This document shows positions 1-64,000 of a DNA stretch of 64,000 bases, piece after piece. Position 1 is the stretch's first letter; each line of letters starts with the position of its first letter. The stretch comes from Candidatus Poseidoniaceae archaeon (lineage in GTDB: Archaea > Thermoplasmatota > Poseidoniia > Poseidoniales > Poseidoniaceae): assembly GCA_030747695.1 (NCBI GenBank), contig JASLKG010000001.1, forward strand, positions 62,001 through 126,000, in the 5' to 3' direction. Both the position numbers and the translations under genes were made by a program. The notes under the pieces were generated by a model that saw nothing but the letters and a program-made list of their open reading frames with translations, searched no databases and was not told the DNA's origin.

Positions 1-1345
1 ATGTTTCTAAATCACGGACTAGAGGTGAATGTTCTTCCAAGATAGCCATTCCATCGGCTCTCCATTCGGGAATTATTGAATCGATAAGATTTGGATTTTC
101 AACGAAATGCTTTGCCGCCCTATCAGCAAAAACAACAGCCTCAAGTAAACTGTTTGATGCAAGTCTGTTTGCACCGTGCATTCCAGTACAAGCAACTTCA
201 CCAATTGCATATAATCCAGGCATTGGTTTGTTTCCTGATGTTATTACTCTTCCAAACAAATCTACCTCCAAACCCCCAACAGTGTAATGGGCTGCTGGTG
301 CTACAGGGAGCGGGTCTTTGCCTAGAGAAAGATTATGCCTGTTTAACCTCTTTTCAATAGTTGGAAATTCATTATGTAATTTTGTTGAATCTAAATGATC
401 AGTAACTAACCATACTTGGTTAGATCCATTTATTTTCATTGTTTGATCACAAGCGCGAGCAACAATATCCCTTGTTGCTAAACTACCATCGGGCGAATAT
501 TCATGGGTAAAAGAAAAGAACTCAGGCTCTTGGTCAGACGTTCTATATTTTTTTAGACCCTTGTCATCTAACAAGACTCCACCTTCTCCTCGTAAAGCCT
601 CGGTAATCAAAAATGGGCGATCATCTGGAACCATTAGTGCTGTCGGATGAAATTGAATGAATGCCATATCTTTGACATTGGCTCCTGCTCGATATGCCAT
701 CGCCATACCATCCCCACTTGCAACACTTGGGTTGGTCGTTTTTTCCCATAATTGGCCACAACCACCTGTTGCAATAAGTACAGCATCAGCCGGAATTGCT
801 TCCATTATTGAATCTGCTAGATCTAAGCACCAAATCCCCTTAATGCCTTCTTTAGGGTCTCCATGTACTGTTTGAATCAAATCTACTCCTAGAGTATTAG
901 GTCGCATTGTTATGTTGTTATGATTGTTAACCGCCTCCGAAAGAGCCCTCTCAATCTCCTTTCCAGTGGCATCTTTAGCATGTAATATACGCCTTGCTGA
1001 ATGCCCCCCTTCTTTTGCCAGATGAAAGTCATCCTCATTTTTTTCAAATTCAACGCCTCGTGAAAGTAAGTCTCTTATCCGGTCGCCAGCTTCTTCAACA
1101 ACTATACGAACAACATTTTCATTGCATAAACCATCTCCACTTGAAATGGTATCTGAAATATGCAAATCCATCCCTTTTCCATCAGTTTTGTCGAGTATTC
1201 CAGCAATTCCTCCTTGTGCCCAATTTGTGGAAGAATCAGTTGGACGTTGCTTTGTTACTATTGTAACTTGATGCCCGCCATCGGCTATTTTTAGAGCAGC
1301 AAAAAGGCCAGCAATACCGCTTCCAACAATTACAACTTCAGGCAT
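1..1345 (-). CDS. nadB: L-aspartate oxidase (partial, C-terminus beyond left edge)
   Basis: NadB oxidises L-aspartate to iminoaspartate with FAD, the first step of de novo NAD synthesis, in the cytoplasm. About 448 residues are visible. The N-terminus has the FAD-binding GSGIAG loop at residues 8-13. The family's AKEGGHSARRILHA stretch follows in the first third, and HYTVGG and the GEVACTGMHGANRLASNS block lie towards the left edge; these separate NadB from the related succinate dehydrogenase flavoprotein. The start is the ATG at 1343-1345; the last part of the helical C-terminal domain is cut off. It diverges from the membrane-protein gene at 1438. NadB normally uses oxygen or fumarate as electron acceptor. 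No nadA or nadC is visible; they may lie to the left. Confidence 0.93.
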   Translation of the reverse strand, partial: MPEVVIVGSGIAGLFAALKIADGGHQVTIVTKQRPTDSSTNWAQGGIAGILDKTDGKGMDLHISDTISSGDGLCNENVVRIVVEEAGDRIRDLLSRGVEFEKNEDDFHLAKEGGHSARRILHAKDATGKEIERALSEAVNNHNNITMRPNTLGVDLIQTVHGDPKEGIKGIWCLDLADSIMEAIPADAVLIATGGCGQLWEKTTNPSVASGDGMAMAYRAGANVKDMAFIQFHPTALMVPDDRPFLITEALRGEGGVLLDDKGLKKYRTSDQEPEFFSFTHEYSPDGSLATRDIVARACDQTMKINGSNQVWLVTDHLDSTKLHNEFPTIEKRLNRHNLSLGKDPLPVAPAAHYTVGGLEVDLFGRVITSGNKPMPGLYAIGEVACTGMHGANRLASNSLLEAVVFADRAAKHFVENPNLIDSIIPEWRADGMAILEEHSPLVRDLET

Positions 1346-1427
1346 CCCTAACGGTTTCTCGTGTAAGCACTATGATTCAAACATGCCCCCTATTTTGTTC
1401 CGACACTTACAAGGGGTTGGCTCAACC

Positions 1428-1434
1428 AAGGAGG
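1428..1434 (+). promoter_or_regulatory. Shine-Dalgarno site deciding the start of the 1438 gene
   Basis: AAGGAGG sits 3 nt before the ATG at 1438. The open frame extends upstream to an ATG at 1372, but that start has no such site, so 1438 is preferred. Confidence 0.6.
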
Positions 1435-1437
1435 TTT

Positions 1438-2220
1438 ATGGGCTTAAGGCGCAAGGTTGCAACCCTCATTGGAATGGCAATGATTGCAGTCACAATAGCT
1501 AATGTCGAATTTGGTGCTTTGATGGCTTTGGAACCGCCTCAAAAAATAATAATCACCAAATTGGCAGACCCAGGTTGTAATTTAGAAGAAATACAATCAG
1601 ATTTGGATTCAGGAATTTCATCTGATTGCGTTAGTCCACTTGGGACTTGGGAAGGCCCCGATTTACTCTTTGTTGGTGAGGGGATCTTCATTCTGTTTGC
1701 AACAAAGCTAAGATGGCCTAGACGAGGAAAATGGGCAAAACGTGTTAGAAGAGGTGCTATGGTTACTGGAATCTTATTGTGTGCAATTGCTGTTGCAGAT
1801 AGGTACGAAAGTATGCCAGGTCCTACCAGTTCAGATATAGCTGAATTGTTACCCTTCCCAGCTCCAACAATCGCTGTGCAGATTGGGCTTTTCGCTGTGG
1901 GAGTCTTCTTGATTCGTGGACCAAAGTATATCTATGATGCATTTGAAGAAACTCCAGAGAAAGTAAGGGATAGAAATTATGTCCAAATGGATCAAGTATA
2001 TTCCCAAGGAGGTAATTTAGGCCACCTTCAGAGGGATCGAAAAGTAAAATCACGTTATACCACGATTGGAGATTTATGGAAAGGTCAAGGTTTGATGCAA
2101 CACGAGGATTTATTTGAATCAGGACTTCGAGAGGAAGGGGGCATGAGAATTGCCCGCATGTGTCACCTTTGCAATGGCGCCGGATGCAATGCTTGTGGCA
2201 ACACAGGCTCATTGGGATGA
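1438..2220 (+). CDS. Membrane protein with C-terminal Cys4 zinc-knuckle-like motif
   Basis: A 260-residue protein I do not recognise. Residues about 8-28 form a hydrophobic segment (TLIGMAMIAVTIANVEFG). Two more membrane segments follow in the middle (VTGILLCAIAVA and IAVQIGLFAVGVFLI), then a charged soluble region. The last 19 residues hold CxxC-x4-CxxC (C242, C245, C250, C253) with glycines between, like half of a DnaJ-type zinc finger. An extracytoplasmic loop between the first two segments has two cysteines. It is divergent from nadB and upstream of smc. Function unknown; a membrane-tethered zinc-binding tail is inference from the motif. Confidence 0.75.
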   Translation: MGLRRKVATLIGMAMIAVTIANVEFGALMALEPPQKIIITKLADPGCNLEEIQSDLDSGISSDCVSPLGTWEGPDLLFVGEGIFILFATKLRWPRRGKWAKRVRRGAMVTGILLCAIAVADRYESMPGPTSSDIAELLPFPAPTIAVQIGLFAVGVFLIRGPKYIYDAFEETPEKVRDRNYVQMDQVYSQGGNLGHLQRDRKVKSRYTTIGDLWKGQGLMQHEDLFESGLREEGGMRIARMCHLCNGAGCNACGNTGSLG

Positions 2221-2260
2221 AGTAATTTCGGAAATAATGCAAGTGTTCTGAAAACGCACT

Positions 2261-2274
2261 CTCGCGAGCGCGAG
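2261..2274. promoter_or_regulatory. GC-rich palindrome upstream of smc
   Basis: CTCGCG-AG-CGCGAG is a near-perfect 14-bp inverted repeat, very GC-rich for this AT-rich region. It lies 40 bp after the preceding gene and about 80 bp before smc. It could be a protein-binding site or a short RNA hairpin ending the upstream transcript; the sequence alone does not decide. Confidence 0.4.
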
Positions 2275-2354
2275 TAAAGGAACCTTCAAAACCCCCCGAG
2301 GTACGCTCCCACTTTAGGTTGGAGTCACAGTACTTCGATTGTGAGGGGAAAGGG

Positions 2355-5300
2355 ATGTATCTAAAAGCATTGGAAGTTGAAAACTTCAAATCATTCAAGG
2401 GAGAAGCAGTAATTCCATTTGATAGGGGATTTACTGCAATCACAGGGCCAAACGGATCCGGCAAATCCAATTGTGGAGATGCAGTTCAGTTTGTATTAGG
2501 TGCAAGGTCTGCGAAGGTACTACGTGCTCAAAACTCTAAGGATTTAATCTTCAATGGAGGTAAATCAAACCGTCCAGCTAGGAATGCAAAAGTTACCCTT
2601 GTTTTTGCTAACCCTCAACTCAAAAACGGTAGAAGGAGATTACCAGTAGACACAGACGAAGTCAGAATGACTAGGGAAGTACGTTTAACGAAAGGAGGAA
2701 ACATCGTTTCTTCATACCACCTCAACGGAGAAGAGAGTGGCCAGAAAGCATTCCATCGAATATTAGGTAAGGCTAACGCAAGACCAGATGGCTACAATAT
2801 TGTTCTACAAGGAGATGTAACTAGACTTTCTCAAATGACGGCAATGGAACGCCGTAGAGTTTTAGATTCTGTAGCAGGAGTTACTTCGTACGATGAGGAA
2901 ATACGTAAAGCCGATCGACAGAGAAACCAAGTTGAAGAATACATTGATAGAATTTCATTGGTAGAAGATGAACAAAAGGCTCGTCTTAAAACATTAGAAA
3001 AAGAGAAGGCAGCAGCTGAGAGGGCAAAGGACGCAAAAGAAGAATTCGATAATGCGAATATAATACTCCATCAAGCAAAGCATCAAAGCGCAAAGGCAGA
3101 ATTGAAACATCATGCTGATGAAAGAACAAGATACCTTTCTGAAGCTGCTGAACTGGAAGCCTCAGTCAAAGAATCAGAAAAAGTACTTCTTGCACTTGAT
3201 GACAAAGTTGGTGAGTTAGAAACTAGGATTGCTGAGGCTATGGGTGGAGATTCCGGTGGCTTGCTTGAACAAATTAGAGAACTACAAGTTTCAATAGCAG
3301 TAAATGGTGACAAGATAGAAGAGGCAAAGGATCTTCAAAATGATGATCAATTACTTTTGGATGAACTGGAGCAAGAGATTACAAAAGCCAAAGAGGATTT
3401 ACAGGAGCATGAAATCTCTCTTGTAGATGCGAAAAAAGCCCTTGAAGAATCGAAAGAAGCATTGAAACAATGCGAAGCAGTGGAAAAAGAGATTCAAGAT
3501 TCCTTGGAGAATTCTGGTGCTGCAAATGCTGCACTTTCGCGAGCCGCTTCAAAGGCAAATGAAAAATTAGAACAATGCAGAGAAGCGGTTAATACTGCTA
3601 AGGTGGAAGCAGAAAAAATTGCAAATCAAGCAGAAATGATCGCTGAACAATTGTCAGCCGCCGAAGAAGAAGTAGACGATGCTCAACTTTCATATGATGA
3701 TCTTGAATTACAAGGCGAAGAGTTAGGCAATATCAATCCAGATAGTGATCGTACAGCACTTGCAAATGAATTGAGGGCGGCCCAGAAAGCAGAGGAGAAA
3801 CTGATAGATGAATCTGCAATAGTCCAAAAGCGCCTTCAAGAAGCAGAAAGATCACTTGTAAGTTCGAGAATGGAAATGGAAAAACGTTCTGGCAACAATG
3901 GCATGGCACCTGGTGCTGCTGCTGTAATGGCTGCAAGAGACCGTGGCGAGTTAAGTGGGATCATTGGAACAATTAGTGAATTATGTGCTCCAATTGACCA
4001 ATCACATGGCGATGCACTTGCAACTGCTGTGGGTGGGGCAATGAGTTCTATCGTTGTGGAAACCGATCAAGTTGCTGCAGAAGCTATGGCATTATTAAAA
4101 TCCAAAAATGCAGGAAGGGCAACTTTCCTTCCTTTGAACAAGATGCAAACAAACCGTTCAAGCGGCAAAGCTGCAATGGTTGCAAGAAAACCAGGGGTTA
4201 TCGGCTTTGCACATGAATTGTTGAACTACGATCCAAGAATAGAAGTTGCAGTAGCATATGCTTTGAGAAATACACTTGTTGTTGACAATCTCTCAACAGC
4301 ACGTCGCTTGATGGGAGGTGTTAGACTTGTCACACTTGGAGGGGAAATCACTGAACCAGGAGGTGCAATGGTTGGTGGAAGTAAAGCGAGAATGAAGGTT
4401 GGCTTTGGCGGCAAAATCCAAGGTGCTAGTGCAGTTGAGAAACTTGTTGCTGAAGTAGACAGATTGTCATTGATGGCAGAAACGGTTTCAGCAGCATTGC
4501 AAGAGGCTAGAACTAAGCAAAATGAGATCAGAGGTAAGATTAACTCCATAGCAGAAGATGATAATTCTGTCAAATCAATGCAATGGAAGGCGGAATTAGA
4601 AGTCGCCTCTAAAACTCTTACCAAGGCAAAAGGTTCTACTGCTCAATTTGAAAAACGCCTTTCAGATCTTGAATCAGAACATAAAGGCAAAGTTGTTTTG
4701 TTAGAGGATGCAAAAAAGGAGTTAGTAGAAGCAGAATCACTCAGAGATAATGCCATATTAGAATTACAAGAAGCAAGCCCAGAGGGAATAAGAACACGCT
4801 TACTGGAAGCACAAACACTTCGTTTAAACGCAGAATCAGAATCTACTAGGTCACAGTTAGTAATCAACAGTGGAGCAGATAAGACTGGCTTGCTATCTGA
4901 AAGACTCGAATCACAAACAACTAGGGCCGATAACATCCAAGCTACAATGGCTGGCAGAGAGAAATCAGTCAAAGAGTGGAAAGAATCTATCGGCAATGAA
5001 TCAATTGAATTAAAGATAAAGGAAGATGAAAGAGCTGTTTTACTAGATGCACATCAGGATTTAGAAAATGAGAGAACCGAATTGGTTGATGAAAGAGCAG
5101 AATTGAGGGCAGCAGCCGCACAAAGAGCAACTTCAGCAATCAACTCAAGATCAATGGCTGAGGAAATCACCCGTTCACTTGCGATAAAGGAACAAGCACT
5201 TGCTGATTTATTAGTTGAAATGGCTGAGGCAGAAATTCCTGTTGCAGATGATTTGATAGAATTGCCAACTGTTGGTGATGCAGAACGTAAAACTAGGGAT

Positions 5301-6239
5301 TTGCAGAGGAAATTAGACAAGTTCGGTCCAGTAAATATGCTCGCAATTGAGCAATATGCTGCATGTAAAGAGAGATTAGATGAAATGAAATCAGATTTCA
5401 AGATATTACAACAACGTCGTAAGAAACTAGTAGATATTACAGACAAACTTGAGGGTCAAAGAAAATCGAGATTGGTAGCAACTCTAAAAGATGTCAATGC
5501 GAATTTCGAAATAGTGTATAAACGCCTTTCAGGTGGAGGAAGAGGTGAATTATTCCTTGAGAATCCAGATGAACCATTCAAAGGAGGGCTTGATATGTGG
5601 GCGCAACCTTATGGCAAGTCGAATAAATCAAGATTACAAGGATTATCTGGTGGGGAGAAATCTATGGCATCACTTGCCTTGATCTTCGCAATACAAGATT
5701 ATGATCCTAGTCCATTCTACTACTTTGATGAAGTCGATCAAAATCTAGATGTATCAAATTCAAAACTGATTGCGAATGAATGTAGGAATCGCAGCCAAGC
5801 GGCACAATTCATTATGGTTACACTACGCAAAGTTTCACTTGAACTAGCCGATCATCACATAGGCATTACACATGGAGGAGATGGGTGCTCTCGTAGAATT
5901 GTTGATTTCGATAGAGAAAGAGCTATTGCACTTGGAGAAAAGGCAGAAAAGCAAGCAAGGAAAGCGCAAGAAAAGGTATCTTCAAGAATCGAAGAAGCAA
6001 GAATAAGCGATGAAAATATGCCTGAAGTCCCAGAACCCCTTGAAGCTCCAAAGAGCCTCGGAGGTTTGCTGCAGCACTTAGATGAAGAACACGAAGAATC
6101 TAGTGATGAAAGTAGTTTCTCGGCAATTGCAGATAGGGCAGAAGATTTGTCCGAAGAAATAGCAGAACGTCAAGCCATAGTTAGTGAGTTACTAGAAGAG
6201 AGCGAACAGGTGGATGTAGAGGCTGAAAAGGAGGCTTGA
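2355..6239 (+). CDS. smc: Chromosome segregation/condensin ATPase SMC
   Basis: SMC forms the ATP-driven ring that compacts and separates chromosomes with ScpA and ScpB. The 1294-residue protein has the N-terminal Walker A GPNGSGKSN (about residue 31), long coiled coils, a hinge around residues 530-670, the ABC signature LSGGEKS (about 1097) and Walker B YYFDEVDQNLD near 1125. The ATG at 2355 is preferred because GGGGAAAGGG precedes it and MYLKALEVENFKSF is the usual SMC N-terminus. The frame opens 36 bp earlier at 2319. After the ATPase head there is an unusual acidic tail of about 120 residues rich in Glu and Ser. It is first in the smc-scpA-scpB operon. Confidence 0.97.
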   Translation: MYLKALEVENFKSFKGEAVIPFDRGFTAITGPNGSGKSNCGDAVQFVLGARSAKVLRAQNSKDLIFNGGKSNRPARNAKVTLVFANPQLKNGRRRLPVDTDEVRMTREVRLTKGGNIVSSYHLNGEESGQKAFHRILGKANARPDGYNIVLQGDVTRLSQMTAMERRRVLDSVAGVTSYDEEIRKADRQRNQVEEYIDRISLVEDEQKARLKTLEKEKAAAERAKDAKEEFDNANIILHQAKHQSAKAELKHHADERTRYLSEAAELEASVKESEKVLLALDDKVGELETRIAEAMGGDSGGLLEQIRELQVSIAVNGDKIEEAKDLQNDDQLLLDELEQEITKAKEDLQEHEISLVDAKKALEESKEALKQCEAVEKEIQDSLENSGAANAALSRAASKANEKLEQCREAVNTAKVEAEKIANQAEMIAEQLSAAEEEVDDAQLSYDDLELQGEELGNINPDSDRTALANELRAAQKAEEKLIDESAIVQKRLQEAERSLVSSRMEMEKRSGNNGMAPGAAAVMAARDRGELSGIIGTISELCAPIDQSHGDALATAVGGAMSSIVVETDQVAAEAMALLKSKNAGRATFLPLNKMQTNRSSGKAAMVARKPGVIGFAHELLNYDPRIEVAVAYALRNTLVVDNLSTARRLMGGVRLVTLGGEITEPGGAMVGGSKARMKVGFGGKIQGASAVEKLVAEVDRLSLMAETVSAALQEARTKQNEIRGKINSIAEDDNSVKSMQWKAELEVASKTLTKAKGSTAQFEKRLSDLESEHKGKVVLLEDAKKELVEAESLRDNAILELQEASPEGIRTRLLEAQTLRLNAESESTRSQLVINSGADKTGLLSERLESQTTRADNIQATMAGREKSVKEWKESIGNESIELKIKEDERAVLLDAHQDLENERTELVDERAELRAAAAQRATSAINSRSMAEEITRSLAIKEQALADLLVEMAEAEIPVADDLIELPTVGDAERKTRDLQRKLDKFGPVNMLAIEQYAACKERLDEMKSDFKILQQRRKKLVDITDKLEGQRKSRLVATLKDVNANFEIVYKRLSGGGRGELFLENPDEPFKGGLDMWAQPYGKSNKSRLQGLSGGEKSMASLALIFAIQDYDPSPFYYFDEVDQNLDVSNSKLIANECRNRSQAAQFIMVTLRKVSLELADHHIGITHGGDGCSRRIVDFDRERAIALGEKAEKQARKAQEKVSSRIEEARISDENMPEVPEPLEAPKSLGGLLQHLDEEHEESSDESSFSAIADRAEDLSEEIAERQAIVSELLEESEQVDVEAEKEA

Positions 6240-6241
6240 AT

Positions 6242-7378
6242 ATGCAGCAGGCCGTATTGGATAATTGGTTTCTACGCCAGGACATCATGGACCAATTGAT
6301 GGGACGAGATGAGGATGTTATGGAGGCTGAGCGTTATGCGAATAGAATTATCTCAATTGCACAAGAAGATAGTGCTGAACACCAAGTATTAACTGATCCA
6401 TTTGACCGTTCAGTTGCCTTGGTCCTTTCTTTGGTAAGGGAAGAAGGAATGGATCCGTGGAACATTGATCTTTCTGCTTTCCTCAAAATTTTTACCCAAC
6501 GTGTACGTAAAGAATCAGATAAACTAGATTTACCTGCATGTGGTAGATTGATAAGAATGTCTTGGGAGGTACTGAATTCCCAAGCAGAGAACTTGTTTGA
6601 TAGAGTTACTGCTATAGATTTTGATGATGAAATGGATTTCATGGATTTTGGTTGGGAGTCTGAATATGATGACGATGAATTCGTATTTACTACTACAGTC
6701 TTAGAAGGATCAGCAGATTCCGTATTACCTTCTTTGTTCGGAGAGAGATTACGTAGAGATGAAGGCCGTCCTTCAACATTAGGAGAATTGTTGTCAGCAC
6801 TGAAGGATGCTTGTGATGAAGCAGAAGTGTTGAAGGCAAAAGAAGAGAATCGTAAGTTACATGCTGAAGAATTAAAGAATATGCTAGCAAATGTTGGTTC
6901 GAGAATGCATAATGAGGATTTAGAAGCCGACATCGAACGCTGTTGGAATGCGATGCGTTCAGTCACTGAACTGAAAGGCGAGTCAAAGGTTCCTGTATCA
7001 GATGTAACTGAAGCATTGAATAAGAAATTAATCGAAATTTACGGAGAAGTACCAGAAGGATATGTCCTAGAATCAAAAATAACATCTTTCGTCGCAGGAT
7101 TATTCCTCACTCACAGAGGTTATGCTTCCGTAACACAAGATGGGCCCGAAGATCCAATAATGCTAGAAGATAAATGGCCAAATACAGCGACATTTGGAGA
7201 AGTAAAGACTCTTGCAAAAGCTTTGATGGATGAAGATTCGAATGCTATTAAGGATGATGAAACAGAATCAATGAGGCATGCTGCCAGATTAGCAGAACGT
7301 GCTAGGTTGGCAGCGGAAGAAGAAGAATTGAATAGGCTTGCACAATCTGAGGATCCTGAGGATTGGTTAGTGGAGTAA
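6242..7378 (+). CDS. scpA: Segregation and condensation protein A (kleisin)
   Basis: ScpA is the kleisin that bridges the SMC heads and binds ScpB. The 378-residue protein shows the N-terminal kleisin pattern: FDRSVALVLSLVREEGMDPWNIDLSAFLKIFTQ, here split over residues about 50-85. An acidic linker (DDEMDFMDFGWESEYDDDEF) and a C-terminal winged-helix-like region with a predicted helical end follow. ATG 6242 is chosen because AAAAGGAGG ends 7 nt upstream, inside the end of smc. A TTG at 6236 overlaps the smc stop and is too close to that site. It is longer than bacterial ScpA (about 250) because of acidic and C-terminal insertions. Confidence 0.9.
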   Translation: MQQAVLDNWFLRQDIMDQLMGRDEDVMEAERYANRIISIAQEDSAEHQVLTDPFDRSVALVLSLVREEGMDPWNIDLSAFLKIFTQRVRKESDKLDLPACGRLIRMSWEVLNSQAENLFDRVTAIDFDDEMDFMDFGWESEYDDDEFVFTTTVLEGSADSVLPSLFGERLRRDEGRPSTLGELLSALKDACDEAEVLKAKEENRKLHAEELKNMLANVGSRMHNEDLEADIERCWNAMRSVTELKGESKVPVSDVTEALNKKLIEIYGEVPEGYVLESKITSFVAGLFLTHRGYASVTQDGPEDPIMLEDKWPNTATFGEVKTLAKALMDEDSNAIKDDETESMRHAARLAERARLAAEEEELNRLAQSEDPEDWLVE

Positions 7379-7390
7379 GGAGTTGGTTAC

Positions 7391-7996
7391 ATGTCGGAAA
7401 TACCATTGGAGACTTTACTCGAAGCGACACTGTTTAGTGCGGGCAAATCATTATCTTTAGACGAGTTATCAGAGTCATTGGGATATGAAGTAGAAGAAAT
7501 TTCAGAATCAATCTCAACGTTACAATCTACTTTGAAGCGTAGAAGAGGAGGAGGATTACAAATTGTTGAGATTGGCGGGCGATGGGCAATGGAAGTTAAA
7601 CCATTGATTGCAGATTTAATGCCAAAGGAAACAAAATCCGAATTACCACAAAAATTGTTGAAGGCTGCATCACTAATTGCATACCATCAGCCTATGCCAC
7701 AATCACGTTTGGTCGAACTACTTGGCCAAAGAGCATATGATCACATCAGAGAACTTGCTCAAGCAGGGCTTATTCAAAGAAGGAGAGATGGAAACACGCG
7801 TCGTTTGACAACAACTCGTAGATTTTCGGAAGTATTTGGATGCCCCCATACAGATCGCAAAAAAGTCAAAGCATGGTTTAGAGAAATGGTTCTATCTAGC
7901 GGTATAATGGACGGTATGGATGGTAAATTAGCTTTGAGGGATGAAACTGAAGAAGGCGGTGTACAAACAACTCTAGATATTAAGCAAGAAGAGTAA
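7391..7996 (+). CDS. scpB: Segregation and condensation protein B
   Basis: ScpB dimers bind the kleisin ScpA and regulate the SMC ring. The 201-residue protein has the tandem winged-helix layout of the family: LLEATLFSAGKSLSLDELSE at the N-terminus, then LIAYHQPMPQSRLVELLGQRAYDHIRELAQAGLI and the typical TTRRFSEVFG near residue 150. It begins 12 nt after scpA and closes the smc operon. Its TAA stop directly abuts the stop codon of the HMG-CoA reductase gene on the other strand with no spacer. Confidence 0.9.
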   Translation: MSEIPLETLLEATLFSAGKSLSLDELSESLGYEVEEISESISTLQSTLKRRRGGGLQIVEIGGRWAMEVKPLIADLMPKETKSELPQKLLKAASLIAYHQPMPQSRLVELLGQRAYDHIRELAQAGLIQRRRDGNTRRLTTTRRFSEVFGCPHTDRKKVKAWFREMVLSSGIMDGMDGKLALRDETEEGGVQTTLDIKQEE

Positions 7997-9295
7997 TTAT
8001 TTCCTTAAATTATTCAGAGCGTCTTTTACTAATTGTTGAGTTATTGGCCCATTTTGGGATTGTACCATCTTTGCAACAGCCTCTATTTCCCCGCCAATAG
8101 CTCCTGCGCTAACAGCCATATTTCGTGTATGAAGCTTCATATGGCCCGATTGTATTCCATTCGTGGCCAAAGCACGCATTGCTCCTAAATTTTGCGCTAA
8201 TCCCGCTGCAGCCATTACTCCACTTAATTCAACAGCGCTCTCTACTCCTAATATTGCAAGATTTGCTTTGGCTGCTGGGTGAACTTTGGATGCACCTCCT
8301 ACTATACCTACTGCGATTGGAGTTTCTAATTTGCCAACTAAATTACCAGCACTATCTTTCTTCCATGTGGTCATAGACGTGTATCTGCCGTTAGAATGAC
8401 TCGCCCATGCATGACAACCTGCTTCAATTGCCCTCCAATCCTGGCCACAAGCTAAAGCAATGGAACTAATTGCATTCATTATACCTTTATTGTGTGTAGC
8501 GGCACGATATGGGTCGTTTGCAGCAAAATTGTATGCTTCAATAATCGAATCAATAATCAATTCTCCATTTGTGCCATCATCATTATCAGATAATTCTCCA
8601 GGTGTAAATGTGGCTTCGACTCGTGCCAAACGGTGTGCTGCTAAGTTGGAAAGGATCCTAAGGTTAACTCGGCCACCCGTAATTTCCTCCACTTTCCCAC
8701 TAACCAATTCAGACATTGTGTTTACTGCATTAGCTCCCATTGCATCACGTGTATCAACTATAATGTGTAAGATAAGCATCTTACCAGTACTCGTCTCTAT
8801 GATTCTAGTTTCAATGTCCTTGCACCCTCCTCCGAGTTTAATCATAGTCGAGGAAGGCAAAGAGTTGCAAATTGCGATCAATTCATCTTTATGTTCATGA
8901 AGTAAATTCGAGGCAGTATCCATATCATCCAAATCCAAGATTTGCAATTGGCCAATCATGATAGGTTTGTCGCAATTAGTCCTAAATCCACCCTTAATTA
9001 AGCAACGCTTAGCCATATTTGAAGAAGCAGCAATAATACTTGACTCTTCAACACAGAATGGCACTAAGTAATGCTTTTCGTCAATCATAAAATTTGTAGC
9101 GACGCCTACTGGTAGCGACATAGTTCCAATGACATTTTCAATCATACGATTAGCTGAGGCTTCATCTAATTCTCCATGTGCTTTTAGCGCCTCGACGTGC
9201 TCTGGAGATAAATTGGCTAATTCGGCTACGATGTTCCGTCTTTCCTCCACAGAGAGTTTGAAGAACCCTTTGAGCCGACTATTTTCCACTGACAT
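7997..9295 (-). CDS. Hydroxymethylglutaryl-CoA reductase, class II type
   Basis: The enzyme reduces HMG-CoA to mevalonate, the committed step for archaeal isoprenoid lipids. The 432-residue protein has the class II (Pseudomonas mevalonii MvaA-like) layout: LPVGVATNF at 61-69, catalytic Glu in CVEESSIIAA (E83/E84), DTRDAMGANAVN at 181-192, Lys270 in THNKG, Asp286 in GQDWRAIEAG and the C-terminal His385 in SGHMKLH. Most archaea use class I; class II enzymes are known from Archaeoglobus and Thermoplasmatota, where they work in biosynthesis. It is divergent from the AAA-ATPase operon across about 200 bp that hold several inverted repeats. Confidence 0.95.
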   Translation of the reverse strand: MSVENSRLKGFFKLSVEERRNIVAELANLSPEHVEALKAHGELDEASANRMIENVIGTMSLPVGVATNFMIDEKHYLVPFCVEESSIIAASSNMAKRCLIKGGFRTNCDKPIMIGQLQILDLDDMDTASNLLHEHKDELIAICNSLPSSTMIKLGGGCKDIETRIIETSTGKMLILHIIVDTRDAMGANAVNTMSELVSGKVEEITGGRVNLRILSNLAAHRLARVEATFTPGELSDNDDGTNGELIIDSIIEAYNFAANDPYRAATHNKGIMNAISSIALACGQDWRAIEAGCHAWASHSNGRYTSMTTWKKDSAGNLVGKLETPIAVGIVGGASKVHPAAKANLAILGVESAVELSGVMAAAGLAQNLGAMRALATNGIQSGHMKLHTRNMAVSAGAIGGEIEAVAKMVQSQNGPITQQLVKDALNNLRK

Positions 9296-9352
9296 AATCC
9301 GGCTCCTCTATCTGTGAGGGGGATGGTTATGCCTCATGAATAAATCGACTGA

Positions 9353-9396
9353 TTAACGCTTTATTAACGCGTTAGGAATTAGTTAACTAAGCGTTA
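9353..9396. repeat. Cluster of inverted repeats between HMG-CoA reductase and the AAA operon
   Basis: TTAACGCTT (9353-9361) is mirrored by AAGCGTTA (9389-9396). Between them lie a perfect palindrome TAACGCGTTA (9365-9374) and GTTAAC (9382-9387) inside TTAGTTAACTAA. A further CTAACGC occurs about 45 bp downstream. The shared TAACGC unit in both orientations looks like an operator for a dimeric regulator acting on one or both divergent promoters. Confidence 0.5.
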
Positions 9397-9496
9397 TCTG
9401 CGAAAATAAATCCCTTATGGGCAATCTTTCAACGTGTACTAACGCACCAATTTTGTATGTCAATTCACTGAAACATCATATACTGTTGAGGTCCCA

Positions 9497-11053
9497 TTGC
9501 CTATCATGGGTTTAGATGATCCAATTCTAGGAATACCAGCAATTAGAGATAATCCGTTTCAAGCAAGGCCCTTAGAATCCGGCCAATCTGATTTGTTAGT
9601 TGGCAGAGGTGAGATCTCTGGGCGTTGGATTCGATTCTTAAATCAGAAGAATGCACGAATGGTTTTACTTGTTGGGGAAAGCGGTTCTGGACGGACTTCA
9701 TTGATGAGGTGCGTATCAGAAGAATCAGGCAAACACGTGCACCTTGATATGTTTCCGAGTACAAATCATGTACGTTCTATACTTGAAGAAATACATGTTT
9801 CTCTAGTAGATTTTGATATACCTTCTTCAAATCAAGAGTTAGTTGGAAGGTTGGTTAATGCGACAAACAATGCAGATGGCCCATTGGCATTGATATCACT
9901 TGATTTTTCAAGTGCTGATGGCAAGTTACTATCTGAAGTAACCTCTAGCCTAATCTCTGCATTAGAACGTCTTGAAGCTTTAGTAGTGATTACTTTAACA
10001 ACAGATCAAAGGGTCCAGTGGCCAGAGACATTAATACAGAAATTCGATCATCTTGAAGTATTGCATCCCCTAAGTGGTGAAGAAGTTAAAGAATTATGTG
10101 AATCAAGAATGGCAACAGTATCCAGAACGGGATGGGTAGTGCCAGAAGATGTAATTGATCATCTTCTTGAAAAGACAAGTGGGATGCCAATGAGGGTCAT
10201 GAGAACAATGAGAGATATGGTTGACTATGAAAGAAGTAACCCCCGGGATGTAAAATTTGAAAACGACTCATCCAACATAATAGAAGAATCTCATGAAGAA
10301 GAAATTGTAGATACAATGGAGTCACAATCCAATGATGAGGAAACTGATAACGATAATCAATTCGATTTCGATTTAGAGGTTCTTGAAAAGGAACCCCCTG
10401 GTATCACTGTTTCAAGTAATGAAATAAGGGTTAGAGGTCCTTTTGGAGGATTGGCTTCAAGAAATAGAACTTATGCTAGGAAGAATCCAAAACCAAATTT
10501 CACAAGTCATAATCAAGCAGAAGTTAGTGGCCCTCAGAATGAATTGTGGATGGCAGAAGGTAGTGAACCTGCTATTGTTCAACAAATTAGCGAAACATAT
10601 GATGAACCCGTGTTCGTTCCTGAAGAAGTGGAGATTGATGAAGATCCAATCAAAGAAATCAATACTAATGAAGTTGAAGACTTCTTAAATCAGTTAAAGA
10701 AAGTAGCCTCATTGCCTCAGGGTATGACTTTAGCAGACTTACTTTCTGCAATGAGGAGGCCAATTATTGGTAATAAGTCAAGTAATGCATTGGACGTACA
10801 AACATTGAGGAATTTGTCTAAATCAGAAGCAGTAATTGTAGAAGTTTCTTCAGAGAGAGAGTTGTCACCCTCAGATAATAGATTACAAGATCGTTTAGGA
10901 ATCAAAAGACCAAGAATGTCACAAATATGTAACCGCCTTTACCGAGCAGGAATCCTTTCAGTACAACAAAAAGGAAGAATTCGATTTTTCAAACTGACAA
11001 ATGATGCTAAGGCGCAACTTGTAGCATGGGGAATGATGGAGGTGACAGTATGA
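9497..11053 (+). CDS. AAA/Orc-like ATPase with degenerate P-loop and C-terminal winged helix
   Basis: A 518-residue protein. Residues about 15-250 look like an Orc/AAA_16-type nucleotide-binding domain beginning NPFQARP...LLVGR. The P-loop is GESGSGRT (60-67), with Arg66 in place of the catalytic Lys. The Walker B region (LALISLDFSS) lacks the usual acidic pair, so ATP hydrolysis is doubtful. An acidic, low-complexity middle (about 255-390) leads to a C-terminal winged helix (SDNRLQDRLGIKRPRMSQIC, then RAGILSVQQKGRIRFFKLT). The start may be TTG 9497 (GAGGT 4 nt upstream) or ATG 9506. The next gene overlaps it by ATGA. Likely a DNA-binding regulator; function unknown. Confidence 0.75.
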   Translation: MPIMGLDDPILGIPAIRDNPFQARPLESGQSDLLVGRGEISGRWIRFLNQKNARMVLLVGESGSGRTSLMRCVSEESGKHVHLDMFPSTNHVRSILEEIHVSLVDFDIPSSNQELVGRLVNATNNADGPLALISLDFSSADGKLLSEVTSSLISALERLEALVVITLTTDQRVQWPETLIQKFDHLEVLHPLSGEEVKELCESRMATVSRTGWVVPEDVIDHLLEKTSGMPMRVMRTMRDMVDYERSNPRDVKFENDSSNIIEESHEEEIVDTMESQSNDEETDNDNQFDFDLEVLEKEPPGITVSSNEIRVRGPFGGLASRNRTYARKNPKPNFTSHNQAEVSGPQNELWMAEGSEPAIVQQISETYDEPVFVPEEVEIDEDPIKEINTNEVEDFLNQLKKVASLPQGMTLADLLSAMRRPIIGNKSSNALDVQTLRNLSKSEAVIVEVSSERELSPSDNRLQDRLGIKRPRMSQICNRLYRAGILSVQQKGRIRFFKLTNDAKAQLVAWGMMEVTV

Positions 11054-12084
11054 GCTGGTCAGTTTCACATTCATGGCAATCTCCATCGATAATATCAACC
11101 ATCTGTTCTGTTGGTGAAGATTTGTTGGTTGCTTATGGTTTAGAAGTTGAACTCCTTGACTCAGAAGGAAGAACACGATGGAGAAAGTCATTACCATTCA
11201 AAATACATGCTGCAACATATGACAGTGGGAAAATTGGTATTTTGTGTGGGCATGGATTCCATATTTTGAATGCATCAGATGGAAAGCAATTAGGTGAAGG
11301 AAGATCCACAGATGGTGGTTTTAGTGACATAATGAAGAGACCAGGTGGAGGGTGGATACTTTCCTGCAGAGAGGGTTATTTGCATATTTTCAATGGAGAA
11401 GGTCGAGGACTAAAAAGACTTGACAGCGGAGGCGTTAGAAGATTGGTTGGATGGTTCGATAGAGAACATTTACTATGGCAAGATCAGGATGGTAAATTAC
11501 GATGTGCAAGATTGGCCAATAATGACTCTCAGCGTTTGTTGGAAGATAGAATATGGTCATGGGTTAGCCGTATGTCCGGCGGTAGAATCCTATTACAGTC
11601 AGCAGATGGAATGCTTTGGGAAGGAACCCCTCACCCATATGGGTGGGATGGTATTGAAACAGTAGACACGCGTTCATTGGAACCTCTTGCTGCACATAGG
11701 GCTGGAGATGGATGGTGGGTTCTTTCCATAGAAGGAGAATTACATAACATGTCTAATGTCAACGATCAAGATGGAGATGTGGCAAATTCTAACTTAGGTG
11801 ATATGTTAATTGGCCTTGCTGCTGATAAGATTGTTACTGCGAAACGAGATGGATTGGTGAGATTTTGGCAATCGCCAGAATTGGCAAACTTAAGACGTGT
11901 TGAAATTCAAATGAAAGTAGCTGAAGTTCAGATGGCAAGTGATTGGGAAGAAAGAAGACGAATCTTCCAAAGGGCGTGTGTTGCTGAAGATGAAGGACGT
12001 ATTTCATTAGCGATTGAGCTATATGAATCATTAGGCCGCAGTTCAGATGTTAATCGATTATTAGCGAAACAGAGAGGTGATTGA
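11050..12084 (+). CDS. Beta-propeller (WD40/PQQ-like) protein
   Basis: A 344-residue protein of repeated beta-blade segments, for example VEVELLDSEGRTRWRKSL, FHILNASDGKQLGEG, LHIFNGEGRGLKRLD and the late IVTAKRDGLVRFWQSPE, typical of WD40/PQQ propellers. The last 50 residues are helical and charged (QMASDWEERRRIFQRACVAE). ATG 11050 is chosen because it overlaps the upstream stop as ATGA and follows GGAGGTGA. The frame opens 24 bp earlier at 11026. The tight coupling to the AAA/winged-helix gene suggests that both proteins work in one complex. No signal peptide; cytoplasmic. Confidence 0.75.
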   Translation: MSWSVSHSWQSPSIISTICSVGEDLLVAYGLEVELLDSEGRTRWRKSLPFKIHAATYDSGKIGILCGHGFHILNASDGKQLGEGRSTDGGFSDIMKRPGGGWILSCREGYLHIFNGEGRGLKRLDSGGVRRLVGWFDREHLLWQDQDGKLRCARLANNDSQRLLEDRIWSWVSRMSGGRILLQSADGMLWEGTPHPYGWDGIETVDTRSLEPLAAHRAGDGWWVLSIEGELHNMSNVNDQDGDVANSNLGDMLIGLAADKIVTAKRDGLVRFWQSPELANLRRVEIQMKVAEVQMASDWEERRRIFQRACVAEDEGRISLAIELYESLGRSSDVNRLLAKQRGD

Positions 12085-12382
12085 AATTCAATTAAGCGAC
12101 AAGATATCTGAAGAAAAACTCATTCATTATATCGGTCTGACGAAGAAAGCGAGAGAAAAAGCCACTCCTATACACGAAGAGGGCACGACTGAAGCATCAC
12201 AATTAGCAGTCATGTTACGTATGGCTGATGATTATGCAAATGATGCGATTCATTTTATGAATAATGGTGATTTTGTTCGATCTTTTGGAGCAATAAATTA
12301 TGCTCATGCATGGATTGATGCAGGTGTCAAATTACGTTTGTTAGATGGACACGGTGATGATGTTTTGTTCACACTTCCTTAG
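12077..12382 (+). CDS. DUF357-family archaeal protein
   Basis: A 101-residue helical protein resembling the archaeal DUF357 family: alternating charged and hydrophobic helices around ASQLAVMLRMADDYANDAIHFMNNGDFVRSFGAINYAHAWIDAGV (residues about 40-85). It starts with GTG at 12077, overlapping the end of the propeller gene by 8 bp, so it is translationally coupled as the third gene of the operon. The biochemical role of DUF357 proteins is not established. It ends 5 bp from the convergent PIN gene. Confidence 0.7.
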   Translation: MIEIQLSDKISEEKLIHYIGLTKKAREKATPIHEEGTTEASQLAVMLRMADDYANDAIHFMNNGDFVRSFGAINYAHAWIDAGVKLRLLDGHGDDVLFTLP

Positions 12383-12387
12383 ATTGA

Positions 12388-12750
12388 TTATCCAACAAAT
12401 TTGAGGTGTGATCTACCACTAACTTCAATCCATTCTAATCCTTCAACAGAGAGACGTTTTTTTAATTCAGTATCAACAGTCAATATAGGCCAATTATTAT
12501 TTTTTGAAATATCAATCAATTGATCATCCGTGTGGTTGCCAGAATGTTTTGAAACATCAATCAATTCTGCTTTTTGAATTAGCATATCTAATAACAGTCC
12601 TTTTCGATCTAGTGCTTCAAGCTCTTGTATTACCTTGGAGGTTGTTGCTAATTGATTGTAACCACAAATTTGTATCAGTGATTGATCGATATTTATTCCA
12701 GCATCAATCACTGCGACCCAACCACAAGCATCGATCAGTACTTTCTTCAT
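12388..12750 (-). CDS. PIN-domain protein, archaeal Fcf1/UPF0129-like
   Basis: PIN domains are Mg-dependent RNases. The archaeal Fcf1-like proteins are thought to act in rRNA processing. The 120-residue protein shows the acidic positions of the fold: Asp7 in VLIDAC, Glu in VIQELEAL, Asp in HTDDQLIDIS and Asp in LTVDTELKKRL. ATG 12750 (MKKVLIDA) is preferred over the upstream frame start at 12789, which would overlap aIF2-gamma. It follows the aIF2-gamma stop by 5 nt, an arrangement found in many archaea that supports a translation or ribosome-biogenesis role rather than a VapC toxin. No antitoxin is adjacent. Confidence 0.8.
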   Translation of the reverse strand: MKKVLIDACGWVAVIDAGINIDQSLIQICGYNQLATTSKVIQELEALDRKGLLLDMLIQKAELIDVSKHSGNHTDDQLIDISKNNNWPILTVDTELKKRLSVEGLEWIEVSGRSHLKFVG

Positions 12751-12755
12751 ATCGA

Positions 12756-13994
12756 TCACTCGATAGTACCATGTCCAATCAATCTCCAACGAGAGCCCAC
12801 TCTACGAGATAATGAGATTCTTTGTGTAGAATCAGCACATATTGGTAGTTTGAGATTAAGTGTGGCTTTTCCCTTTCCTGTGGCAGAAACAGTACCTACA
12901 CTTGTTGCAGTTGCAACATTAACCATCAGCATTTCTCCAGGTCTTAGTGGCATTATTGGCATTGGTTCTTCTCCTTCTCCAGCAACCATATTTTCCAATA
13001 GATGAATTGAGATATTTACTTTGTCACGAACTTCAGGAAGATCACCAACTCTTGCAACGACCTGGCCTGATAGATTATCAGAAGTAGTTACTGATGGATC
13101 AAGTGGAGTTGCCATGCCGCAAAGTCCACCTGCATGCATATTTTCAAGCGATAATCCTCCTCCTTGCATCGAGACTACCTTGGAATTTATTGGTTCATAG
13201 CGAACTTTGTTACCTTTCTGGATTTTCCTTCCTGGCCCAATTATGATGTCATCACCAATATTGAATTCGCCTTCAATGATACTTCCTCCAATCACTCCTC
13301 CACGTAATTTGCTTGGGCGAGTACCCGGTTTGTTGATGTCAAAAGATCTAGCTACATGCATTATTGCTCTCTTATCATCGGATCTATCCGGAGTCGGGAT
13401 GGTATCTTCAATTGCATGTATAAGAATGTCTAAGTTCACATCATGATGAGCAGAAACAGGAATTATTGGTGCTTTTTCAGCAATTGTATCGTTAATGAAA
13501 TTCTTTATTTCATTGTAAGATTCCAATGCTCTTTCTCTACTAACCAAATCTATTTTATTTTGGACAATCACTATATTTTCTATTCCCGCAATTTCCAAAG
13601 CCATCAAATGTTCTCTTGTTTGAGGTTGAGGGCATGTTTCGTTGGCAGCTACCATTAACATAGCTCCATCCATAATTGATGCACCAGTAATCATAATTGC
13701 CATCAATGTCTCGTGACCAGGAGCATCTACAAATGAAATTACACGTTGTAGTTCCTTATCCTTATCTTTACCCCCATCAGGACGACGACCTGTAGCATAA
13801 TATTCGCCATCTGAAGTTTTGTAAAAAGCAGTATCGGCATATCCTAGTTTTATTGAGATTCCACGCTTTCTTTCTTCAGAGTGAGTATCAGTCCACACAC
13901 CTGAAAGGGCTTGAGTTAGAGTTGTTTTACCATGGTCAACGTGACCTACTAATCCAATATTGACTTCGGGTTGAGCGGGAAGCGTTCTAACCAT
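12756..13994 (-). CDS. eif2g: Translation initiation factor aIF2 subunit gamma
   Basis: The GTPase subunit of aIF2, which brings initiator tRNA to the ribosome. The 412-residue protein has G1 GHVDHGKTT (17-25), switch I SEERKRGISI, G3 DAPGHE, G4 QNKIDLV and G5 VSAHHD, then the domain II/III beta barrels (RSFDINKPGT, GGVIGGSI). Start candidates are ATG 13994 (used) and ATG 14003; GGGAGG lies 10 nt before the first and 1 nt before the second. The zinc knuckle between switch I and G3, which usually has four cysteines in euryarchaea, is replaced by a Cys-free insert (FYKTSDGEYYATGRR). It lies downstream of S6e, a conserved archaeal arrangement. Confidence 0.95.
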   Translation of the reverse strand: MVRTLPAQPEVNIGLVGHVDHGKTTLTQALSGVWTDTHSEERKRGISIKLGYADTAFYKTSDGEYYATGRRPDGGKDKDKELQRVISFVDAPGHETLMAIMITGASIMDGAMLMVAANETCPQPQTREHLMALEIAGIENIVIVQNKIDLVSRERALESYNEIKNFINDTIAEKAPIIPVSAHHDVNLDILIHAIEDTIPTPDRSDDKRAIMHVARSFDINKPGTRPSKLRGGVIGGSIIEGEFNIGDDIIIGPGRKIQKGNKVRYEPINSKVVSMQGGGLSLENMHAGGLCGMATPLDPSVTTSDNLSGQVVARVGDLPEVRDKVNISIHLLENMVAGEGEEPMPIMPLRPGEMLMVNVATATSVGTVSATGKGKATLNLKLPICADSTQRISLSRRVGSRWRLIGHGTIE

Positions 13995-14034
13995 GCTCCC
14001 CATTCCTCCCAAGTAAAAGATCAGCCTCGCGGCT

Positions 14035-14517
14035 TCACTCAGTGCTCTCCTCTGAATCACTTGCAAGAATATCTGCAAGACTCTTGTTAGCAGCTTCAAT
14101 TACTTTCAGATTAATCTGCCTAGTATCTTGAGAAATTGTATTACCTCTGAAGAATCTACGTTTACGCATCCCATCAGGTTTGTATCTGAAACGCCTCTTT
14201 TCTCCACCTTTTGTTTTGTGAACTAAATCATGTCCTTTGAAACCAGTAGAAGCAGTTACTAGAACAGATTGTCTTGAGCCACCTTGTAAATCAGACCTCA
14301 TTGGAGTTCCAGTTTTGTCAGACCCTCCAGTAATCTCAAGTTTATATCCAGCGAGAGTTTTGTCTCCTTCCCCTACAAAGATTCCATCAATCATATCACC
14401 AATCTTCTTTCCTAGAAATTGTGACATGTTATTTCCACTGATTGAAGTATTGTATGAATGACCGCCATTTTTTGAATCAGTGTCATTTACCACTGCGATG
14501 AATGTAGTGTCAGCCAT
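14035..14517 (-). CDS. rps6e: 30S ribosomal protein S6e
   Basis: An archaeal/eukaryotic small-subunit protein. The 160-residue product has the S6e core: FLGKKIGDMIDG, YKLEITGGSDKTGTPMR and GGSRQSVLVT...GEKRRFR. The basic MRKRRFFRGNTI segment and the ISQDTRQINLKVIE helix region follow. It is some 30 residues longer than the common archaeal form because of an N-terminal extension and a C-terminal acidic tail. The gene order S6e then aIF2-gamma matches many archaea. Start ATG 14517. Confidence 0.95.
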   Translation of the reverse strand: MADTTFIAVVNDTDSKNGGHSYNTSISGNNMSQFLGKKIGDMIDGIFVGEGDKTLAGYKLEITGGSDKTGTPMRSDLQGGSRQSVLVTASTGFKGHDLVHKTKGGEKRRFRYKPDGMRKRRFFRGNTISQDTRQINLKVIEAANKSLADILASDSEESTE

Positions 14518-14589
14518 AGTATCAACCCTTAGAGCAAGTTGGCGACATAGGTCGGGTATATAGGCCCACCGACTACCAAAATTGGCAAA

Positions 14590-15774
14590 TTATCGTCGCA
14601 GTCTTGCAGGAATAAGGGTTTCAAGACGTCTTGAAACATCACTAGGTAACATATGCGGCATAGAAATGTGCTGTGTTCTTCCCCTTCCATCATCCAACTG
14701 ATCAGTTCTTGTTTCAATGATCTGATTTTGCATCATACGTTTGATATGTTTCCAAATAGTCGTATGCCCTTTTGGAGATTGATTATATTCTTCACATACC
14801 ACTTGGTAGAGCTTTGAAGCCTCACCACTTGTGACAAATTCTTGTCGTTTCAATCTTCTACAAATTCCCAATAGAAGTAACATACAATGTACTGGAAGAC
14901 CTTCAATATCCAAAGAGTCGACATTTGAGGGCAATGTAACAACAGTACTCTGTACATCTTCTGGAAGAATTTGGCTTCTTCCTGAAACTTCAGCTCTTTT
15001 TGCTGCACCTTCTATCAATTCAATTACTTGTCTTGCGTCACCAGAAGGTGCCGCTGCCTGAGATGCCAATTTGATAATTTCTTCAGTAAAAGATCCTTTC
15101 ACTAAACCAATATCAGATCGTTGCATTGCAATTTCAAAAAGACCCGCTTCATCATATTTTTTCATACGTAAATGATTAGTCCTACCCATCCTAGAAATAA
15201 CTGCATTTTCTAAGAGATCTAGAACTTGCTCTTGTGAAATCATGATTAGGGAAAGAGTTCCTCTGCGGGCAGTATCTTCGTCTATACGTAGCAATCTATA
15301 GATTAGATCGTCACCAGATTTACGTAATAGGTGATCGACTTCATCTAGAACTACAATTAAATGAGAATTATCACTTGACATCATTCTTCTGAGCGATGTT
15401 AGCAGTTCACTAACCCCCAACCCTCTATCAGGATGACCGGGGTCTAAATCTTGGATAATCTTTTGAATCGCTCGAGATGAAGTTGAAGCATTTCTGCAGT
15501 TAACATGTACGCTACGTATGTTTCTCTTGTCTGAAAGATGTTTTACAATGTCTATGCAAAATCGCTTTACTAATGCAGTTTTTCCAGAACCAACAGGACC
15601 TGTTACAACTGCACGACTTGCTCCATCTTTATGGCCTAAGCCGATGAACATCCCTGCAAGTTGTTTTTGATCATCATTCCTTCCAACTAATTCGTCGGGT
15701 ATATAGTCAAAACCAAATATTTCTGGCTGTGAAAGAACCAATCCCGCACCAATGCGGTCTAAGTAAGAACTCAT
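14590..15774 (-). CDS. cdc6: Orc1/Cdc6 replication initiator
   Basis: Binds archaeal origins and loads MCM. The 394-residue protein has Walker A GPVGSGKT (59-66), Walker B VVLDEVD (141-147), a sensor 1 region around LSLIMISQ and the sensor 2 motif SGDARQVIEL. A C-terminal winged helix (KGHTTIWKHIKRMMQNQIIETR) completes the Orc1 layout at the usual length. The start ATG is at 15774. Upstream there is only a 92-bp gap before dph2. It shows no clear origin-recognition box repeats, so the origin served by this protein may lie elsewhere. It sits with translation genes on the minus strand. Confidence 0.93.
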   Translation of the reverse strand: MSSYLDRIGAGLVLSQPEIFGFDYIPDELVGRNDDQKQLAGMFIGLGHKDGASRAVVTGPVGSGKTALVKRFCIDIVKHLSDKRNIRSVHVNCRNASTSSRAIQKIIQDLDPGHPDRGLGVSELLTSLRRMMSSDNSHLIVVLDEVDHLLRKSGDDLIYRLLRIDEDTARRGTLSLIMISQEQVLDLLENAVISRMGRTNHLRMKKYDEAGLFEIAMQRSDIGLVKGSFTEEIIKLASQAAAPSGDARQVIELIEGAAKRAEVSGRSQILPEDVQSTVVTLPSNVDSLDIEGLPVHCMLLLLGICRRLKRQEFVTSGEASKLYQVVCEEYNQSPKGHTTIWKHIKRMMQNQIIETRTDQLDDGRGRTQHISMPHMLPSDVSRRLETLIPARLRR

Positions 15775-15866
15775 ATCCCTAATTGGTCCTAGTCCACGGT
15801 TATTGAAGATAGGGGCTGAAAAATCTTAGTTACTTTAATACAATAATACCCAAAAAAGAATTTAGG

Positions 15867-16970
15867 TCATGGTATTTCATCGAATTGATAGCCCGTTTCC
15901 CATTTCTTCTCACCTAACGAAACTTCTAATTCAAATGGTGTTACAAGTGGCTTGCCATATTTCACGGCATCATCTATTGCAATTCTTGGACATGCAGTAT
16001 TAACAAAAGCGTCAACTGGATAGAAATCAATTAATTCAGGACCTACATGTTCAAGAGCAAGTAAATATCCCTTTTTCCCATGTTTTTTCAACAAACGTTT
16101 CAGTTTAAGGGCAAGGCTTCTGCGCATTTGGCCCGGTTTTTCTCCAATTAAGATTGCAAATGTATCAGCATCTTGAATCGACATAATCAATCCAAAACGT
16201 TGACGCAATATCCGTTCAATTCTTTCAAAACTCATTTCTGAGGCTTCATCTGTATAAGGATCTAGCATAGCCAATGGCTTCCCTGTATGTAATACTAAAC
16301 CGATTGGATGGAAGTCGCCGCTTCCAAGGAACATATAATGCCCGATTTCATCATCATCGCCAGAATAGTTGCATCCTAAAACTTGACCCGGGAATGTCAA
16401 TCTAGCTCCTCCTACGGGTACTTCAACTTCAAATCCAGCATCTTCCAAATATTTCTTGTATTCAAAGATGAGATGTAAATGTTGTATTGATCCAACTAAA
16501 CCGAGTTTTGTGCCCTTTAGAGGAGATATGCGCCCTACAGCATCTTGAAACCGCTCTTGTGCTTCTTCCGTACTAAGTGCAATTTCACCTTCATCTAATC
16601 TTTCTTTAGCAATAGAGCGATGTTGCTCAAGTATTGGTAACACAGCAGTAATCTCCGGCCGCCCATCATATGTAACATCAATAAATTGAGTTGGCATTCC
16701 TGAATCAATATTCATCTGAGAATGACCCATATGCGCTACTAATTCAACACCCATCATTTTCATTTTGTCATGTACTAAATCACAAGCACCATAACATGGG
16801 TCTGCTGCAAGCACAACTTTAGCACTAGTCCCATCTTCAATTTCATCCATCATTTCCAAAGCTTGCATCTTCAAGCCTTCAGGAACCTGTAAAGCAATTA
16901 GCCGATGGTCATGAGATTTGATTCTCTTAATCAATTCTTCCAGTTGAAAATCATGCCGATTTAAATCCAT
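15867..16970 (-). CDS. dph2: Diphthamide synthase Dph2 (3-amino-3-carboxypropyl-histidine synthase)
   Basis: The radical-SAM-like 4Fe-4S enzyme transfers the 3-amino-3-carboxypropyl group of SAM to a histidine of EF-2, the first step of diphthamide synthesis. The 367-residue protein has the three cluster cysteines of the family, one per domain: Cys59 in DPCYGACD, Cys200 in VLGCNYS and Cys327 in NTACPRIAIDD. The N-terminal LQVPEGLK is also typical. A segment of about 40 residues between domains 1 and 2 (AKERLDEGEIALSTEEAQER) is longer than in the Pyrococcus protein. It is followed upstream by the GcvH-like gene with a 17-bp gap. Confidence 0.93.
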   Translation of the reverse strand: MDLNRHDFQLEELIKRIKSHDHRLIALQVPEGLKMQALEMMDEIEDGTSAKVVLAADPCYGACDLVHDKMKMMGVELVAHMGHSQMNIDSGMPTQFIDVTYDGRPEITAVLPILEQHRSIAKERLDEGEIALSTEEAQERFQDAVGRISPLKGTKLGLVGSIQHLHLIFEYKKYLEDAGFEVEVPVGGARLTFPGQVLGCNYSGDDDEIGHYMFLGSGDFHPIGLVLHTGKPLAMLDPYTDEASEMSFERIERILRQRFGLIMSIQDADTFAILIGEKPGQMRRSLALKLKRLLKKHGKKGYLLALEHVGPELIDFYPVDAFVNTACPRIAIDDAVKYGKPLVTPFELEVSLGEKKWETGYQFDEIP

Positions 16971-16987
16971 TTAATCCCAACACTGAA

Positions 16988-17374
16988 TCAATCTTCTGCC
17001 AGGAAATCGACATACTCATCTGGATCAAGTAAATTTTCCATGTCGACTTCGTAAGGTCTTAGAATGATAATCCAACCTAGATCATATGGCGAATCATTAA
17101 CTAATTCAGGATTAATTTCTACTTCGCCATTTACTTCAACAATTTCTCCCGAAAATGGAGATGGAAATGTAAATTTCTCTTCTGCAGTCCATATCGAGAA
17201 GAAACTTTGGTCATCATCAACTTCTGTTTCTGCATGTGGTAATATGACTCTCAAAATTTCTCCTATGTCTGAACTAAGAAAATCGGATATACCGATTACC
17301 AATCTGTCTTCCTTTTCTTGGTACCAAAGATGGTCCCTCGAATATTTTCTATTATGCGCAATCCCGAATTCCAT
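16988..17374 (-). CDS. Glycine cleavage H-like protein with shifted lysine
   Basis: 128 residues, the normal GcvH length. It aligns through the family: HNRKYSRDHLWY at the N-terminus, VIGISDF, PFSGEIVEVN, then PELVNDSPYDLGWIIILRP and a C-terminal acidic helix. In GcvH the lipoyl lysine lies eight residues before the Pro of PxSG. Here that position is Glu65, and a lysine (K67) lies two residues later in AEEKFTF. Either the hairpin is two residues shorter or lipoylation is lost. ATG 17374 is preferred (GAGG 5 nt upstream) over ATG 17389 and 17452. No other glycine cleavage genes are nearby, so a moonlighting or lipoate-relay role is possible. Confidence 0.8.
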   Translation of the reverse strand: MEFGIAHNRKYSRDHLWYQEKEDRLVIGISDFLSSDIGEILRVILPHAETEVDDDQSFFSIWTAEEKFTFPSPFSGEIVEVNGEVEINPELVNDSPYDLGWIIILRPYEVDMENLLDPDEYVDFLAED

Positions 17375-17494
17375 GACTTCCTCTTCCATGGCCAACCCTA
17401 TGGCGCCGTTTAACAAGTGATATATGAACACAGTGTTTTTTTGAAAAATCATTTATCAGGTTGAATCATATGCTTAATCGCCTTCGCGTACCAC

Positions 17495-18667
17495 ATGCAG
17501 TTCGGAGAAACTGAAGAACAACAGATGATTCGAGAAATGGTTCGAGACTTTGCAGAAACGGTCCTACCTCCTACGATTGAAGAGCGTGATGAAAAGCAGA
17601 TTCCGCCTGCTGCAGAATGGCAACAGTTCCTTGATTATGGCCTACAAGGAGTAACAATACCCGAAGAATTTGGCGGTAATCCTGTCGATGATGTCTCGGA
17701 ATCAATAATTGTAGAGGAATTAGCTAGAGTTGATCCTTCATTTGCAGTAATGTTCTGTGTTCATGTTGGTTTGTGTTCCAAAACAATATCGTTACATGGA
17801 AATGAAGATCAAAAGGCAAAATATCTTCCAAGGCTTGCTGCAGGCGAAGTAGGTGCATATTCACTTTCAGAAGCTGGTGCCGGAACTGATGCTGCAGCAA
17901 TGACTTGTAAAGCAAAACTATCAGATGATGGAACCCACTATATCTTGAATGGAGAAAAGATGTGGGTTACAAATGGAGCACAAGCTCAAATCTATGTCCT
18001 ATTTGCAAAAGACGTCGATCATCCGGATTACGGTGTAAAAAAGCATGGAGGTTCGACAGCTTTCATCGTAGAACAATCCTTTGAAGGCTTCACTGTTGGT
18101 AAGAAAGAAGACAAACTTGGAATTCGTTCATCAGATACATGTACTCTCATTCTTGAAAATTGTAAAGTTCCTGTTGAAAATGTACTGAAAGGATCTGGAA
18201 AAGGATTTTCTATAGCAATGAATGCATTAGATAATTCTAGGATTGGAATTGCAGCTCAAGCATTAGGTATTGCACAAGGTGCATATGAGGCTGCTTTGAA
18301 GTATGCACATGAGCGTGAAGCATTTGGAAAACCAATTGCACATCACCAAATGATTACAACCTATTTAGCTGATATGGCCACAAAAATCGATGCAGCTCGT
18401 TTATTGGTATACAAAGCATCTTGGGCCAAACAACAGCACTATGAGAATGCAGGACCTCGCCATACAAAGGAAGCAAGTATAGCAAAATTGTATGCTGGAG
18501 ATACTGCAATGTGGGTATCAGAGCGAGCAGTACAAGTTCTCGGAGGTTATGGCTATACCAAAGAATTCCCAGTTGAAAGGTTCTTCAGAGATGCTAAGAT
18601 TACACAAATCTATGAAGGAACTCAAGAAGTTCAGAGAATTGTTATTGCCCGTTCAATAAAACCATGA
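17495..18667 (+). CDS. Acyl-CoA dehydrogenase
   Basis: A flavoenzyme that oxidises acyl-CoA to enoyl-CoA in fatty- or amino-acid degradation. The 390-residue protein has the full ACAD layout: an N-terminal helical domain, YSLSEAGAGTDAAAM and NGEKMWVTNG of the middle FAD domain, the LGIRSSDTC loop, REAFGKPI, and QVLGGYGYTKEFPVERFFRDAKI. Glu374 in YEGTQEVQR is the likely catalytic base, the position used by short/medium-chain enzymes. Substrate chain length cannot be read from the sequence. Divergent from the GcvH-like gene. Confidence 0.93.
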   Translation: MQFGETEEQQMIREMVRDFAETVLPPTIEERDEKQIPPAAEWQQFLDYGLQGVTIPEEFGGNPVDDVSESIIVEELARVDPSFAVMFCVHVGLCSKTISLHGNEDQKAKYLPRLAAGEVGAYSLSEAGAGTDAAAMTCKAKLSDDGTHYILNGEKMWVTNGAQAQIYVLFAKDVDHPDYGVKKHGGSTAFIVEQSFEGFTVGKKEDKLGIRSSDTCTLILENCKVPVENVLKGSGKGFSIAMNALDNSRIGIAAQALGIAQGAYEAALKYAHEREAFGKPIAHHQMITTYLADMATKIDAARLLVYKASWAKQQHYENAGPRHTKEASIAKLYAGDTAMWVSERAVQVLGGYGYTKEFPVERFFRDAKITQIYEGTQEVQRIVIARSIKP

Positions 18668-18710
18668 AACTCTTCAAAGGGTTCTTGAGTGAGATGTATA
18701 ACGGCCAAAT

Positions 18711-20153
18711 GTGCGCATTAGTGTATTGTTTACGCTTATACTTTTGATAACTCAGTCTTTGGCTGGTTGCTTTGGAGATGAAGAAGCAGAGTCTGAAATC
18801 AAAATTTCAACACCATTAGATGGTTTGTTTAGTTCTACAACTTGGTATCATTATCCAGGCGCAGTCAATGCATCAAATGCTTCGATAGGATATCAAAATC
18901 TAACTGGTAATTCTACACCATATCCTGCAATCGGAACATATTATGGAATTGGAGATACAACCTTTGAACCTACGATAGGGGTAACCTCTACGGGCGGAAT
19001 TCATTTTTCATCGTATGGGGGAAGTGGTTCTGGTACAATGGTTTACACCTCTATGGATCAGGGTATGACATGGAACAATATGGGCCCATTCAATCCGATT
19101 TTACCAAGTATTGGACAAGTGCCATCTTCTAATGATCCTTACATTTACGTGGATAAGTGGACGGATCGGATTGTGAAATTTGACATGCATGCATTGACTG
19201 CAATGTTTGTAGAATACTCAGATGATGATGGGCAGACTTGGTCGATTCCATTTTCTGCAGAAGGATACTACAGCCCACAAGATCATCAATCAATTGCTTC
19301 AACACTTGATGTTGAAGGTATAGGATTTCATGAAACAATCTATGTTTTCTGTATCAATACTGGTTCTTCAGCGCTTGGGCCACAGTGCTCACGTAGTCTA
19401 GATGGCGCACATACTTGGGATATTCAGCGCCCAGGATACCCAATAGGAACTCCTCAATGTTCAGGATTACATGGGCATCTTGCAGGATCTAATGATGGGG
19501 CCATTTATCGTGGTAATCCTTCATGTGATGGTCCTGCAGTGTATCGAAGTACCGATGGCGGATATTCATGGACCGAGCATACAATTACTACTGAAGTTCA
19601 AATGCAACAAGGCTGGCATAGTCATGAAGTTGCTGTTGGTACAGACGAGGCAGGTAATCTATTTGCCACTTGGATTAGTGTCGATGAAATGCCTTGGATG
19701 GCATATTCACGTGATCAAGGTGACACATGGTCAGAACCAATGATGGTCGCACCACCAGGAGTAAATGAAACGGGATTCCCTACAATTTTTGCTGGCGAAG
19801 AAGGCCGTGTTGTAGTTGGATACATTGGCGAAGGAGATGAAAATGGTGGGTGGTCCGGATATATGTCAGTGATGACTGATGCATTTGCCGATAATCCATT
19901 GATTACAACTGTTGCTGTAAATTCTCCAGAAGATCCTTTGGACACAACAGATGATTGTGGAAACGTGAGATGTGGTGGTTTTGGAGATTTCATTGATGTT
20001 GAGATTGATGATGAAGGTAGACCATGGATTGCTCTTGCTCACAATACTAATGGTGAGATTGGAATAGTTGGAACTTATGTGACTGGTCCTGCCCTTTACG
20101 GAGAACTTATGCAATTGCCTGAAATAACTCCAGGTGGACCAAGCACACTCTAA
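18711..20153 (+). CDS. Secreted BNR/Asp-box (sialidase-fold) lipoprotein
   Basis: A 480-residue exported protein starting at GTG 18711. The signal peptide MRISVLFTLILLITQSLAGC ends in a lipobox (LAGC, Cys20), so it is probably lipid-anchored outside the membrane. At least five Asp-box repeats of the form S-x-D-x-G-x-T-W are visible (SMDQGMTW, SDDDGQTW, SLDGAHTW, STDGGYSW, SRDQGDTW), the mark of a six-bladed sialidase-like propeller. The catalytic residues of true sialidases are not evident, so binding or hydrolysis of glycans is only a possibility. It ends 4 bp from the convergent EF-hand gene. Confidence 0.8.
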   Translation: MRISVLFTLILLITQSLAGCFGDEEAESEIKISTPLDGLFSSTTWYHYPGAVNASNASIGYQNLTGNSTPYPAIGTYYGIGDTTFEPTIGVTSTGGIHFSSYGGSGSGTMVYTSMDQGMTWNNMGPFNPILPSIGQVPSSNDPYIYVDKWTDRIVKFDMHALTAMFVEYSDDDGQTWSIPFSAEGYYSPQDHQSIASTLDVEGIGFHETIYVFCINTGSSALGPQCSRSLDGAHTWDIQRPGYPIGTPQCSGLHGHLAGSNDGAIYRGNPSCDGPAVYRSTDGGYSWTEHTITTEVQMQQGWHSHEVAVGTDEAGNLFATWISVDEMPWMAYSRDQGDTWSEPMMVAPPGVNETGFPTIFAGEEGRVVVGYIGEGDENGGWSGYMSVMTDAFADNPLITTVAVNSPEDPLDTTDDCGNVRCGGFGDFIDVEIDDEGRPWIALAHNTNGEIGIVGTYVTGPALYGELMQLPEITPGGPSTL

Positions 20154-20157
20154 TGAT

Positions 20158-21642
20158 TTAGAAAATAACACTTGCTTCAAGGACAGGTCGTTTAAGGCTT
20201 GGTGAGAAATCAACAAGTGAAGCATTTACAGAAATCGTGTCTCCTTCGCGATGATTCATAATCTCCTCATCAAGAGATGGAGGGATTTTAACTAATCCAG
20301 AATACGGCCCACCATCAATTAATCCAGTAATAGTTTGACCTCCTTTGTATTCTACAGAACCAATTAGTGTCCGCTCCATTTTTTCTATTTTGACCATTAC
20401 GGCATAGCTACCGTGTTGAGAATTTATGATCTCCTTCCTTTCTGAATATAGACGCGAATTTTCAAGATCAAGAATAATCCTTTCAAGTTCAGTATCTATA
20501 TCTGAAGTCAGCACTAGTTCTTCTTCCTCTTGAATTACTGCCTCTTCTTCAGGTTCTTCTTCCTCTTGAATTACTGCCTCTTCTTCAGGTTCTTCTTCAG
20601 TAAGCTCAATTTGTTCTTTTAATGCTACAACGAATTCCTCATAAGAGATTGTGCCATCATTGTTTTTGTCTGCACCTGATATCATTTGCTGAATTTGATC
20701 TTTAGTAACTAGCCCTGCCCCTATTGTGGGTAGGAAAATTCCTATTTCATCAACTGAAATAGATCCATCACCATCCAAATCTAGCATATTAAATGCCATT
20801 CTATAGTTCTCTTCGGTTCTGAGATGGTCTCCCACTATCGAAAAGAAGTTCTCTAATTTAGGATCAGATACAGAGGTTATTACCTCATCTATCTCATTGA
20901 ATACTTCCTCAACAGATGAATCAAAATTATCGATTTTATCATCAACTGCTTTTGCTATATTTTCGGCTGCAGCCTTAACCTCGTCTTTTGCAGCCGAGAT
21001 GGACTTAGTTGCATCTTTTGCCCTTATTATGGCTTCATCTTTTGCCTTCATTACAGCAGCTTCCCTTAGTTGTGATGCCGCATCAGCAGCAATACCTGCT
21101 CCTCCCAAGACTGCAGCAGTCCCTCCAACAACCGCACCCAATTTCAATGCCTTTGAGGCTAAATCAGATGATTTTAATCCGGAAATCTTTTGCAAATCAG
21201 TACCGCCAGAACCAACACCATATGTTTTTGCAAGAACGGAGATTTCATTCGAAGCAAGATCTTCTAAAGGTTTACCATCTCTTACCTCTTTGATTACTCG
21301 TCCTAGTATTTGATTTGCTTCATTATTATGGATTTTTGCAGCAGTTTGTTGTAAACCATCTGAATTTTCCCAGCCCCATGTTCCATCGTTTTTTTGTTTC
21401 AAAACCATACCCCCATCTGCCTTATTGAATAAATTTTGATTTGATTGTGCAAATCCCATTACACCCGATTGAGATATTCCTATTATGCCCATTATTGCTC
21501 CAATTGGAATCATGCAGCAACCCAAAAAATTCGTAACATCTGTACCAATACCGAAAATTAGAAACATTCCACTTATGACGCAAAATAAGCCAAGATCTTT
21601 CAGTGGTTTTCCTGGAAGTTTCTCAATATCACCTGTGCCCAC
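20158..21642 (-). CDS. Membrane protein with paired EF-hands and tandem acidic repeat
   Basis: A 494-residue protein. Two N-terminal membrane segments (LGLFCVISGMFLIFGIG and IPIGAIMGIIGIS) are followed by a soluble region with a Gly/Ala-rich hydrophobic stretch around 165-190 and Lys/Asp/Ala-rich helices. Two canonical EF-hand loops come next: DLDGDGSISVDE and DKNNDGTISYEE. A perfect double copy of EEPEEEAVIQEE and a C-terminal beta-rich domain of about 110 residues finish the protein. The start is a GTG at 21642 preceded by GAGGG. The EF-hands should bind calcium; the role is unknown. It could be a calcium-responsive membrane sensor. Confidence 0.75.
   Translation of the reverse strand: MGTGDIEKLPGKPLKDLGLFCVISGMFLIFGIGTDVTNFLGCCMIPIGAIMGIIGISQSGVMGFAQSNQNLFNKADGGMVLKQKNDGTWGWENSDGLQQTAAKIHNNEANQILGRVIKEVRDGKPLEDLASNEISVLAKTYGVGSGGTDLQKISGLKSSDLASKALKLGAVVGGTAAVLGGAGIAADAASQLREAAVMKAKDEAIIRAKDATKSISAAKDEVKAAAENIAKAVDDKIDNFDSSVEEVFNEIDEVITSVSDPKLENFFSIVGDHLRTEENYRMAFNMLDLDGDGSISVDEIGIFLPTIGAGLVTKDQIQQMISGADKNNDGTISYEEFVVALKEQIELTEEEPEEEAVIQEEEEPEEEAVIQEEEELVLTSDIDTELERIILDLENSRLYSERKEIINSQHGSYAVMVKIEKMERTLIGSVEYKGGQTITGLIDGGPYSGLVKIPPSLDEEIMNHREGDTISVNASLVDFSPSLKRPVLEASVIF
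20521..20595 (-). repeat. 36-bp tandem repeat inside the EF-hand gene
   Basis: Two in-frame copies with a period of 36 bp encode EEPEEEAVIQEE twice between the EF-hands and the C-terminal domain. The nucleotide copies are essentially identical, which points to recent duplication and possible length variation between strains. Confidence 0.8.
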
Positions 21643-21697
21643 GGTAACGCCCTCTTATTTGTTGGAAAAAATGATTGCTAATATACATGTGTGATAT

Positions 21698-22951
21698 TTA
21701 TGGCCACTGCATTTTTGGCCATTCATTAGGGTCGCCATGCTGCCAAGGTATTGTGCATAGAACAGCCTCAATTTCCGATTCATGTTTTAAATTCCTTTCA
21801 ATTTGTATTCTGTGCAACCATTCCTTTAATCTTCCAAGTTTATTTCCTGGTTCTAGATTAGTACGTTTCATTAGCCATTTGCCATCAATTATACATTTAA
21901 CATTAACAGGATAATCCAAAGATTTTTCCATCATAGAAACATCCCCATTCTTTGATTTTATTAATGATATATGGGTTTTAACTTCATCGCCAATAACTGT
22001 TCTATAGATTCTTAATTCATTATTAGAAGGGATGTTATCAATCAAAAATCTAAGATGCTTGGTACGTTTTATATCGTCATTAGACATCTTTAATTTCTTT
22101 AATGTAGATGTCAACTCCTTAATCGAATGCGATTGGAAAAGCAGTGCTAGTCTTACATGAGTATCACATGGGGTTTTGTCAATTTCTTCGAATGCATTAA
22201 TGGGGAAACTGGTGCCAGTTAATGTGCCAAGGATTCCATCCCTATACATGCGAGAAAGTACTGTAGATGCATTTTCTCCTGATATTATCTGACGTAATTC
22301 AGGCCAAATTCGTTCGGCTGAAGACATAAGTATCATCGATCTATTATCTATTAATGCAGCACTTAGTGCTTCATTTGGGGGCCAAATACCCGAATTACCT
22401 CTATCCATAAACCGGTAAGCTCTAATCACTCTCAAACCATCCTCAGATAATCTATGCTGTGGATCTCCTACTGCACAAAGTAATCCTCTTTTCAAGTCTT
22501 CTTCGCCACCATACGGGTCATGTAGTAATTTTCTTGCACAATCATATGCCATGGAATTCATGGTGAAATCTCTTCGCGATAAATCGATGGATAAACTATC
22601 TCCCCATTCGACTTCATCAGGCCTTCTTCCATCTCCATAACTGGACTCAGTTCGCAGTGTAGTTACTTGAAAATATGAATCTCCACTGCAGACGGTTACA
22701 GTTCCGAATTGTATTCCAGTAGGTATGGTATTCTCAAAAGATTCAACAATTTCTTCGGGTACAGCAGTAGTACATATGTCAAAATCAGTTGGATTCTTCC
22801 CTAACAATGCGTCTCTGATAGCACCTCCAACAACCCATACTCCGTAACCTCCTGCTGCAAGAACATTAACTACATGCGCTAAATCATCATTGATTTCAAT
22901 CAAATTACTTCGGGGGTTACCTGGAACATCTGCAAGTAAACCCTCTTCCAT
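21698..22951 (-). CDS. cca: CCA tRNA nucleotidyltransferase, class II (bacterial-type)
   Basis: Adds or repairs the 3'-CCA end of tRNAs. The 417-residue protein has the class II signatures: GGAIRDALLG (42-51) and DFDICT (56-61) with the catalytic Asp pair, RTESSYGDGRRPDEVEW, RRDFTMN (125-131) and EDGLRVIRAYRF (169-180), the EDxxR amino-acid template. Archaea normally carry the unrelated class I enzyme, so this looks like acquisition from bacteria. A poly(A) polymerase of the same family is the main alternative. It lacks an HD domain. Divergent from the ParB-like gene across 44 bp. Confidence 0.9.
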   Translation of the reverse strand: MEEGLLADVPGNPRSNLIEINDDLAHVVNVLAAGGYGVWVVGGAIRDALLGKNPTDFDICTTAVPEEIVESFENTIPTGIQFGTVTVCSGDSYFQVTTLRTESSYGDGRRPDEVEWGDSLSIDLSRRDFTMNSMAYDCARKLLHDPYGGEEDLKRGLLCAVGDPQHRLSEDGLRVIRAYRFMDRGNSGIWPPNEALSAALIDNRSMILMSSAERIWPELRQIISGENASTVLSRMYRDGILGTLTGTSFPINAFEEIDKTPCDTHVRLALLFQSHSIKELTSTLKKLKMSNDDIKRTKHLRFLIDNIPSNNELRIYRTVIGDEVKTHISLIKSKNGDVSMMEKSLDYPVNVKCIIDGKWLMKRTNLEPGNKLGRLKEWLHRIQIERNLKHESEIEAVLCTIPWQHGDPNEWPKMQWP

Positions 22952-22995
22952 GGTGCACGGGTGTTACATCATTTCCAAAGCATTATCGCATTATT

Positions 22996-23433
22996 ATGGT
23001 TCGAACATACATGGCTTGGGACTCCGAGGACGTACAATTGGTACCAATCTCTTGGCTAAAACCTCATGAAGAAATAAATGTGAGGGGAAGAGATAAACTT
23101 CTCGACATGACAAAAAGATGGAAAGGTTACACTAAGCCCCTACTTGTAGATTCGGAAACAGGTACCATCTTGGATGGGCACCATCGCTATTCAATAGGCC
23201 TAGTATTGAATCTAAGGCGCCTTCCTGCCATATGTGTTAATTATCTTCAAGATGAAAATGTCTCAGTTTCATTATGGCCAGGTTCTGATCTCGAATCAAT
23301 TACAAAGGACGATGTAATCAATATGGCACTCTCTGGAAAGGTATATCCTCCAAAAACAAGTAAACATGAATTGAAAAATTATCTTCCGCCAATACATGTT
23401 TTACTAGATATATTATTGAAAGAATCTGATTAA
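22996..23433 (+). CDS. ParB-fold protein, likely free-serine kinase (SerK/SbnI-like)
   Basis: A 145-residue single-domain ParB/sulfiredoxin-fold protein. It has LKPHEEI with Glu25/26, DGHHR (60-64) and the closing PPKTSKH (118-124). This set matches the archaeal SerK and staphylococcal SbnI group, which phosphorylate free L-serine to O-phosphoserine for cysteine synthesis, better than plasmid ParB, which has GxxR and a long HTH region. Assignment to serine kinase is from family memory and is moderate. It overlaps the M61 peptidase gene by 4 bp (TTAA shared by both stops). Confidence 0.7.
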   Translation: MVRTYMAWDSEDVQLVPISWLKPHEEINVRGRDKLLDMTKRWKGYTKPLLVDSETGTILDGHHRYSIGLVLNLRRLPAICVNYLQDENVSVSLWPGSDLESITKDDVINMALSGKVYPPKTSKHELKNYLPPIHVLLDILLKESD

Positions 23434-25178
23434 CGTTTTGAGTTCTTTATTGAATTCCAAATTTTGTTACCTTTTCCAACGACTTTGATCTGATGTTCTG
23501 GGTTTGAAATAGGAGTGACACTTATTGTTTTCATGCCTCCATCCCTCGAAATAACAAATTTCATAGGCGCATCTATGTATCCATAAATTGCAGCACTCAA
23601 CTCTTTTGATTTTGTGATTCTAAGTCCGTTTATTGCAACAATTTCATCACCAGTTTGTATTGACTCTCTACATGGGGATCCTGCAAGGTGTGTTCTAACA
23701 ATGACACGACCTGTACTATCTGTAGTATTAAGACCAACCCAAGCTCCTTTTTGCTCCTTTTCACGTTCGAGTTTTAGCCCAAGATTAGCCATAGCTGTTT
23801 CGACATCAGGAGTATTTCTTGTATTCACTAACTCATCCAGAGTTTTACCAAGTCGCCCTCCTCCTTTGGTGTTTGTGAGAGCCTTTCTTATGTCGAGATA
23901 AGTAATCCCTTCAGAACCAGATCCAATGCGATGGTTATGGTAAAGTTCCTTCATTACATCATCCATTCCAGATTCGCCTTTTGAACGCTTTCTTAATTCA
24001 ACATCTAGGCAAAAAATAGCCATTTCTCCTTCAAGATAATATGAGATTTGTACTTCTCTACTGTAAGAATTAGGCCTGTAGAGGTGTATCCATGCATCAT
24101 GACTACTTTCACTAAGAGATTCATGCAACATACCATTTCTGCTTGTGTGACGTTTCATTTTACGCATCCAATCTTTACGCCAATCTTCTTCAGACCATGC
24201 GCCAGATCTCAGACACAGTATGTCTCCAAGCCAACTAGTGCCTCCTTCAAACCACCATAGCAAATCAGTGTGTACTTCAGTTTGTAAATCATAATTGATG
24301 AAATTACGTGGTCTTAATTGTTTGACATTCCATTGGTGTAAGAATTCATGAGAGAATAGTGATATTAAATCACGCCATTCCTCTTCATTACCTTCCTGTA
24401 GGCATTTTCGAGGCATCATCGAAGTTTGACTTCTGAGATGTTCCAAACCACCTCTTCCTCTTTCAGTAAAGTGAAGTACAGTCAGGTATTCATCCCAATC
24501 AGGTAAGCCAAATAAGGCATAATGTTCTTCAATAACTAGAGTTGCTGATTTAATGAATCTATCAATCGAATGTTTTGGAATTTCAACATTACCAGAATCC
24601 CAAACTTTCAGATGTTGTAACTTTCCTGCAACCTCCCAAGAAATCAAGTCATTCTCATTTGATTCGAATATACCATCTAAAAGTTCATCTCGACCATAAG
24701 CTTTCCAAGATTTACCTGAAGATGGTAGTTGAGTTACAGTTTTCCAATTTTTTGGAGTAATGACATTAACATTGTGTGTTTTATCTAATCTTGTTAAATC
24801 AATTCCTTTAGATGGTAGCATCCAAGTGTATGGCGGCATTATGTGTACATGTGTATCACTTAGATGGTTAGCCCTGCATGTCATTTCAACAGCAAGTACT
24901 CTATAGGTGACCACTAACTTACTAAAGTCACTGATACCAATTAATCTTACTCCATCTACGCCGAAACGTTTTGTTTTTATTGGCACTCCATCAACAGTTG
25001 CCTCTAGGTCGGAAAGATGTTGCATTGGTTCTCTAATTAGATATGACCCGGGGATCCATCTTGGAAATTTCAACTCTAGTGAAGAAGATGTAAATGGTCC
25101 TTCAATCTCTATACTAACTTCAAGTCTGCGACTTGAAAAGTTTCGCGCATCAACTGAGAACGTAAGTCCAGAATTCAT
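23430..25178 (-). CDS. M61 glycyl aminopeptidase-like protease with PDZ domain
   Basis: A 582-residue peptidase of family M61. The N-terminal beta domain includes FPRWIPGSYLIRE. The catalytic zinc site is HEFLHQWNVKQLRP (277-290), with a downstream WWFEGGTSWLGD supplying the third ligand. A C-terminal PDZ domain spans about 480-555 (SPCRESIQTGDEIVAINGL). No signal peptide is visible, so it is probably cytoplasmic. It removes N-terminal residues, Gly or Ala preferred in characterised members. Its ATG overlaps the stop of the HEAT gene (ATGA, 25175-25178), so the three-gene set PCMT-like, HEAT and M61 is an operon. Confidence 0.88.
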   Translation of the reverse strand: MNSGLTFSVDARNFSSRRLEVSIEIEGPFTSSSLELKFPRWIPGSYLIREPMQHLSDLEATVDGVPIKTKRFGVDGVRLIGISDFSKLVVTYRVLAVEMTCRANHLSDTHVHIMPPYTWMLPSKGIDLTRLDKTHNVNVITPKNWKTVTQLPSSGKSWKAYGRDELLDGIFESNENDLISWEVAGKLQHLKVWDSGNVEIPKHSIDRFIKSATLVIEEHYALFGLPDWDEYLTVLHFTERGRGGLEHLRSQTSMMPRKCLQEGNEEEWRDLISLFSHEFLHQWNVKQLRPRNFINYDLQTEVHTDLLWWFEGGTSWLGDILCLRSGAWSEEDWRKDWMRKMKRHTSRNGMLHESLSESSHDAWIHLYRPNSYSREVQISYYLEGEMAIFCLDVELRKRSKGESGMDDVMKELYHNHRIGSGSEGITYLDIRKALTNTKGGGRLGKTLDELVNTRNTPDVETAMANLGLKLEREKEQKGAWVGLNTTDSTGRVIVRTHLAGSPCRESIQTGDEIVAINGLRITKSKELSAAIYGYIDAPMKFVISRDGGMKTISVTPISNPEHQIKVVGKGNKIWNSIKNSKR

Positions 25179-26137
25179 AGGCCCTCTCCTGTCAACTCAC
25201 TGACGGAGGCTGATAGGTTGTTCGCTGCCATTTTTACTAGAACTGAATCATCTTCTGAAATTATTGCTAAACGAGCCAAATCTACATCAGTCTGACCATC
25301 CATTTGCTCAATCAATTTTGAACGTGTCCTATTATCGATATCTTGGTTTTCAATGAGTGACCATCTAAGGCTATTAGAATGGGGGTCCTTTCTATTTCGT
25401 AGCCATCTCAGTAATAGCGATGGTTGTATTTTAGAAATTAGTTCTATTCTTTCATCTAAATCTAATACTTCTTTTCTGAGAGTATCTGCAATACTAGAAC
25501 GCACTTTAGGGTTTGAATCATTACAAACTCTTTCCAATAGCGGCCCTCCTTTTTTTACAATGAGGGCAGAAATAAGAGATCTTAGCGAAGGATCGCTAGA
25601 TGTTAATCCTCTTTCCAAAGTTTTGTCGTCAAGTTCAATCATGTTCCGAGATGCTGATGCAATAGCTTCCCTTCGTACAGATGAATGGTTGTCAGATATC
25701 AGTTTTGAAATAAATCCAGAATCAGTTGAGTTTTCCGCTACAATAATTCGCACTGAGTGATGTTCATCTCTTGACATAATATCGTGATATTCTGTATTTG
25801 TTTTTAATGCGTTTCCAGAAAAAGCCCTAGTGATATAATCTTCAGAATCAAGAAGTTCTATTGCTAAATCACTGGCCTCTACTTGTTCCAATAGTTCTGC
25901 AGCCAAACGCGTTTTTCCCTTTTCAATTAAAACCCGCAGGTCATCTTCTTTTGAGGCCCACTTTCTATATGCATCAATCGCTTTATTCTGGAACCAATTC
26001 TCTTCGTCATCAAGTAATTTACAAAATCCTTCCAGTGCTATTGGGTTATTCATCTCAAACAGGTTACGTACAGCCTTTCTACGAATGCGCACATCTTTAT
26101 GATGTAGTTTTTCAATTGCACTGAAAATATCTTTCAT
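25175..26137 (-). CDS. HEAT-repeat protein
   Basis: A 320-residue all-helical protein. HEAT-type pairs recur every 30 or so residues: DVRIRRKAVRNLFEMNN, NWFQNKAIDAYRKW, HHSVRIIVAEN, HSSVRREAIASASRN, DPSLRSLISALIVKKG, NPKVRSSIADTLRKE. Such solenoids usually act as protein-binding scaffolds. It sits between the PCMT-like gene (9 bp upstream) and the M61 peptidase (ATGA overlap), so it may bring substrate and enzymes together; this is inference. Start ATG 26137. Confidence 0.8.
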   Translation of the reverse strand: MKDIFSAIEKLHHKDVRIRRKAVRNLFEMNNPIALEGFCKLLDDEENWFQNKAIDAYRKWASKEDDLRVLIEKGKTRLAAELLEQVEASDLAIELLDSEDYITRAFSGNALKTNTEYHDIMSRDEHHSVRIIVAENSTDSGFISKLISDNHSSVRREAIASASRNMIELDDKTLERGLTSSDPSLRSLISALIVKKGGPLLERVCNDSNPKVRSSIADTLRKEVLDLDERIELISKIQPSLLLRWLRNRKDPHSNSLRWSLIENQDIDNRTRSKLIEQMDGQTDVDLARLAIISEDDSVLVKMAANNLSASVSELTGEGL

Positions 26138-26146
26138 AATTAGTCC

Positions 26147-27106
26147 TCAAGGAACAAAGTCATCATGGCTGGTTGAGAATTCGTTATCAAATCCACCTGG
26201 GTTTGCAAGTCTTGATTCAGACATCAATTGAACGACTGGCCAGAATCTCATGAACCATTCACCTTCGTTAATCATTAGACGATACATAGGGTGCTGACTT
26301 GGGTCTTCAAATTCTTCTGGCGGTGGTAAACTATCGGGTAATTGTCTGAGTTCTGCAACCAAGTCGTACAACTTAAGGCGTTCATTTTTCTCTATTAGTG
26401 ACATATCGCTCATCATTTCTACTAATTGTTCGACTAACTCCGCCATTTCTTCAGGAGAAGGTGTTTGTATTACAGAATCTTTGATATCAAGAGGGCCAAA
26501 TACTACATTGCCCATCTCTGTACACAACATTTCGCCAGCTTGGTTTTCTATTTTCATCAAAATTTGGTTTTCTTTATTCCCAATAGGGGCTATTGCAAAT
26601 CCACTGTCAGCCAATCCTCTTTCAATCCATTTTGGTAACTCTTCAATCTGGCCAGTAATCAAAACTCGATTCATTTCTGATATATCTTCAGAAAATTCTT
26701 CTGAAAGGAGCCTACATTCAATCGTTGGGTATCCTCGTAATCGGTTTGAAACGTGATTTACGATTTCAATTGAAGGATCTAGTAGTATAACTCGGCCCTC
26801 TCCTCCAATAATATGTGCAATCAGAGCTGCAATATATCCGCCCTTTGCACCCACCACCACAATTTGTTGTTTACTATCTAATTCTAAGTGATGAAGTAAT
26901 GTTACAACCATATGTGGTGCTGAGATGGTCTTCACCCCTCCAAAAGAGGTCTCCAAAAAAACAACTGGCCTATCATTGTAGAAAATGTTGTATTCATAAT
27001 CTGTAAAATCACTAATACATACTGTAAGCAAAGCCTTTTCAACAGATTTTGAGATGCTCAGACCAGCGTTTTTCAATCTTCTAATTAGACCGCGCATCTC
27101 CTCCAT
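26147..27106 (-). CDS. Protein-L-isoaspartate O-methyltransferase-like protein with C-terminal extension
   Basis: PCMT uses SAM to methylate isoaspartyl residues and start repair of aged proteins. The 319-residue protein shows the family's TISAPHMV (60-67) and a SAM loop VVVGAKGGYIAALIAHIIGG (83-102), where the usual GxGxG reads GAKGG. DSGFAIAPIG corresponds to the late strand. About 110 residues after this have no PCMT counterpart and contain a hydrophilic helix and a Pro-rich segment. The SAM motif is slightly off consensus, so activity is likely but not certain. Two start codons are possible, ATG 27106 and ATG 27097. First gene of a three-gene operon. Confidence 0.75.
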   Translation of the reverse strand: MEEMRGLIRRLKNAGLSISKSVEKALLTVCISDFTDYEYNIFYNDRPVVFLETSFGGVKTISAPHMVVTLLHHLELDSKQQIVVVGAKGGYIAALIAHIIGGEGRVILLDPSIEIVNHVSNRLRGYPTIECRLLSEEFSEDISEMNRVLITGQIEELPKWIERGLADSGFAIAPIGNKENQILMKIENQAGEMLCTEMGNVVFGPLDIKDSVIQTPSPEEMAELVEQLVEMMSDMSLIEKNERLKLYDLVAELRQLPDSLPPPEEFEDPSQHPMYRLMINEGEWFMRFWPVVQLMSESRLANPGGFDNEFSTSHDDFVP

Positions 27107-27217
27107 GAAACTACGCTGTTCTTCGCCATTTGTGAACCTTGTCTTTAATTTACATTTGACGAATAAGTGTTATGATTATATGGCGCCTATTGCTAACACT
27201 ATACGATAGCCGTGCAG

Positions 27218-27793
27218 ATGTCTCCATTTGAGTTCGTCACTATATTCTGCTCGCTGATTCTCGGTCTTACTCTCACGCATATTTTCGGAGCCGTATCTGA
27301 TTTGTACGAGATTCGCAAACGTGTCAAGACTTATTGGCTCAACTCGCTTTGGGTCGTAACTGTGATCATGTGGGCTATTTTCACTTGGTGGGGCCTGTGG
27401 AGCCTTTCCATTGATCTAATCGAATGGACATATGCTCAGTACTGGTTCCTTGTGATGAACCTCTCTTCTATTTACTTCTTCACAACTCTAGTATTACCAA
27501 AAGCAACTGACGAGGGGATCATCGAGTTAGAGACTCACTACTATTCGGTTCACAAAGCATTCTTCTCGATTGTTGCATTCTCTCTCTTCAGTTCAGCTGT
27601 GGTCAATTATACCTTATTTGGGGAGCCGATGATTGGTCCAATGACAATCATGCCTTCTATTGTAGGATGTGCTGCGATAGGTGCGGTTTTCACAGATTCG
27701 AAATCATATCACAAATTCATTGGAGTCTTCATTTTTCTTATGTTTATTGCATTCCAACTCACGGATAAGCTCGTGATTAGTTACGAACTATAA
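27218..27793 (+). CDS. Small six-helix membrane protein, possibly transferred
   Basis: A 191-residue protein with about six hydrophobic helices, beginning MSPFEFVTIFCSLILGLTLTH. It is reminiscent of an uncharacterised membrane-protein family common in bacteria; I recognise the N-terminal pattern, not a function. Codon use looks more G/C-ending (CTC, TCG, TTC) than in the neighbours. The start may be ATG 27218 or GTG 27212; no clear Shine-Dalgarno site is present. It stands alone between the PCMT operon and a convergent membrane-protein gene 9 bp away. Confidence 0.6.
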   Translation: MSPFEFVTIFCSLILGLTLTHIFGAVSDLYEIRKRVKTYWLNSLWVVTVIMWAIFTWWGLWSLSIDLIEWTYAQYWFLVMNLSSIYFFTTLVLPKATDEGIIELETHYYSVHKAFFSIVAFSLFSSAVVNYTLFGEPMIGPMTIMPSIVGCAAIGAVFTDSKSYHKFIGVFIFLMFIAFQLTDKLVISYEL

Positions 27794-27802
27794 AACAAAA
27801 AG

Positions 27803-28498
27803 TTACCTTCCTTTATTGGTTGTAATTAGGAGTGATAACATCAATCCAGCAACCCCTCCTGCAATTATTAGGGAGATATTTCCGGGCGTTATAGAAGAAA
27901 AAGCTACTGCGCCACCGACCATCAATGGCGGTGCAATCATCATAGTTCGCGTGACTATAACAGCCTTATCTATAGAATTCTCAGGCATTACACTAATCGT
28001 CCGAGTTCTCTTCTGTAATCGTGAAGAAGGATAGTTCGCCTCTAGATGTTTGAGGACTTTCGTCCTTAGATCTAAATCACCTTTGGCAAATCTGAAAATA
28101 ATTCTGATTTCATCAGCCTTTGTTAAAGCGTTTTCAATTATTGGTAGTGGATTTTTCATGTCTGTCAAAGAGACACATACACCAAAACCCTCTCCCCTTA
28201 CATGTGAAAGTGCTCTCCAACCACCAATTCCTTGATTACAAGGTTCAAGGGCACTTCTCAGTGCAGATACATCTTCATCAACATCGTTCCTTCCCCTTTT
28301 TCTTCCCATTGCCAATATGGGAGTTAATACAATTGATGAAATTACAATTGTAAGCGCCCAGAGTATACCTGCATTGAGCAATGCATCCTCATCAAAAATA
28401 ACAGATGCACCAACTGCTAACATAAAACCTGCATATAGCCCTAATACCACTGCAGCAGAAAGCCCGCGCCTAAACCCGACTCTCTCCTCCATGGACAT
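27803..28498 (-). CDS. Membrane protein with central soluble domain
   Basis: A 231-residue protein with two N-terminal membrane helices (AAVVLGLYAGFMLAVGASVIF and AGILWALTIVISSIVLTPILA). A soluble domain of about 90 residues (KADEIRIIFRFAKGDLDLRTKVLKHLE) and two C-terminal helices (MMIAPPLMVGGAVAFSSI, ISLIIAGGVAGLMLSLLIT) follow. Not recognised. ATG 28498 and 28492 are both possible starts. Divergent from the DUF2085 gene 54 bp away. Confidence 0.65.
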   Translation of the reverse strand: MSMEERVGFRRGLSAAVVLGLYAGFMLAVGASVIFDEDALLNAGILWALTIVISSIVLTPILAMGRKRGRNDVDEDVSALRSALEPCNQGIGGWRALSHVRGEGFGVCVSLTDMKNPLPIIENALTKADEIRIIFRFAKGDLDLRTKVLKHLEANYPSSRLQKRTRTISVMPENSIDKAVIVTRTMMIAPPLMVGGAVAFSSITPGNISLIIAGGVAGLMLSLLITTNKGR

Positions 28499-28552
28499 AC
28501 GGTGAACTAATAGTGCGAAAACATATCCCCTAAATCCATCTGGGGCAATGCA

Positions 28553-29320
28553 ATGCAGAGGAATGGACTCCCTGACCGTCGCCGTGAGAAAAAGATAGGC
28601 ACATGGGTATACGGAATTAGTGGATTCATACTACTTTCAATGTTTATTGTACCGTTATATTTGGATGAAGGAACTGTGCCAAAATTATCCGGTAAAGCAA
28701 ATGCATTCGATTACGCAACACATGACTCCTGGGGGAATGTACAGGATGGTCCACAAGAAACGCAATTTGGATCAGTAGGGCATAATCAAAGCGAATATGG
28801 GACTTTTGCATGGACTGATTTGGACCCATATGCTGCATTTATCTATGCGTTTGGCGACTTAAATTGCCACAACAAAGCAGAACGATCCTGGTCAATAAAC
28901 GGTAACCAAATGCCAATGTGCGTAAGAGATGTTGGAATCTTCTTTGGTTTAGCTCTGGGAGGATATGTGTTTAGTAGAAGAGGCATAAATCGTTGGACTG
29001 TTAGAGATACCTTTTTGTCAATGTTTCCCGATGATCGTGTCGAATTCATTTACAAAAATGATTACAGACTAAAATCTATGTTTGCATTACTTGCAATCTG
29101 TGCAGTGCCAATGGCTATTGATGGTTTTTCGCAAATGTTGCTAACTTCTTATGAATCAAATGCTTTTATGAGATTGGTAACTGGAATCCCATTTGGTTTA
29201 TTTATTGGAGCATATATAGGTGCTGGATTTAGTGCTAAGCCAAGTGGTTTTGACATGAAGGCAAGTAAGGTTGTGCTGCCTTTAGGTTGCAGTTTCACTA
29301 TTGTTAGCGAAGAGGAGTAA
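28553..29320 (+). CDS. DUF2085-family membrane protein
   Basis: A 255-residue membrane protein. The conserved cluster CH (in GDLNCHNKAERSW), CVRDVGIFFG, then PMAIDGFSQ and ES...RLVTGIPFGLFIG matches the DUF2085 family of predicted membrane proteins, whose conserved Cys, His, Asp and Arg suggest a metal or redox centre. One helix near the N-terminus and about four later ones are visible. No function is established. Its TAA stop abuts the stop of the thymidylate kinase gene on the other strand. Confidence 0.7.
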   Translation: MQRNGLPDRRREKKIGTWVYGISGFILLSMFIVPLYLDEGTVPKLSGKANAFDYATHDSWGNVQDGPQETQFGSVGHNQSEYGTFAWTDLDPYAAFIYAFGDLNCHNKAERSWSINGNQMPMCVRDVGIFFGLALGGYVFSRRGINRWTVRDTFLSMFPDDRVEFIYKNDYRLKSMFALLAICAVPMAIDGFSQMLLTSYESNAFMRLVTGIPFGLFIGAYIGAGFSAKPSGFDMKASKVVLPLGCSFTIVSEEE

Positions 29321-30673
29321 TCATTTTGGAGGCTCCATGGACCACCATATTAGTAATTCTTCCAAATTTTGTGGCACAGGACATTCAGCGTGTCCACTTG
29401 AAATCAAACTTAATCTTTCAATGACATGTTGAATCGCTTTTCTGATAGAAGGAGAAGGCTTCTTTTCATCATTGCCTACAAGAATCTCATTTAATGCAAA
29501 TTTCCATTCTCGATTAGGATTTGCTCTACGCCAACTCGCCAAAGCAGTTCTTAACGGCCACATTGCAAGACAAAGTCTCCCATAGCCAAGTCTACTTTTA
29601 CGTAGTTTGAACATTTGTGCTTCTGCAAATGGCACATGACTTTGTTGTCGATGTATCCATCTTTCCTGTTCTAACCATTTAACCATCCTTTGAGTATGTC
29701 TCTTTGTTACAGATCTAGCAGGCCCTAGTTGACCATGTAATTTTGGAACATCTGTAGTATCAGTTAGGGAAAGAGTACCCAAAACTGCCCACGAAGCATG
29801 CGCTATAGGCCTTGAAGGAACATCAGATTCCCTCGCTCTCTTTTCATCCCATTCTTCCTCTGCCAGGTGCATCCAATGTGCAGGAGAATATCCATCTAAC
29901 CAATCTTCTAATAATGAAATATGTTTTACAGGAGCTCCCGGTAATCTTTGTTGTGTTTGTACGCCTGAAGTAAGCCTCTTCAGTAGATGCCTGTCCACTT
30001 CATCTAAATCTACATTGAGAGGTTCAGGTCGTCGATTGAAAAATTTCCTAACCGCCAATGAAAGTTCCTTTTCAAGTTCATCTAAACCACTTTCATTCAA
30101 AATCGGCCCAACTATGCATGATTTGTTAAATGGAGGAGGGGATTCTAACTCGCCAGACAAAATACCTGCAAAACCTGCACGAATCTTCGTTTGTATCTCC
30201 GTAGTTTCGAAATATTCTTGTTTTTGACCTGCCATCCTCAAAGTACCTGATTGTATCCTTTTCATTGCTTTGGCAGGGTCACAATCAATCCAAATAACAA
30301 GATCAGGTATCATTGCTGCAGAATTCATAGATGCAACTTGTTCGAGACCAAGTTCTCCAACAACTCCTTGATAGACAAGAGAAGAATGTATGTTGCGATC
30401 AGAAATTACAAGATCACCATTTTGTAATTTCGGTTTAATCCAAGTATGAGAATGGTCTATTCTATCAGCAGCAAAAAGACCAGCTTCTTGCAAAGGAGTA
30501 TGGTCTCCTTTGCTTACAGCCTTCAAAGCTAGTTTACCCAATTCACTATGTCTCCTTGGTTCATGTGTGACATGAACATTAGGGAAAGGTAAGCGTTTGA
30601 CTATTGAAGTCAGCAATCTGACAGCCTCGCCCTTGCCAGATCCGTCGCCTCCTTCGACGGTAATGAGGTACAT
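29321..30673 (-). CDS. Thymidylate kinase with long C-terminal extension
   Basis: Thymidylate kinase makes dTDP from dTMP. Residues 1 to about 215 show the fold: VEGGDGSGKGE (6-16), THEPR in place of the DRx/REPGGT segment, SDRNIHSSLVYQG (91-103) and a LID-like region with RIQSGTLRMAGQKQEYFE. The P-loop position normally Thr or Ser after Lys is Gly15, which is unusual. A second region of about 235 residues, not seen in ordinary Tmk (about 210), is rich in Trp and Arg (WAVLGTLSLTDTTD, RLCLAMWPLRTALASWRR) with no family I recognise. Start ATG 30673. It is 3 bp downstream of a membrane-protein gene. Confidence 0.82.
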   Translation of the reverse strand: MYLITVEGGDGSGKGEAVRLLTSIVKRLPFPNVHVTHEPRRHSELGKLALKAVSKGDHTPLQEAGLFAADRIDHSHTWIKPKLQNGDLVISDRNIHSSLVYQGVVGELGLEQVASMNSAAMIPDLVIWIDCDPAKAMKRIQSGTLRMAGQKQEYFETTEIQTKIRAGFAGILSGELESPPPFNKSCIVGPILNESGLDELEKELSLAVRKFFNRRPEPLNVDLDEVDRHLLKRLTSGVQTQQRLPGAPVKHISLLEDWLDGYSPAHWMHLAEEEWDEKRARESDVPSRPIAHASWAVLGTLSLTDTTDVPKLHGQLGPARSVTKRHTQRMVKWLEQERWIHRQQSHVPFAEAQMFKLRKSRLGYGRLCLAMWPLRTALASWRRANPNREWKFALNEILVGNDEKKPSPSIRKAIQHVIERLSLISSGHAECPVPQNLEELLIWWSMEPPK

Positions 30674-30676
30674 GCT

Positions 30677-31537
30677 CTAATTATCCTCCTCTTCCCCTTG
30701 ATCTGTAAATTCATCTTTGTTCATGACCAACAATATCATTCCTGTCAAAATTAATGCTGGTCCAAAGATAATCAATCCTCTGCTAAATAGTGCGACCCAA
30801 CAAAGCTTTTGCGTTCTGCGATAATTCTTTGCACGCCTAATTTCAAATGATGCATGAGCTCCTACAAGTGCACAACCTATTGTGAACAAACCTTCCACTG
30901 TTGCAAGGGCAACAGCATTTTCCATAGACCAGCCACCTGATTTATTTCTAGTTTCTTCATATTCTGGTGGCACCTCTTCACCTATATTCATAGTAAAAAC
31001 CATCTCAATTTTTTCCGTTGTGAAGTTTCTTATTACAGAAGTATAATTCGTTTTACTAAGCGTTATTTGATGATCCTTTACAGTAACACCATTCATTCCA
31101 AATCTTCCATCACTATTACTCTCCACAGATTGTATGAGTATTCCAGTTTCCAAATCTATTAATTCAATGTTGACGCCTTCTATGGCGTAACCATCACCAT
31201 CAATGATTAACCCTCGTACATCTAAAACTTCATTTTCTTTCAACAAAGTAGAATTTAGTAAATCAGATGGATTTCCTTGCAAGATTAGAGTTCCAGAAAC
31301 CATGCCCATTAGGGCACCAATCATTACCAGAACAGAAGCAAGTTTCCTACGTCTTTCACCATCACTTATTTCTTCAGATTCTAATTCAATAAATTCAATT
31401 TCACGAGAAGGAGCAACAACTACAATTTCATCTTCAGCAGCCTTTTCTCTTCGACGCTTATCCATTCTCGATTGGAATACCTTGTCACGAACACGTTCTC
31501 GCAACGCTGCAAGCCTGTTCGCCTTTTCTTCAGTCAT
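30677..31537 (-). CDS. Membrane protein with carboxypeptidase-regulatory-like domain
   Basis: A 286-residue protein. A charged cytoplasmic N-terminus (about 60 residues) leads to a membrane helix (LASVLVMIGALMGMVSGTLIL). An outside domain shaped like a carboxypeptidase-regulatory beta sandwich follows (VRGLIIDGDGYAIEGVNIELID ... SNSDGRFGMNGV). Two more helices close the protein (ENAVALATVEGLFTIGCALVG and RGLIIFGPALILTGMILLV). ATG 31537 (MTEEK) is preferred over ATG 31546. It is downstream of the M28 peptidase and directly upstream of the thymidylate kinase; all three may be co-transcribed. Function unknown. Confidence 0.65.
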   Translation of the reverse strand: MTEEKANRLAALRERVRDKVFQSRMDKRRREKAAEDEIVVVAPSREIEFIELESEEISDGERRRKLASVLVMIGALMGMVSGTLILQGNPSDLLNSTLLKENEVLDVRGLIIDGDGYAIEGVNIELIDLETGILIQSVESNSDGRFGMNGVTVKDHQITLSKTNYTSVIRNFTTEKIEMVFTMNIGEEVPPEYEETRNKSGGWSMENAVALATVEGLFTIGCALVGAHASFEIRRAKNYRRTQKLCWVALFSRGLIIFGPALILTGMILLVMNKDEFTDQGEEEDN

Positions 31538-31579
31538 GAAAAGCACTCCGCTATTTGTACCCGAGGATGTGCGCGGATT

Positions 31580-32737
31580 TCACCCCTCCCCTTTATTATC
31601 CGCGAAAGAAGACCATACCACAATGGAACAAGCAATCATTGCAATGCCGAAAATAATTGAACCAATAATTGAATTTCCTTTTACAATTTCATCATCATCT
31701 TCGTTTATTTCAACACCAGTTTCTTCAGTAGTATTGTCAATTATTGTTTCATTTTCAGATATAATTTCTTGAGTTCTAATACCAATCCACGCATTAGTTA
31801 TCAATCCAGTTTCTACTAATTGACCAACTGTCTCTAAGGATTCGGCACTAACCTTGTCATGTGTGTCATTGTGAGTGTGCCAGTGCCCTTCAAAAGCCTC
31901 AGAACCTTCACCATATTTTATGTCTATAATATCAATCGACGGTATTCCTTTAGCCATTGCCCAGATATGGTCATCATAAACAGTCTCAGTATCGTTTGAA
32001 TCAAACGACTGATTGATGTTATGTCCACAACTATCCATATAATTAGCAACCTGAATTGTTCTATTCCATGCAGTTTGATTTCCTGGGTAGGAAGGAGAGA
32101 TTGTTAGAAAAGCATCACCTACCATATCTACAAGTATGAATGATTCTATCGATTCAGCTTCTTCTTCAGTCAAATTTTGTGCCCATGATCTTGCTCCTAA
32201 GAACGAGGGAGTAACTCCTTGGTCTTCACCATCTGTGAAAAATAGTGTAACGCTATGTGAAAGGTTCATTGCTGGAATGTGTCTTGATAATTCTAATAAT
32301 ACCGCAACACCACTAGCTCCATCATTAGCGCCAAGTATTGGTTCATCTCTCATACTTTCATTCGAATCCCTTTCGGCACGATCTCTAGTATCGTAATGTG
32401 CAGCCAAGTAAATTGAATTGTTGTATTCGTATGGGTTCCATGTGGCATAAAGATTTGTCAGTACCATCCCATCAGCATGGTGTGTACTTTCTGTTATTGA
32501 CCAACCAGTCAAATTTTCTTTGATAGATTGTCTTAGAGCCTGGCTAGCAACTGAGCCAGGAGTTCTTGGTCCTAAAGAAGTTTGATAGTATACGCTTTCA
32601 TTTGCAAGAGTTCCATTGAAACTAAGTTCATCTACAGTTGAACAGTCAGCCGAATCTATGACAAATTCACTTGATGAATGCATGGAAGGGATTAGGCATG
32701 CTGATAGCAGTATAATGACTATACAACTCCCCCTCAT
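31580..32737 (-). CDS. Secreted, membrane-anchored M28 peptidase
   Basis: A 385-residue zinc aminopeptidase-like protein of family M28. It has a short signal sequence (MRGSCIVIILLSACLIPSM), ligands His114 and Asp139 in AAHYDTR and GANDGASG, Glu171 in FFTDGEDQG, VDMVGD and HTHNDTHD. A C-terminal membrane helix (IIGSIIFGIAMIACSIVVWSSF) anchors it. It probably releases amino acids from peptides outside the cell; glutaminyl cyclase activity is an alternative in the same fold. ATG 32737 is preferred over GTG 32749 because a TATA element lies about 27 bp upstream of it, consistent with a leaderless mRNA. Confidence 0.85.
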   Translation of the reverse strand: MRGSCIVIILLSACLIPSMHSSSEFVIDSADCSTVDELSFNGTLANESVYYQTSLGPRTPGSVASQALRQSIKENLTGWSITESTHHADGMVLTNLYATWNPYEYNNSIYLAAHYDTRDRAERDSNESMRDEPILGANDGASGVAVLLELSRHIPAMNLSHSVTLFFTDGEDQGVTPSFLGARSWAQNLTEEEAESIESFILVDMVGDAFLTISPSYPGNQTAWNRTIQVANYMDSCGHNINQSFDSNDTETVYDDHIWAMAKGIPSIDIIDIKYGEGSEAFEGHWHTHNDTHDKVSAESLETVGQLVETGLITNAWIGIRTQEIISENETIIDNTTEETGVEINEDDDEIVKGNSIIGSIIFGIAMIACSIVVWSSFADNKGEG

Positions 32738-32758
32738 GTATGATGCCACGTCTACTGA

Positions 32759-32768
32759 CTCTTAAATA
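32759..32768 (-). promoter_or_regulatory. Putative TATA element for the M28 peptidase gene
   Basis: Read on the minus strand this is GGTATTTAAG, a good archaeal TATA-like box. Its centre is about 27 bp from the ATG at 32737, the spacing expected if transcription starts at the start codon. No Shine-Dalgarno site precedes that ATG. Confidence 0.4.
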
Positions 32769-32825
32769 CCTCATTTCAACTCGCTTATTTTGAACGCAGC
32801 ACTGCGATTCATTGGGGACTAGAAA

Positions 32826-35800
32826 ATGTCTGAACCACGCTCTACTAAAGCATACGCAATTGTTTTGATATTCTTGGTCTCTACATTGGCACCTTTTGTG
32901 AGTGCAGATGGCGATTCTCCACCCGGAGATGTAATAGAGAATTTCGAACCGGTATTTGGTGATATTAACCAGATGGTATATTCTGAAGCACACCCCTATA
33001 TGGTTCCTGATTCAGATGAAAAGTTGTACAGCGCAACTCGTTTAATGAAGAATGCATGGGTTGACCAAGGAATGCCGGGAGTCGATGTTTCGACATCTCC
33101 TCAAGCCCTTTCTACAAGTGGCAGAGCTTGCACTCCATACAGCACTGGGGATTCTTTGAATGTGCCAACTTCTGGAGGAAGTATTGATGTCACAGTAAAG
33201 AAAACCACTTCAACTGCTGCATTTATGGTGCAAGATGGAAGGACTTTATCATCAACCATATTGAATAATTGGGCAAGTACTTGGGATCAAACAGTATATC
33301 CTACCCTAATGTCATATTTTGGAAAGGATTATTTTGATGGAAGAGGAATTGCCGCTCCAGACGTAGACAATAATTGTCAGATTGAAGTTGTGATTTACGC
33401 TATTGATGGCGCATACAATACAGGAGGCTATTTCGCTCCGGGAATGTCATCATCCCGAGAAGCAATTTTTATCGATATTGACGATGCACCTCTTACTTGG
33501 TCGAAAGTAATACTTGCACATGAGTTGCAACATTTGTTACATAATGCTTTAGATCCTTATGAGAATCTTTGGATTGATGAAGGAGCTGCAGATATGGCAG
33601 CATTCCTTTGTTTCGGAGGTTCTTCCACACTATACGGGCACGTCAATGCTTGGACTGAGGCTTCAGAAACATCTGTAAGATGGTGGAATCAAAGGATTGC
33701 AGATTATGGAGGTGGATTCATTTTCTTATTGTATCTTGCAGATCACTTGGGAGGAGGCCCTGCAATTAGAAAATTAGTGCAAGATTCGGCTACTGGAGGG
33801 GTAGCAATTGAGAATTTAGCTAGGAATCCAATAGATGCTAATCCAGGTGTAATCGGAAGAAATTATATTGATATTTTCACAAATTTCACAATTGCTTCGA
33901 CATTGGACAGCGATCAGGGAATTTATGGATTATCAAATCTATACTTGACGCCTGTATGTGGTTCTAGTGATTTTTGTAGGATTCAACCTGCAGATACAAA
34001 TTCAGATTGGATGGCGCCTTGGACTTCTACAGGGAATTCTATAGAAGGATGGGGTGTACGTGTTTTCAAATTCATACCGGGGGGGGCAGCACCAGCACCA
34101 CTTACAATGAGATTCACAGGGGATCAAGTTGGCATGGATGGGGTAATTATGAGTAGAGCTTCTACAGATGGAACCTATACACGTTCTGATATCAATTTCA
34201 ATGGAGCTGTAGGTACTGCCTTAGTTCCAGGCTTTGGAAATGTTACAGATGAAATTTGGGCGATTACATGGTTTGCATCAAATAAAGGCGATTGTGATTA
34301 TACTTCTTGTGGAAGTTCTTACCCTCAAGGTATTATTGATGTTGAAGCAGCAAGGATTACTTCACCAGCAGAGTTGACGATGAATGGAAGTACGAGTAGC
34401 GACAGAGATGGAGATTCTTTGACTGACACTATACAATTAGGCTTTGATGTTTTATCAAATGCATTCTTTGAAGATTTAGATGTAACTATAGAAGCAAAAA
34501 ACAGTTCAGGAGTGATTGTAGACACTATTCAATCAAGAGTACAGGCAGGGGGGGGTTCTCCTGTAACCACGCAATTTTGGTTCACTTCACCATCTTCAGA
34601 ATTATATTCCTTTGATTTAACAATGAGAGATATGCTTGGTGATGTAATTGATTATGTACAATCAAGTCCTATCTATCTTGATAACATGGCTCCTGTGGCC
34701 AATTCAAGTATCGACCCAGTAGAAGCCCAGACTTGGGACAATATTCAATTCATGGGTGATGGATTCGATGCATGGGGATTATCATATGATAACAATACAC
34801 TTCCTAATCTAGATTTACCAGTTGCTTACGCTTGGGATTATAATGATGGTAACACTTCAAGCCTCAAGAGCCCAGTAAGATCGTTTACAGACGTAGGCCA
34901 ATACAATGTATCATTGAGAGTAAAAGATAGTGGAGGAACATGGTCCTTAACTGATATCAAGCAAATAAACATCACAGATTCTTCCGAACCAATCCCAGTG
35001 ATAACTGTGGCTGGACAAATCATTGAAGATAATTATACAATCTTGACTGGGCAGAGAATATTGTTTGATGCAAGCAGAACTTCTGACAATGTACCGATTT
35101 CACATCTAACTTTTACGTGGGATTGGGGCGATGGATCATTGGAAGGAGGTAAAGGATTATCTCAAGCTAATCATTTGTGGGCTGACGGATTAACTTGGGA
35201 AACTAGTTACAATCTTACACTTTGGATTTCAGATGGTGTTAATACGGTTAGTAAAGTAATTGAAATAATTGTAAGAAACCGTGCACCTGGTCAGATTTTT
35301 AATGATATGTTAACTATTGAAACATATACTCCACTAAGTTTGCCAGATGTCTTTGAAGACGTAGATGGTGATGTAGTAAGTTGGACATGGGCCTTCGAAG
35401 AAGGTGTAAATCTTGAAGGCGGTATTTTGGATAGAACCGATTTATTTGTAGATTTATTATCCAATGAACAAAATCCTATAGCTGCATGGAATAAAGAAGG
35501 TCTCAAAAATGTTAGTGTAACAGTAACTGATGATGATGGCAACGTTTCATCCACTCTAATTCTTGTAAATGTATTGAATCAACATCCAGTTGCACAATTT
35601 ACAGTTAGAGATAGCTCATCTGCTGGAAGTCCAAAAATTGATTTTAGATACGAAGATGGTGAAGTTGACGTTCCTTATACATATGATGGAAGGGAAAGTT
35701 ATGATCCAGATGGAACCAGTGGTGACTCAAGCGTTTTAGAATTCCAATGGGAGTTCTCAGATGGTATCCAGTCCAATAAGTCATTAGTTACTCACAACTT

Positions 35801-37010
35801 TACAGAACCCGGAGAGCATTGGGTAATTCTAACTGTAATTGATGAGAGTGGCCAAGTAAGTGAAGAGAGAAAGCTGACAATACGTATTAACAATCCCAAG
35901 CCAGTAATCCAAGTAAGGATATTAGATGCATGGTTAAATGGCGTGTTGATAAATTCTTCAACACCAATGGCTGAAGGAACACAACCTTCTGGATGGTCTC
36001 ATACCTTTGATGATGATGGCAACGTTGTAACTACAGTAGATCAGATGTTATTCTTTGATTCAGCAGGAACTAGAGATGGTGATAGAAAATACGAAGGTAG
36101 ATTTGTTCCATTGGAATCAAATCATTCAGATTGGAACGGCATAGTTGAGTATTCTTGGGATTTTGGTGATGCAACACCTATTTCACACGAATCAATGCCT
36201 TGGCATCACTATGAGAGGTCTGGAACATACAAGGTTACATTGACTGTAAGAGACTCTTATTTGACTGGAGACGTAACAAGATCAACATTTACTATTATTG
36301 TCAATGAAGCCCCTGTAATTCATGAAATTATTTTGCCAGAGGAAATTAGAGTTGGCGAATCTGTTGCTCTAAATGCTAACGTTACCGATTCGGAGGCACT
36401 TGCTGAATATGTTATTTGGCGAGACCTTGATGTAAATGATGGATTGTATACAGATCGTGATGAGAGAGTTTCTTCTGAGATTACAGTTAGGTGGGAGTAC
36501 GATATTGATTACGATTCAGATATGAATGGAATTGTAGATGACGATTGGGAAACACCTTCTGGAGCAGATGGAATAAGGATTGCAGGAAGTTGGGATGAAG
36601 TTGGATTAAGCACGCTACGCCTATCTGTTTGCGATGGTATGGGAGTCTGCTCAACACAAGACTACGAAGTGACAATATTAGCCGAAAGCAAGGAGCCTCC
36701 TAGCTTGTCAGATTTCTCTTTACAAGATTGGAAGGACTGGTTAGTTGAAGCTGGTAGTGAATCCTTTTTGGTTCTCGCATTGATTGTTGCAGTTTTGATA
36801 TTAGGATGGGCAGTCATGAGAAGCCCAACTGAAGTCGAAGAGGAAGCTGAACAGGCAGCACAAACTTACGACGTAGAAGAGGTGCAATCATTCGGAGGAG
36901 TATTAGGTTTAGATCAACATAAACCCCCTCCAGCTCCAAAGATACTTTCCAAGGAAGAACGCCGTAGTGAGTCTTCTGGTTATGTAAGGCCTCTTCGTAG
37001 GCGTCGCTGA
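32826..37010 (+). CDS. Giant surface metalloprotease with PKD domains
   Basis: A 1394-residue exported protein. It has a signal peptide (AYAIVLIFLVSTLAPFVSA), then a metalloprotease-like domain with HELQH (232-236) and a downstream WIDEGAADMA, as in gluzincin families such as M30. A calcium-type DRDGDSLTD segment lies near residue 525. Several PKD/Ig-like domains follow, with WDYNDG, WDWGDG, WEFSDG and WDFGDA at the usual PKD motif. A membrane helix (FLVLALIVAVLILGWAVM) near 1310-1330 and a basic cytoplasmic end (RPLRRRR) close it. Two runs of eight G occur in the frame at 34079-34086 and 34548-34555. Likely a cell-surface protease in the same functional set as the M28 and BNR proteins. Confidence 0.82.
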   Translation: MSEPRSTKAYAIVLIFLVSTLAPFVSADGDSPPGDVIENFEPVFGDINQMVYSEAHPYMVPDSDEKLYSATRLMKNAWVDQGMPGVDVSTSPQALSTSGRACTPYSTGDSLNVPTSGGSIDVTVKKTTSTAAFMVQDGRTLSSTILNNWASTWDQTVYPTLMSYFGKDYFDGRGIAAPDVDNNCQIEVVIYAIDGAYNTGGYFAPGMSSSREAIFIDIDDAPLTWSKVILAHELQHLLHNALDPYENLWIDEGAADMAAFLCFGGSSTLYGHVNAWTEASETSVRWWNQRIADYGGGFIFLLYLADHLGGGPAIRKLVQDSATGGVAIENLARNPIDANPGVIGRNYIDIFTNFTIASTLDSDQGIYGLSNLYLTPVCGSSDFCRIQPADTNSDWMAPWTSTGNSIEGWGVRVFKFIPGGAAPAPLTMRFTGDQVGMDGVIMSRASTDGTYTRSDINFNGAVGTALVPGFGNVTDEIWAITWFASNKGDCDYTSCGSSYPQGIIDVEAARITSPAELTMNGSTSSDRDGDSLTDTIQLGFDVLSNAFFEDLDVTIEAKNSSGVIVDTIQSRVQAGGGSPVTTQFWFTSPSSELYSFDLTMRDMLGDVIDYVQSSPIYLDNMAPVANSSIDPVEAQTWDNIQFMGDGFDAWGLSYDNNTLPNLDLPVAYAWDYNDGNTSSLKSPVRSFTDVGQYNVSLRVKDSGGTWSLTDIKQINITDSSEPIPVITVAGQIIEDNYTILTGQRILFDASRTSDNVPISHLTFTWDWGDGSLEGGKGLSQANHLWADGLTWETSYNLTLWISDGVNTVSKVIEIIVRNRAPGQIFNDMLTIETYTPLSLPDVFEDVDGDVVSWTWAFEEGVNLEGGILDRTDLFVDLLSNEQNPIAAWNKEGLKNVSVTVTDDDGNVSSTLILVNVLNQHPVAQFTVRDSSSAGSPKIDFRYEDGEVDVPYTYDGRESYDPDGTSGDSSVLEFQWEFSDGIQSNKSLVTHNFTEPGEHWVILTVIDESGQVSEERKLTIRINNPKPVIQVRILDAWLNGVLINSSTPMAEGTQPSGWSHTFDDDGNVVTTVDQMLFFDSAGTRDGDRKYEGRFVPLESNHSDWNGIVEYSWDFGDATPISHESMPWHHYERSGTYKVTLTVRDSYLTGDVTRSTFTIIVNEAPVIHEIILPEEIRVGESVALNANVTDSEALAEYVIWRDLDVNDGLYTDRDERVSSEITVRWEYDIDYDSDMNGIVDDDWETPSGADGIRIAGSWDEVGLSTLRLSVCDGMGVCSTQDYEVTILAESKEPPSLSDFSLQDWKDWLVEAGSESFLVLALIVAVLILGWAVMRSPTEVEEEAEQAAQTYDVEEVQSFGGVLGLDQHKPPPAPKILSKEERRSESSGYVRPLRRRR

Positions 37011-37041
37011 AGGCAAAGGAGATTAACCCTCGACTGTGAAC

Positions 37042-37058
37042 CACCCCCGTAGGGGGTG
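37042..37058 (+). promoter_or_regulatory. Perfect GC hairpin just before the 37064 gene
   Basis: CACCCCC (37042-37048), a GTA loop and GGGGGTG (37052-37058) form a 7-bp stem ending 5 nt before the GTG start at 37064. It may end the PKD gene's transcript or block the ribosome site of the next gene. No T-tract follows, which weakens the terminator reading. Confidence 0.5.
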
Positions 37059-37063
37059 TATTA

Positions 37064-38134
37064 GTGAAGTGTAGGATTGCGATTCTGTTTTCAATAATTT
37101 TGCTGATGCCTCTAATCTCTCCTCAATTGGAAACAAGTTTTGCAGCAACAGCAGCCTCTGATCCTTGTGAAGGCAATTTTAGTTTTCCTGAATGGAATGA
37201 AACAGTTGTCAGACAAGCAAAAGTCCCTGTTAATCAGGGGTTCTGGACAGAGTGGGATGAAGGAGAACCTCCAAGAAGGAACCAAGGAGGCAATGGTGGC
37301 GAAAACAACCAAGATTCTGATGATGGTGAAGAAAGTGATCTCCCCAATTCATTTGAGGAATACGATGGTCCTGAAGAAGAATGGATGACATATTGGCATG
37401 ATGATTATCTTAAGCCGATAGTTATCGATACTAGGTGGTCAATGCTTGTTGGAAATGATGCAGTAGGTGCTTTGAAAGTAAATTTAGATCATACTAAGAG
37501 AACCACTATCTGTGTAACAATTGAATCTACAGGTGAGACAGGAGATAGCAGTAATCCAAAAGCTGACATATATTTGCTAACAACTAACCAATGGGATCGA
37601 TATAGTTCGTCATATGATGCGAGGCATGGCGCCTGGTGGGGCGAATGGAGTGATTCGGTTGATACTTCCGATGTTTCTCCTGAATGGAGATCCTTCGATT
37701 TGACTGGTTGGAGGTCATACCGAGATTCACACCAATATGAGAATACCGATCAAGTCTCATTCTCAATTTCTTTGGATGGGCCTGAAGAATATAGTGGACT
37801 TTTCGGAGGAGATTCAATAGAATATTTCCACATAGTAGTTGACAATACAAATAATTCTCATAATAATGATGCAATACCAGAATCGACAATCGCAGCAACT
37901 GTTTCTATTGTTTCAGAAGACAGAGGTACAATTCTTCCAGCTTGGTCGGTTTCACTGACCTGCATGTTGTTTATGTTTGGCACATTGGCCATACCTATGA
38001 TCATGAATAAGAGATATATGTCTGCTGGATTGGATGTGACAATCTCTGATAACCAAGTATCAACTAGCGGTTTAGTTCCATCATTAGAACAAAAATCGGA
38101 TTCAGAATATAGGGATGAATCAGGACCTAGTTAG
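37064..38134 (+). CDS. Exported, membrane-anchored protein of unknown function
   Basis: A 356-residue protein with a signal peptide (MKCRIAILFSIILLMPLISP), a Gly/Asn/Asp-rich stretch, a beta-rich extracellular region with many Trp (WSMLVGNDAVGALKV, YHIVVDN-like segments), one membrane helix (SVSLTCMLFMFGTLAIPMIM) near residue 305 and a short cytoplasmic tail. Not recognised. It starts at GTG 37064 after a strong hairpin. It follows the PKD protease in the same direction and may be a partner at the cell surface. Its stop overlaps the aroD stop (CTAG). Confidence 0.65.
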   Translation: MKCRIAILFSIILLMPLISPQLETSFAATAASDPCEGNFSFPEWNETVVRQAKVPVNQGFWTEWDEGEPPRRNQGGNGGENNQDSDDGEESDLPNSFEEYDGPEEEWMTYWHDDYLKPIVIDTRWSMLVGNDAVGALKVNLDHTKRTTICVTIESTGETGDSSNPKADIYLLTTNQWDRYSSSYDARHGAWWGEWSDSVDTSDVSPEWRSFDLTGWRSYRDSHQYENTDQVSFSISLDGPEEYSGLFGGDSIEYFHIVVDNTNNSHNNDAIPESTIAATVSIVSEDRGTILPAWSVSLTCMLFMFGTLAIPMIMNKRYMSAGLDVTISDNQVSTSGLVPSLEQKSDSEYRDESGPS

Positions 38135-38925
38135 TACTCCAGTAGAGTCCAGGCATCGCGAAGGTCTCTAACATTTATCAAGCCCTTGTCTGCTAATTTG
38201 AAGTCATTTTGAAGTGTAGCATATACCATTGCTTGATCAAGTATTGGTGCATGTAATCTGACCCAATCTCCTCCACTATTGAGCGTCATAAGGCTGTGCG
38301 AAAGTCCAGAATCTTTGAGTGTAAATGCTGCTTCAACAACTTGTAAAGCGTCAGAGTGTGAGTGAGCAGTTGAGCAAAATTTGACTATGTCGCCTTTCGA
38401 CTCGTTATCTTGTACAAATTGTACAATCTCTTCACTATCTGGTGTATTGTTAATGTCATGTCTAGAAGCAATAATGCTACAACCATTCTTTTTTGCAGCA
38501 TCGACAAGCTTCTTTCTCGCAGAATCCTTAATTGACAATTCTAAATCAATCCACGAAACGTTGGATTCAATAGCCTTAGATAGGACTTCTAAACGTTCTT
38601 TTTCAACTCCAGGGAAGAACCCTCCTTCGGATACAGATCTTACTGTGAAAACAACTGGAAGCGGCAGAGCCTCTTTTAGAGAAGCGATTGTTGCATCTAT
38701 GTCAATTGCTGAGTAATCTTTTGTGTCCCAATCTTGTTCAGGTGCCATTGCAACAATTTCGCCTTCCTCCTCTTCTGTTATTGTAGGGTCGGGTCGAACT
38801 AAAAACATCCTGTCAAACCTAATTTCCACCATATCTGCACCAGCAAGGTTGGCACGGGCTGCTTCATCGGTCAATTCCTCAACGGTAATACCATCGAGTG
38901 AGACACATACTTTCGGGTCAGCCAT
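38131..38925 (-). CDS. aroD: 3-dehydroquinate dehydratase, type I
   Basis: Third step of the shikimate pathway: dehydroquinate to dehydroshikimate through a Schiff base. The 264-residue protein has EIRFD (34-38), FTVRSVSEGG (93-102), catalytic His156 in ASRHDIN and the Schiff-base Lys182 in DIVKFCSTA, then the C-terminal NSGGDWVRLHAPILDQAMVY. An acidic insertion around residues 45-75 (TITEEEEGEIV) is extra relative to typical type I enzymes of 225-250 residues. It is divergent from gyrB over a long AT-rich gap. No other aro genes are nearby. Confidence 0.93.
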   Translation of the reverse strand: MADPKVCVSLDGITVEELTDEAARANLAGADMVEIRFDRMFLVRPDPTITEEEEGEIVAMAPEQDWDTKDYSAIDIDATIASLKEALPLPVVFTVRSVSEGGFFPGVEKERLEVLSKAIESNVSWIDLELSIKDSARKKLVDAAKKNGCSIIASRHDINNTPDSEEIVQFVQDNESKGDIVKFCSTAHSHSDALQVVEAAFTLKDSGLSHSLMTLNSGGDWVRLHAPILDQAMVYATLQNDFKLADKGLINVRDLRDAWTLLEY

Positions 38926-44027
<5,102 letters not shown>

Positions 44028-44102
44028 TTTCAATTTAGCGACGCCTTCAAACATGAATTGATACTGTGGGCATTTGTTCGGACCCGGTTTGGAGGCATTG
44101 TC

Positions 44103-45359
44103 ATGGAAGAGAGTTCATTGATTTATGATTGGAACACTGTTGAATATGAGTTGAATCGTAATCCAGCTAATCACCCCCATGGTGTTTGGTTTGATGATGA
44201 AACATTGCGCGATGGATTGCAAAGTCCAAGTGCCCGCAATCCATCAATAGAACAAAAAATCGAACTACTAACTTTTATGGAAACTCTAGGTATCCAGAAA
44301 GTAGATCTTGGTTTACCAGGAGCAGGTCCTTTCCATTTGGAGCACATTGATGCTATGGTGTCTCACATTACTGAAAATAATTTTCAGATTAGACCTGGTG
44401 CTGCTGTACGTACATTGATGCATGATATTGAACCCTTGGTGAAACTTCAAGAAAAGCATGGTGTTCCTATACAAGCAAGTGCCTTTCTAGGTACAAGTCC
44501 AATTAGGCAATACACCGAAGGGTGGACAATGGAAAAACTTCTTTCAACAATGGAGAAGGCAGTGTCATATGCTGTGGAAAATGATGTACCGGTTATGTTT
44601 GTCACGGAAGATACAACACGTTCCAAACCAGAAGATGTTAAATTAATTTATCAAAGAGCTATGGAATTAGGAGTAAGGAGACTTTGTGTTTGCGATACAT
44701 GCGGCCATGTAACTCCAAATGGTGTAAAGAAATTATTACAATTTATTGACGAAGAAGTAATCAAAGATGGTGGTTACAAGCGTAATGAAATCGAAGTAAA
44801 TTGGCATGGACATCAAGACAGAGGACTTGGTGTAGCTAACAATATTGCTGCAGTTGAAGCCGGTGCCGATGTCATACATGGGACAGCATTAGGAGTTGGA
44901 GAAAGAGCAGGTAATGCGCCACTCGATCAGACATTGGTTAATTTGAAATTACTTGGAGTAATTGATAATGATTTAACACAACTAGATGCTTATATGAAAA
45001 AGGCAAACGAATACATCGAAGTCCCACTTCCTAGAAATTATCCTGTCTTTGGAATGGATGCTTTTGAAACAGGTACTGGAGTCCATGCATCGGCTGTGAT
45101 AAAAGCAATGCGTAAAGGTGACAATTGGTTGGCAGACAGAGTTTATTCTGGAGTTCCTGCAGGTGACTTTGGGTTAAAACAAGTAATTAGAATAGGGCAT
45201 ATGGCGGGTCGATCAAACATAATATGGTGGCTTGAACAAAATAATTACGAAGTCACAGATGAGTTGGTTGCTCATTTGTTTGAAGTTGCAAAGAGTCAAC
45301 GCCGAAATATGGAAGATAGTGAAGTACACAATTCTGTGAAATCTTTCCTTAATGCATGA
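44103..45359 (+). CDS. DRE-TIM metallolyase, 2-isopropylmalate/homocitrate synthase-like
   Basis: A 418-residue protein of the LeuA/homocitrate synthase/HMG-CoA lyase superfamily. It has the TIM-barrel metal site: Asp in DDETLRDGLQSP, HGHQDRG for the HxH pair, and GVGERAGNAPLDQTL, typical of LeuA relatives. However RDGLQ replaces RDGEQ and is the form seen in HMG-CoA lyases. The C-terminal leucine-binding domain is absent; a short helical tail follows the barrel. The substrate is therefore uncertain. ATG 44103 (MEESS) is chosen over ATG 44058, which adds 15 non-conserved residues. No leu genes adjoin it. Confidence 0.8.
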   Translation: MEESSLIYDWNTVEYELNRNPANHPHGVWFDDETLRDGLQSPSARNPSIEQKIELLTFMETLGIQKVDLGLPGAGPFHLEHIDAMVSHITENNFQIRPGAAVRTLMHDIEPLVKLQEKHGVPIQASAFLGTSPIRQYTEGWTMEKLLSTMEKAVSYAVENDVPVMFVTEDTTRSKPEDVKLIYQRAMELGVRRLCVCDTCGHVTPNGVKKLLQFIDEEVIKDGGYKRNEIEVNWHGHQDRGLGVANNIAAVEAGADVIHGTALGVGERAGNAPLDQTLVNLKLLGVIDNDLTQLDAYMKKANEYIEVPLPRNYPVFGMDAFETGTGVHASAVIKAMRKGDNWLADRVYSGVPAGDFGLKQVIRIGHMAGRSNIIWWLEQNNYEVTDELVAHLFEVAKSQRRNMEDSEVHNSVKSFLNA

Positions 45360-45361
45360 AC

Positions 45362-46660
45362 CTATGCGTCGGCTTCTTCTTGTTCTGTTTCTTCTGCATT
45401 TACTTCTCGCCATTCAGCGTCTACTGAACCGCCTTCCCATTCACCTTCAACATTGATTTCAACCATTTCGTGGTCATCTTCTCTCCATAATGGTTCACCC
45501 TGGCTACCGTTTACAATTAGCCTATTTCGGTGATCCATTTGTCCTTTTAGAAGCTTAATATGCTTTGAAACTGGGAGGAAATGACCTACTGGCATTCCTG
45601 CAGTTACGAACGGATTTGTAGCTGTGCAAATCATCAATCCATCTTCAGGGGCTACTATGTCAACCATCAATCCAGGAGTTCCAGGATCTGAAATTGTAGC
45701 AACAACATCTCCTTCTTCCATTATGCTACCAGGGCTAACAAACATGTCAAGCAAACCTCCTTCTCCTGCTCTTAACCAAGTAGAACCTCCTGCATTTAAT
45801 CGGAATCTTGGACGTGAAGGATTTCCAGGTATTACTTTCAGAGCCTTGAGAACATTTAGACATCCATGTACGGCTGTTTTTACAGAGTATTGGTTTAACC
45901 AATCAGCCCCTCCTCCTTCATAAGTTACAGCAGCTATGCCTTTTTCATTTGCAATACGACGCAAACTACCCTTCGGAGGTCTACTGTCTAGAATCAATTC
46001 AATTCCAAAGGCCTTTGCTAATAGGTTAGATTCAGGATGAGATAAATCACCTCGAATTTGCGGCATATTTGATCTTCCTTTGGCAGCACTATGTATGTCT
46101 ATTATGATATCTGTTCCATCAATTAAATTTCTAGTAACATTATCAGCAACACGAGACGTAGTGTTGCCTTTTGGAGTTCCTGGAAACGCCCTATTCAAGT
46201 CACGCCCATCAGGAAAATATCTTGATTTCATTCTATATCCTGGTAGGTTAAGAACAGGAACAATTCTAACAGTTCCTGCCATTGTACTAGGATCAAGAAC
46301 TCCATCAGCACCAGTAAATGTTTGTGAGAGCAAGTTAGTACATGCACTTGGCCCAGTAAGTTCGTCTCCATGAGTGCCTCCAATTATTGTAACTACAGGG
46401 CCAGGCCTTTTCCCATGAAATACAGTAACTGGTATGGGCCAAGGATCTCCTAAATCAACGTCAAGCAAGGGCATGTGAATTGTACGCATTTCACCAACTT
46501 TAACACGCCTTCGAAAGAATCTAATGTCTCCCCATGATGTAGTTCTATCCCAATCAGGCCTTGCTTCAGACTCATGTTTTTCAAGAGCTTTTTTTATGGC
46601 TTTTCGACGAGTCTTGGGTAGTTCATGTGCGACTCTTATTCGTCGCTTCTTCCCGGCCAT
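45362..46660 (-). CDS. Succinylglutamate desuccinylase/aspartoacylase-family metallohydrolase
   Basis: A 432-residue zinc hydrolase of the AstE/AspA family. Its ligands are His97 and Glu100 in GGTHGDE and a later DIHSAAKGR. GYRMKSRYFPDGRDLNRAFPG matches the substrate-binding loop of the family, and a beta-rich C-terminal domain with PGSIMEEGDVVATISDPG follows. The C-terminus ends in an acidic tail. Substrate unknown: family members remove acyl groups from amino acids. ATG 46660 (MAGKKRRIR) is preferred over 46681. Divergent from the thioesterase gene. Confidence 0.85.
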   Translation of the reverse strand: MAGKKRRIRVAHELPKTRRKAIKKALEKHESEARPDWDRTTSWGDIRFFRRRVKVGEMRTIHMPLLDVDLGDPWPIPVTVFHGKRPGPVVTIIGGTHGDELTGPSACTNLLSQTFTGADGVLDPSTMAGTVRIVPVLNLPGYRMKSRYFPDGRDLNRAFPGTPKGNTTSRVADNVTRNLIDGTDIIIDIHSAAKGRSNMPQIRGDLSHPESNLLAKAFGIELILDSRPPKGSLRRIANEKGIAAVTYEGGGADWLNQYSVKTAVHGCLNVLKALKVIPGNPSRPRFRLNAGGSTWLRAGEGGLLDMFVSPGSIMEEGDVVATISDPGTPGLMVDIVAPEDGLMICTATNPFVTAGMPVGHFLPVSKHIKLLKGQMDHRNRLIVNGSQGEPLWREDDHEMVEINVEGEWEGGSVDAEWREVNAEETEQEEADA

Positions 46661-46736
46661 GTCGTGCCATACCGACTTCAATCATCAAGGTATGGCAACA
46701 GTAATAGAAATCAACCCCGTTGTACTGTGGTAGAAT

Positions 46737-47201
46737 ATGGGACATGGAGTGCAACGGAAATACGCACCGTCTTCAATTTGTTTTGGATGTGGTCCAGCCA
46801 ATCCAGATGGGCTAAAAATCGACTCATACAGAATAGAAAACGGCCTCGAGATGAGGTTTACCCCCTCATCTGAACACCAGGCATTCCCTGGAATGATTAA
46901 TGGAGGGATAATAGGCACATTATTGGATTGTCATGGTAATTGGGCAGCAGCGATTGCATTAATGGATCATAATAACTTAGAACAACCTCCATGCACAGTT
47001 ACAGCATCTTATACTGTCAATTTGAGAAGGCCAACTCCCTTCGGCAAAGAATTACACATTGTTGCTCAGATAGAAGAAATGCAAAATGACAGAGTGAAGG
47101 TCTCTCTTTCGATGTCAGCTGGAGACAAGATTTGTGCAACTGGAAGCGGTCTTTTTGTCGAAGTCAAAGAAGGGCATCCTGCATATCATCGGTGGTCATA
47201 G
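46737..47201 (+). CDS. PaaI-type hotdog thioesterase
   Basis: A 154-residue hotdog-fold protein. The N-terminal CFGCGPANPDGLKI is typical of this thioesterase group. The central helix GGIIGTLLDCHGNWAA follows the substrate loop HQAFPGMINGG, and the strand ASYTVNLRRPTPFG is the expected partner. It probably hydrolyses acyl-CoA, substrate unknown. The next gene begins immediately after its TAG stop, so the two are translated together. Confidence 0.82.
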   Translation: MGHGVQRKYAPSSICFGCGPANPDGLKIDSYRIENGLEMRFTPSSEHQAFPGMINGGIIGTLLDCHGNWAAAIALMDHNNLEQPPCTVTASYTVNLRRPTPFGKELHIVAQIEEMQNDRVKVSLSMSAGDKICATGSGLFVEVKEGHPAYHRWS

Positions 47202-47732
47202 ATGGTAAAACCTTCAGATGAACAAATAGAGAAATTAAATGATTTAAGTTGCTTTGTTATTGAAGTAATGACCTCTATGGGAATATGGAGTAAGGAACAA
47301 CTCACTAGTCTGACTAAAATCGAATTAGGAGTATTGAGACGAAACGCAACTCAGCGTCATGGTGTGACACGTTGGAAGAAGGGTATAAGCAAACCAAATA
47401 ATATTGAAGATGTAGATATTATTGACATTCATCCTGAACTACTAACTCAAGAATGGACCCCATATGGTGCGTGGGTATTGCACCATGAATATATTCATGC
47501 ATTGGGATATCTGGCTCATGATAGTACATTCAGAGATTTAGAAAAACTTTGGCCATCTAAAGAATCATCAATAATGGGATCTAAATTTACTGAAACTCTT
47601 CGAAAAAAGAAAGCAAAGTGGTTTTGGAAATGTCCTAAATGTTCTAAGGAATATCCTAGACAGAAAAAGGGACTTGGCAAATATATGTGCAGACATTGTC
47701 GTGTTCCGTTGAAAGATATTCCAATAAAATGA
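47202..47732 (+). CDS. SprT-like zinc metalloprotease domain protein
   Basis: A 176-residue protein. The active-site pattern HHEYIHALGYLAHDSTF gives His95-Glu96-x2-His99 and His106, as in SprT/Spartan families. The C-terminal zinc ribbon has C144PKC147 and C163RHC166. Spartan-type proteases cleave DNA-protein crosslinks in eukaryotes; the archaeal version may do the same, but this is inference. It starts at the ATG directly following the stop of the thioesterase gene. Confidence 0.8.
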   Translation: MVKPSDEQIEKLNDLSCFVIEVMTSMGIWSKEQLTSLTKIELGVLRRNATQRHGVTRWKKGISKPNNIEDVDIIDIHPELLTQEWTPYGAWVLHHEYIHALGYLAHDSTFRDLEKLWPSKESSIMGSKFTETLRKKKAKWFWKCPKCSKEYPRQKKGLGKYMCRHCRVPLKDIPIK

Positions 47733-47823
47733 ATATCTTTCAAAGGGTGTTGTCAAGCCAGCGCATTTCCATTACTCAAAGATGATAAAAGAAGTTAGAT
47801 ATGAATGAATCCGAGAAGACATT

Positions 47824-49842
47824 ATGCAGAGGGCAATAATAGCTGTATTTTTCTGCATAATTATGTTGCCATATGCAAATGCTGCCATCAGTTCAGAAGA
47901 CGGAGGTGGCGAACTTTGGTTTTCTTGCGATGATGCAAACACGTGTAGTTTAACAGAATTTCATACCGGAGAAACTAGTATTAGTGGTTCAGTAAATTCA
48001 GCAACACCATTTTCACCAGAGAGAGTTGTTATTGAGTTTGAAATGGCACCAGAGCAGAGTGAATTAGCATTATTGCCAGATGTCATTGATGAATTGCAAG
48101 TTGATCTTCGTTATCAGGACGATATAATTGGGCTTTCACGCCCAGATATTGTTGTATCAATTATTATTGATGAGTCAAACACAATACTAGAGTTTGAAGG
48201 AGATAGCAACCCCACTGATGGCATTTCAGGGCCACATTATGTAGAAGACGAGCCTTTGAATTTAGAAGGAGACCGATTACTTTGGCCCGGTGAGAGAATT
48301 AAGATCATACTGGAATTTGAGTTAGAAAGGCCAGGAACTTGGGAATTATTTCTCAGAGGTTCATCATTCTTGTTTCTAGATATCATTTGGTCTGAAGATA
48401 TTCAGTCTAGAAATACTGATGAACCATCTTCTGACGCTTCACCTAAAGAGACTGATTTTGATGAAAATCATTATGGAGCATTATTGGGTGACGATAGAGA
48501 TTGTTGGAAATTTGAAATAGAGAATCACGAAGTTATGAGGGCAACATTCCTTTGGGAGGACGTGCCTTCAGAAATAGAACAAAGTCATGGCCAACCTGAT
48601 TTGATATTGCCAGATAGAAGATTAGCACCTTCGCCAGAATTGTTAGCTACACAAGAAGAAGGACAAACTAGGATGACATGGCAATGGCGTGCCCTTCCTA
48701 CAGGTGAGCACACAATGTGTATTGGAGGAAGACTCAATGCCTTCCAACCGTATCAGTGGGCAGGAGTTACAGCATTCGAAAGTTCAGGTCCCTTGGATCC
48801 AAGTGGTTTCGATGGTTCAAAATATATTTGGCCAGAATTAGGAATGATTAGTGAAGATACTAACTCTGAAGAATTACACGGCGCATCAGGAAGCATGATA
48901 CTAGTATTATCACTGGCAATGATAATAGGAATATTGATAGAAATCCGTAAGGAATCAACATCGAATAAAATCCGTTATGGAATAATAGCGCCTGGAATGT
49001 TGATTCTATTGTTGGGAGGAATAATCTCGCCCATGTGGATGATGGCAGGAGAATCAGTTTCAACTGATGATTATGGATTAGATGAGTTGATTGATGATCG
49101 GTTGGATCAATTGTGGCATGCATCTCATCCAGGTACACCTGCATCATCTAGAGCATTGCATGTTGGTGCTACATTTGGAATGTTAGATGGAGAATATTTG
49201 CAAGTGAGATTGGTTACTGACTCAGCATTACAACTGGATGATGGAAGATGGCAATTACATATCCCTGCAATTAAGGAATTAGATATTGAGAGTTTGATAT
49301 TTAACAAGGTTGCAGAAAATAATAATCAAGTCTCAACAGATAATTTATTGGATTCACATTCAAGGTCTTTCATATTGTTAAGTGCTCGATCACTTATTCT
49401 AGATTTGATGATGTTAGAGTCACTTTTGATAGTAGAGGATTTACCTCAGTCTAATGTTGTGAATCTAGATATAGAGATGACAACATCAGGAAGTATAGGG
49501 TTGGTAAAAGACCCTGCTTGGTCAACTAGGCCAGTCGATATACCAGAAGGAAGATGGAGATTAATACAGAAAAATTTGTTCCCAAGTAGAATCATGATTT
49601 CGATGTGCGATTGTCAATTTGACGATTTGGAGATAAATATTGAACCCAAGCAAGAAATAGATCACAATATGTTAGTCAATTCAGAGGGAATTAATCCAGT
49701 ATCTTCACTTGTAGAATCTCAATACTTATGGATAATTGGTGGTATGGCATTTGTAACAATAGGGGTAATTATTGAAAACAAGAGACGCAAAAAAGCTAGG
49801 GCTATATTGTCGAAAATTGCTTCTGAAAATCTGTGGGTATGA
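47824..49842 (+). CDS. Exported multi-helix membrane protein of unknown function
   Basis: A 672-residue protein with a signal peptide (MQRAIIAVFFCIIMLPYANA). An extracellular beta-rich region of about 340 residues is followed by a pair of membrane helices (SMILVLSLAMIIGILIEI and YGIIAPGMLILLLGGIISP). A second soluble region with a propeller-like or sandwich pattern spans about 400-620, and a final helix (YLWIIGGMAFVTIGVII) leads to a basic tail. Not recognised. Four Cys lie in the first extracellular part. It stands alone and its stop abuts the TerB-like gene's stop. Confidence 0.65.
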   Translation: MQRAIIAVFFCIIMLPYANAAISSEDGGGELWFSCDDANTCSLTEFHTGETSISGSVNSATPFSPERVVIEFEMAPEQSELALLPDVIDELQVDLRYQDDIIGLSRPDIVVSIIIDESNTILEFEGDSNPTDGISGPHYVEDEPLNLEGDRLLWPGERIKIILEFELERPGTWELFLRGSSFLFLDIIWSEDIQSRNTDEPSSDASPKETDFDENHYGALLGDDRDCWKFEIENHEVMRATFLWEDVPSEIEQSHGQPDLILPDRRLAPSPELLATQEEGQTRMTWQWRALPTGEHTMCIGGRLNAFQPYQWAGVTAFESSGPLDPSGFDGSKYIWPELGMISEDTNSEELHGASGSMILVLSLAMIIGILIEIRKESTSNKIRYGIIAPGMLILLLGGIISPMWMMAGESVSTDDYGLDELIDDRLDQLWHASHPGTPASSRALHVGATFGMLDGEYLQVRLVTDSALQLDDGRWQLHIPAIKELDIESLIFNKVAENNNQVSTDNLLDSHSRSFILLSARSLILDLMMLESLLIVEDLPQSNVVNLDIEMTTSGSIGLVKDPAWSTRPVDIPEGRWRLIQKNLFPSRIMISMCDCQFDDLEINIEPKQEIDHNMLVNSEGINPVSSLVESQYLWIIGGMAFVTIGVIIENKRRKKARAILSKIASENLWV

Positions 49843-50502
49843 TTAGTCTGAAATAGATTCTAGGATTTTCTTGACATCATCGCCCATTTCGCCTGAGTCC
49901 AATGCTTTTGCGAGTTTATTCTTTTTAGCTTTGGATAGTTTGACCTTATCTGCAGCATTCAAAATCATATCTTTTTCTTCATCAGTAACTTTGCCATCTG
50001 CAAGTGCAGATTTTAGAGCACCGGCTAATGCAATATTTACAGCATCTTCATCACTAATTCCAAGAGCTTTTTGAAGTGATTTGAGTTCAGAGAATTCTTC
50101 CTCAGTTAACACGCCATCAGCAAATGCAGCTTCATATTCTTGCATCAAAAAGTCAGCATATGCTTCTGAATTCAATAGTACATCACGGATTAGTCCATGG
50201 TTAATACTACCTTGTTGACCACTCATTTCTAATAGAACAATAGATTTTCGAACTTCTTTTATTGCCATATCTTTTATTCCATGTGCAGCCCATACTAAAC
50301 CAGCAACAGTGACACCAGCTGCAAACCATCGCATTACATCAGGATCTACTAAATCTCCAGGAGAGATTAATTGGAAAATACCAATTGCAGCCATCATAGA
50401 ACCACATATGACTTCAAACCAGTCATTCAAATCTGGTTCATCATTGAATACAGAAAGTCTCTCTTCGACTAATGTATCATCGTCCACTGCATCGCCGCTC
50501 AT
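49843..50502 (-). CDS. Membrane protein with TerB-like helical domain
   Basis: A 219-residue protein. Two membrane helices (VICGSMMAAIGIFQLIS and WFAAGVTVAGLVWAAHGI) precede a C-terminal helical domain with twin acidic motifs: EAAFADGVLTEEEFSELKSL and KSALADGKVTDEEKDMIL, which match the TerB/DUF533 fold. TerB-like domains bind metal or sense membrane stress in known members; here that is only inference. Start ATG 50502. It diverges from hel308 across 85 bp that contain a small inverted repeat (CGCTT-GAAT-AAGCG, 50538-50551). Confidence 0.7.
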   Translation of the reverse strand: MSGDAVDDDTLVEERLSVFNDEPDLNDWFEVICGSMMAAIGIFQLISPGDLVDPDVMRWFAAGVTVAGLVWAAHGIKDMAIKEVRKSIVLLEMSGQQGSINHGLIRDVLLNSEAYADFLMQEYEAAFADGVLTEEEFSELKSLQKALGISDEDAVNIALAGALKSALADGKVTDEEKDMILNAADKVKLSKAKKNKLAKALDSGEMGDDVKKILESISD

Positions 50503-50587
50503 GTTGCCTCACAGAAAGGTACACCCCTTGAGCATGTCGCTTGAATAAGCGCTGACCTTTTGGACTGTTGCCTCTCCACTTGATACC

Positions 50588-53101
50588 ATGGCTGGTGCTG
50601 AACGTCGACTCCGTGCGTTAGATTTACCAGTAAATGTTGTAGATTTTGTAGAGGATAAATGGGGCATTAAAGAGTTACATCCTCCTCAAGCAGACGCAAT
50701 GCCTTCAATAATATCTGGAAAGAATACAATGGTGTGCATTCCTACTGCCAGCGGTAAGAGTTTAGTTGCATTTTTGGGGATTGCAAGAAAATTATTGATA
50801 GATGAAATAGGTTCTAGAGCAATTTATATTGTTCCCCTAAAGGCCCTCGCCTCAGAAAAGAGAGATGAGTTGACGGAATTAGGTGATGCAATTGGGCTTA
50901 AAGTTGGTCTTGGAATTGGCGACTCACCTGGAGAATCTAGAAGGATAGATGATTGTGATATATTGGTATGTACTAGTGAAAAGTTGGATTCATTAATGCG
51001 TTCAAAACCAGATCTTATTAGTAAAGTCTCAATAATTGTTGCTGATGAATTTCATTTATTAAACGACTCACATAGAGGGCCTACGATGGAAATAAACCTC
51101 ACCAGATTACGCCATTTACGTCCAGATGCACAAATAATTACTCTTTCAGCAACTGTGGGAAATAGCCAGGATCTAGCGGATTGGCTAGATTCTGACTTAA
51201 TATTGTCAGAATGGAGGCCGGTGAGTCTTGAATATTCAACATTGGCTGAATTAAATTTAGAGCCTCGAGCGATTCAGAAAAATGAATTAACATCGGATAG
51301 CTCACTTCTTAATCCTCCTAGAACTCTTGATGGTCCAAAAAGTCATGCAGCATGGGCAGTGTTACAAGATTCATATTCAGAAAAAGGTCAAGTTTTGATT
51401 TTTGTTTCCACTAGGAGGTCAGCACAATCAGAAGCAACAAAGTTAGGGAAAAGGATGTTTAAGTTGTTATCAAAAGCTTCGCCTGAGGAAATTGATAAAC
51501 TGAATCAATTATCAGATAATCTTTCTAGAGTTTCGAATTCTTCTATGGGAGATTCCCTCTGTCAAGCAATAAAAGGTGGAGTTGCATTTCACCATGCAGG
51601 TTTACAATATCAACAGAGGAAAATTATTGAGCAGGCTTTCAAGGATGGATTAATTCACTGTCTATGTGCTACTCCTACACTAGCTTCAGGAGTTAATTTA
51701 CCAGCAAGAAGAGTGTTGGTAAGGGATCTGAAGAGATTTGATGATGGTATGAGTCGGTATCTTTCTGTAATGGAAGTTAGACAAATGCTAGGTAGAGCCG
51801 GACGTCCACGTTATGATACCAAGGGTGAAGCATGGCTATACTGCAAAGGATCAGACCGCCTTGATTTGGCAGATCAAATTTCTGAACGATATATTCACGG
51901 ACCTATTGAAGATATAAATTCCAAATTAGCATCAGAACCAGCTATGAGGTTTCATCTTCTTTCTTCAATAGCAACGGGTGGATTGATTACTAGGTCCTCA
52001 ATTGGTGATTTCTTCGATTCAACATTTCTAGGCAAAACACAAACATCTTCATATTTACAAGAGACAATCGATAGAATGTTACGATGGTTAGTTGATAAAA
52101 GATTTATTCGCAGAAAAATTGTTGGAGATGCCGAAAAAGAAACATGGGATGATGAAACGCCTGATTGGGTACAAGTTGCAAAGGCAACATCTGGGGTTGT
52201 AATGACATCTGGCCGGAAAAAAACTGAGCCCAGTGAAGTAACCTTTGGCTTTCATCGTGCTTCAGAAATTAGTTACACATATGAGGAATTATATGAGGCA
52301 AGTAATACTGAATATGAGTCAACACCAATGGGTGAAAGAATCTCACAATTGTACATAGACCCACTTTCTGCTGATGTGATGATTCAAGGCCTACGTAGGG
52401 CTGTGAGGCGTTTTGTGAGAAAAGATTTACCTGTAACAGAGTTTGGTTTGTGCCATTTGATTTCTGCTACACCGGACTTCATACCATTTTGGGCTAAATC
52501 ATCAGAACTAGCCTTTGGGAGTCCATTAAGACAAAAATCAGCATTAGTTGATGATGAATTGTTGATTGAATCACCAATTGATGAAAGGGCGCTTGGATTA
52601 GTAAAAAGCGCATGGTGTACTGAACTTTGGTACAATGAAATAGAATTGCGTGAAATTGAGAAACAAATCGGAGTAACTCCTGGAGACATCCATTCAAGAG
52701 TAGATTTGATGTCTTGGTTGTTACTTGCAGCTAGAGAAGTATTGTTACGCGATGATGTTTTTGCAGACGAACATTTGGTACATGTAGCAAATTTGGCAGC
52801 AATGATTGATGTAGTTAGATTGAGAGTAAGATCAGGATGTAAAGAAGATTTACTTCAATTGGTCCAAGTACGAAATATTGGAAGATCACGGGCAAGGGAA
52901 TTATCAAAAATGGGAATTAGGACTCCTGCTGATTTGTTAAAAATGACAAATAGAGACTTGGACAAATTAAAATCTAAACGAGGCTGGGGCCCCAAACTGG
53001 TTGAGAGAATTATGGAATCGGTTTCTAAGTTGAGTAATTCTAATCAAGATAAACCAAAACGTTCTGATGATGAACCATTAGAAGGCGAGCGCCAGCATTG
53101 A
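50588..53101 (+). CDS. hel308: ATP-dependent DNA helicase Hel308
   Basis: A Ski2-like superfamily 2 helicase that processes stalled replication forks. The 837-residue protein has motif I PTASGKS (52-58), motif II DEFH (153-156), motif III LSATVGN, motif V region ATPTLASGVNLPARRVL, motif VI QMLGRAGRPRYD and a C-terminal helix-hairpin-helix domain (QVRNIGRSRARELSKMGIRTPADLLK). A charged tail follows. Starting at ATG 50588, the order hel308 then cgi121 recalls archaeal genomes where the two are neighbours (memory, moderate). Confidence 0.93.
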   Translation: MAGAERRLRALDLPVNVVDFVEDKWGIKELHPPQADAMPSIISGKNTMVCIPTASGKSLVAFLGIARKLLIDEIGSRAIYIVPLKALASEKRDELTELGDAIGLKVGLGIGDSPGESRRIDDCDILVCTSEKLDSLMRSKPDLISKVSIIVADEFHLLNDSHRGPTMEINLTRLRHLRPDAQIITLSATVGNSQDLADWLDSDLILSEWRPVSLEYSTLAELNLEPRAIQKNELTSDSSLLNPPRTLDGPKSHAAWAVLQDSYSEKGQVLIFVSTRRSAQSEATKLGKRMFKLLSKASPEEIDKLNQLSDNLSRVSNSSMGDSLCQAIKGGVAFHHAGLQYQQRKIIEQAFKDGLIHCLCATPTLASGVNLPARRVLVRDLKRFDDGMSRYLSVMEVRQMLGRAGRPRYDTKGEAWLYCKGSDRLDLADQISERYIHGPIEDINSKLASEPAMRFHLLSSIATGGLITRSSIGDFFDSTFLGKTQTSSYLQETIDRMLRWLVDKRFIRRKIVGDAEKETWDDETPDWVQVAKATSGVVMTSGRKKTEPSEVTFGFHRASEISYTYEELYEASNTEYESTPMGERISQLYIDPLSADVMIQGLRRAVRRFVRKDLPVTEFGLCHLISATPDFIPFWAKSSELAFGSPLRQKSALVDDELLIESPIDERALGLVKSAWCTELWYNEIELREIEKQIGVTPGDIHSRVDLMSWLLLAAREVLLRDDVFADEHLVHVANLAAMIDVVRLRVRSGCKEDLLQLVQVRNIGRSRARELSKMGIRTPADLLKMTNRDLDKLKSKRGWGPKLVERIMESVSKLSNSNQDKPKRSDDEPLEGERQH

Positions 53102-53120
53102 AGTGTGATATCCTCTCCAG

Positions 53121-53612
53121 ATGGTTGTGAGCCAACCTCAATTTCCATGTGTCCGAGTGAAATTTCCTGAGGCATTGACGGATTCTAGATCAGTTGTAAT
53201 GCGATGGATTGATGTGCGAGAAGATGCATCATGGGTCCTGGTATGTGGTGACTCATTAGCAAGCGAAGTTCATGGATGGGTCGCATTAACAGTAATGAAT
53301 CGTAATCATAAGCGTGACAAAATGAAATCAAATTCTAGAGATGCTGAATTTATGAGATTAATTTCAGGTACACATCATGTTTCCGCAAGTTTCAAACGCG
53401 CCGGATTAATCAATGGAGATACTGAAGGTTGGATTATACACCTTGATGGAGATATGAATTCAGATTTCGATTCACATGTAGATAAAATGGGTTTTACTAA
53501 GATAGAAGTAAGGCCTTCAATTGAATTGTTTTCAGCAGAAAGAATGGGTATTGAAAATGGTTCTAGTGAGGATGTGGCAATTGGCCATATACATTTAGCG
53601 GATTTGAGATAA
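53121..53612 (+). CDS. KEOPS complex subunit Cgi121-like
   Basis: A 163-residue protein whose centre, AEFMRLISGTHHVSASFKRAGLINGDTEGWIIHL, resembles the Cgi121 (CGI-121) subunit of KEOPS: a residue cluster before a GTxxI/V helix and an AGxxxG turn. KEOPS makes the t6A modification of tRNA, and Cgi121 binds the tRNA 3' end. The N- and C-terminal parts are divergent, so this is a moderate call. It begins 19 nt after hel308. Confidence 0.7.
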   Translation: MVVSQPQFPCVRVKFPEALTDSRSVVMRWIDVREDASWVLVCGDSLASEVHGWVALTVMNRNHKRDKMKSNSRDAEFMRLISGTHHVSASFKRAGLINGDTEGWIIHLDGDMNSDFDSHVDKMGFTKIEVRPSIELFSAERMGIENGSSEDVAIGHIHLADLR

Positions 53613-53652
53613 TCCGGGAATAGTTGAAAGAGCACCTACGTAACCGCATAGC

Positions 53653-55095
53653 ATGGTCGTGGCTTCGCCGAGTATTTCTACTACTAATTTAGAGACCGGA
53701 AGGCTTCTCGATAAAGACAAAATAACCAAGTCATTGGATATTGCAACATCATTGGGAGCAGATTATGCAGAAATACGTTTAGTAAGTGAAACTACAAACA
53801 TAGCATCACTGAAAGATGGCCATCTTGAGAAGGCAATACCTGGTCAGGAAATAGGTGCAACTTTGAGGATATTGGCAGATGGTGCTTGGGGAGTACATTC
53901 GACAAGTGATATTTCATCAATAGTTTCTCAAATTGAACCAACATTAAGACTAGCCAAGGCAGTTGCAAACCGTAGGGTTAAGAATCAACTTAGAGTTGAA
54001 TTAGCCGATGTACCAATAATTCAAGATGAGATTCACTGGCTTGGGAAAAAGGATGTAAGAGATACAGATCTAGATACCAGAATAGAAATGATGACTGCAA
54101 TAGATTCAGAGGCTAGGGATGACTCAAAAATAGTTTCAACAATGACAGGTTGGAGTGATGAGCATATACATACTGAACTGCTTACAAGTGAGGGCATGGA
54201 TCGAGTATGGTCATTTCAACGATCCTTGATTAATGGAATGGTAACTGCAAGAGATGGCGATGGAGTCGTATCTTACAGAATGAGGCACGGCGGAGAAGGT
54301 GGATTAGAAATTATCGAGAAATGTGATTTGGGACAAATGGGTATTCAAGCCAGAGAGTCCGCATTGAGATTGCTTAATGCAGAAAGGGTACCTTCTGGGA
54401 AAATGCCATTAGTTGCTGATAGAGATTTAACAGGGGTGTATATCCATGAAGCACTAGGGCATCCTTGTGAAGCAGACCTTGTTCAGGCTGGTGATTCTTG
54501 TTTAGAAGGAAAATTAGGTCAAAAAATAGGTTCAGATATTTGTACAGTTGTAGATGATCCTACAATGAGGGGCGGATATGGATGCTATCCTATTGACGAT
54601 GAGGGTGTTGATACCAGGCCGAAAAATTTGATAATAAACGGAGTATTGAATGAGTATCTAAATCATCGTGAGACTGCTCAAAGGTTTGATTTGGAACCCA
54701 ACGGTGGAGCAAGAGCTCAAGATGGGCTCCATCATCCATTAGTTCGTATGTCGAATACAGTTATCCAAGGTGGAAATCACAAAGATTTGGATGAACTGAT
54801 TGAAGATATACAATTTGGAATTTATGCATGCGGAAGTCGTGGTGGCCAAGTTGATACTGGAAGAGGTTCATTTCAATTTGCTGCTCAGGAGGCATGGTTG
54901 ATTGAAAATGGAAATTTAACAAGACCAGTAAAAGATGTTAGTATTTCTGGAATGACTTTACAGATTCTCAAAGATGTTGATGGACTAACACGTGATGCTA
55001 AACTAGGTTCACCTGGATTTTGTGGCAAAGGTCAGACTGTACCTGTTGGAGACGGTGGGCCATTGATGAGAATAAAGACAGCTTTGGTGGGATGA
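53653..55095 (+). CDS. tldD: Metalloprotease TldD
   Basis: The catalytic subunit of the TldD-TldE protease, which in bacteria degrades or matures small unfolded peptides. The 480-residue protein has the zinc site HEALGHPCEAD (from residue 265), with downstream GGYGCYPIDDEG and GCCxR-free but matching YLNHRETAQRFDLEPNGGARAQDG. TldE follows with an ATGA overlap at 55092-55095, so the pair is translated together. Start ATG 53653. Confidence 0.92.
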   Translation: MVVASPSISTTNLETGRLLDKDKITKSLDIATSLGADYAEIRLVSETTNIASLKDGHLEKAIPGQEIGATLRILADGAWGVHSTSDISSIVSQIEPTLRLAKAVANRRVKNQLRVELADVPIIQDEIHWLGKKDVRDTDLDTRIEMMTAIDSEARDDSKIVSTMTGWSDEHIHTELLTSEGMDRVWSFQRSLINGMVTARDGDGVVSYRMRHGGEGGLEIIEKCDLGQMGIQARESALRLLNAERVPSGKMPLVADRDLTGVYIHEALGHPCEADLVQAGDSCLEGKLGQKIGSDICTVVDDPTMRGGYGCYPIDDEGVDTRPKNLIINGVLNEYLNHRETAQRFDLEPNGGARAQDGLHHPLVRMSNTVIQGGNHKDLDELIEDIQFGIYACGSRGGQVDTGRGSFQFAAQEAWLIENGNLTRPVKDVSISGMTLQILKDVDGLTRDAKLGSPGFCGKGQTVPVGDGGPLMRIKTALVG

Positions 55096-56498
55096 CCATG
55101 ATTCCTGATGATGCAGTTGAAAGACTACTAGATTCCGCACAAAAAATCGGAAATAGTTGTGAAACTTTAGGAATCGAACAATGGGAAGTGTTTGCTACAC
55201 AAGGATATGGACATTCTCTCGATTTCGAAGCTGGAAAGATTTCGATGGCATCAGGCGGAGGAGATGGTGGTTTCGGCCTTCGTGTAGTTGAAGAGGGGAG
55301 GTATGGTTATGCCCACCTCGTGGATCCATCAGGAGCAGATAGAGCTGTGCATGAAGCAATTAGTATTGCAAGAAAATCTCCTGCAATCTCTGGGTTTGAA
55401 TTACCAGCTAATCAAGAAACAAGTAAGGTAGGCGGTATGCTTGACAAACAAATCTTGAATCTTGGACCTGAGGATTTACTAGAACAAGGAGACATAGTGC
55501 TCGAAAAAGTTGTGGAATTAGATAAACGTGCAATTGCAGTAGGAGGTGGAATTGGGATTGGTGCGTCTGCAGGCGCAATTGTTACGAGTAGTGGAATTGA
55601 AGATGGCGGGATACAAACTTCTCATGGAATTGGAATTCATGTTTCGATTGATGAAGATGACGAACTTACATCCTCATATGAGGGTGATTCGTCTCGTAAA
55701 TTGATTAAAGATATTACCAAGTCAGTTGAAAAAGCAGTTCATTGGTCACAAGTGACTAGGAATAAGATACCAGGCGGTGAGACTTCAGATTGTCCTGTTT
55801 TGCTGACTTCAGATGCTTTTTCACCCCTTTTCTCAATGGTGGCGCCACCAGCATTGTCTGGAGAAAGAATGGCGCGCAACGAGTCCTTTTGGTCAGGAAA
55901 AATGGGTGAGATTGTGATTGCAGATCACCTTTCTCTGAAAAATGATGGACGAATGGAAGGAGGTTCTTCCTCTGGTTCGAGAGACGGTGAGGGCATTCCT
56001 ACTCAAACTAGAAATTTAGTAGAAAACGGACGTTTGTTAGGAGAAAATTGGTCTACTAGGGATGCAGCAAAAATGGTTGCAGAGGGCCGTGTAGATAAAG
56101 CAAAGAGCACAGGATCAGCTAGTCGTTCAGGCCACACATCACCTCCTATTTGTGGATGCTCAGATTTGAGCTTACTTTCTAGAAATAATCAACATAGTCG
56201 TGATAGATTGATTGAAGAAATGAATGATGGTTACATAATTCATAGCGTAATGGGCGCCCATACAGCTAATCCTACTAGTGGTGATTTTTCTGTTACGACG
56301 TCTACAATCTTGCGTGTCGAGTCAGGTGAATTAGTTGGTGCATTATCACAGGCAGGATTTTCTGGAAATATGGCAAAAGCATTAGCAGGTCGAGTCGTTC
56401 TTGGTAATACAATTTCAAAAAAGGGATCTTATACCTCAGGGACCATGCATGTGCCTGATGTATTGATGTTTGATGAACTTCGTGTAAATCCTGCTTAA
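55092..56498 (+). CDS. tldE: TldE/PmbA subunit
   Basis: The metal-free partner of TldD. The 468-residue protein shares the family pattern but has no HExxxH: EQWEVFATQGYGHSLDF early, SGGGDGGFGLRVV, and a C-terminal MGAHTANPTSGDFSV as in PmbA/TldE. ATG 55092 overlaps the tldD stop; ATG 55098 is also possible. The frame opens earlier at 55020, but that would overlap tldD by 76 bp. It is the last gene of a run that starts with hel308. Confidence 0.9.
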   Translation: MTMIPDDAVERLLDSAQKIGNSCETLGIEQWEVFATQGYGHSLDFEAGKISMASGGGDGGFGLRVVEEGRYGYAHLVDPSGADRAVHEAISIARKSPAISGFELPANQETSKVGGMLDKQILNLGPEDLLEQGDIVLEKVVELDKRAIAVGGGIGIGASAGAIVTSSGIEDGGIQTSHGIGIHVSIDEDDELTSSYEGDSSRKLIKDITKSVEKAVHWSQVTRNKIPGGETSDCPVLLTSDAFSPLFSMVAPPALSGERMARNESFWSGKMGEIVIADHLSLKNDGRMEGGSSSGSRDGEGIPTQTRNLVENGRLLGENWSTRDAAKMVAEGRVDKAKSTGSASRSGHTSPPICGCSDLSLLSRNNQHSRDRLIEEMNDGYIIHSVMGAHTANPTSGDFSVTTSTILRVESGELVGALSQAGFSGNMAKALAGRVVLGNTISKKGSYTSGTMHVPDVLMFDELRVNPA

Positions 56499-56553
56499 TC
56501 GAACAAAAAGGGATCAATATTTAGCCGGTGAGTTCAAAGACTGCCGCCAAAAA

Positions 56554-56578
56554 CCTCTTGCTCCACGGAGGTGAGAGG
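56554..56578 (+). other. Structured leader element upstream of the RPA gene
   Basis: CCTCT (56554-56558) pairs with AGAGG (56574-56578) around an inner CTCC-AC-GGAG stem. A second perfect hairpin, ACCCGTC-CTAT-GACGGGT, lies at 56618-56635. The 160-bp gap before the RPA operon is otherwise empty and is more GC-rich than neighbouring gaps, so a structured leader RNA that controls RPA expression is plausible. Confidence 0.4.
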
Positions 56579-56617
56579 GAGTGTCAATACTGAACCAAAC
56601 CGCACGAGAGCCCGACC

Positions 56618-56635
56618 ACCCGTCCTATGACGGGT
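56618..56635 (+). promoter_or_regulatory. 7-bp hairpin in the RPA leader
   Basis: ACCCGTC and GACGGGT pair perfectly around CTAT. It ends 34 nt before the preferred TTG start at 56670. Confidence 0.5.
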
Positions 56636-56669
56636 TAGATAAAGAAAACAACCTGTCGAGGTGGAAACC

Positions 56670-58370
56670 TTGACTGCTGAATATGAAATGCATGTTCAGG
56701 AAGTAATCAAACAAGTTCCTGAAGCAGACCCAATAAAAGTCGCCGAAGCTTTTGCGCGTTATGAGACGGATTTCCTTATTCCACCAGCAGATGCAATGAG
56801 ATCAGTCCTGAGACGTTTCCAAGGCGAAACTGGAATAAAATCAGATTCACCAAAGACGAATGAATCAAAACAAAAACAACTTCAACCTGTAAAAAAGGTA
56901 GAAAAATTGTCGGAATTATCTGGCGATGATAAGAATGTCGAGATTCAAGTAGAAGTTATTACACACAATCCTAGTAAAACAATGGTTAGAGGTGAAGAAA
57001 AAGTTGTACCTTACGGTTTGCTTGAAGATCAGCCATGGTCTAATGGATCCGATAGGACACGCTGGCAGTACAAAGATTGGGGAAATAGCCCCAATTTGAA
57101 TCCTGGATCAATAGTAAGACTTGAGGGTGCTTCAGTTAATGAGTATCAAGGAAGGATGAGTCTAAACATAAACCAATCTACTAGAATTGTAGTGATAGAG
57201 GAAGGCGAAAGAACAGTAAATACCCCAGGAGAACCGGTTGAAATTAATCAAATTAAATCAGATGGCACTGTTACAGTGGTCGGACGGTTGTTAGCTAGTA
57301 GGAATGATGTCATACATCGTAAAGATGGTAGTGGAACAATTGATGTTGTAAGGGGGCGGATAGCTGATGATTCTGGTGCAATTGGTTTCCTTTCGTGGGA
57401 ACCATTTGAACATGAGGTGGGTTCCTTATTAAAAATTGAAAATGCTAACATTAGAACCTTTAGAAATACTCCTGAGATAAATATAGGAACAGGAACTAGA
57501 ATCGAAATTTATCATGATACTAATTTTTCAAGCACCGATGAATTGTCAGCACAAGCAGTATCAAAAATAGAAGATCTGAAAGATGGCTCAAGAGATGTAG
57601 AAATCATCGTTGAAGTACAAAAGATGACAAAGAGAGTATTTACGAATAAAGATGGAGATGAACAATCAGTTTGGTCATGCGAAATTGCAGATCCAACTGG
57701 TAGGTGCCGTTCTACTATGTGGTCTGAACCTCCAAATGATTTTGATAAATTACCAATCGTGATAAGGTTGAATTCTGTTAGGGTAAGAGCATGGCAAGGA
57801 ATTCCTGATATCACAATCGACGACTCATCTCAAATTGAAATATTAGCCGCAGCACCTTGGGGAGATGAAATTGATTTAGAAAATAATCTAGTTGAAGTAG
57901 AATTGTTCAAATTAGCAGAAGGACCTAGCAGGGTTGGAGTTGTTACCTCGGGAAATATTGTGTCGGTGAGGGAAGATTGTGGTCTCATCAAAAGATGTAC
58001 TGAATGTCGAAGAGTCTTACGAGATGGCGAATGTGCTACACATGGCGAACAAGAAGGCGATACAGATGTTAGATTACGACTCGTCATAGATGATGGCATA
58101 GGTACGATGTCGTTGTTAGTAAATAAAGAGGCTTCATGTACACTCCTAGATATGTCTCAATCTGATATGAGTGACACATGTGAAGAAAATGGACAAATGT
58201 CCTTTGTACAAGAAATTAGAGAAAAACTCCTCGGAAGAAAAGTTGTTGCAAGTGGTCGTTCAATAATAGATGAACAGGGAGGAATGATTTTGTCAGATTC
58301 CGTAAAAATTGTTGAGATTGATTCTGCTTTGGAAGCTACCGAACTGAGAGCAAAATGGGAGGTGGCCTGA
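56670..58370 (+). CDS. rpa: Replication protein A large subunit (multi-OB-fold, zinc finger)
   Basis: Archaeal single-stranded DNA binding protein. The 566-residue protein has an N-terminal helical part (VIKQVPEADPIKVAEAFARYETDF), then several OB folds (VEIQVEVITHNPSKTMVRGEE, GTVTVVGRLLASRNDVIHRKDGSG, RDVEIIVEVQKMTKRVF). A C-terminal zinc finger follows: C443, C446, C455, H458. The frame opens with GTG 56661, but GAGGTGG lies 5 nt before TTG 56670, which is preferred. First gene of the run to 62282. Confidence 0.88.
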   Translation: MTAEYEMHVQEVIKQVPEADPIKVAEAFARYETDFLIPPADAMRSVLRRFQGETGIKSDSPKTNESKQKQLQPVKKVEKLSELSGDDKNVEIQVEVITHNPSKTMVRGEEKVVPYGLLEDQPWSNGSDRTRWQYKDWGNSPNLNPGSIVRLEGASVNEYQGRMSLNINQSTRIVVIEEGERTVNTPGEPVEINQIKSDGTVTVVGRLLASRNDVIHRKDGSGTIDVVRGRIADDSGAIGFLSWEPFEHEVGSLLKIENANIRTFRNTPEINIGTGTRIEIYHDTNFSSTDELSAQAVSKIEDLKDGSRDVEIIVEVQKMTKRVFTNKDGDEQSVWSCEIADPTGRCRSTMWSEPPNDFDKLPIVIRLNSVRVRAWQGIPDITIDDSSQIEILAAAPWGDEIDLENNLVEVELFKLAEGPSRVGVVTSGNIVSVREDCGLIKRCTECRRVLRDGECATHGEQEGDTDVRLRLVIDDGIGTMSLLVNKEASCTLLDMSQSDMSDTCEENGQMSFVQEIREKLLGRKVVASGRSIIDEQGGMILSDSVKIVEIDSALEATELRAKWEVA

Positions 58371-59303
58371 TTGCAATCATCTAGAAGGGCTAAAAGGCAA
58401 CCAGCATGGCATATGCTTGCCTCAGAATTCGGAGATTCTACTCTACATCAACAAGGGTCAGGTGAATTCGACCCACTCTTCATCGTTACTAAGTTGGGCG
58501 CTAAAGTAAACAGATTATTGGTAGCAGGGATGATTGAAAGTTTAGAACCTAGAGAAACTCAAAGCGGTTCAACACTTTGGCAAGGCCGACTTAGGGATCC
58601 TTCGGGAATTAATTTTTTCTCGGTTGGCGACTATGCTTCAGAATCCATGCGTGAATTGACTTTACAACTTTCTTCAAGGTTAGAAGACGGAGAAAATATA
58701 ATGTTAATGATGACAGCAAAGGCAAGGTTCTTCCAAAACGAAGAAGGTTCTATATTTACCAGTTTGAGGCCTGAAGAAGCATGTGTAATCAGTAGATCTA
58801 CCTACAGAATGTGGCTTGTAGAAGCAGCAAAAGGTATGTTGAATCGAATCGATGCATTGGAGAATTCCCATTCTTTAGATAATAATGAAAAATCGTTCAC
58901 AGAAGGAGGAATTCCATCAAATTTGATTGAAGGGTTATTACTTGCTACCCCACATTATGGTGAAATTGACCTTGAAACATATAGGTTGAATATTATGCAA
59001 ACATTAGATATCGCTGAAGACAAATTACCAACACAAATAAACTTGCCAAACAAAGATTTGAACCAAGAAACCTTGACATCAAAGACTGATGAAGAAGAAT
59101 CGGATGACGCCGATCTTAAGAGTTTGATATTGGATTTCATCGATCGCTTGGATAAGGGTGAAGGTGTTGATTTTGATACATTGTTATCTAACGCTGCCGC
59201 AAGAGGTCATGATAGAGATTTGGCTGAAGCTGCCCTTGATGAATTATCAGAAGAAGGTAGTGTACATGAGCCTCGCTTTGGATGGTTCAAGAAGTCCGAG
59301 TAA
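58371..59303 (+). CDS. RPA-associated protein (COG3390-like)
   Basis: A 310-residue partner of RPA, as in euryarchaeal rpa operons. The N-terminal OB fold contains RRAKRQPAWHMLASEF, LFIVTKLGAKVNRLLVAGMIESLEPRE and SVGDYASESMRE. The C-terminal part has helices with KSLILDFIDRLDKGEGVDFDTLLSNAAARGHDRDLAEAALDELSEEG, a winged-helix-like end. It starts at TTG 58371 directly after the rpa stop, with GGAGGTG upstream. Confidence 0.82.
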   Translation: MQSSRRAKRQPAWHMLASEFGDSTLHQQGSGEFDPLFIVTKLGAKVNRLLVAGMIESLEPRETQSGSTLWQGRLRDPSGINFFSVGDYASESMRELTLQLSSRLEDGENIMLMMTAKARFFQNEEGSIFTSLRPEEACVISRSTYRMWLVEAAKGMLNRIDALENSHSLDNNEKSFTEGGIPSNLIEGLLLATPHYGEIDLETYRLNIMQTLDIAEDKLPTQINLPNKDLNQETLTSKTDEEESDDADLKSLILDFIDRLDKGEGVDFDTLLSNAAARGHDRDLAEAALDELSEEGSVHEPRFGWFKKSE

Positions 59304-59313
59304 CTAGTTTAAC

Positions 59314-59718
59314 TTGCAACAGGTTCAAGACTTGCTCGCGTCCTCGTCTATGTACGGTGAGGTTATGGTAGGACATGATTTTTTTATTCGGCCGGCATCT
59401 GGAACTACTAGTTCAGATTGGGTTAGACTTTCTAATGCAGATATTAATGTATCAATAACAAGGAGAGTTACTAGGACTGTTTTGCACGGTGGAGAAGGTG
59501 ATGATTTAGTTGATGAAGGTGCTGAGTCGGCTGTTTATGTTGTCAAAGGCGAGATGGAACTTGAGGACTATAAGAAAGTCCTCAAGATGTTTAGGTCTGG
59601 ACAACCATACATCCATGACCCCTTTGAAGAAAGAGATGTGAAAACAGTATTTAGTCGCCTAGAATACGATGGATCTGAGAATTTGTATGAATTTGAATTC
59701 ATTGAAGATATAAGATGA
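59314..59718 (+). CDS. Small conserved-looking protein of the RPA-pilus run, unknown
   Basis: At most 134 residues; the start could be TTG 59314, ATG 59350 or ATG 59365 (GGTGAGG 2 nt before the last). It is mainly beta-rich and acidic, with SDWVRLSNADINVSITRRVTR early and AVYVVKGEMELEDYKKVLKMFRSGQPYIHDPFEE followed by FEFIEDIR late. The late part, with a strand-turn, a dimension-setting HDP and a FEFIE end, is reminiscent of phage tail/baseplate hub proteins. That is fold-level pattern recognition only. It lies 10 bp after the RPA partner and 10 bp before the first T2SF gene. Confidence 0.55.
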   Translation: MQQVQDLLASSSMYGEVMVGHDFFIRPASGTTSSDWVRLSNADINVSITRRVTRTVLHGGEGDDLVDEGAESAVYVVKGEMELEDYKKVLKMFRSGQPYIHDPFEERDVKTVFSRLEYDGSENLYEFEFIEDIR

Positions 59719-59728
59719 GGTGTAAATA

Positions 59729-60301
59729 GTGCGCTCACTTGACGAATCTAGAGAAATACTCTACGTCATCAGGACGCTAGATGTGTTAATGGGTTCTGGA
59801 GTTGGACTTGAGGCTGCAATATTTTCGATTTCACAGGGCGGATATGGAGTAATTTCAAAAGATTTTGAAAAAATGATGTCTGCAATAAACAAAGGCAACA
59901 AACTAGAATCAGAATTAAGATCATTACTTAGAAAAGCAGAATCAGATGGTTACAAGAGAGTAATCAATACAATGCTAAACAATGTAACGCAAAATACAGA
60001 CATTATTCAGACTCTTAGGAAACAAGGGGAACGGATGGAAGAAGAGAGATCTCAGAATGTTAAGGAATATATTGAGGAACTGGGAGGAGTCCCAGAAACA
60101 TTGCTATCAATCGGAATGATAGGGCCAATAATTCTCTCAATAGGAGGTATTTTCCCTCAATTGATGGAAGGCGCAGAGGAGATTTTTGGAAGTTTTGACC
60201 AAGGTACAGTAATGACAGTTGTAAATGCAGGATTAGTTTTGACATTAGCTGGAATGGCATTGACTGGGATAAAAGCCCATACAAAGGACCCGGGGTTGTG
60301 A
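59729..60301 (+). CDS. Type II/IV secretion F-domain membrane protein (TadC/PilC-like), first
   Basis: A 190-residue protein with the T2SF pattern: a cytoplasmic helical domain (GVGLEAAIFSISQGGYGVISKDFEKMMSAINKG, NTMLNNVTQNTDIIQTLRKQGERMEEE) and two membrane helices (ETLLSIGMIGPIILSIGGIFPQLM; TVMTVVNAGLVLTLAGMALTG). Such proteins form the membrane platform beneath pilus ATPases. It starts at GTG 59729 preceded by GAGGTG. The next T2SF gene begins 4 bp after its stop. Confidence 0.82.
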   Translation: MRSLDESREILYVIRTLDVLMGSGVGLEAAIFSISQGGYGVISKDFEKMMSAINKGNKLESELRSLLRKAESDGYKRVINTMLNNVTQNTDIIQTLRKQGERMEEERSQNVKEYIEELGGVPETLLSIGMIGPIILSIGGIFPQLMEGAEEIFGSFDQGTVMTVVNAGLVLTLAGMALTGIKAHTKDPGL

Positions 60302-60305
60302 TTAG

Positions 60306-61034
60306 ATGATTTTCAGTATTCTTGAAATGTTTCGTCATTCTCCACTATTATTATTTTTGACAACTATAGGTGTTGCTTTTGCAATTGGAGGAGTTCCTCC
60401 GATGATTGAAAGAAGTAGAAGAAGAAGTATAGAGAACGATTTACCAGCACTTTTAGAAGCTCTATCAGATTCATTAGGAGCTGGATTGGGATTACAACAA
60501 GCAATGATGGCAGAAGCAGATAGAAATACAGGTGCACTAGGTCGTTTGCTAAGAGAAACTCTTGCAGAAAGTCATGCATCTTCATTCGAGTCAGCCTTAG
60601 CGAATTTTGCTGCAAAAACTAGATCTTCACAAGTTCAACGTGTGATGAATTTGATTACTACTGCATTGGAACAAGACGCCCCTCTGCAGGATATTCTTGC
60701 AAACATGTCCAGAGATTACGAGAGATTGAATGATTTGATGAATCGTAGAGAATCTGATTTGTCTGGACGTTCCATACTGATAATCATGTTTGTATCGGTA
60801 GGATTGCCATTCCTTATTGCATTCATAGTCGGTTTGTTCGCTCCAAGATCAGATGGTTTTCAACTTGAATCTTTCAATCATTCATTTACATTGTTTTTTG
60901 GGGCAGCAAGCTTTGTAGCAATTTCAGTAGGCGGTCGTATGCTGGGAAGAATGAGAGATGCTTTGTGGTGGGCCCCTTTATGGATGTCCATTTCAATGAT
61001 GATTTATCATGTAGGAATTAGAGTAATTGGATAG
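60306..61034 (+). CDS. Type II/IV secretion F-domain membrane protein (TadC/PilC-like), second
   Basis: A 242-residue protein. A membrane helix (SPLLLFLTTIGVAFAIGGVPPMI) is followed by a cytoplasmic T2SF domain (LPALLEALSDSLGAGLGLQQAM, SSQVQRVMNLITTALEQDAPLQDIL) and three more helices (SILIIMFVSVGLPFLIAFIVGLF; LFFGAASFVAISVGG; WAPLWMSISMMIYHVGIRVI). It likely pairs with the previous gene product to make one full platform. The VirB11-type ATPase follows 9 bp later. Confidence 0.85.
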   Translation: MIFSILEMFRHSPLLLFLTTIGVAFAIGGVPPMIERSRRRSIENDLPALLEALSDSLGAGLGLQQAMMAEADRNTGALGRLLRETLAESHASSFESALANFAAKTRSSQVQRVMNLITTALEQDAPLQDILANMSRDYERLNDLMNRRESDLSGRSILIIMFVSVGLPFLIAFIVGLFAPRSDGFQLESFNHSFTLFFGAASFVAISVGGRMLGRMRDALWWAPLWMSISMMIYHVGIRVIG

Positions 61035-61043
61035 GTGTAAGAA

Positions 61044-62282
61044 ATGAGTGAAAAAATATTGGATCAGTATGGCAGAGTTACAATTTACATGGAACCAACA
61101 CATCCATCTCCAATATATCATGTGGATGGATCTGTTGATCCTAATCCTTATGGAAATCTAGCAGTGTTGTTAGAAGATGATAACCTAGAAGAAGTGATGT
61201 ATAACGGTGGTGCGCAGTGTGTAAAGGTTGCACATAGAGACCATGGTATGTGTAGAACTAATGTTTGGGTTGATGATAATCAGGGACTAGAAATCTCAAA
61301 GAATATTGCAGCATTTACGGCAGTACCTCTTGGAGATGGCCCAGGGCTTGTACCCATTTTTGATGGTAGATTACCTGATGGTTCACGTGTTAACGGCACA
61401 ATACCCCCTGTTTCCCCAGATGGTCCTACTTTGACAATTCGTAAATTCAGAGAAGATCCATTAACAATGATTGATTTAATAAAATTTGGAACGGTCAATT
61501 TGAGATTAGCTGCAATGATGTGGGTTTGGATTGAGGGATTAGATAGCAGACCTGCAAACTTTGTAATTGCTGGTGGTACAGGTTCTGGTAAAACTACAAC
61601 ATTAAATTGCTTGGGTATGTACATACCTTGGCATAAGAGATTATTGACGGTAGAAGATACTGCGGAATTACAAGTTTATCATGACCACTGGTTAAGGATG
61701 GAAACGCGTCGTGAAAGGCCTGATGGTACTCCTCAAGTCGACATGAATGATTGTTTGAAATCATCATTAAGAATGCGTCCTGATAGAATCATAGTGGGTG
61801 AAGTAAGGTCAAGTGAAGCAGCAACATTGCTCACTGCAATGAATACTGGACACGATGGTAGCTTCGGTTCATTACACGCAAATACTGCACAAGAAACAAT
61901 CACTAGAATGATTAATCCTCCAATGAATGTGCCTCCGATTATGCTTACAGGATTAGATTTGATAATTATTCAGGCACGATTACATGTCAACGGGAAAACT
62001 GCAAGGAAAATTACTGAAGTTGCAGAAGTAGCAGGAATGGAAGGCGACAAACCAAGATTGAATGCAATCTGGAAATATAATGCTGCCACCGATCAGATTG
62101 AGGAAACTGGAATTCCTTCTAAGATGAGAGAAACAATATGCACAGCTGCAGGTATTACTCCTGCACAATTTGAGCAGCATGTAAAGCAACGAGAACAAAT
62201 CTTATCTGATTTAGTTTCAAGAGATATCACAGATATTGAAACTGTAACTAAAGTAGTACAAGGGTTTTATGCAAGTCGTTAA
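61044..62282 (+). CDS. VirB11/CpaF-type secretion ATPase
   Basis: A 412-residue ATPase that powers assembly of archaeal pili or type IV systems. Walker A is GGTGSGKT (177-184), the Asp box is TVEDTAELQV, Walker B is RPDRIIVGEVRSSEA and the His box is NTGHDGSFGSLHANT. The N-terminal domain of about 150 residues holds SPIYHVDGSVDPNPYG. It completes the module of two platform proteins and an ATPase; no pilin or prepilin peptidase is visible in the window. Its stop abuts the SAP-like gene's stop. Confidence 0.92.
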   Translation: MSEKILDQYGRVTIYMEPTHPSPIYHVDGSVDPNPYGNLAVLLEDDNLEEVMYNGGAQCVKVAHRDHGMCRTNVWVDDNQGLEISKNIAAFTAVPLGDGPGLVPIFDGRLPDGSRVNGTIPPVSPDGPTLTIRKFREDPLTMIDLIKFGTVNLRLAAMMWVWIEGLDSRPANFVIAGGTGSGKTTTLNCLGMYIPWHKRLLTVEDTAELQVYHDHWLRMETRRERPDGTPQVDMNDCLKSSLRMRPDRIIVGEVRSSEAATLLTAMNTGHDGSFGSLHANTAQETITRMINPPMNVPPIMLTGLDLIIIQARLHVNGKTARKITEVAEVAGMEGDKPRLNAIWKYNAATDQIEETGIPSKMRETICTAAGITPAQFEQHVKQREQILSDLVSRDITDIETVTKVVQGFYASR

Positions 62283-63938
62283 TCATCGCGAGATTCTTAA
62301 TCTTGCCAACAAATCATCCACACCATCTAATTTGTTTCTTGCCTTGCTTACTCTATCTGCAGCATCAGCTACAGACTCAGCAACTTCGAGATCAATGTCT
62401 GCAGAATCTTCCACGTTTCCGGGTTTAAATTGTTGAGCAAGTCTCTTTAAATCAGTAATGATTGAATCTATTTCAGTATCTGAAACTTTGATTCCAGGGG
62501 CTAACCTAGGTATTTCACCTGGTGTGATGTATCCTAATTCTGCACCGATTATTCCAGCGGCTGCAACAACTCTAGGCCTTATTTCGGATGTATTAACCTC
62601 GTATCCTTTCTTTTCTAAGAAACGAACCACAAGTGCCTGTTGGGCATCATCGTAGTTACCCTCTGATTTGTCGAAAATTGCTTCACATAGTTGTTCAAAA
62701 CCACTAAGATTTCTTTCGAGTCGATCCAATGTTCTTCTTTCAGAAGGCTGTAAATGCACAGCTCCATGTTGTAATACTCTAGTTACACGGGTTCTTCTAG
62801 CAGTTCTTGGGTCGCTTGCTGCGATCTCATCATCTAGAGAAATTTGAAGATCAAAAAGGGCATGTAATCTTCCTGAGATTGATGGTAATCGCAGATCTAG
62901 TCCCAATTCTCTAGCTTTTTCTTCGAATGTCATCCTTGCTTTGACCTGATCACCGGGATTTTCTAGTATAATTTCGGGAAGTGAATCTCTTAGTATAGTT
63001 CTAGCATCTTCAAACGAACGTAAAGCCTCTTTCTCTCTCCATGAGCCTGGCAATGAGTGCATAGCATCCTTTTCTTGTCGAGAACGACTATCTAATGCAT
63101 TCAATCTTTTCCTGACAAAGGAAATTGATGATTCATCCTTTGCCATCAGACCATGTGTAGAAAGGCTATTGATGAAAGCTGTGACATCTTCAGAATCATT
63201 GATAGATCCTACCAAAAGAAAATCTCTACACAATGCATCTACTTCCGCTTGTCTCTTTTCTATGGCTAAAAGTTCCTCTGTTATTTCTTGATGTTCAGGT
63301 TCAGCAATAACTGGTGCTTGAATTACTTCAATAATTTCTACATCATTGTTTTCAGTAATTTCTTCAGCAGGGGGGGCCTCAATAATTTCTTCATTTACTG
63401 GTAATTCTTCATGCACTATTGATTGTTCATCATCCTCTAAAGGATTTGGAATTGAAATAGCTTTTACTTTACCACGTGGCCTTCTGAGGCTCTTTTTTAT
63501 TTGTCCCCATGATCCTAATTGCGACATCAATACACCTGCAACTCTCATTGTTAGTATTTGTTTTGAGCCAGATCTAGGTAAGTCTAATTTTACACAAAGT
63601 TCGTGTAATTTCTCTCTTGAAAGTGTATCTAATTTCTCAGGTACAAGTTGTTTTGCATCATGATTAAGATGCAAATATAATCGCTGCCTACGTTCACGTA
63701 TCGATCCCGATTTTTTGATTCCAAATACAGCCAAGACCTCGCCTAATTCATTGTTTATTATTTTTGAAATACCTTCAGGAGATAAATCCCAGTCCTTTAG
63801 AATCAAATCAGCAATCAATCTTGCTCTTAGAAATTCCACCGAACCATTTCTCGACAAACCATGTTGTGCACAAATCTCTTTCAGTCGGTCGAGTCGTGCC
63901 TGATGAATTTCACTTAGAAGGGCTTGAGCATCACTCAT
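62283..63938 (-). CDS. SAP-like helical DNA-binding-type protein
   Basis: A 551-residue protein. The N-terminal 150 residues hold SAP-like helix-extended-loop-helix units (RLDRLKEICAQHGLSRNGSVEFLRARL; REKLHELCVKLDLPRSGSKQILTMRV; a third between them around VLAVFGIKKSGSIRERRQRL). The SAP fold binds DNA or RNA. An acidic linker and a long helical C-terminal half follow, with no family recognised. ATG 63938 (MSDAQ) is preferred over GTG 63944. It ends directly against the pilus ATPase gene. Confidence 0.72.
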   Translation of the reverse strand: MSDAQALLSEIHQARLDRLKEICAQHGLSRNGSVEFLRARLIADLILKDWDLSPEGISKIINNELGEVLAVFGIKKSGSIRERRQRLYLHLNHDAKQLVPEKLDTLSREKLHELCVKLDLPRSGSKQILTMRVAGVLMSQLGSWGQIKKSLRRPRGKVKAISIPNPLEDDEQSIVHEELPVNEEIIEAPPAEEITENNDVEIIEVIQAPVIAEPEHQEITEELLAIEKRQAEVDALCRDFLLVGSINDSEDVTAFINSLSTHGLMAKDESSISFVRKRLNALDSRSRQEKDAMHSLPGSWREKEALRSFEDARTILRDSLPEIILENPGDQVKARMTFEEKARELGLDLRLPSISGRLHALFDLQISLDDEIAASDPRTARRTRVTRVLQHGAVHLQPSERRTLDRLERNLSGFEQLCEAIFDKSEGNYDDAQQALVVRFLEKKGYEVNTSEIRPRVVAAAGIIGAELGYITPGEIPRLAPGIKVSDTEIDSIITDLKRLAQQFKPGNVEDSADIDLEVAESVADAADRVSKARNKLDGVDDLLARLRISR

Positions 63939-64000
63939 TTGCACACCACTAAATCATCTCTCCACTTCTCACCATATTTGAGGTTGCACCTTAAATTGAG

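Follow-up and report, generated by a model that had tools for sequence, protein, structure and literature searches.

A class II CCA-adding enzyme of bacterial type, probably gained once, replaces the archaeal class I enzyme in the order Poseidoniales

The window analysed here, a stretch of 64,000 nucleotides from contig JASLKG010000001.1 (assembly GCA_030747695.1), belongs to a Poseidoniales (Marine Group II) archaeon whose 1.79-Mb assembly comprises 11 contigs and is 87% complete. A first-pass annotation had placed a bacterial-type class II CCA-adding enzyme at 21698–22951. These coordinates prove exact, with the gene (cca) lying on the minus strand; the plus strand of the same interval carries many stops. 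The features of the gene and of its divergent neighbour are:

21698–22951, minus strand: cca, class II CCA-adding tRNA nucleotidyltransferase (417 aa, ATG start, no internal stops)
22478–22840, minus strand: PolyA_pol head (catalytic) domain PF01743, residues 38–158 (Pfam match)
22811–22828, minus strand: GGAIRD, residues 42–47, motif A region
22769–22786, minus strand: DFDICT, residues 56–61, with D56 x D58
22610–22639, minus strand: flexible loop YGDGRRPDEV, residues 105–114 (from alignment; role according to PMC7014341)
22556–22576, minus strand: RRDFTMN, residues 126–132, motif B
22418–22444, minus strand: EDGLRVIRA, residues 170–178, motif D (EDxxR; role according to PMC7014341)
21794–21886, minus strand: C-terminal motif DGxWLMxxTxLxPGxxLGRLKxWLHRIQIER, residues 356–386, conserved across Poseidoniales
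22996–23433, plus strand: divergent SerK/ParB-fold-like neighbour, 145 aa

All four motifs on which the first-pass annotation had relied (GGAIRD, DFDICT, RRDFTMN and EDGLRVIRA) are in place, and the profile and PDB matches lie far above chance. Pfam assigns PolyA_pol (PF01743, 3.1e-34), with weak matches to PF13735, the C-terminal domain of tRNA nucleotidyltransferases, and to the RNA-binding domain of PolyA_pol. The closest NCBIfam equivalog is the CCA nucleotidyltransferase PRK13299 (NF009814, 1.3e-68), matched at 231.9 bits against an equivalog cut-off of 290 bits, and the best PDB sequence match is the CCA-adding enzyme 6ibp (2e-47); Pfam and NCBIfam return no class I match for the protein. 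Each of 47 Poseidoniales proteins carries GG..RD with a two-carboxylate motif A ([DE]xD), RRDFTxN motif B (small variation allowed), EDxxR (E170, D171 and R174 in the window protein) and the flexible loop. In the window protein this carboxylate pair takes its canonical form, D56 x D58, which, going by known class II structures, we take to be the metal-binding pair. Over 46 aligned proteins the catalytic and template residues are kept, the first carboxylate being Asp or Glu. In class II enzymes EDxxR acts as an amino-acid template for CTP/ATP, and the flexible loop is required for the CTP-to-ATP switch (PMC7014341). The first DxD aspartate is glutamate in 20/23 members of the window's genus (L002–L023 among the relatives), the window protein keeping Asp; the same substitution occurs in 3/24 proteins elsewhere in Poseidoniales and in 4/76 of the non-Poseidoniales sample.

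An AlphaFold model built from a 41-protein alignment (pLDDT 89.7, pTM 0.83) predicts a class II fold along the full length of the protein. In a Foldseek comparison with the PDB, each of the top 46 structures is either a class II tRNA nucleotidyltransferase or a bacterial poly(A) polymerase, with bacterial CCA-adding enzymes at the head (best 7otr, E 3e-20, whole length, 29% identity); the archaeal class I structure 2dvi compares with the model at E 0.44 and TM 0.18. Bacillota class II enzymes (Planococcus halocryophilus 6ibp/7otr, Geobacillus stearothermophilus 1miv) share the catalytic and template residues and the flexible loop with the Poseidoniales proteins, and their fold aligns over about 375 columns; the Poseidoniales proteins have no HD motif. 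The Poseidoniales enzymes differ from those of Bacillota in their archaeal host, their own C-terminal motif, a Trp for Tyr before VGG (46/46) and the Glu that, within the window's genus, mostly replaces the first metal Asp.

The setting is archaeal, as the first-pass annotation had held: the window also encodes Orc1/Cdc6 (14590–15774) and Dph2 (15867–16970), together with a Hel308-like helicase, an RPA-like protein and an archaellum-type ATPase. The 145-aa neighbour serves as a synteny marker and is not part of the enzyme; its similarity to SerK, an ADP-dependent serine kinase, is weak (8.4e-13, far below cut-off, covering 83 residues of a 244-position profile). GcvH-like, acyl-CoA dehydrogenase and M61 peptidase genes usually lie near the cca locus. 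Immediately downstream of cca in the window's genus is an EF-hand-pair protein (20158–21642, minus strand, in the window), which diverges rapidly (31–58% within the genus). Elsewhere in the window, a bacterial-type DNA gyrase B (39269–41218, plus strand) scores above its curated cut-off, and GC skew changes sign at about 30000–34000; a replication origin may lie near the Orc1/Cdc6 gene and this switch, seen in this one window.

Bacterial poly(A) polymerase I (PcnB) shares its nucleotidyltransferase head domain with CCA enzymes and with the Poseidoniales protein; the Pfam name is PolyA_pol, and the PcnB profile matches at 3e-40. The protein might then polyadenylate, with CCA addition done by another factor. 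The CCA profile matches far better, however (1.3e-68); the Martin–Keller signature of PAP I, [LIV][LIV]G[RK][RK]Fx[LIV]h[HQL][LIV] (PMC8208693), is missing from 47/47 Poseidoniales proteins, whose sequence neighbours are of CCA type; the best structures are CCA-adding enzymes; and no other CCA enzyme was found in a genome where 24/36 tRNA genes lack CCA. We regard this reading as highly improbable, and the poly(A)-polymerase placement that had been named beforehand as fatal to the original claim fails, tree and motifs both being of CCA type. Equally improbable is a partial activity, CC-adding or A-adding, completed by an unrecognised partner. Several bacteria do have split CC-/A-adding pairs, with loop loss producing the CC-adding member (PMC7014341), and full activity is not provable by sequence alone; but the loop lacking from those bacterial CC-adding enzymes is present in 47/47 Poseidoniales proteins, each Poseidoniales genome has one class II gene, and the tRNA genes require the addition of C as well as A. 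PAP or CC-only function is therefore unlikely. CCA is encoded in 12/36 tRNA genes of the window genome, and the other 24 end in only C or CC, or miss even C74. Since no second enzyme was found and these genes lack CCA, genome content suggests that the cca protein must supply both C and A.

The archaeal class I enzyme (PF09249, PF21133), whose fold is unrelated to class II, fills the same cellular role in other Thermoplasmatota, the sister order among them, and is missing in every Poseidoniales genome searched. The families labelled f1 (presumably Poseidoniaceae) and f2 make up the order Poseidoniales, as the names on public records of same-clade proteins indicate, and the sister order f3, whose genomes are small, is presumably Marine Group III (or Marine Group III-like). 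The window genome holds one class II gene and zero class I genes by two different class I profiles. Among 79 relatives from the order, 75 carry class II, spanning 21/21 genera, and none carries class I. In a sample of 390 Thermoplasmatota genomes, the 252 with class I include no Poseidoniales; of the 126 with class II, 123 are Poseidoniales (123/127), and the 3 others carry class I too. Of the 263 genomes outside Poseidoniales, the sister order included, 252 thus carry class I; the eight f3 genomes that the phylum search lists all carry it, and none of the eight carries class II. Two of the four Poseidoniales misses (G001, G038) have a class II gene cut by a contig end. Five order members with no class II match also gave no match to the neighbouring gene, in a search that had no positive control among its genomes; a missing neighbour is what would be expected if the locus were unassembled.

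The first-pass annotation had left two outcomes to a genome search for class I: replacement if it was missing, shared roles if both enzymes were present. The search found none, in the window genome, in 0/79 relatives and in 0/127 Poseidoniales, and the sister order has class I without class II; the replacement branch thus stands and the shared-roles branch falls for window genome and order alike. For shared work to persist, a class I enzyme would have to be present but too divergent or unassembled. These metagenome-assembled genomes (MAGs) are incomplete, and three other Thermoplasmatota do carry class I with a class II-like protein. Set against this, the second class I profile, built mainly from f3 sequences, matched two f3 controls at 1e-161 or better but gave no match, at E 0.1, in any of 30 Poseidoniales genomes, the single-contig G036 among them. 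Independently, for a set of 270 Poseidoniales MAGs, Rinke et al. 2019 (PMC6461757) name PF09249.6, a model of domain 2 of the class I enzyme, as one of 11 CheckM markers that none of these MAGs contains. Absence in the window genome alone would be weak, given its 87% completeness; the order-wide pattern and G036 (96%) carry the argument, and leave a hidden class I enzyme a very small chance, somewhat below that of the functional alternatives.

Phylogenetic trees (59 rows, mixture model, repeated with the catalytic and neck region alone) place the protein among bacterial CCA-type enzymes. Poseidoniales class II proteins, including ones recorded under Marine Group II euryarchaeote MED-G33 and Ca. 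Thalassarchaeaceae, form a single clade (100/100, stem 1.12) nested in bacterial diversity with 98/96 at the enclosing fork; the catalytic and neck tree again returns one clade (100/100), nested at 99/93. Full-length columns put this clade beside Bacillota (96/91), a placement that the catalytic and neck tree does not hold: there it falls within a Bacillota/Myxococcota/Spirochaetota group whose branching is not resolved, and a forced grouping of Poseidoniales with Bacilli is neither supported nor rejected (AU p 0.24). We accordingly do not name Bacillota as donor. Among plasmids and phages, only distant matches of bacterial type turned up, at roughly 28–45% identity. Transfer of cca between f1 and f2 was also considered and set aside: some f2 genera group with f1, yet monophyly of the two families is not rejected (AU p 0.38, 0.19), and within Poseidoniales the gene tree looks compatible with vertical descent. 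Three class II-like proteins with HD-type motifs, found in addition to class I in other Thermoplasmatota (L233 in G284, L234 in G372, L235 in G212), place elsewhere than the Poseidoniales clade; L234 sits on a 568-kb contig and may be a genuine separate acquisition.

Class II might instead be ancestral in archaea and survive only in Poseidoniales through differential loss, in keeping with the long stem branch and with trees that single out no donor phylum. The nesting inside bacterial CCA-type diversity in both trees argues against it, and because class I is held by nearly all Thermoplasmatota outside Poseidoniales, with the sister order among them, this history would need many parallel losses; we give it less weight still than a hidden class I gene. 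Contamination of the contig or bin, always to be suspected of a bacterial-type gene in a metagenome-type assembly and named beforehand as a way for the claim to fail, is excluded by a neighbourhood conserved across the order (the SerK/ParB-like gene adjoins cca in 49/50 Poseidoniales loci, in both f1 and f2), with Orc1/Cdc6 and Dph2 within about 8 kb, the GC of the cca region like the window's and the gene present in a single-contig relative.

Our preferred reading, held at a probability of about 0.92, is that cca encodes a full class II CCA-adding enzyme, the sole one here, acquired once from a bacterium by the Poseidoniales stem and replacing class I. We infer the catalytic activity and the direction and timing of the transfer. 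The simplest history would have one transfer from a bacterium into the Poseidoniales stem lineage after its split from f3, with class I then lost in Poseidoniales. By analogy with the bacterial enzymes, the cca protein most likely works as they do: one active site, with two carboxylates (D56 and D58) and metal ions, would build C, C and A onto the 3' end of the tRNA with no nucleic acid as template; residues E170, D171 and R174 would select CTP, and the flexible loop (residues 105–114) would then turn the pocket to ATP.

A review assigns class I to archaeal and class II to bacterial and eukaryotic CCA-adding enzymes (PMC3925840). This class rule is broken in both directions, class II gained and class I lost, by an entire order of archaea that are very abundant in the surface ocean. 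The case is a clean inter-domain replacement of an essential tRNA-facing enzyme, and the sister order with the old enzyme is a natural control. Early bacterial acquisitions have been described in Group II/III archaea, where 29.7% of genes are inferred to be bacterial in origin, including lineage-core early transfers (Deschamps et al. 2014, PMC4122925). The cca transfer would likewise be an early bacterial gain; the main text of that study has no mention of CCA enzymes, and here an essential tRNA-processing enzyme is displaced, in one order only. We found no report of class II in Marine Group II in the searchable literature (subscription papers and supplements excluded), and within that literature the prior record is one of absence only, the missing PF09249 (PMC6461757). 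The genes are probably already named as such by the automated annotation of public databases. The enzyme itself belongs to a known family, in which it forms a new archaeal clade; what is new is the replacement, which is order-wide and ancient.

One practical consequence concerns completeness scoring, in which COG1746 serves as an archaeal marker (PMC9258230): where class I markers (COG1746, PF09249) are used, Poseidoniales will always be scored as lacking a gene that has actually been replaced. Ten further core archaeal markers are absent from all 270 Poseidoniales MAGs (PMC6461757). Some of these may hide other replacements. Several of the ten are, we believe, translation markers, such as the eIF-5A, ValRS and L7Ae models.

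Encoded CCA varies across the genomes sampled, in counts that for some genomes come from partial tRNA samples. Two f1 genomes encode it in 12/36 and 13/40 tRNA genes (25/76 together), two f2 genomes in 23/27 and 24/25 (47/52), two f3 genomes in 38/42 and 25/26 (63/68), and two other Thermoplasmatota in 0/17 (G177, class I) and 9/16. A link between class II and CCA-less tRNA genes, suggested by a first sample (G000 and G036 versus G079), was broken on adding G058, G048, G081, G177 and G196: the class II f2 genomes encode CCA in about 90% of genes, and class I G177 in 0/17. In both f2 and f3 most tRNA genes encode CCA, as they probably did in the common ancestor, and encoded CCA may have made the swap easier. 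A fuller version of this idea, which we hold tentatively and think rather less than even odds, is that the swap was possible since the class ancestor mostly encoded CCA, leaving the archaeal enzyme mainly to repair and dispensable on the arrival of a bacterial one, and that f1, the family of the window genome, later lost encoded CCA and came to depend fully on the bacterial-type enzyme. The CCA-less tRNA genes of G000 and G036 (L061–L090, L243–L271, L302–L326, L354–L359) nearly always have C74 followed by T (CT or CCT); the same pattern appears in the class I genome G177 and may thus act as a signal for 3' processing.
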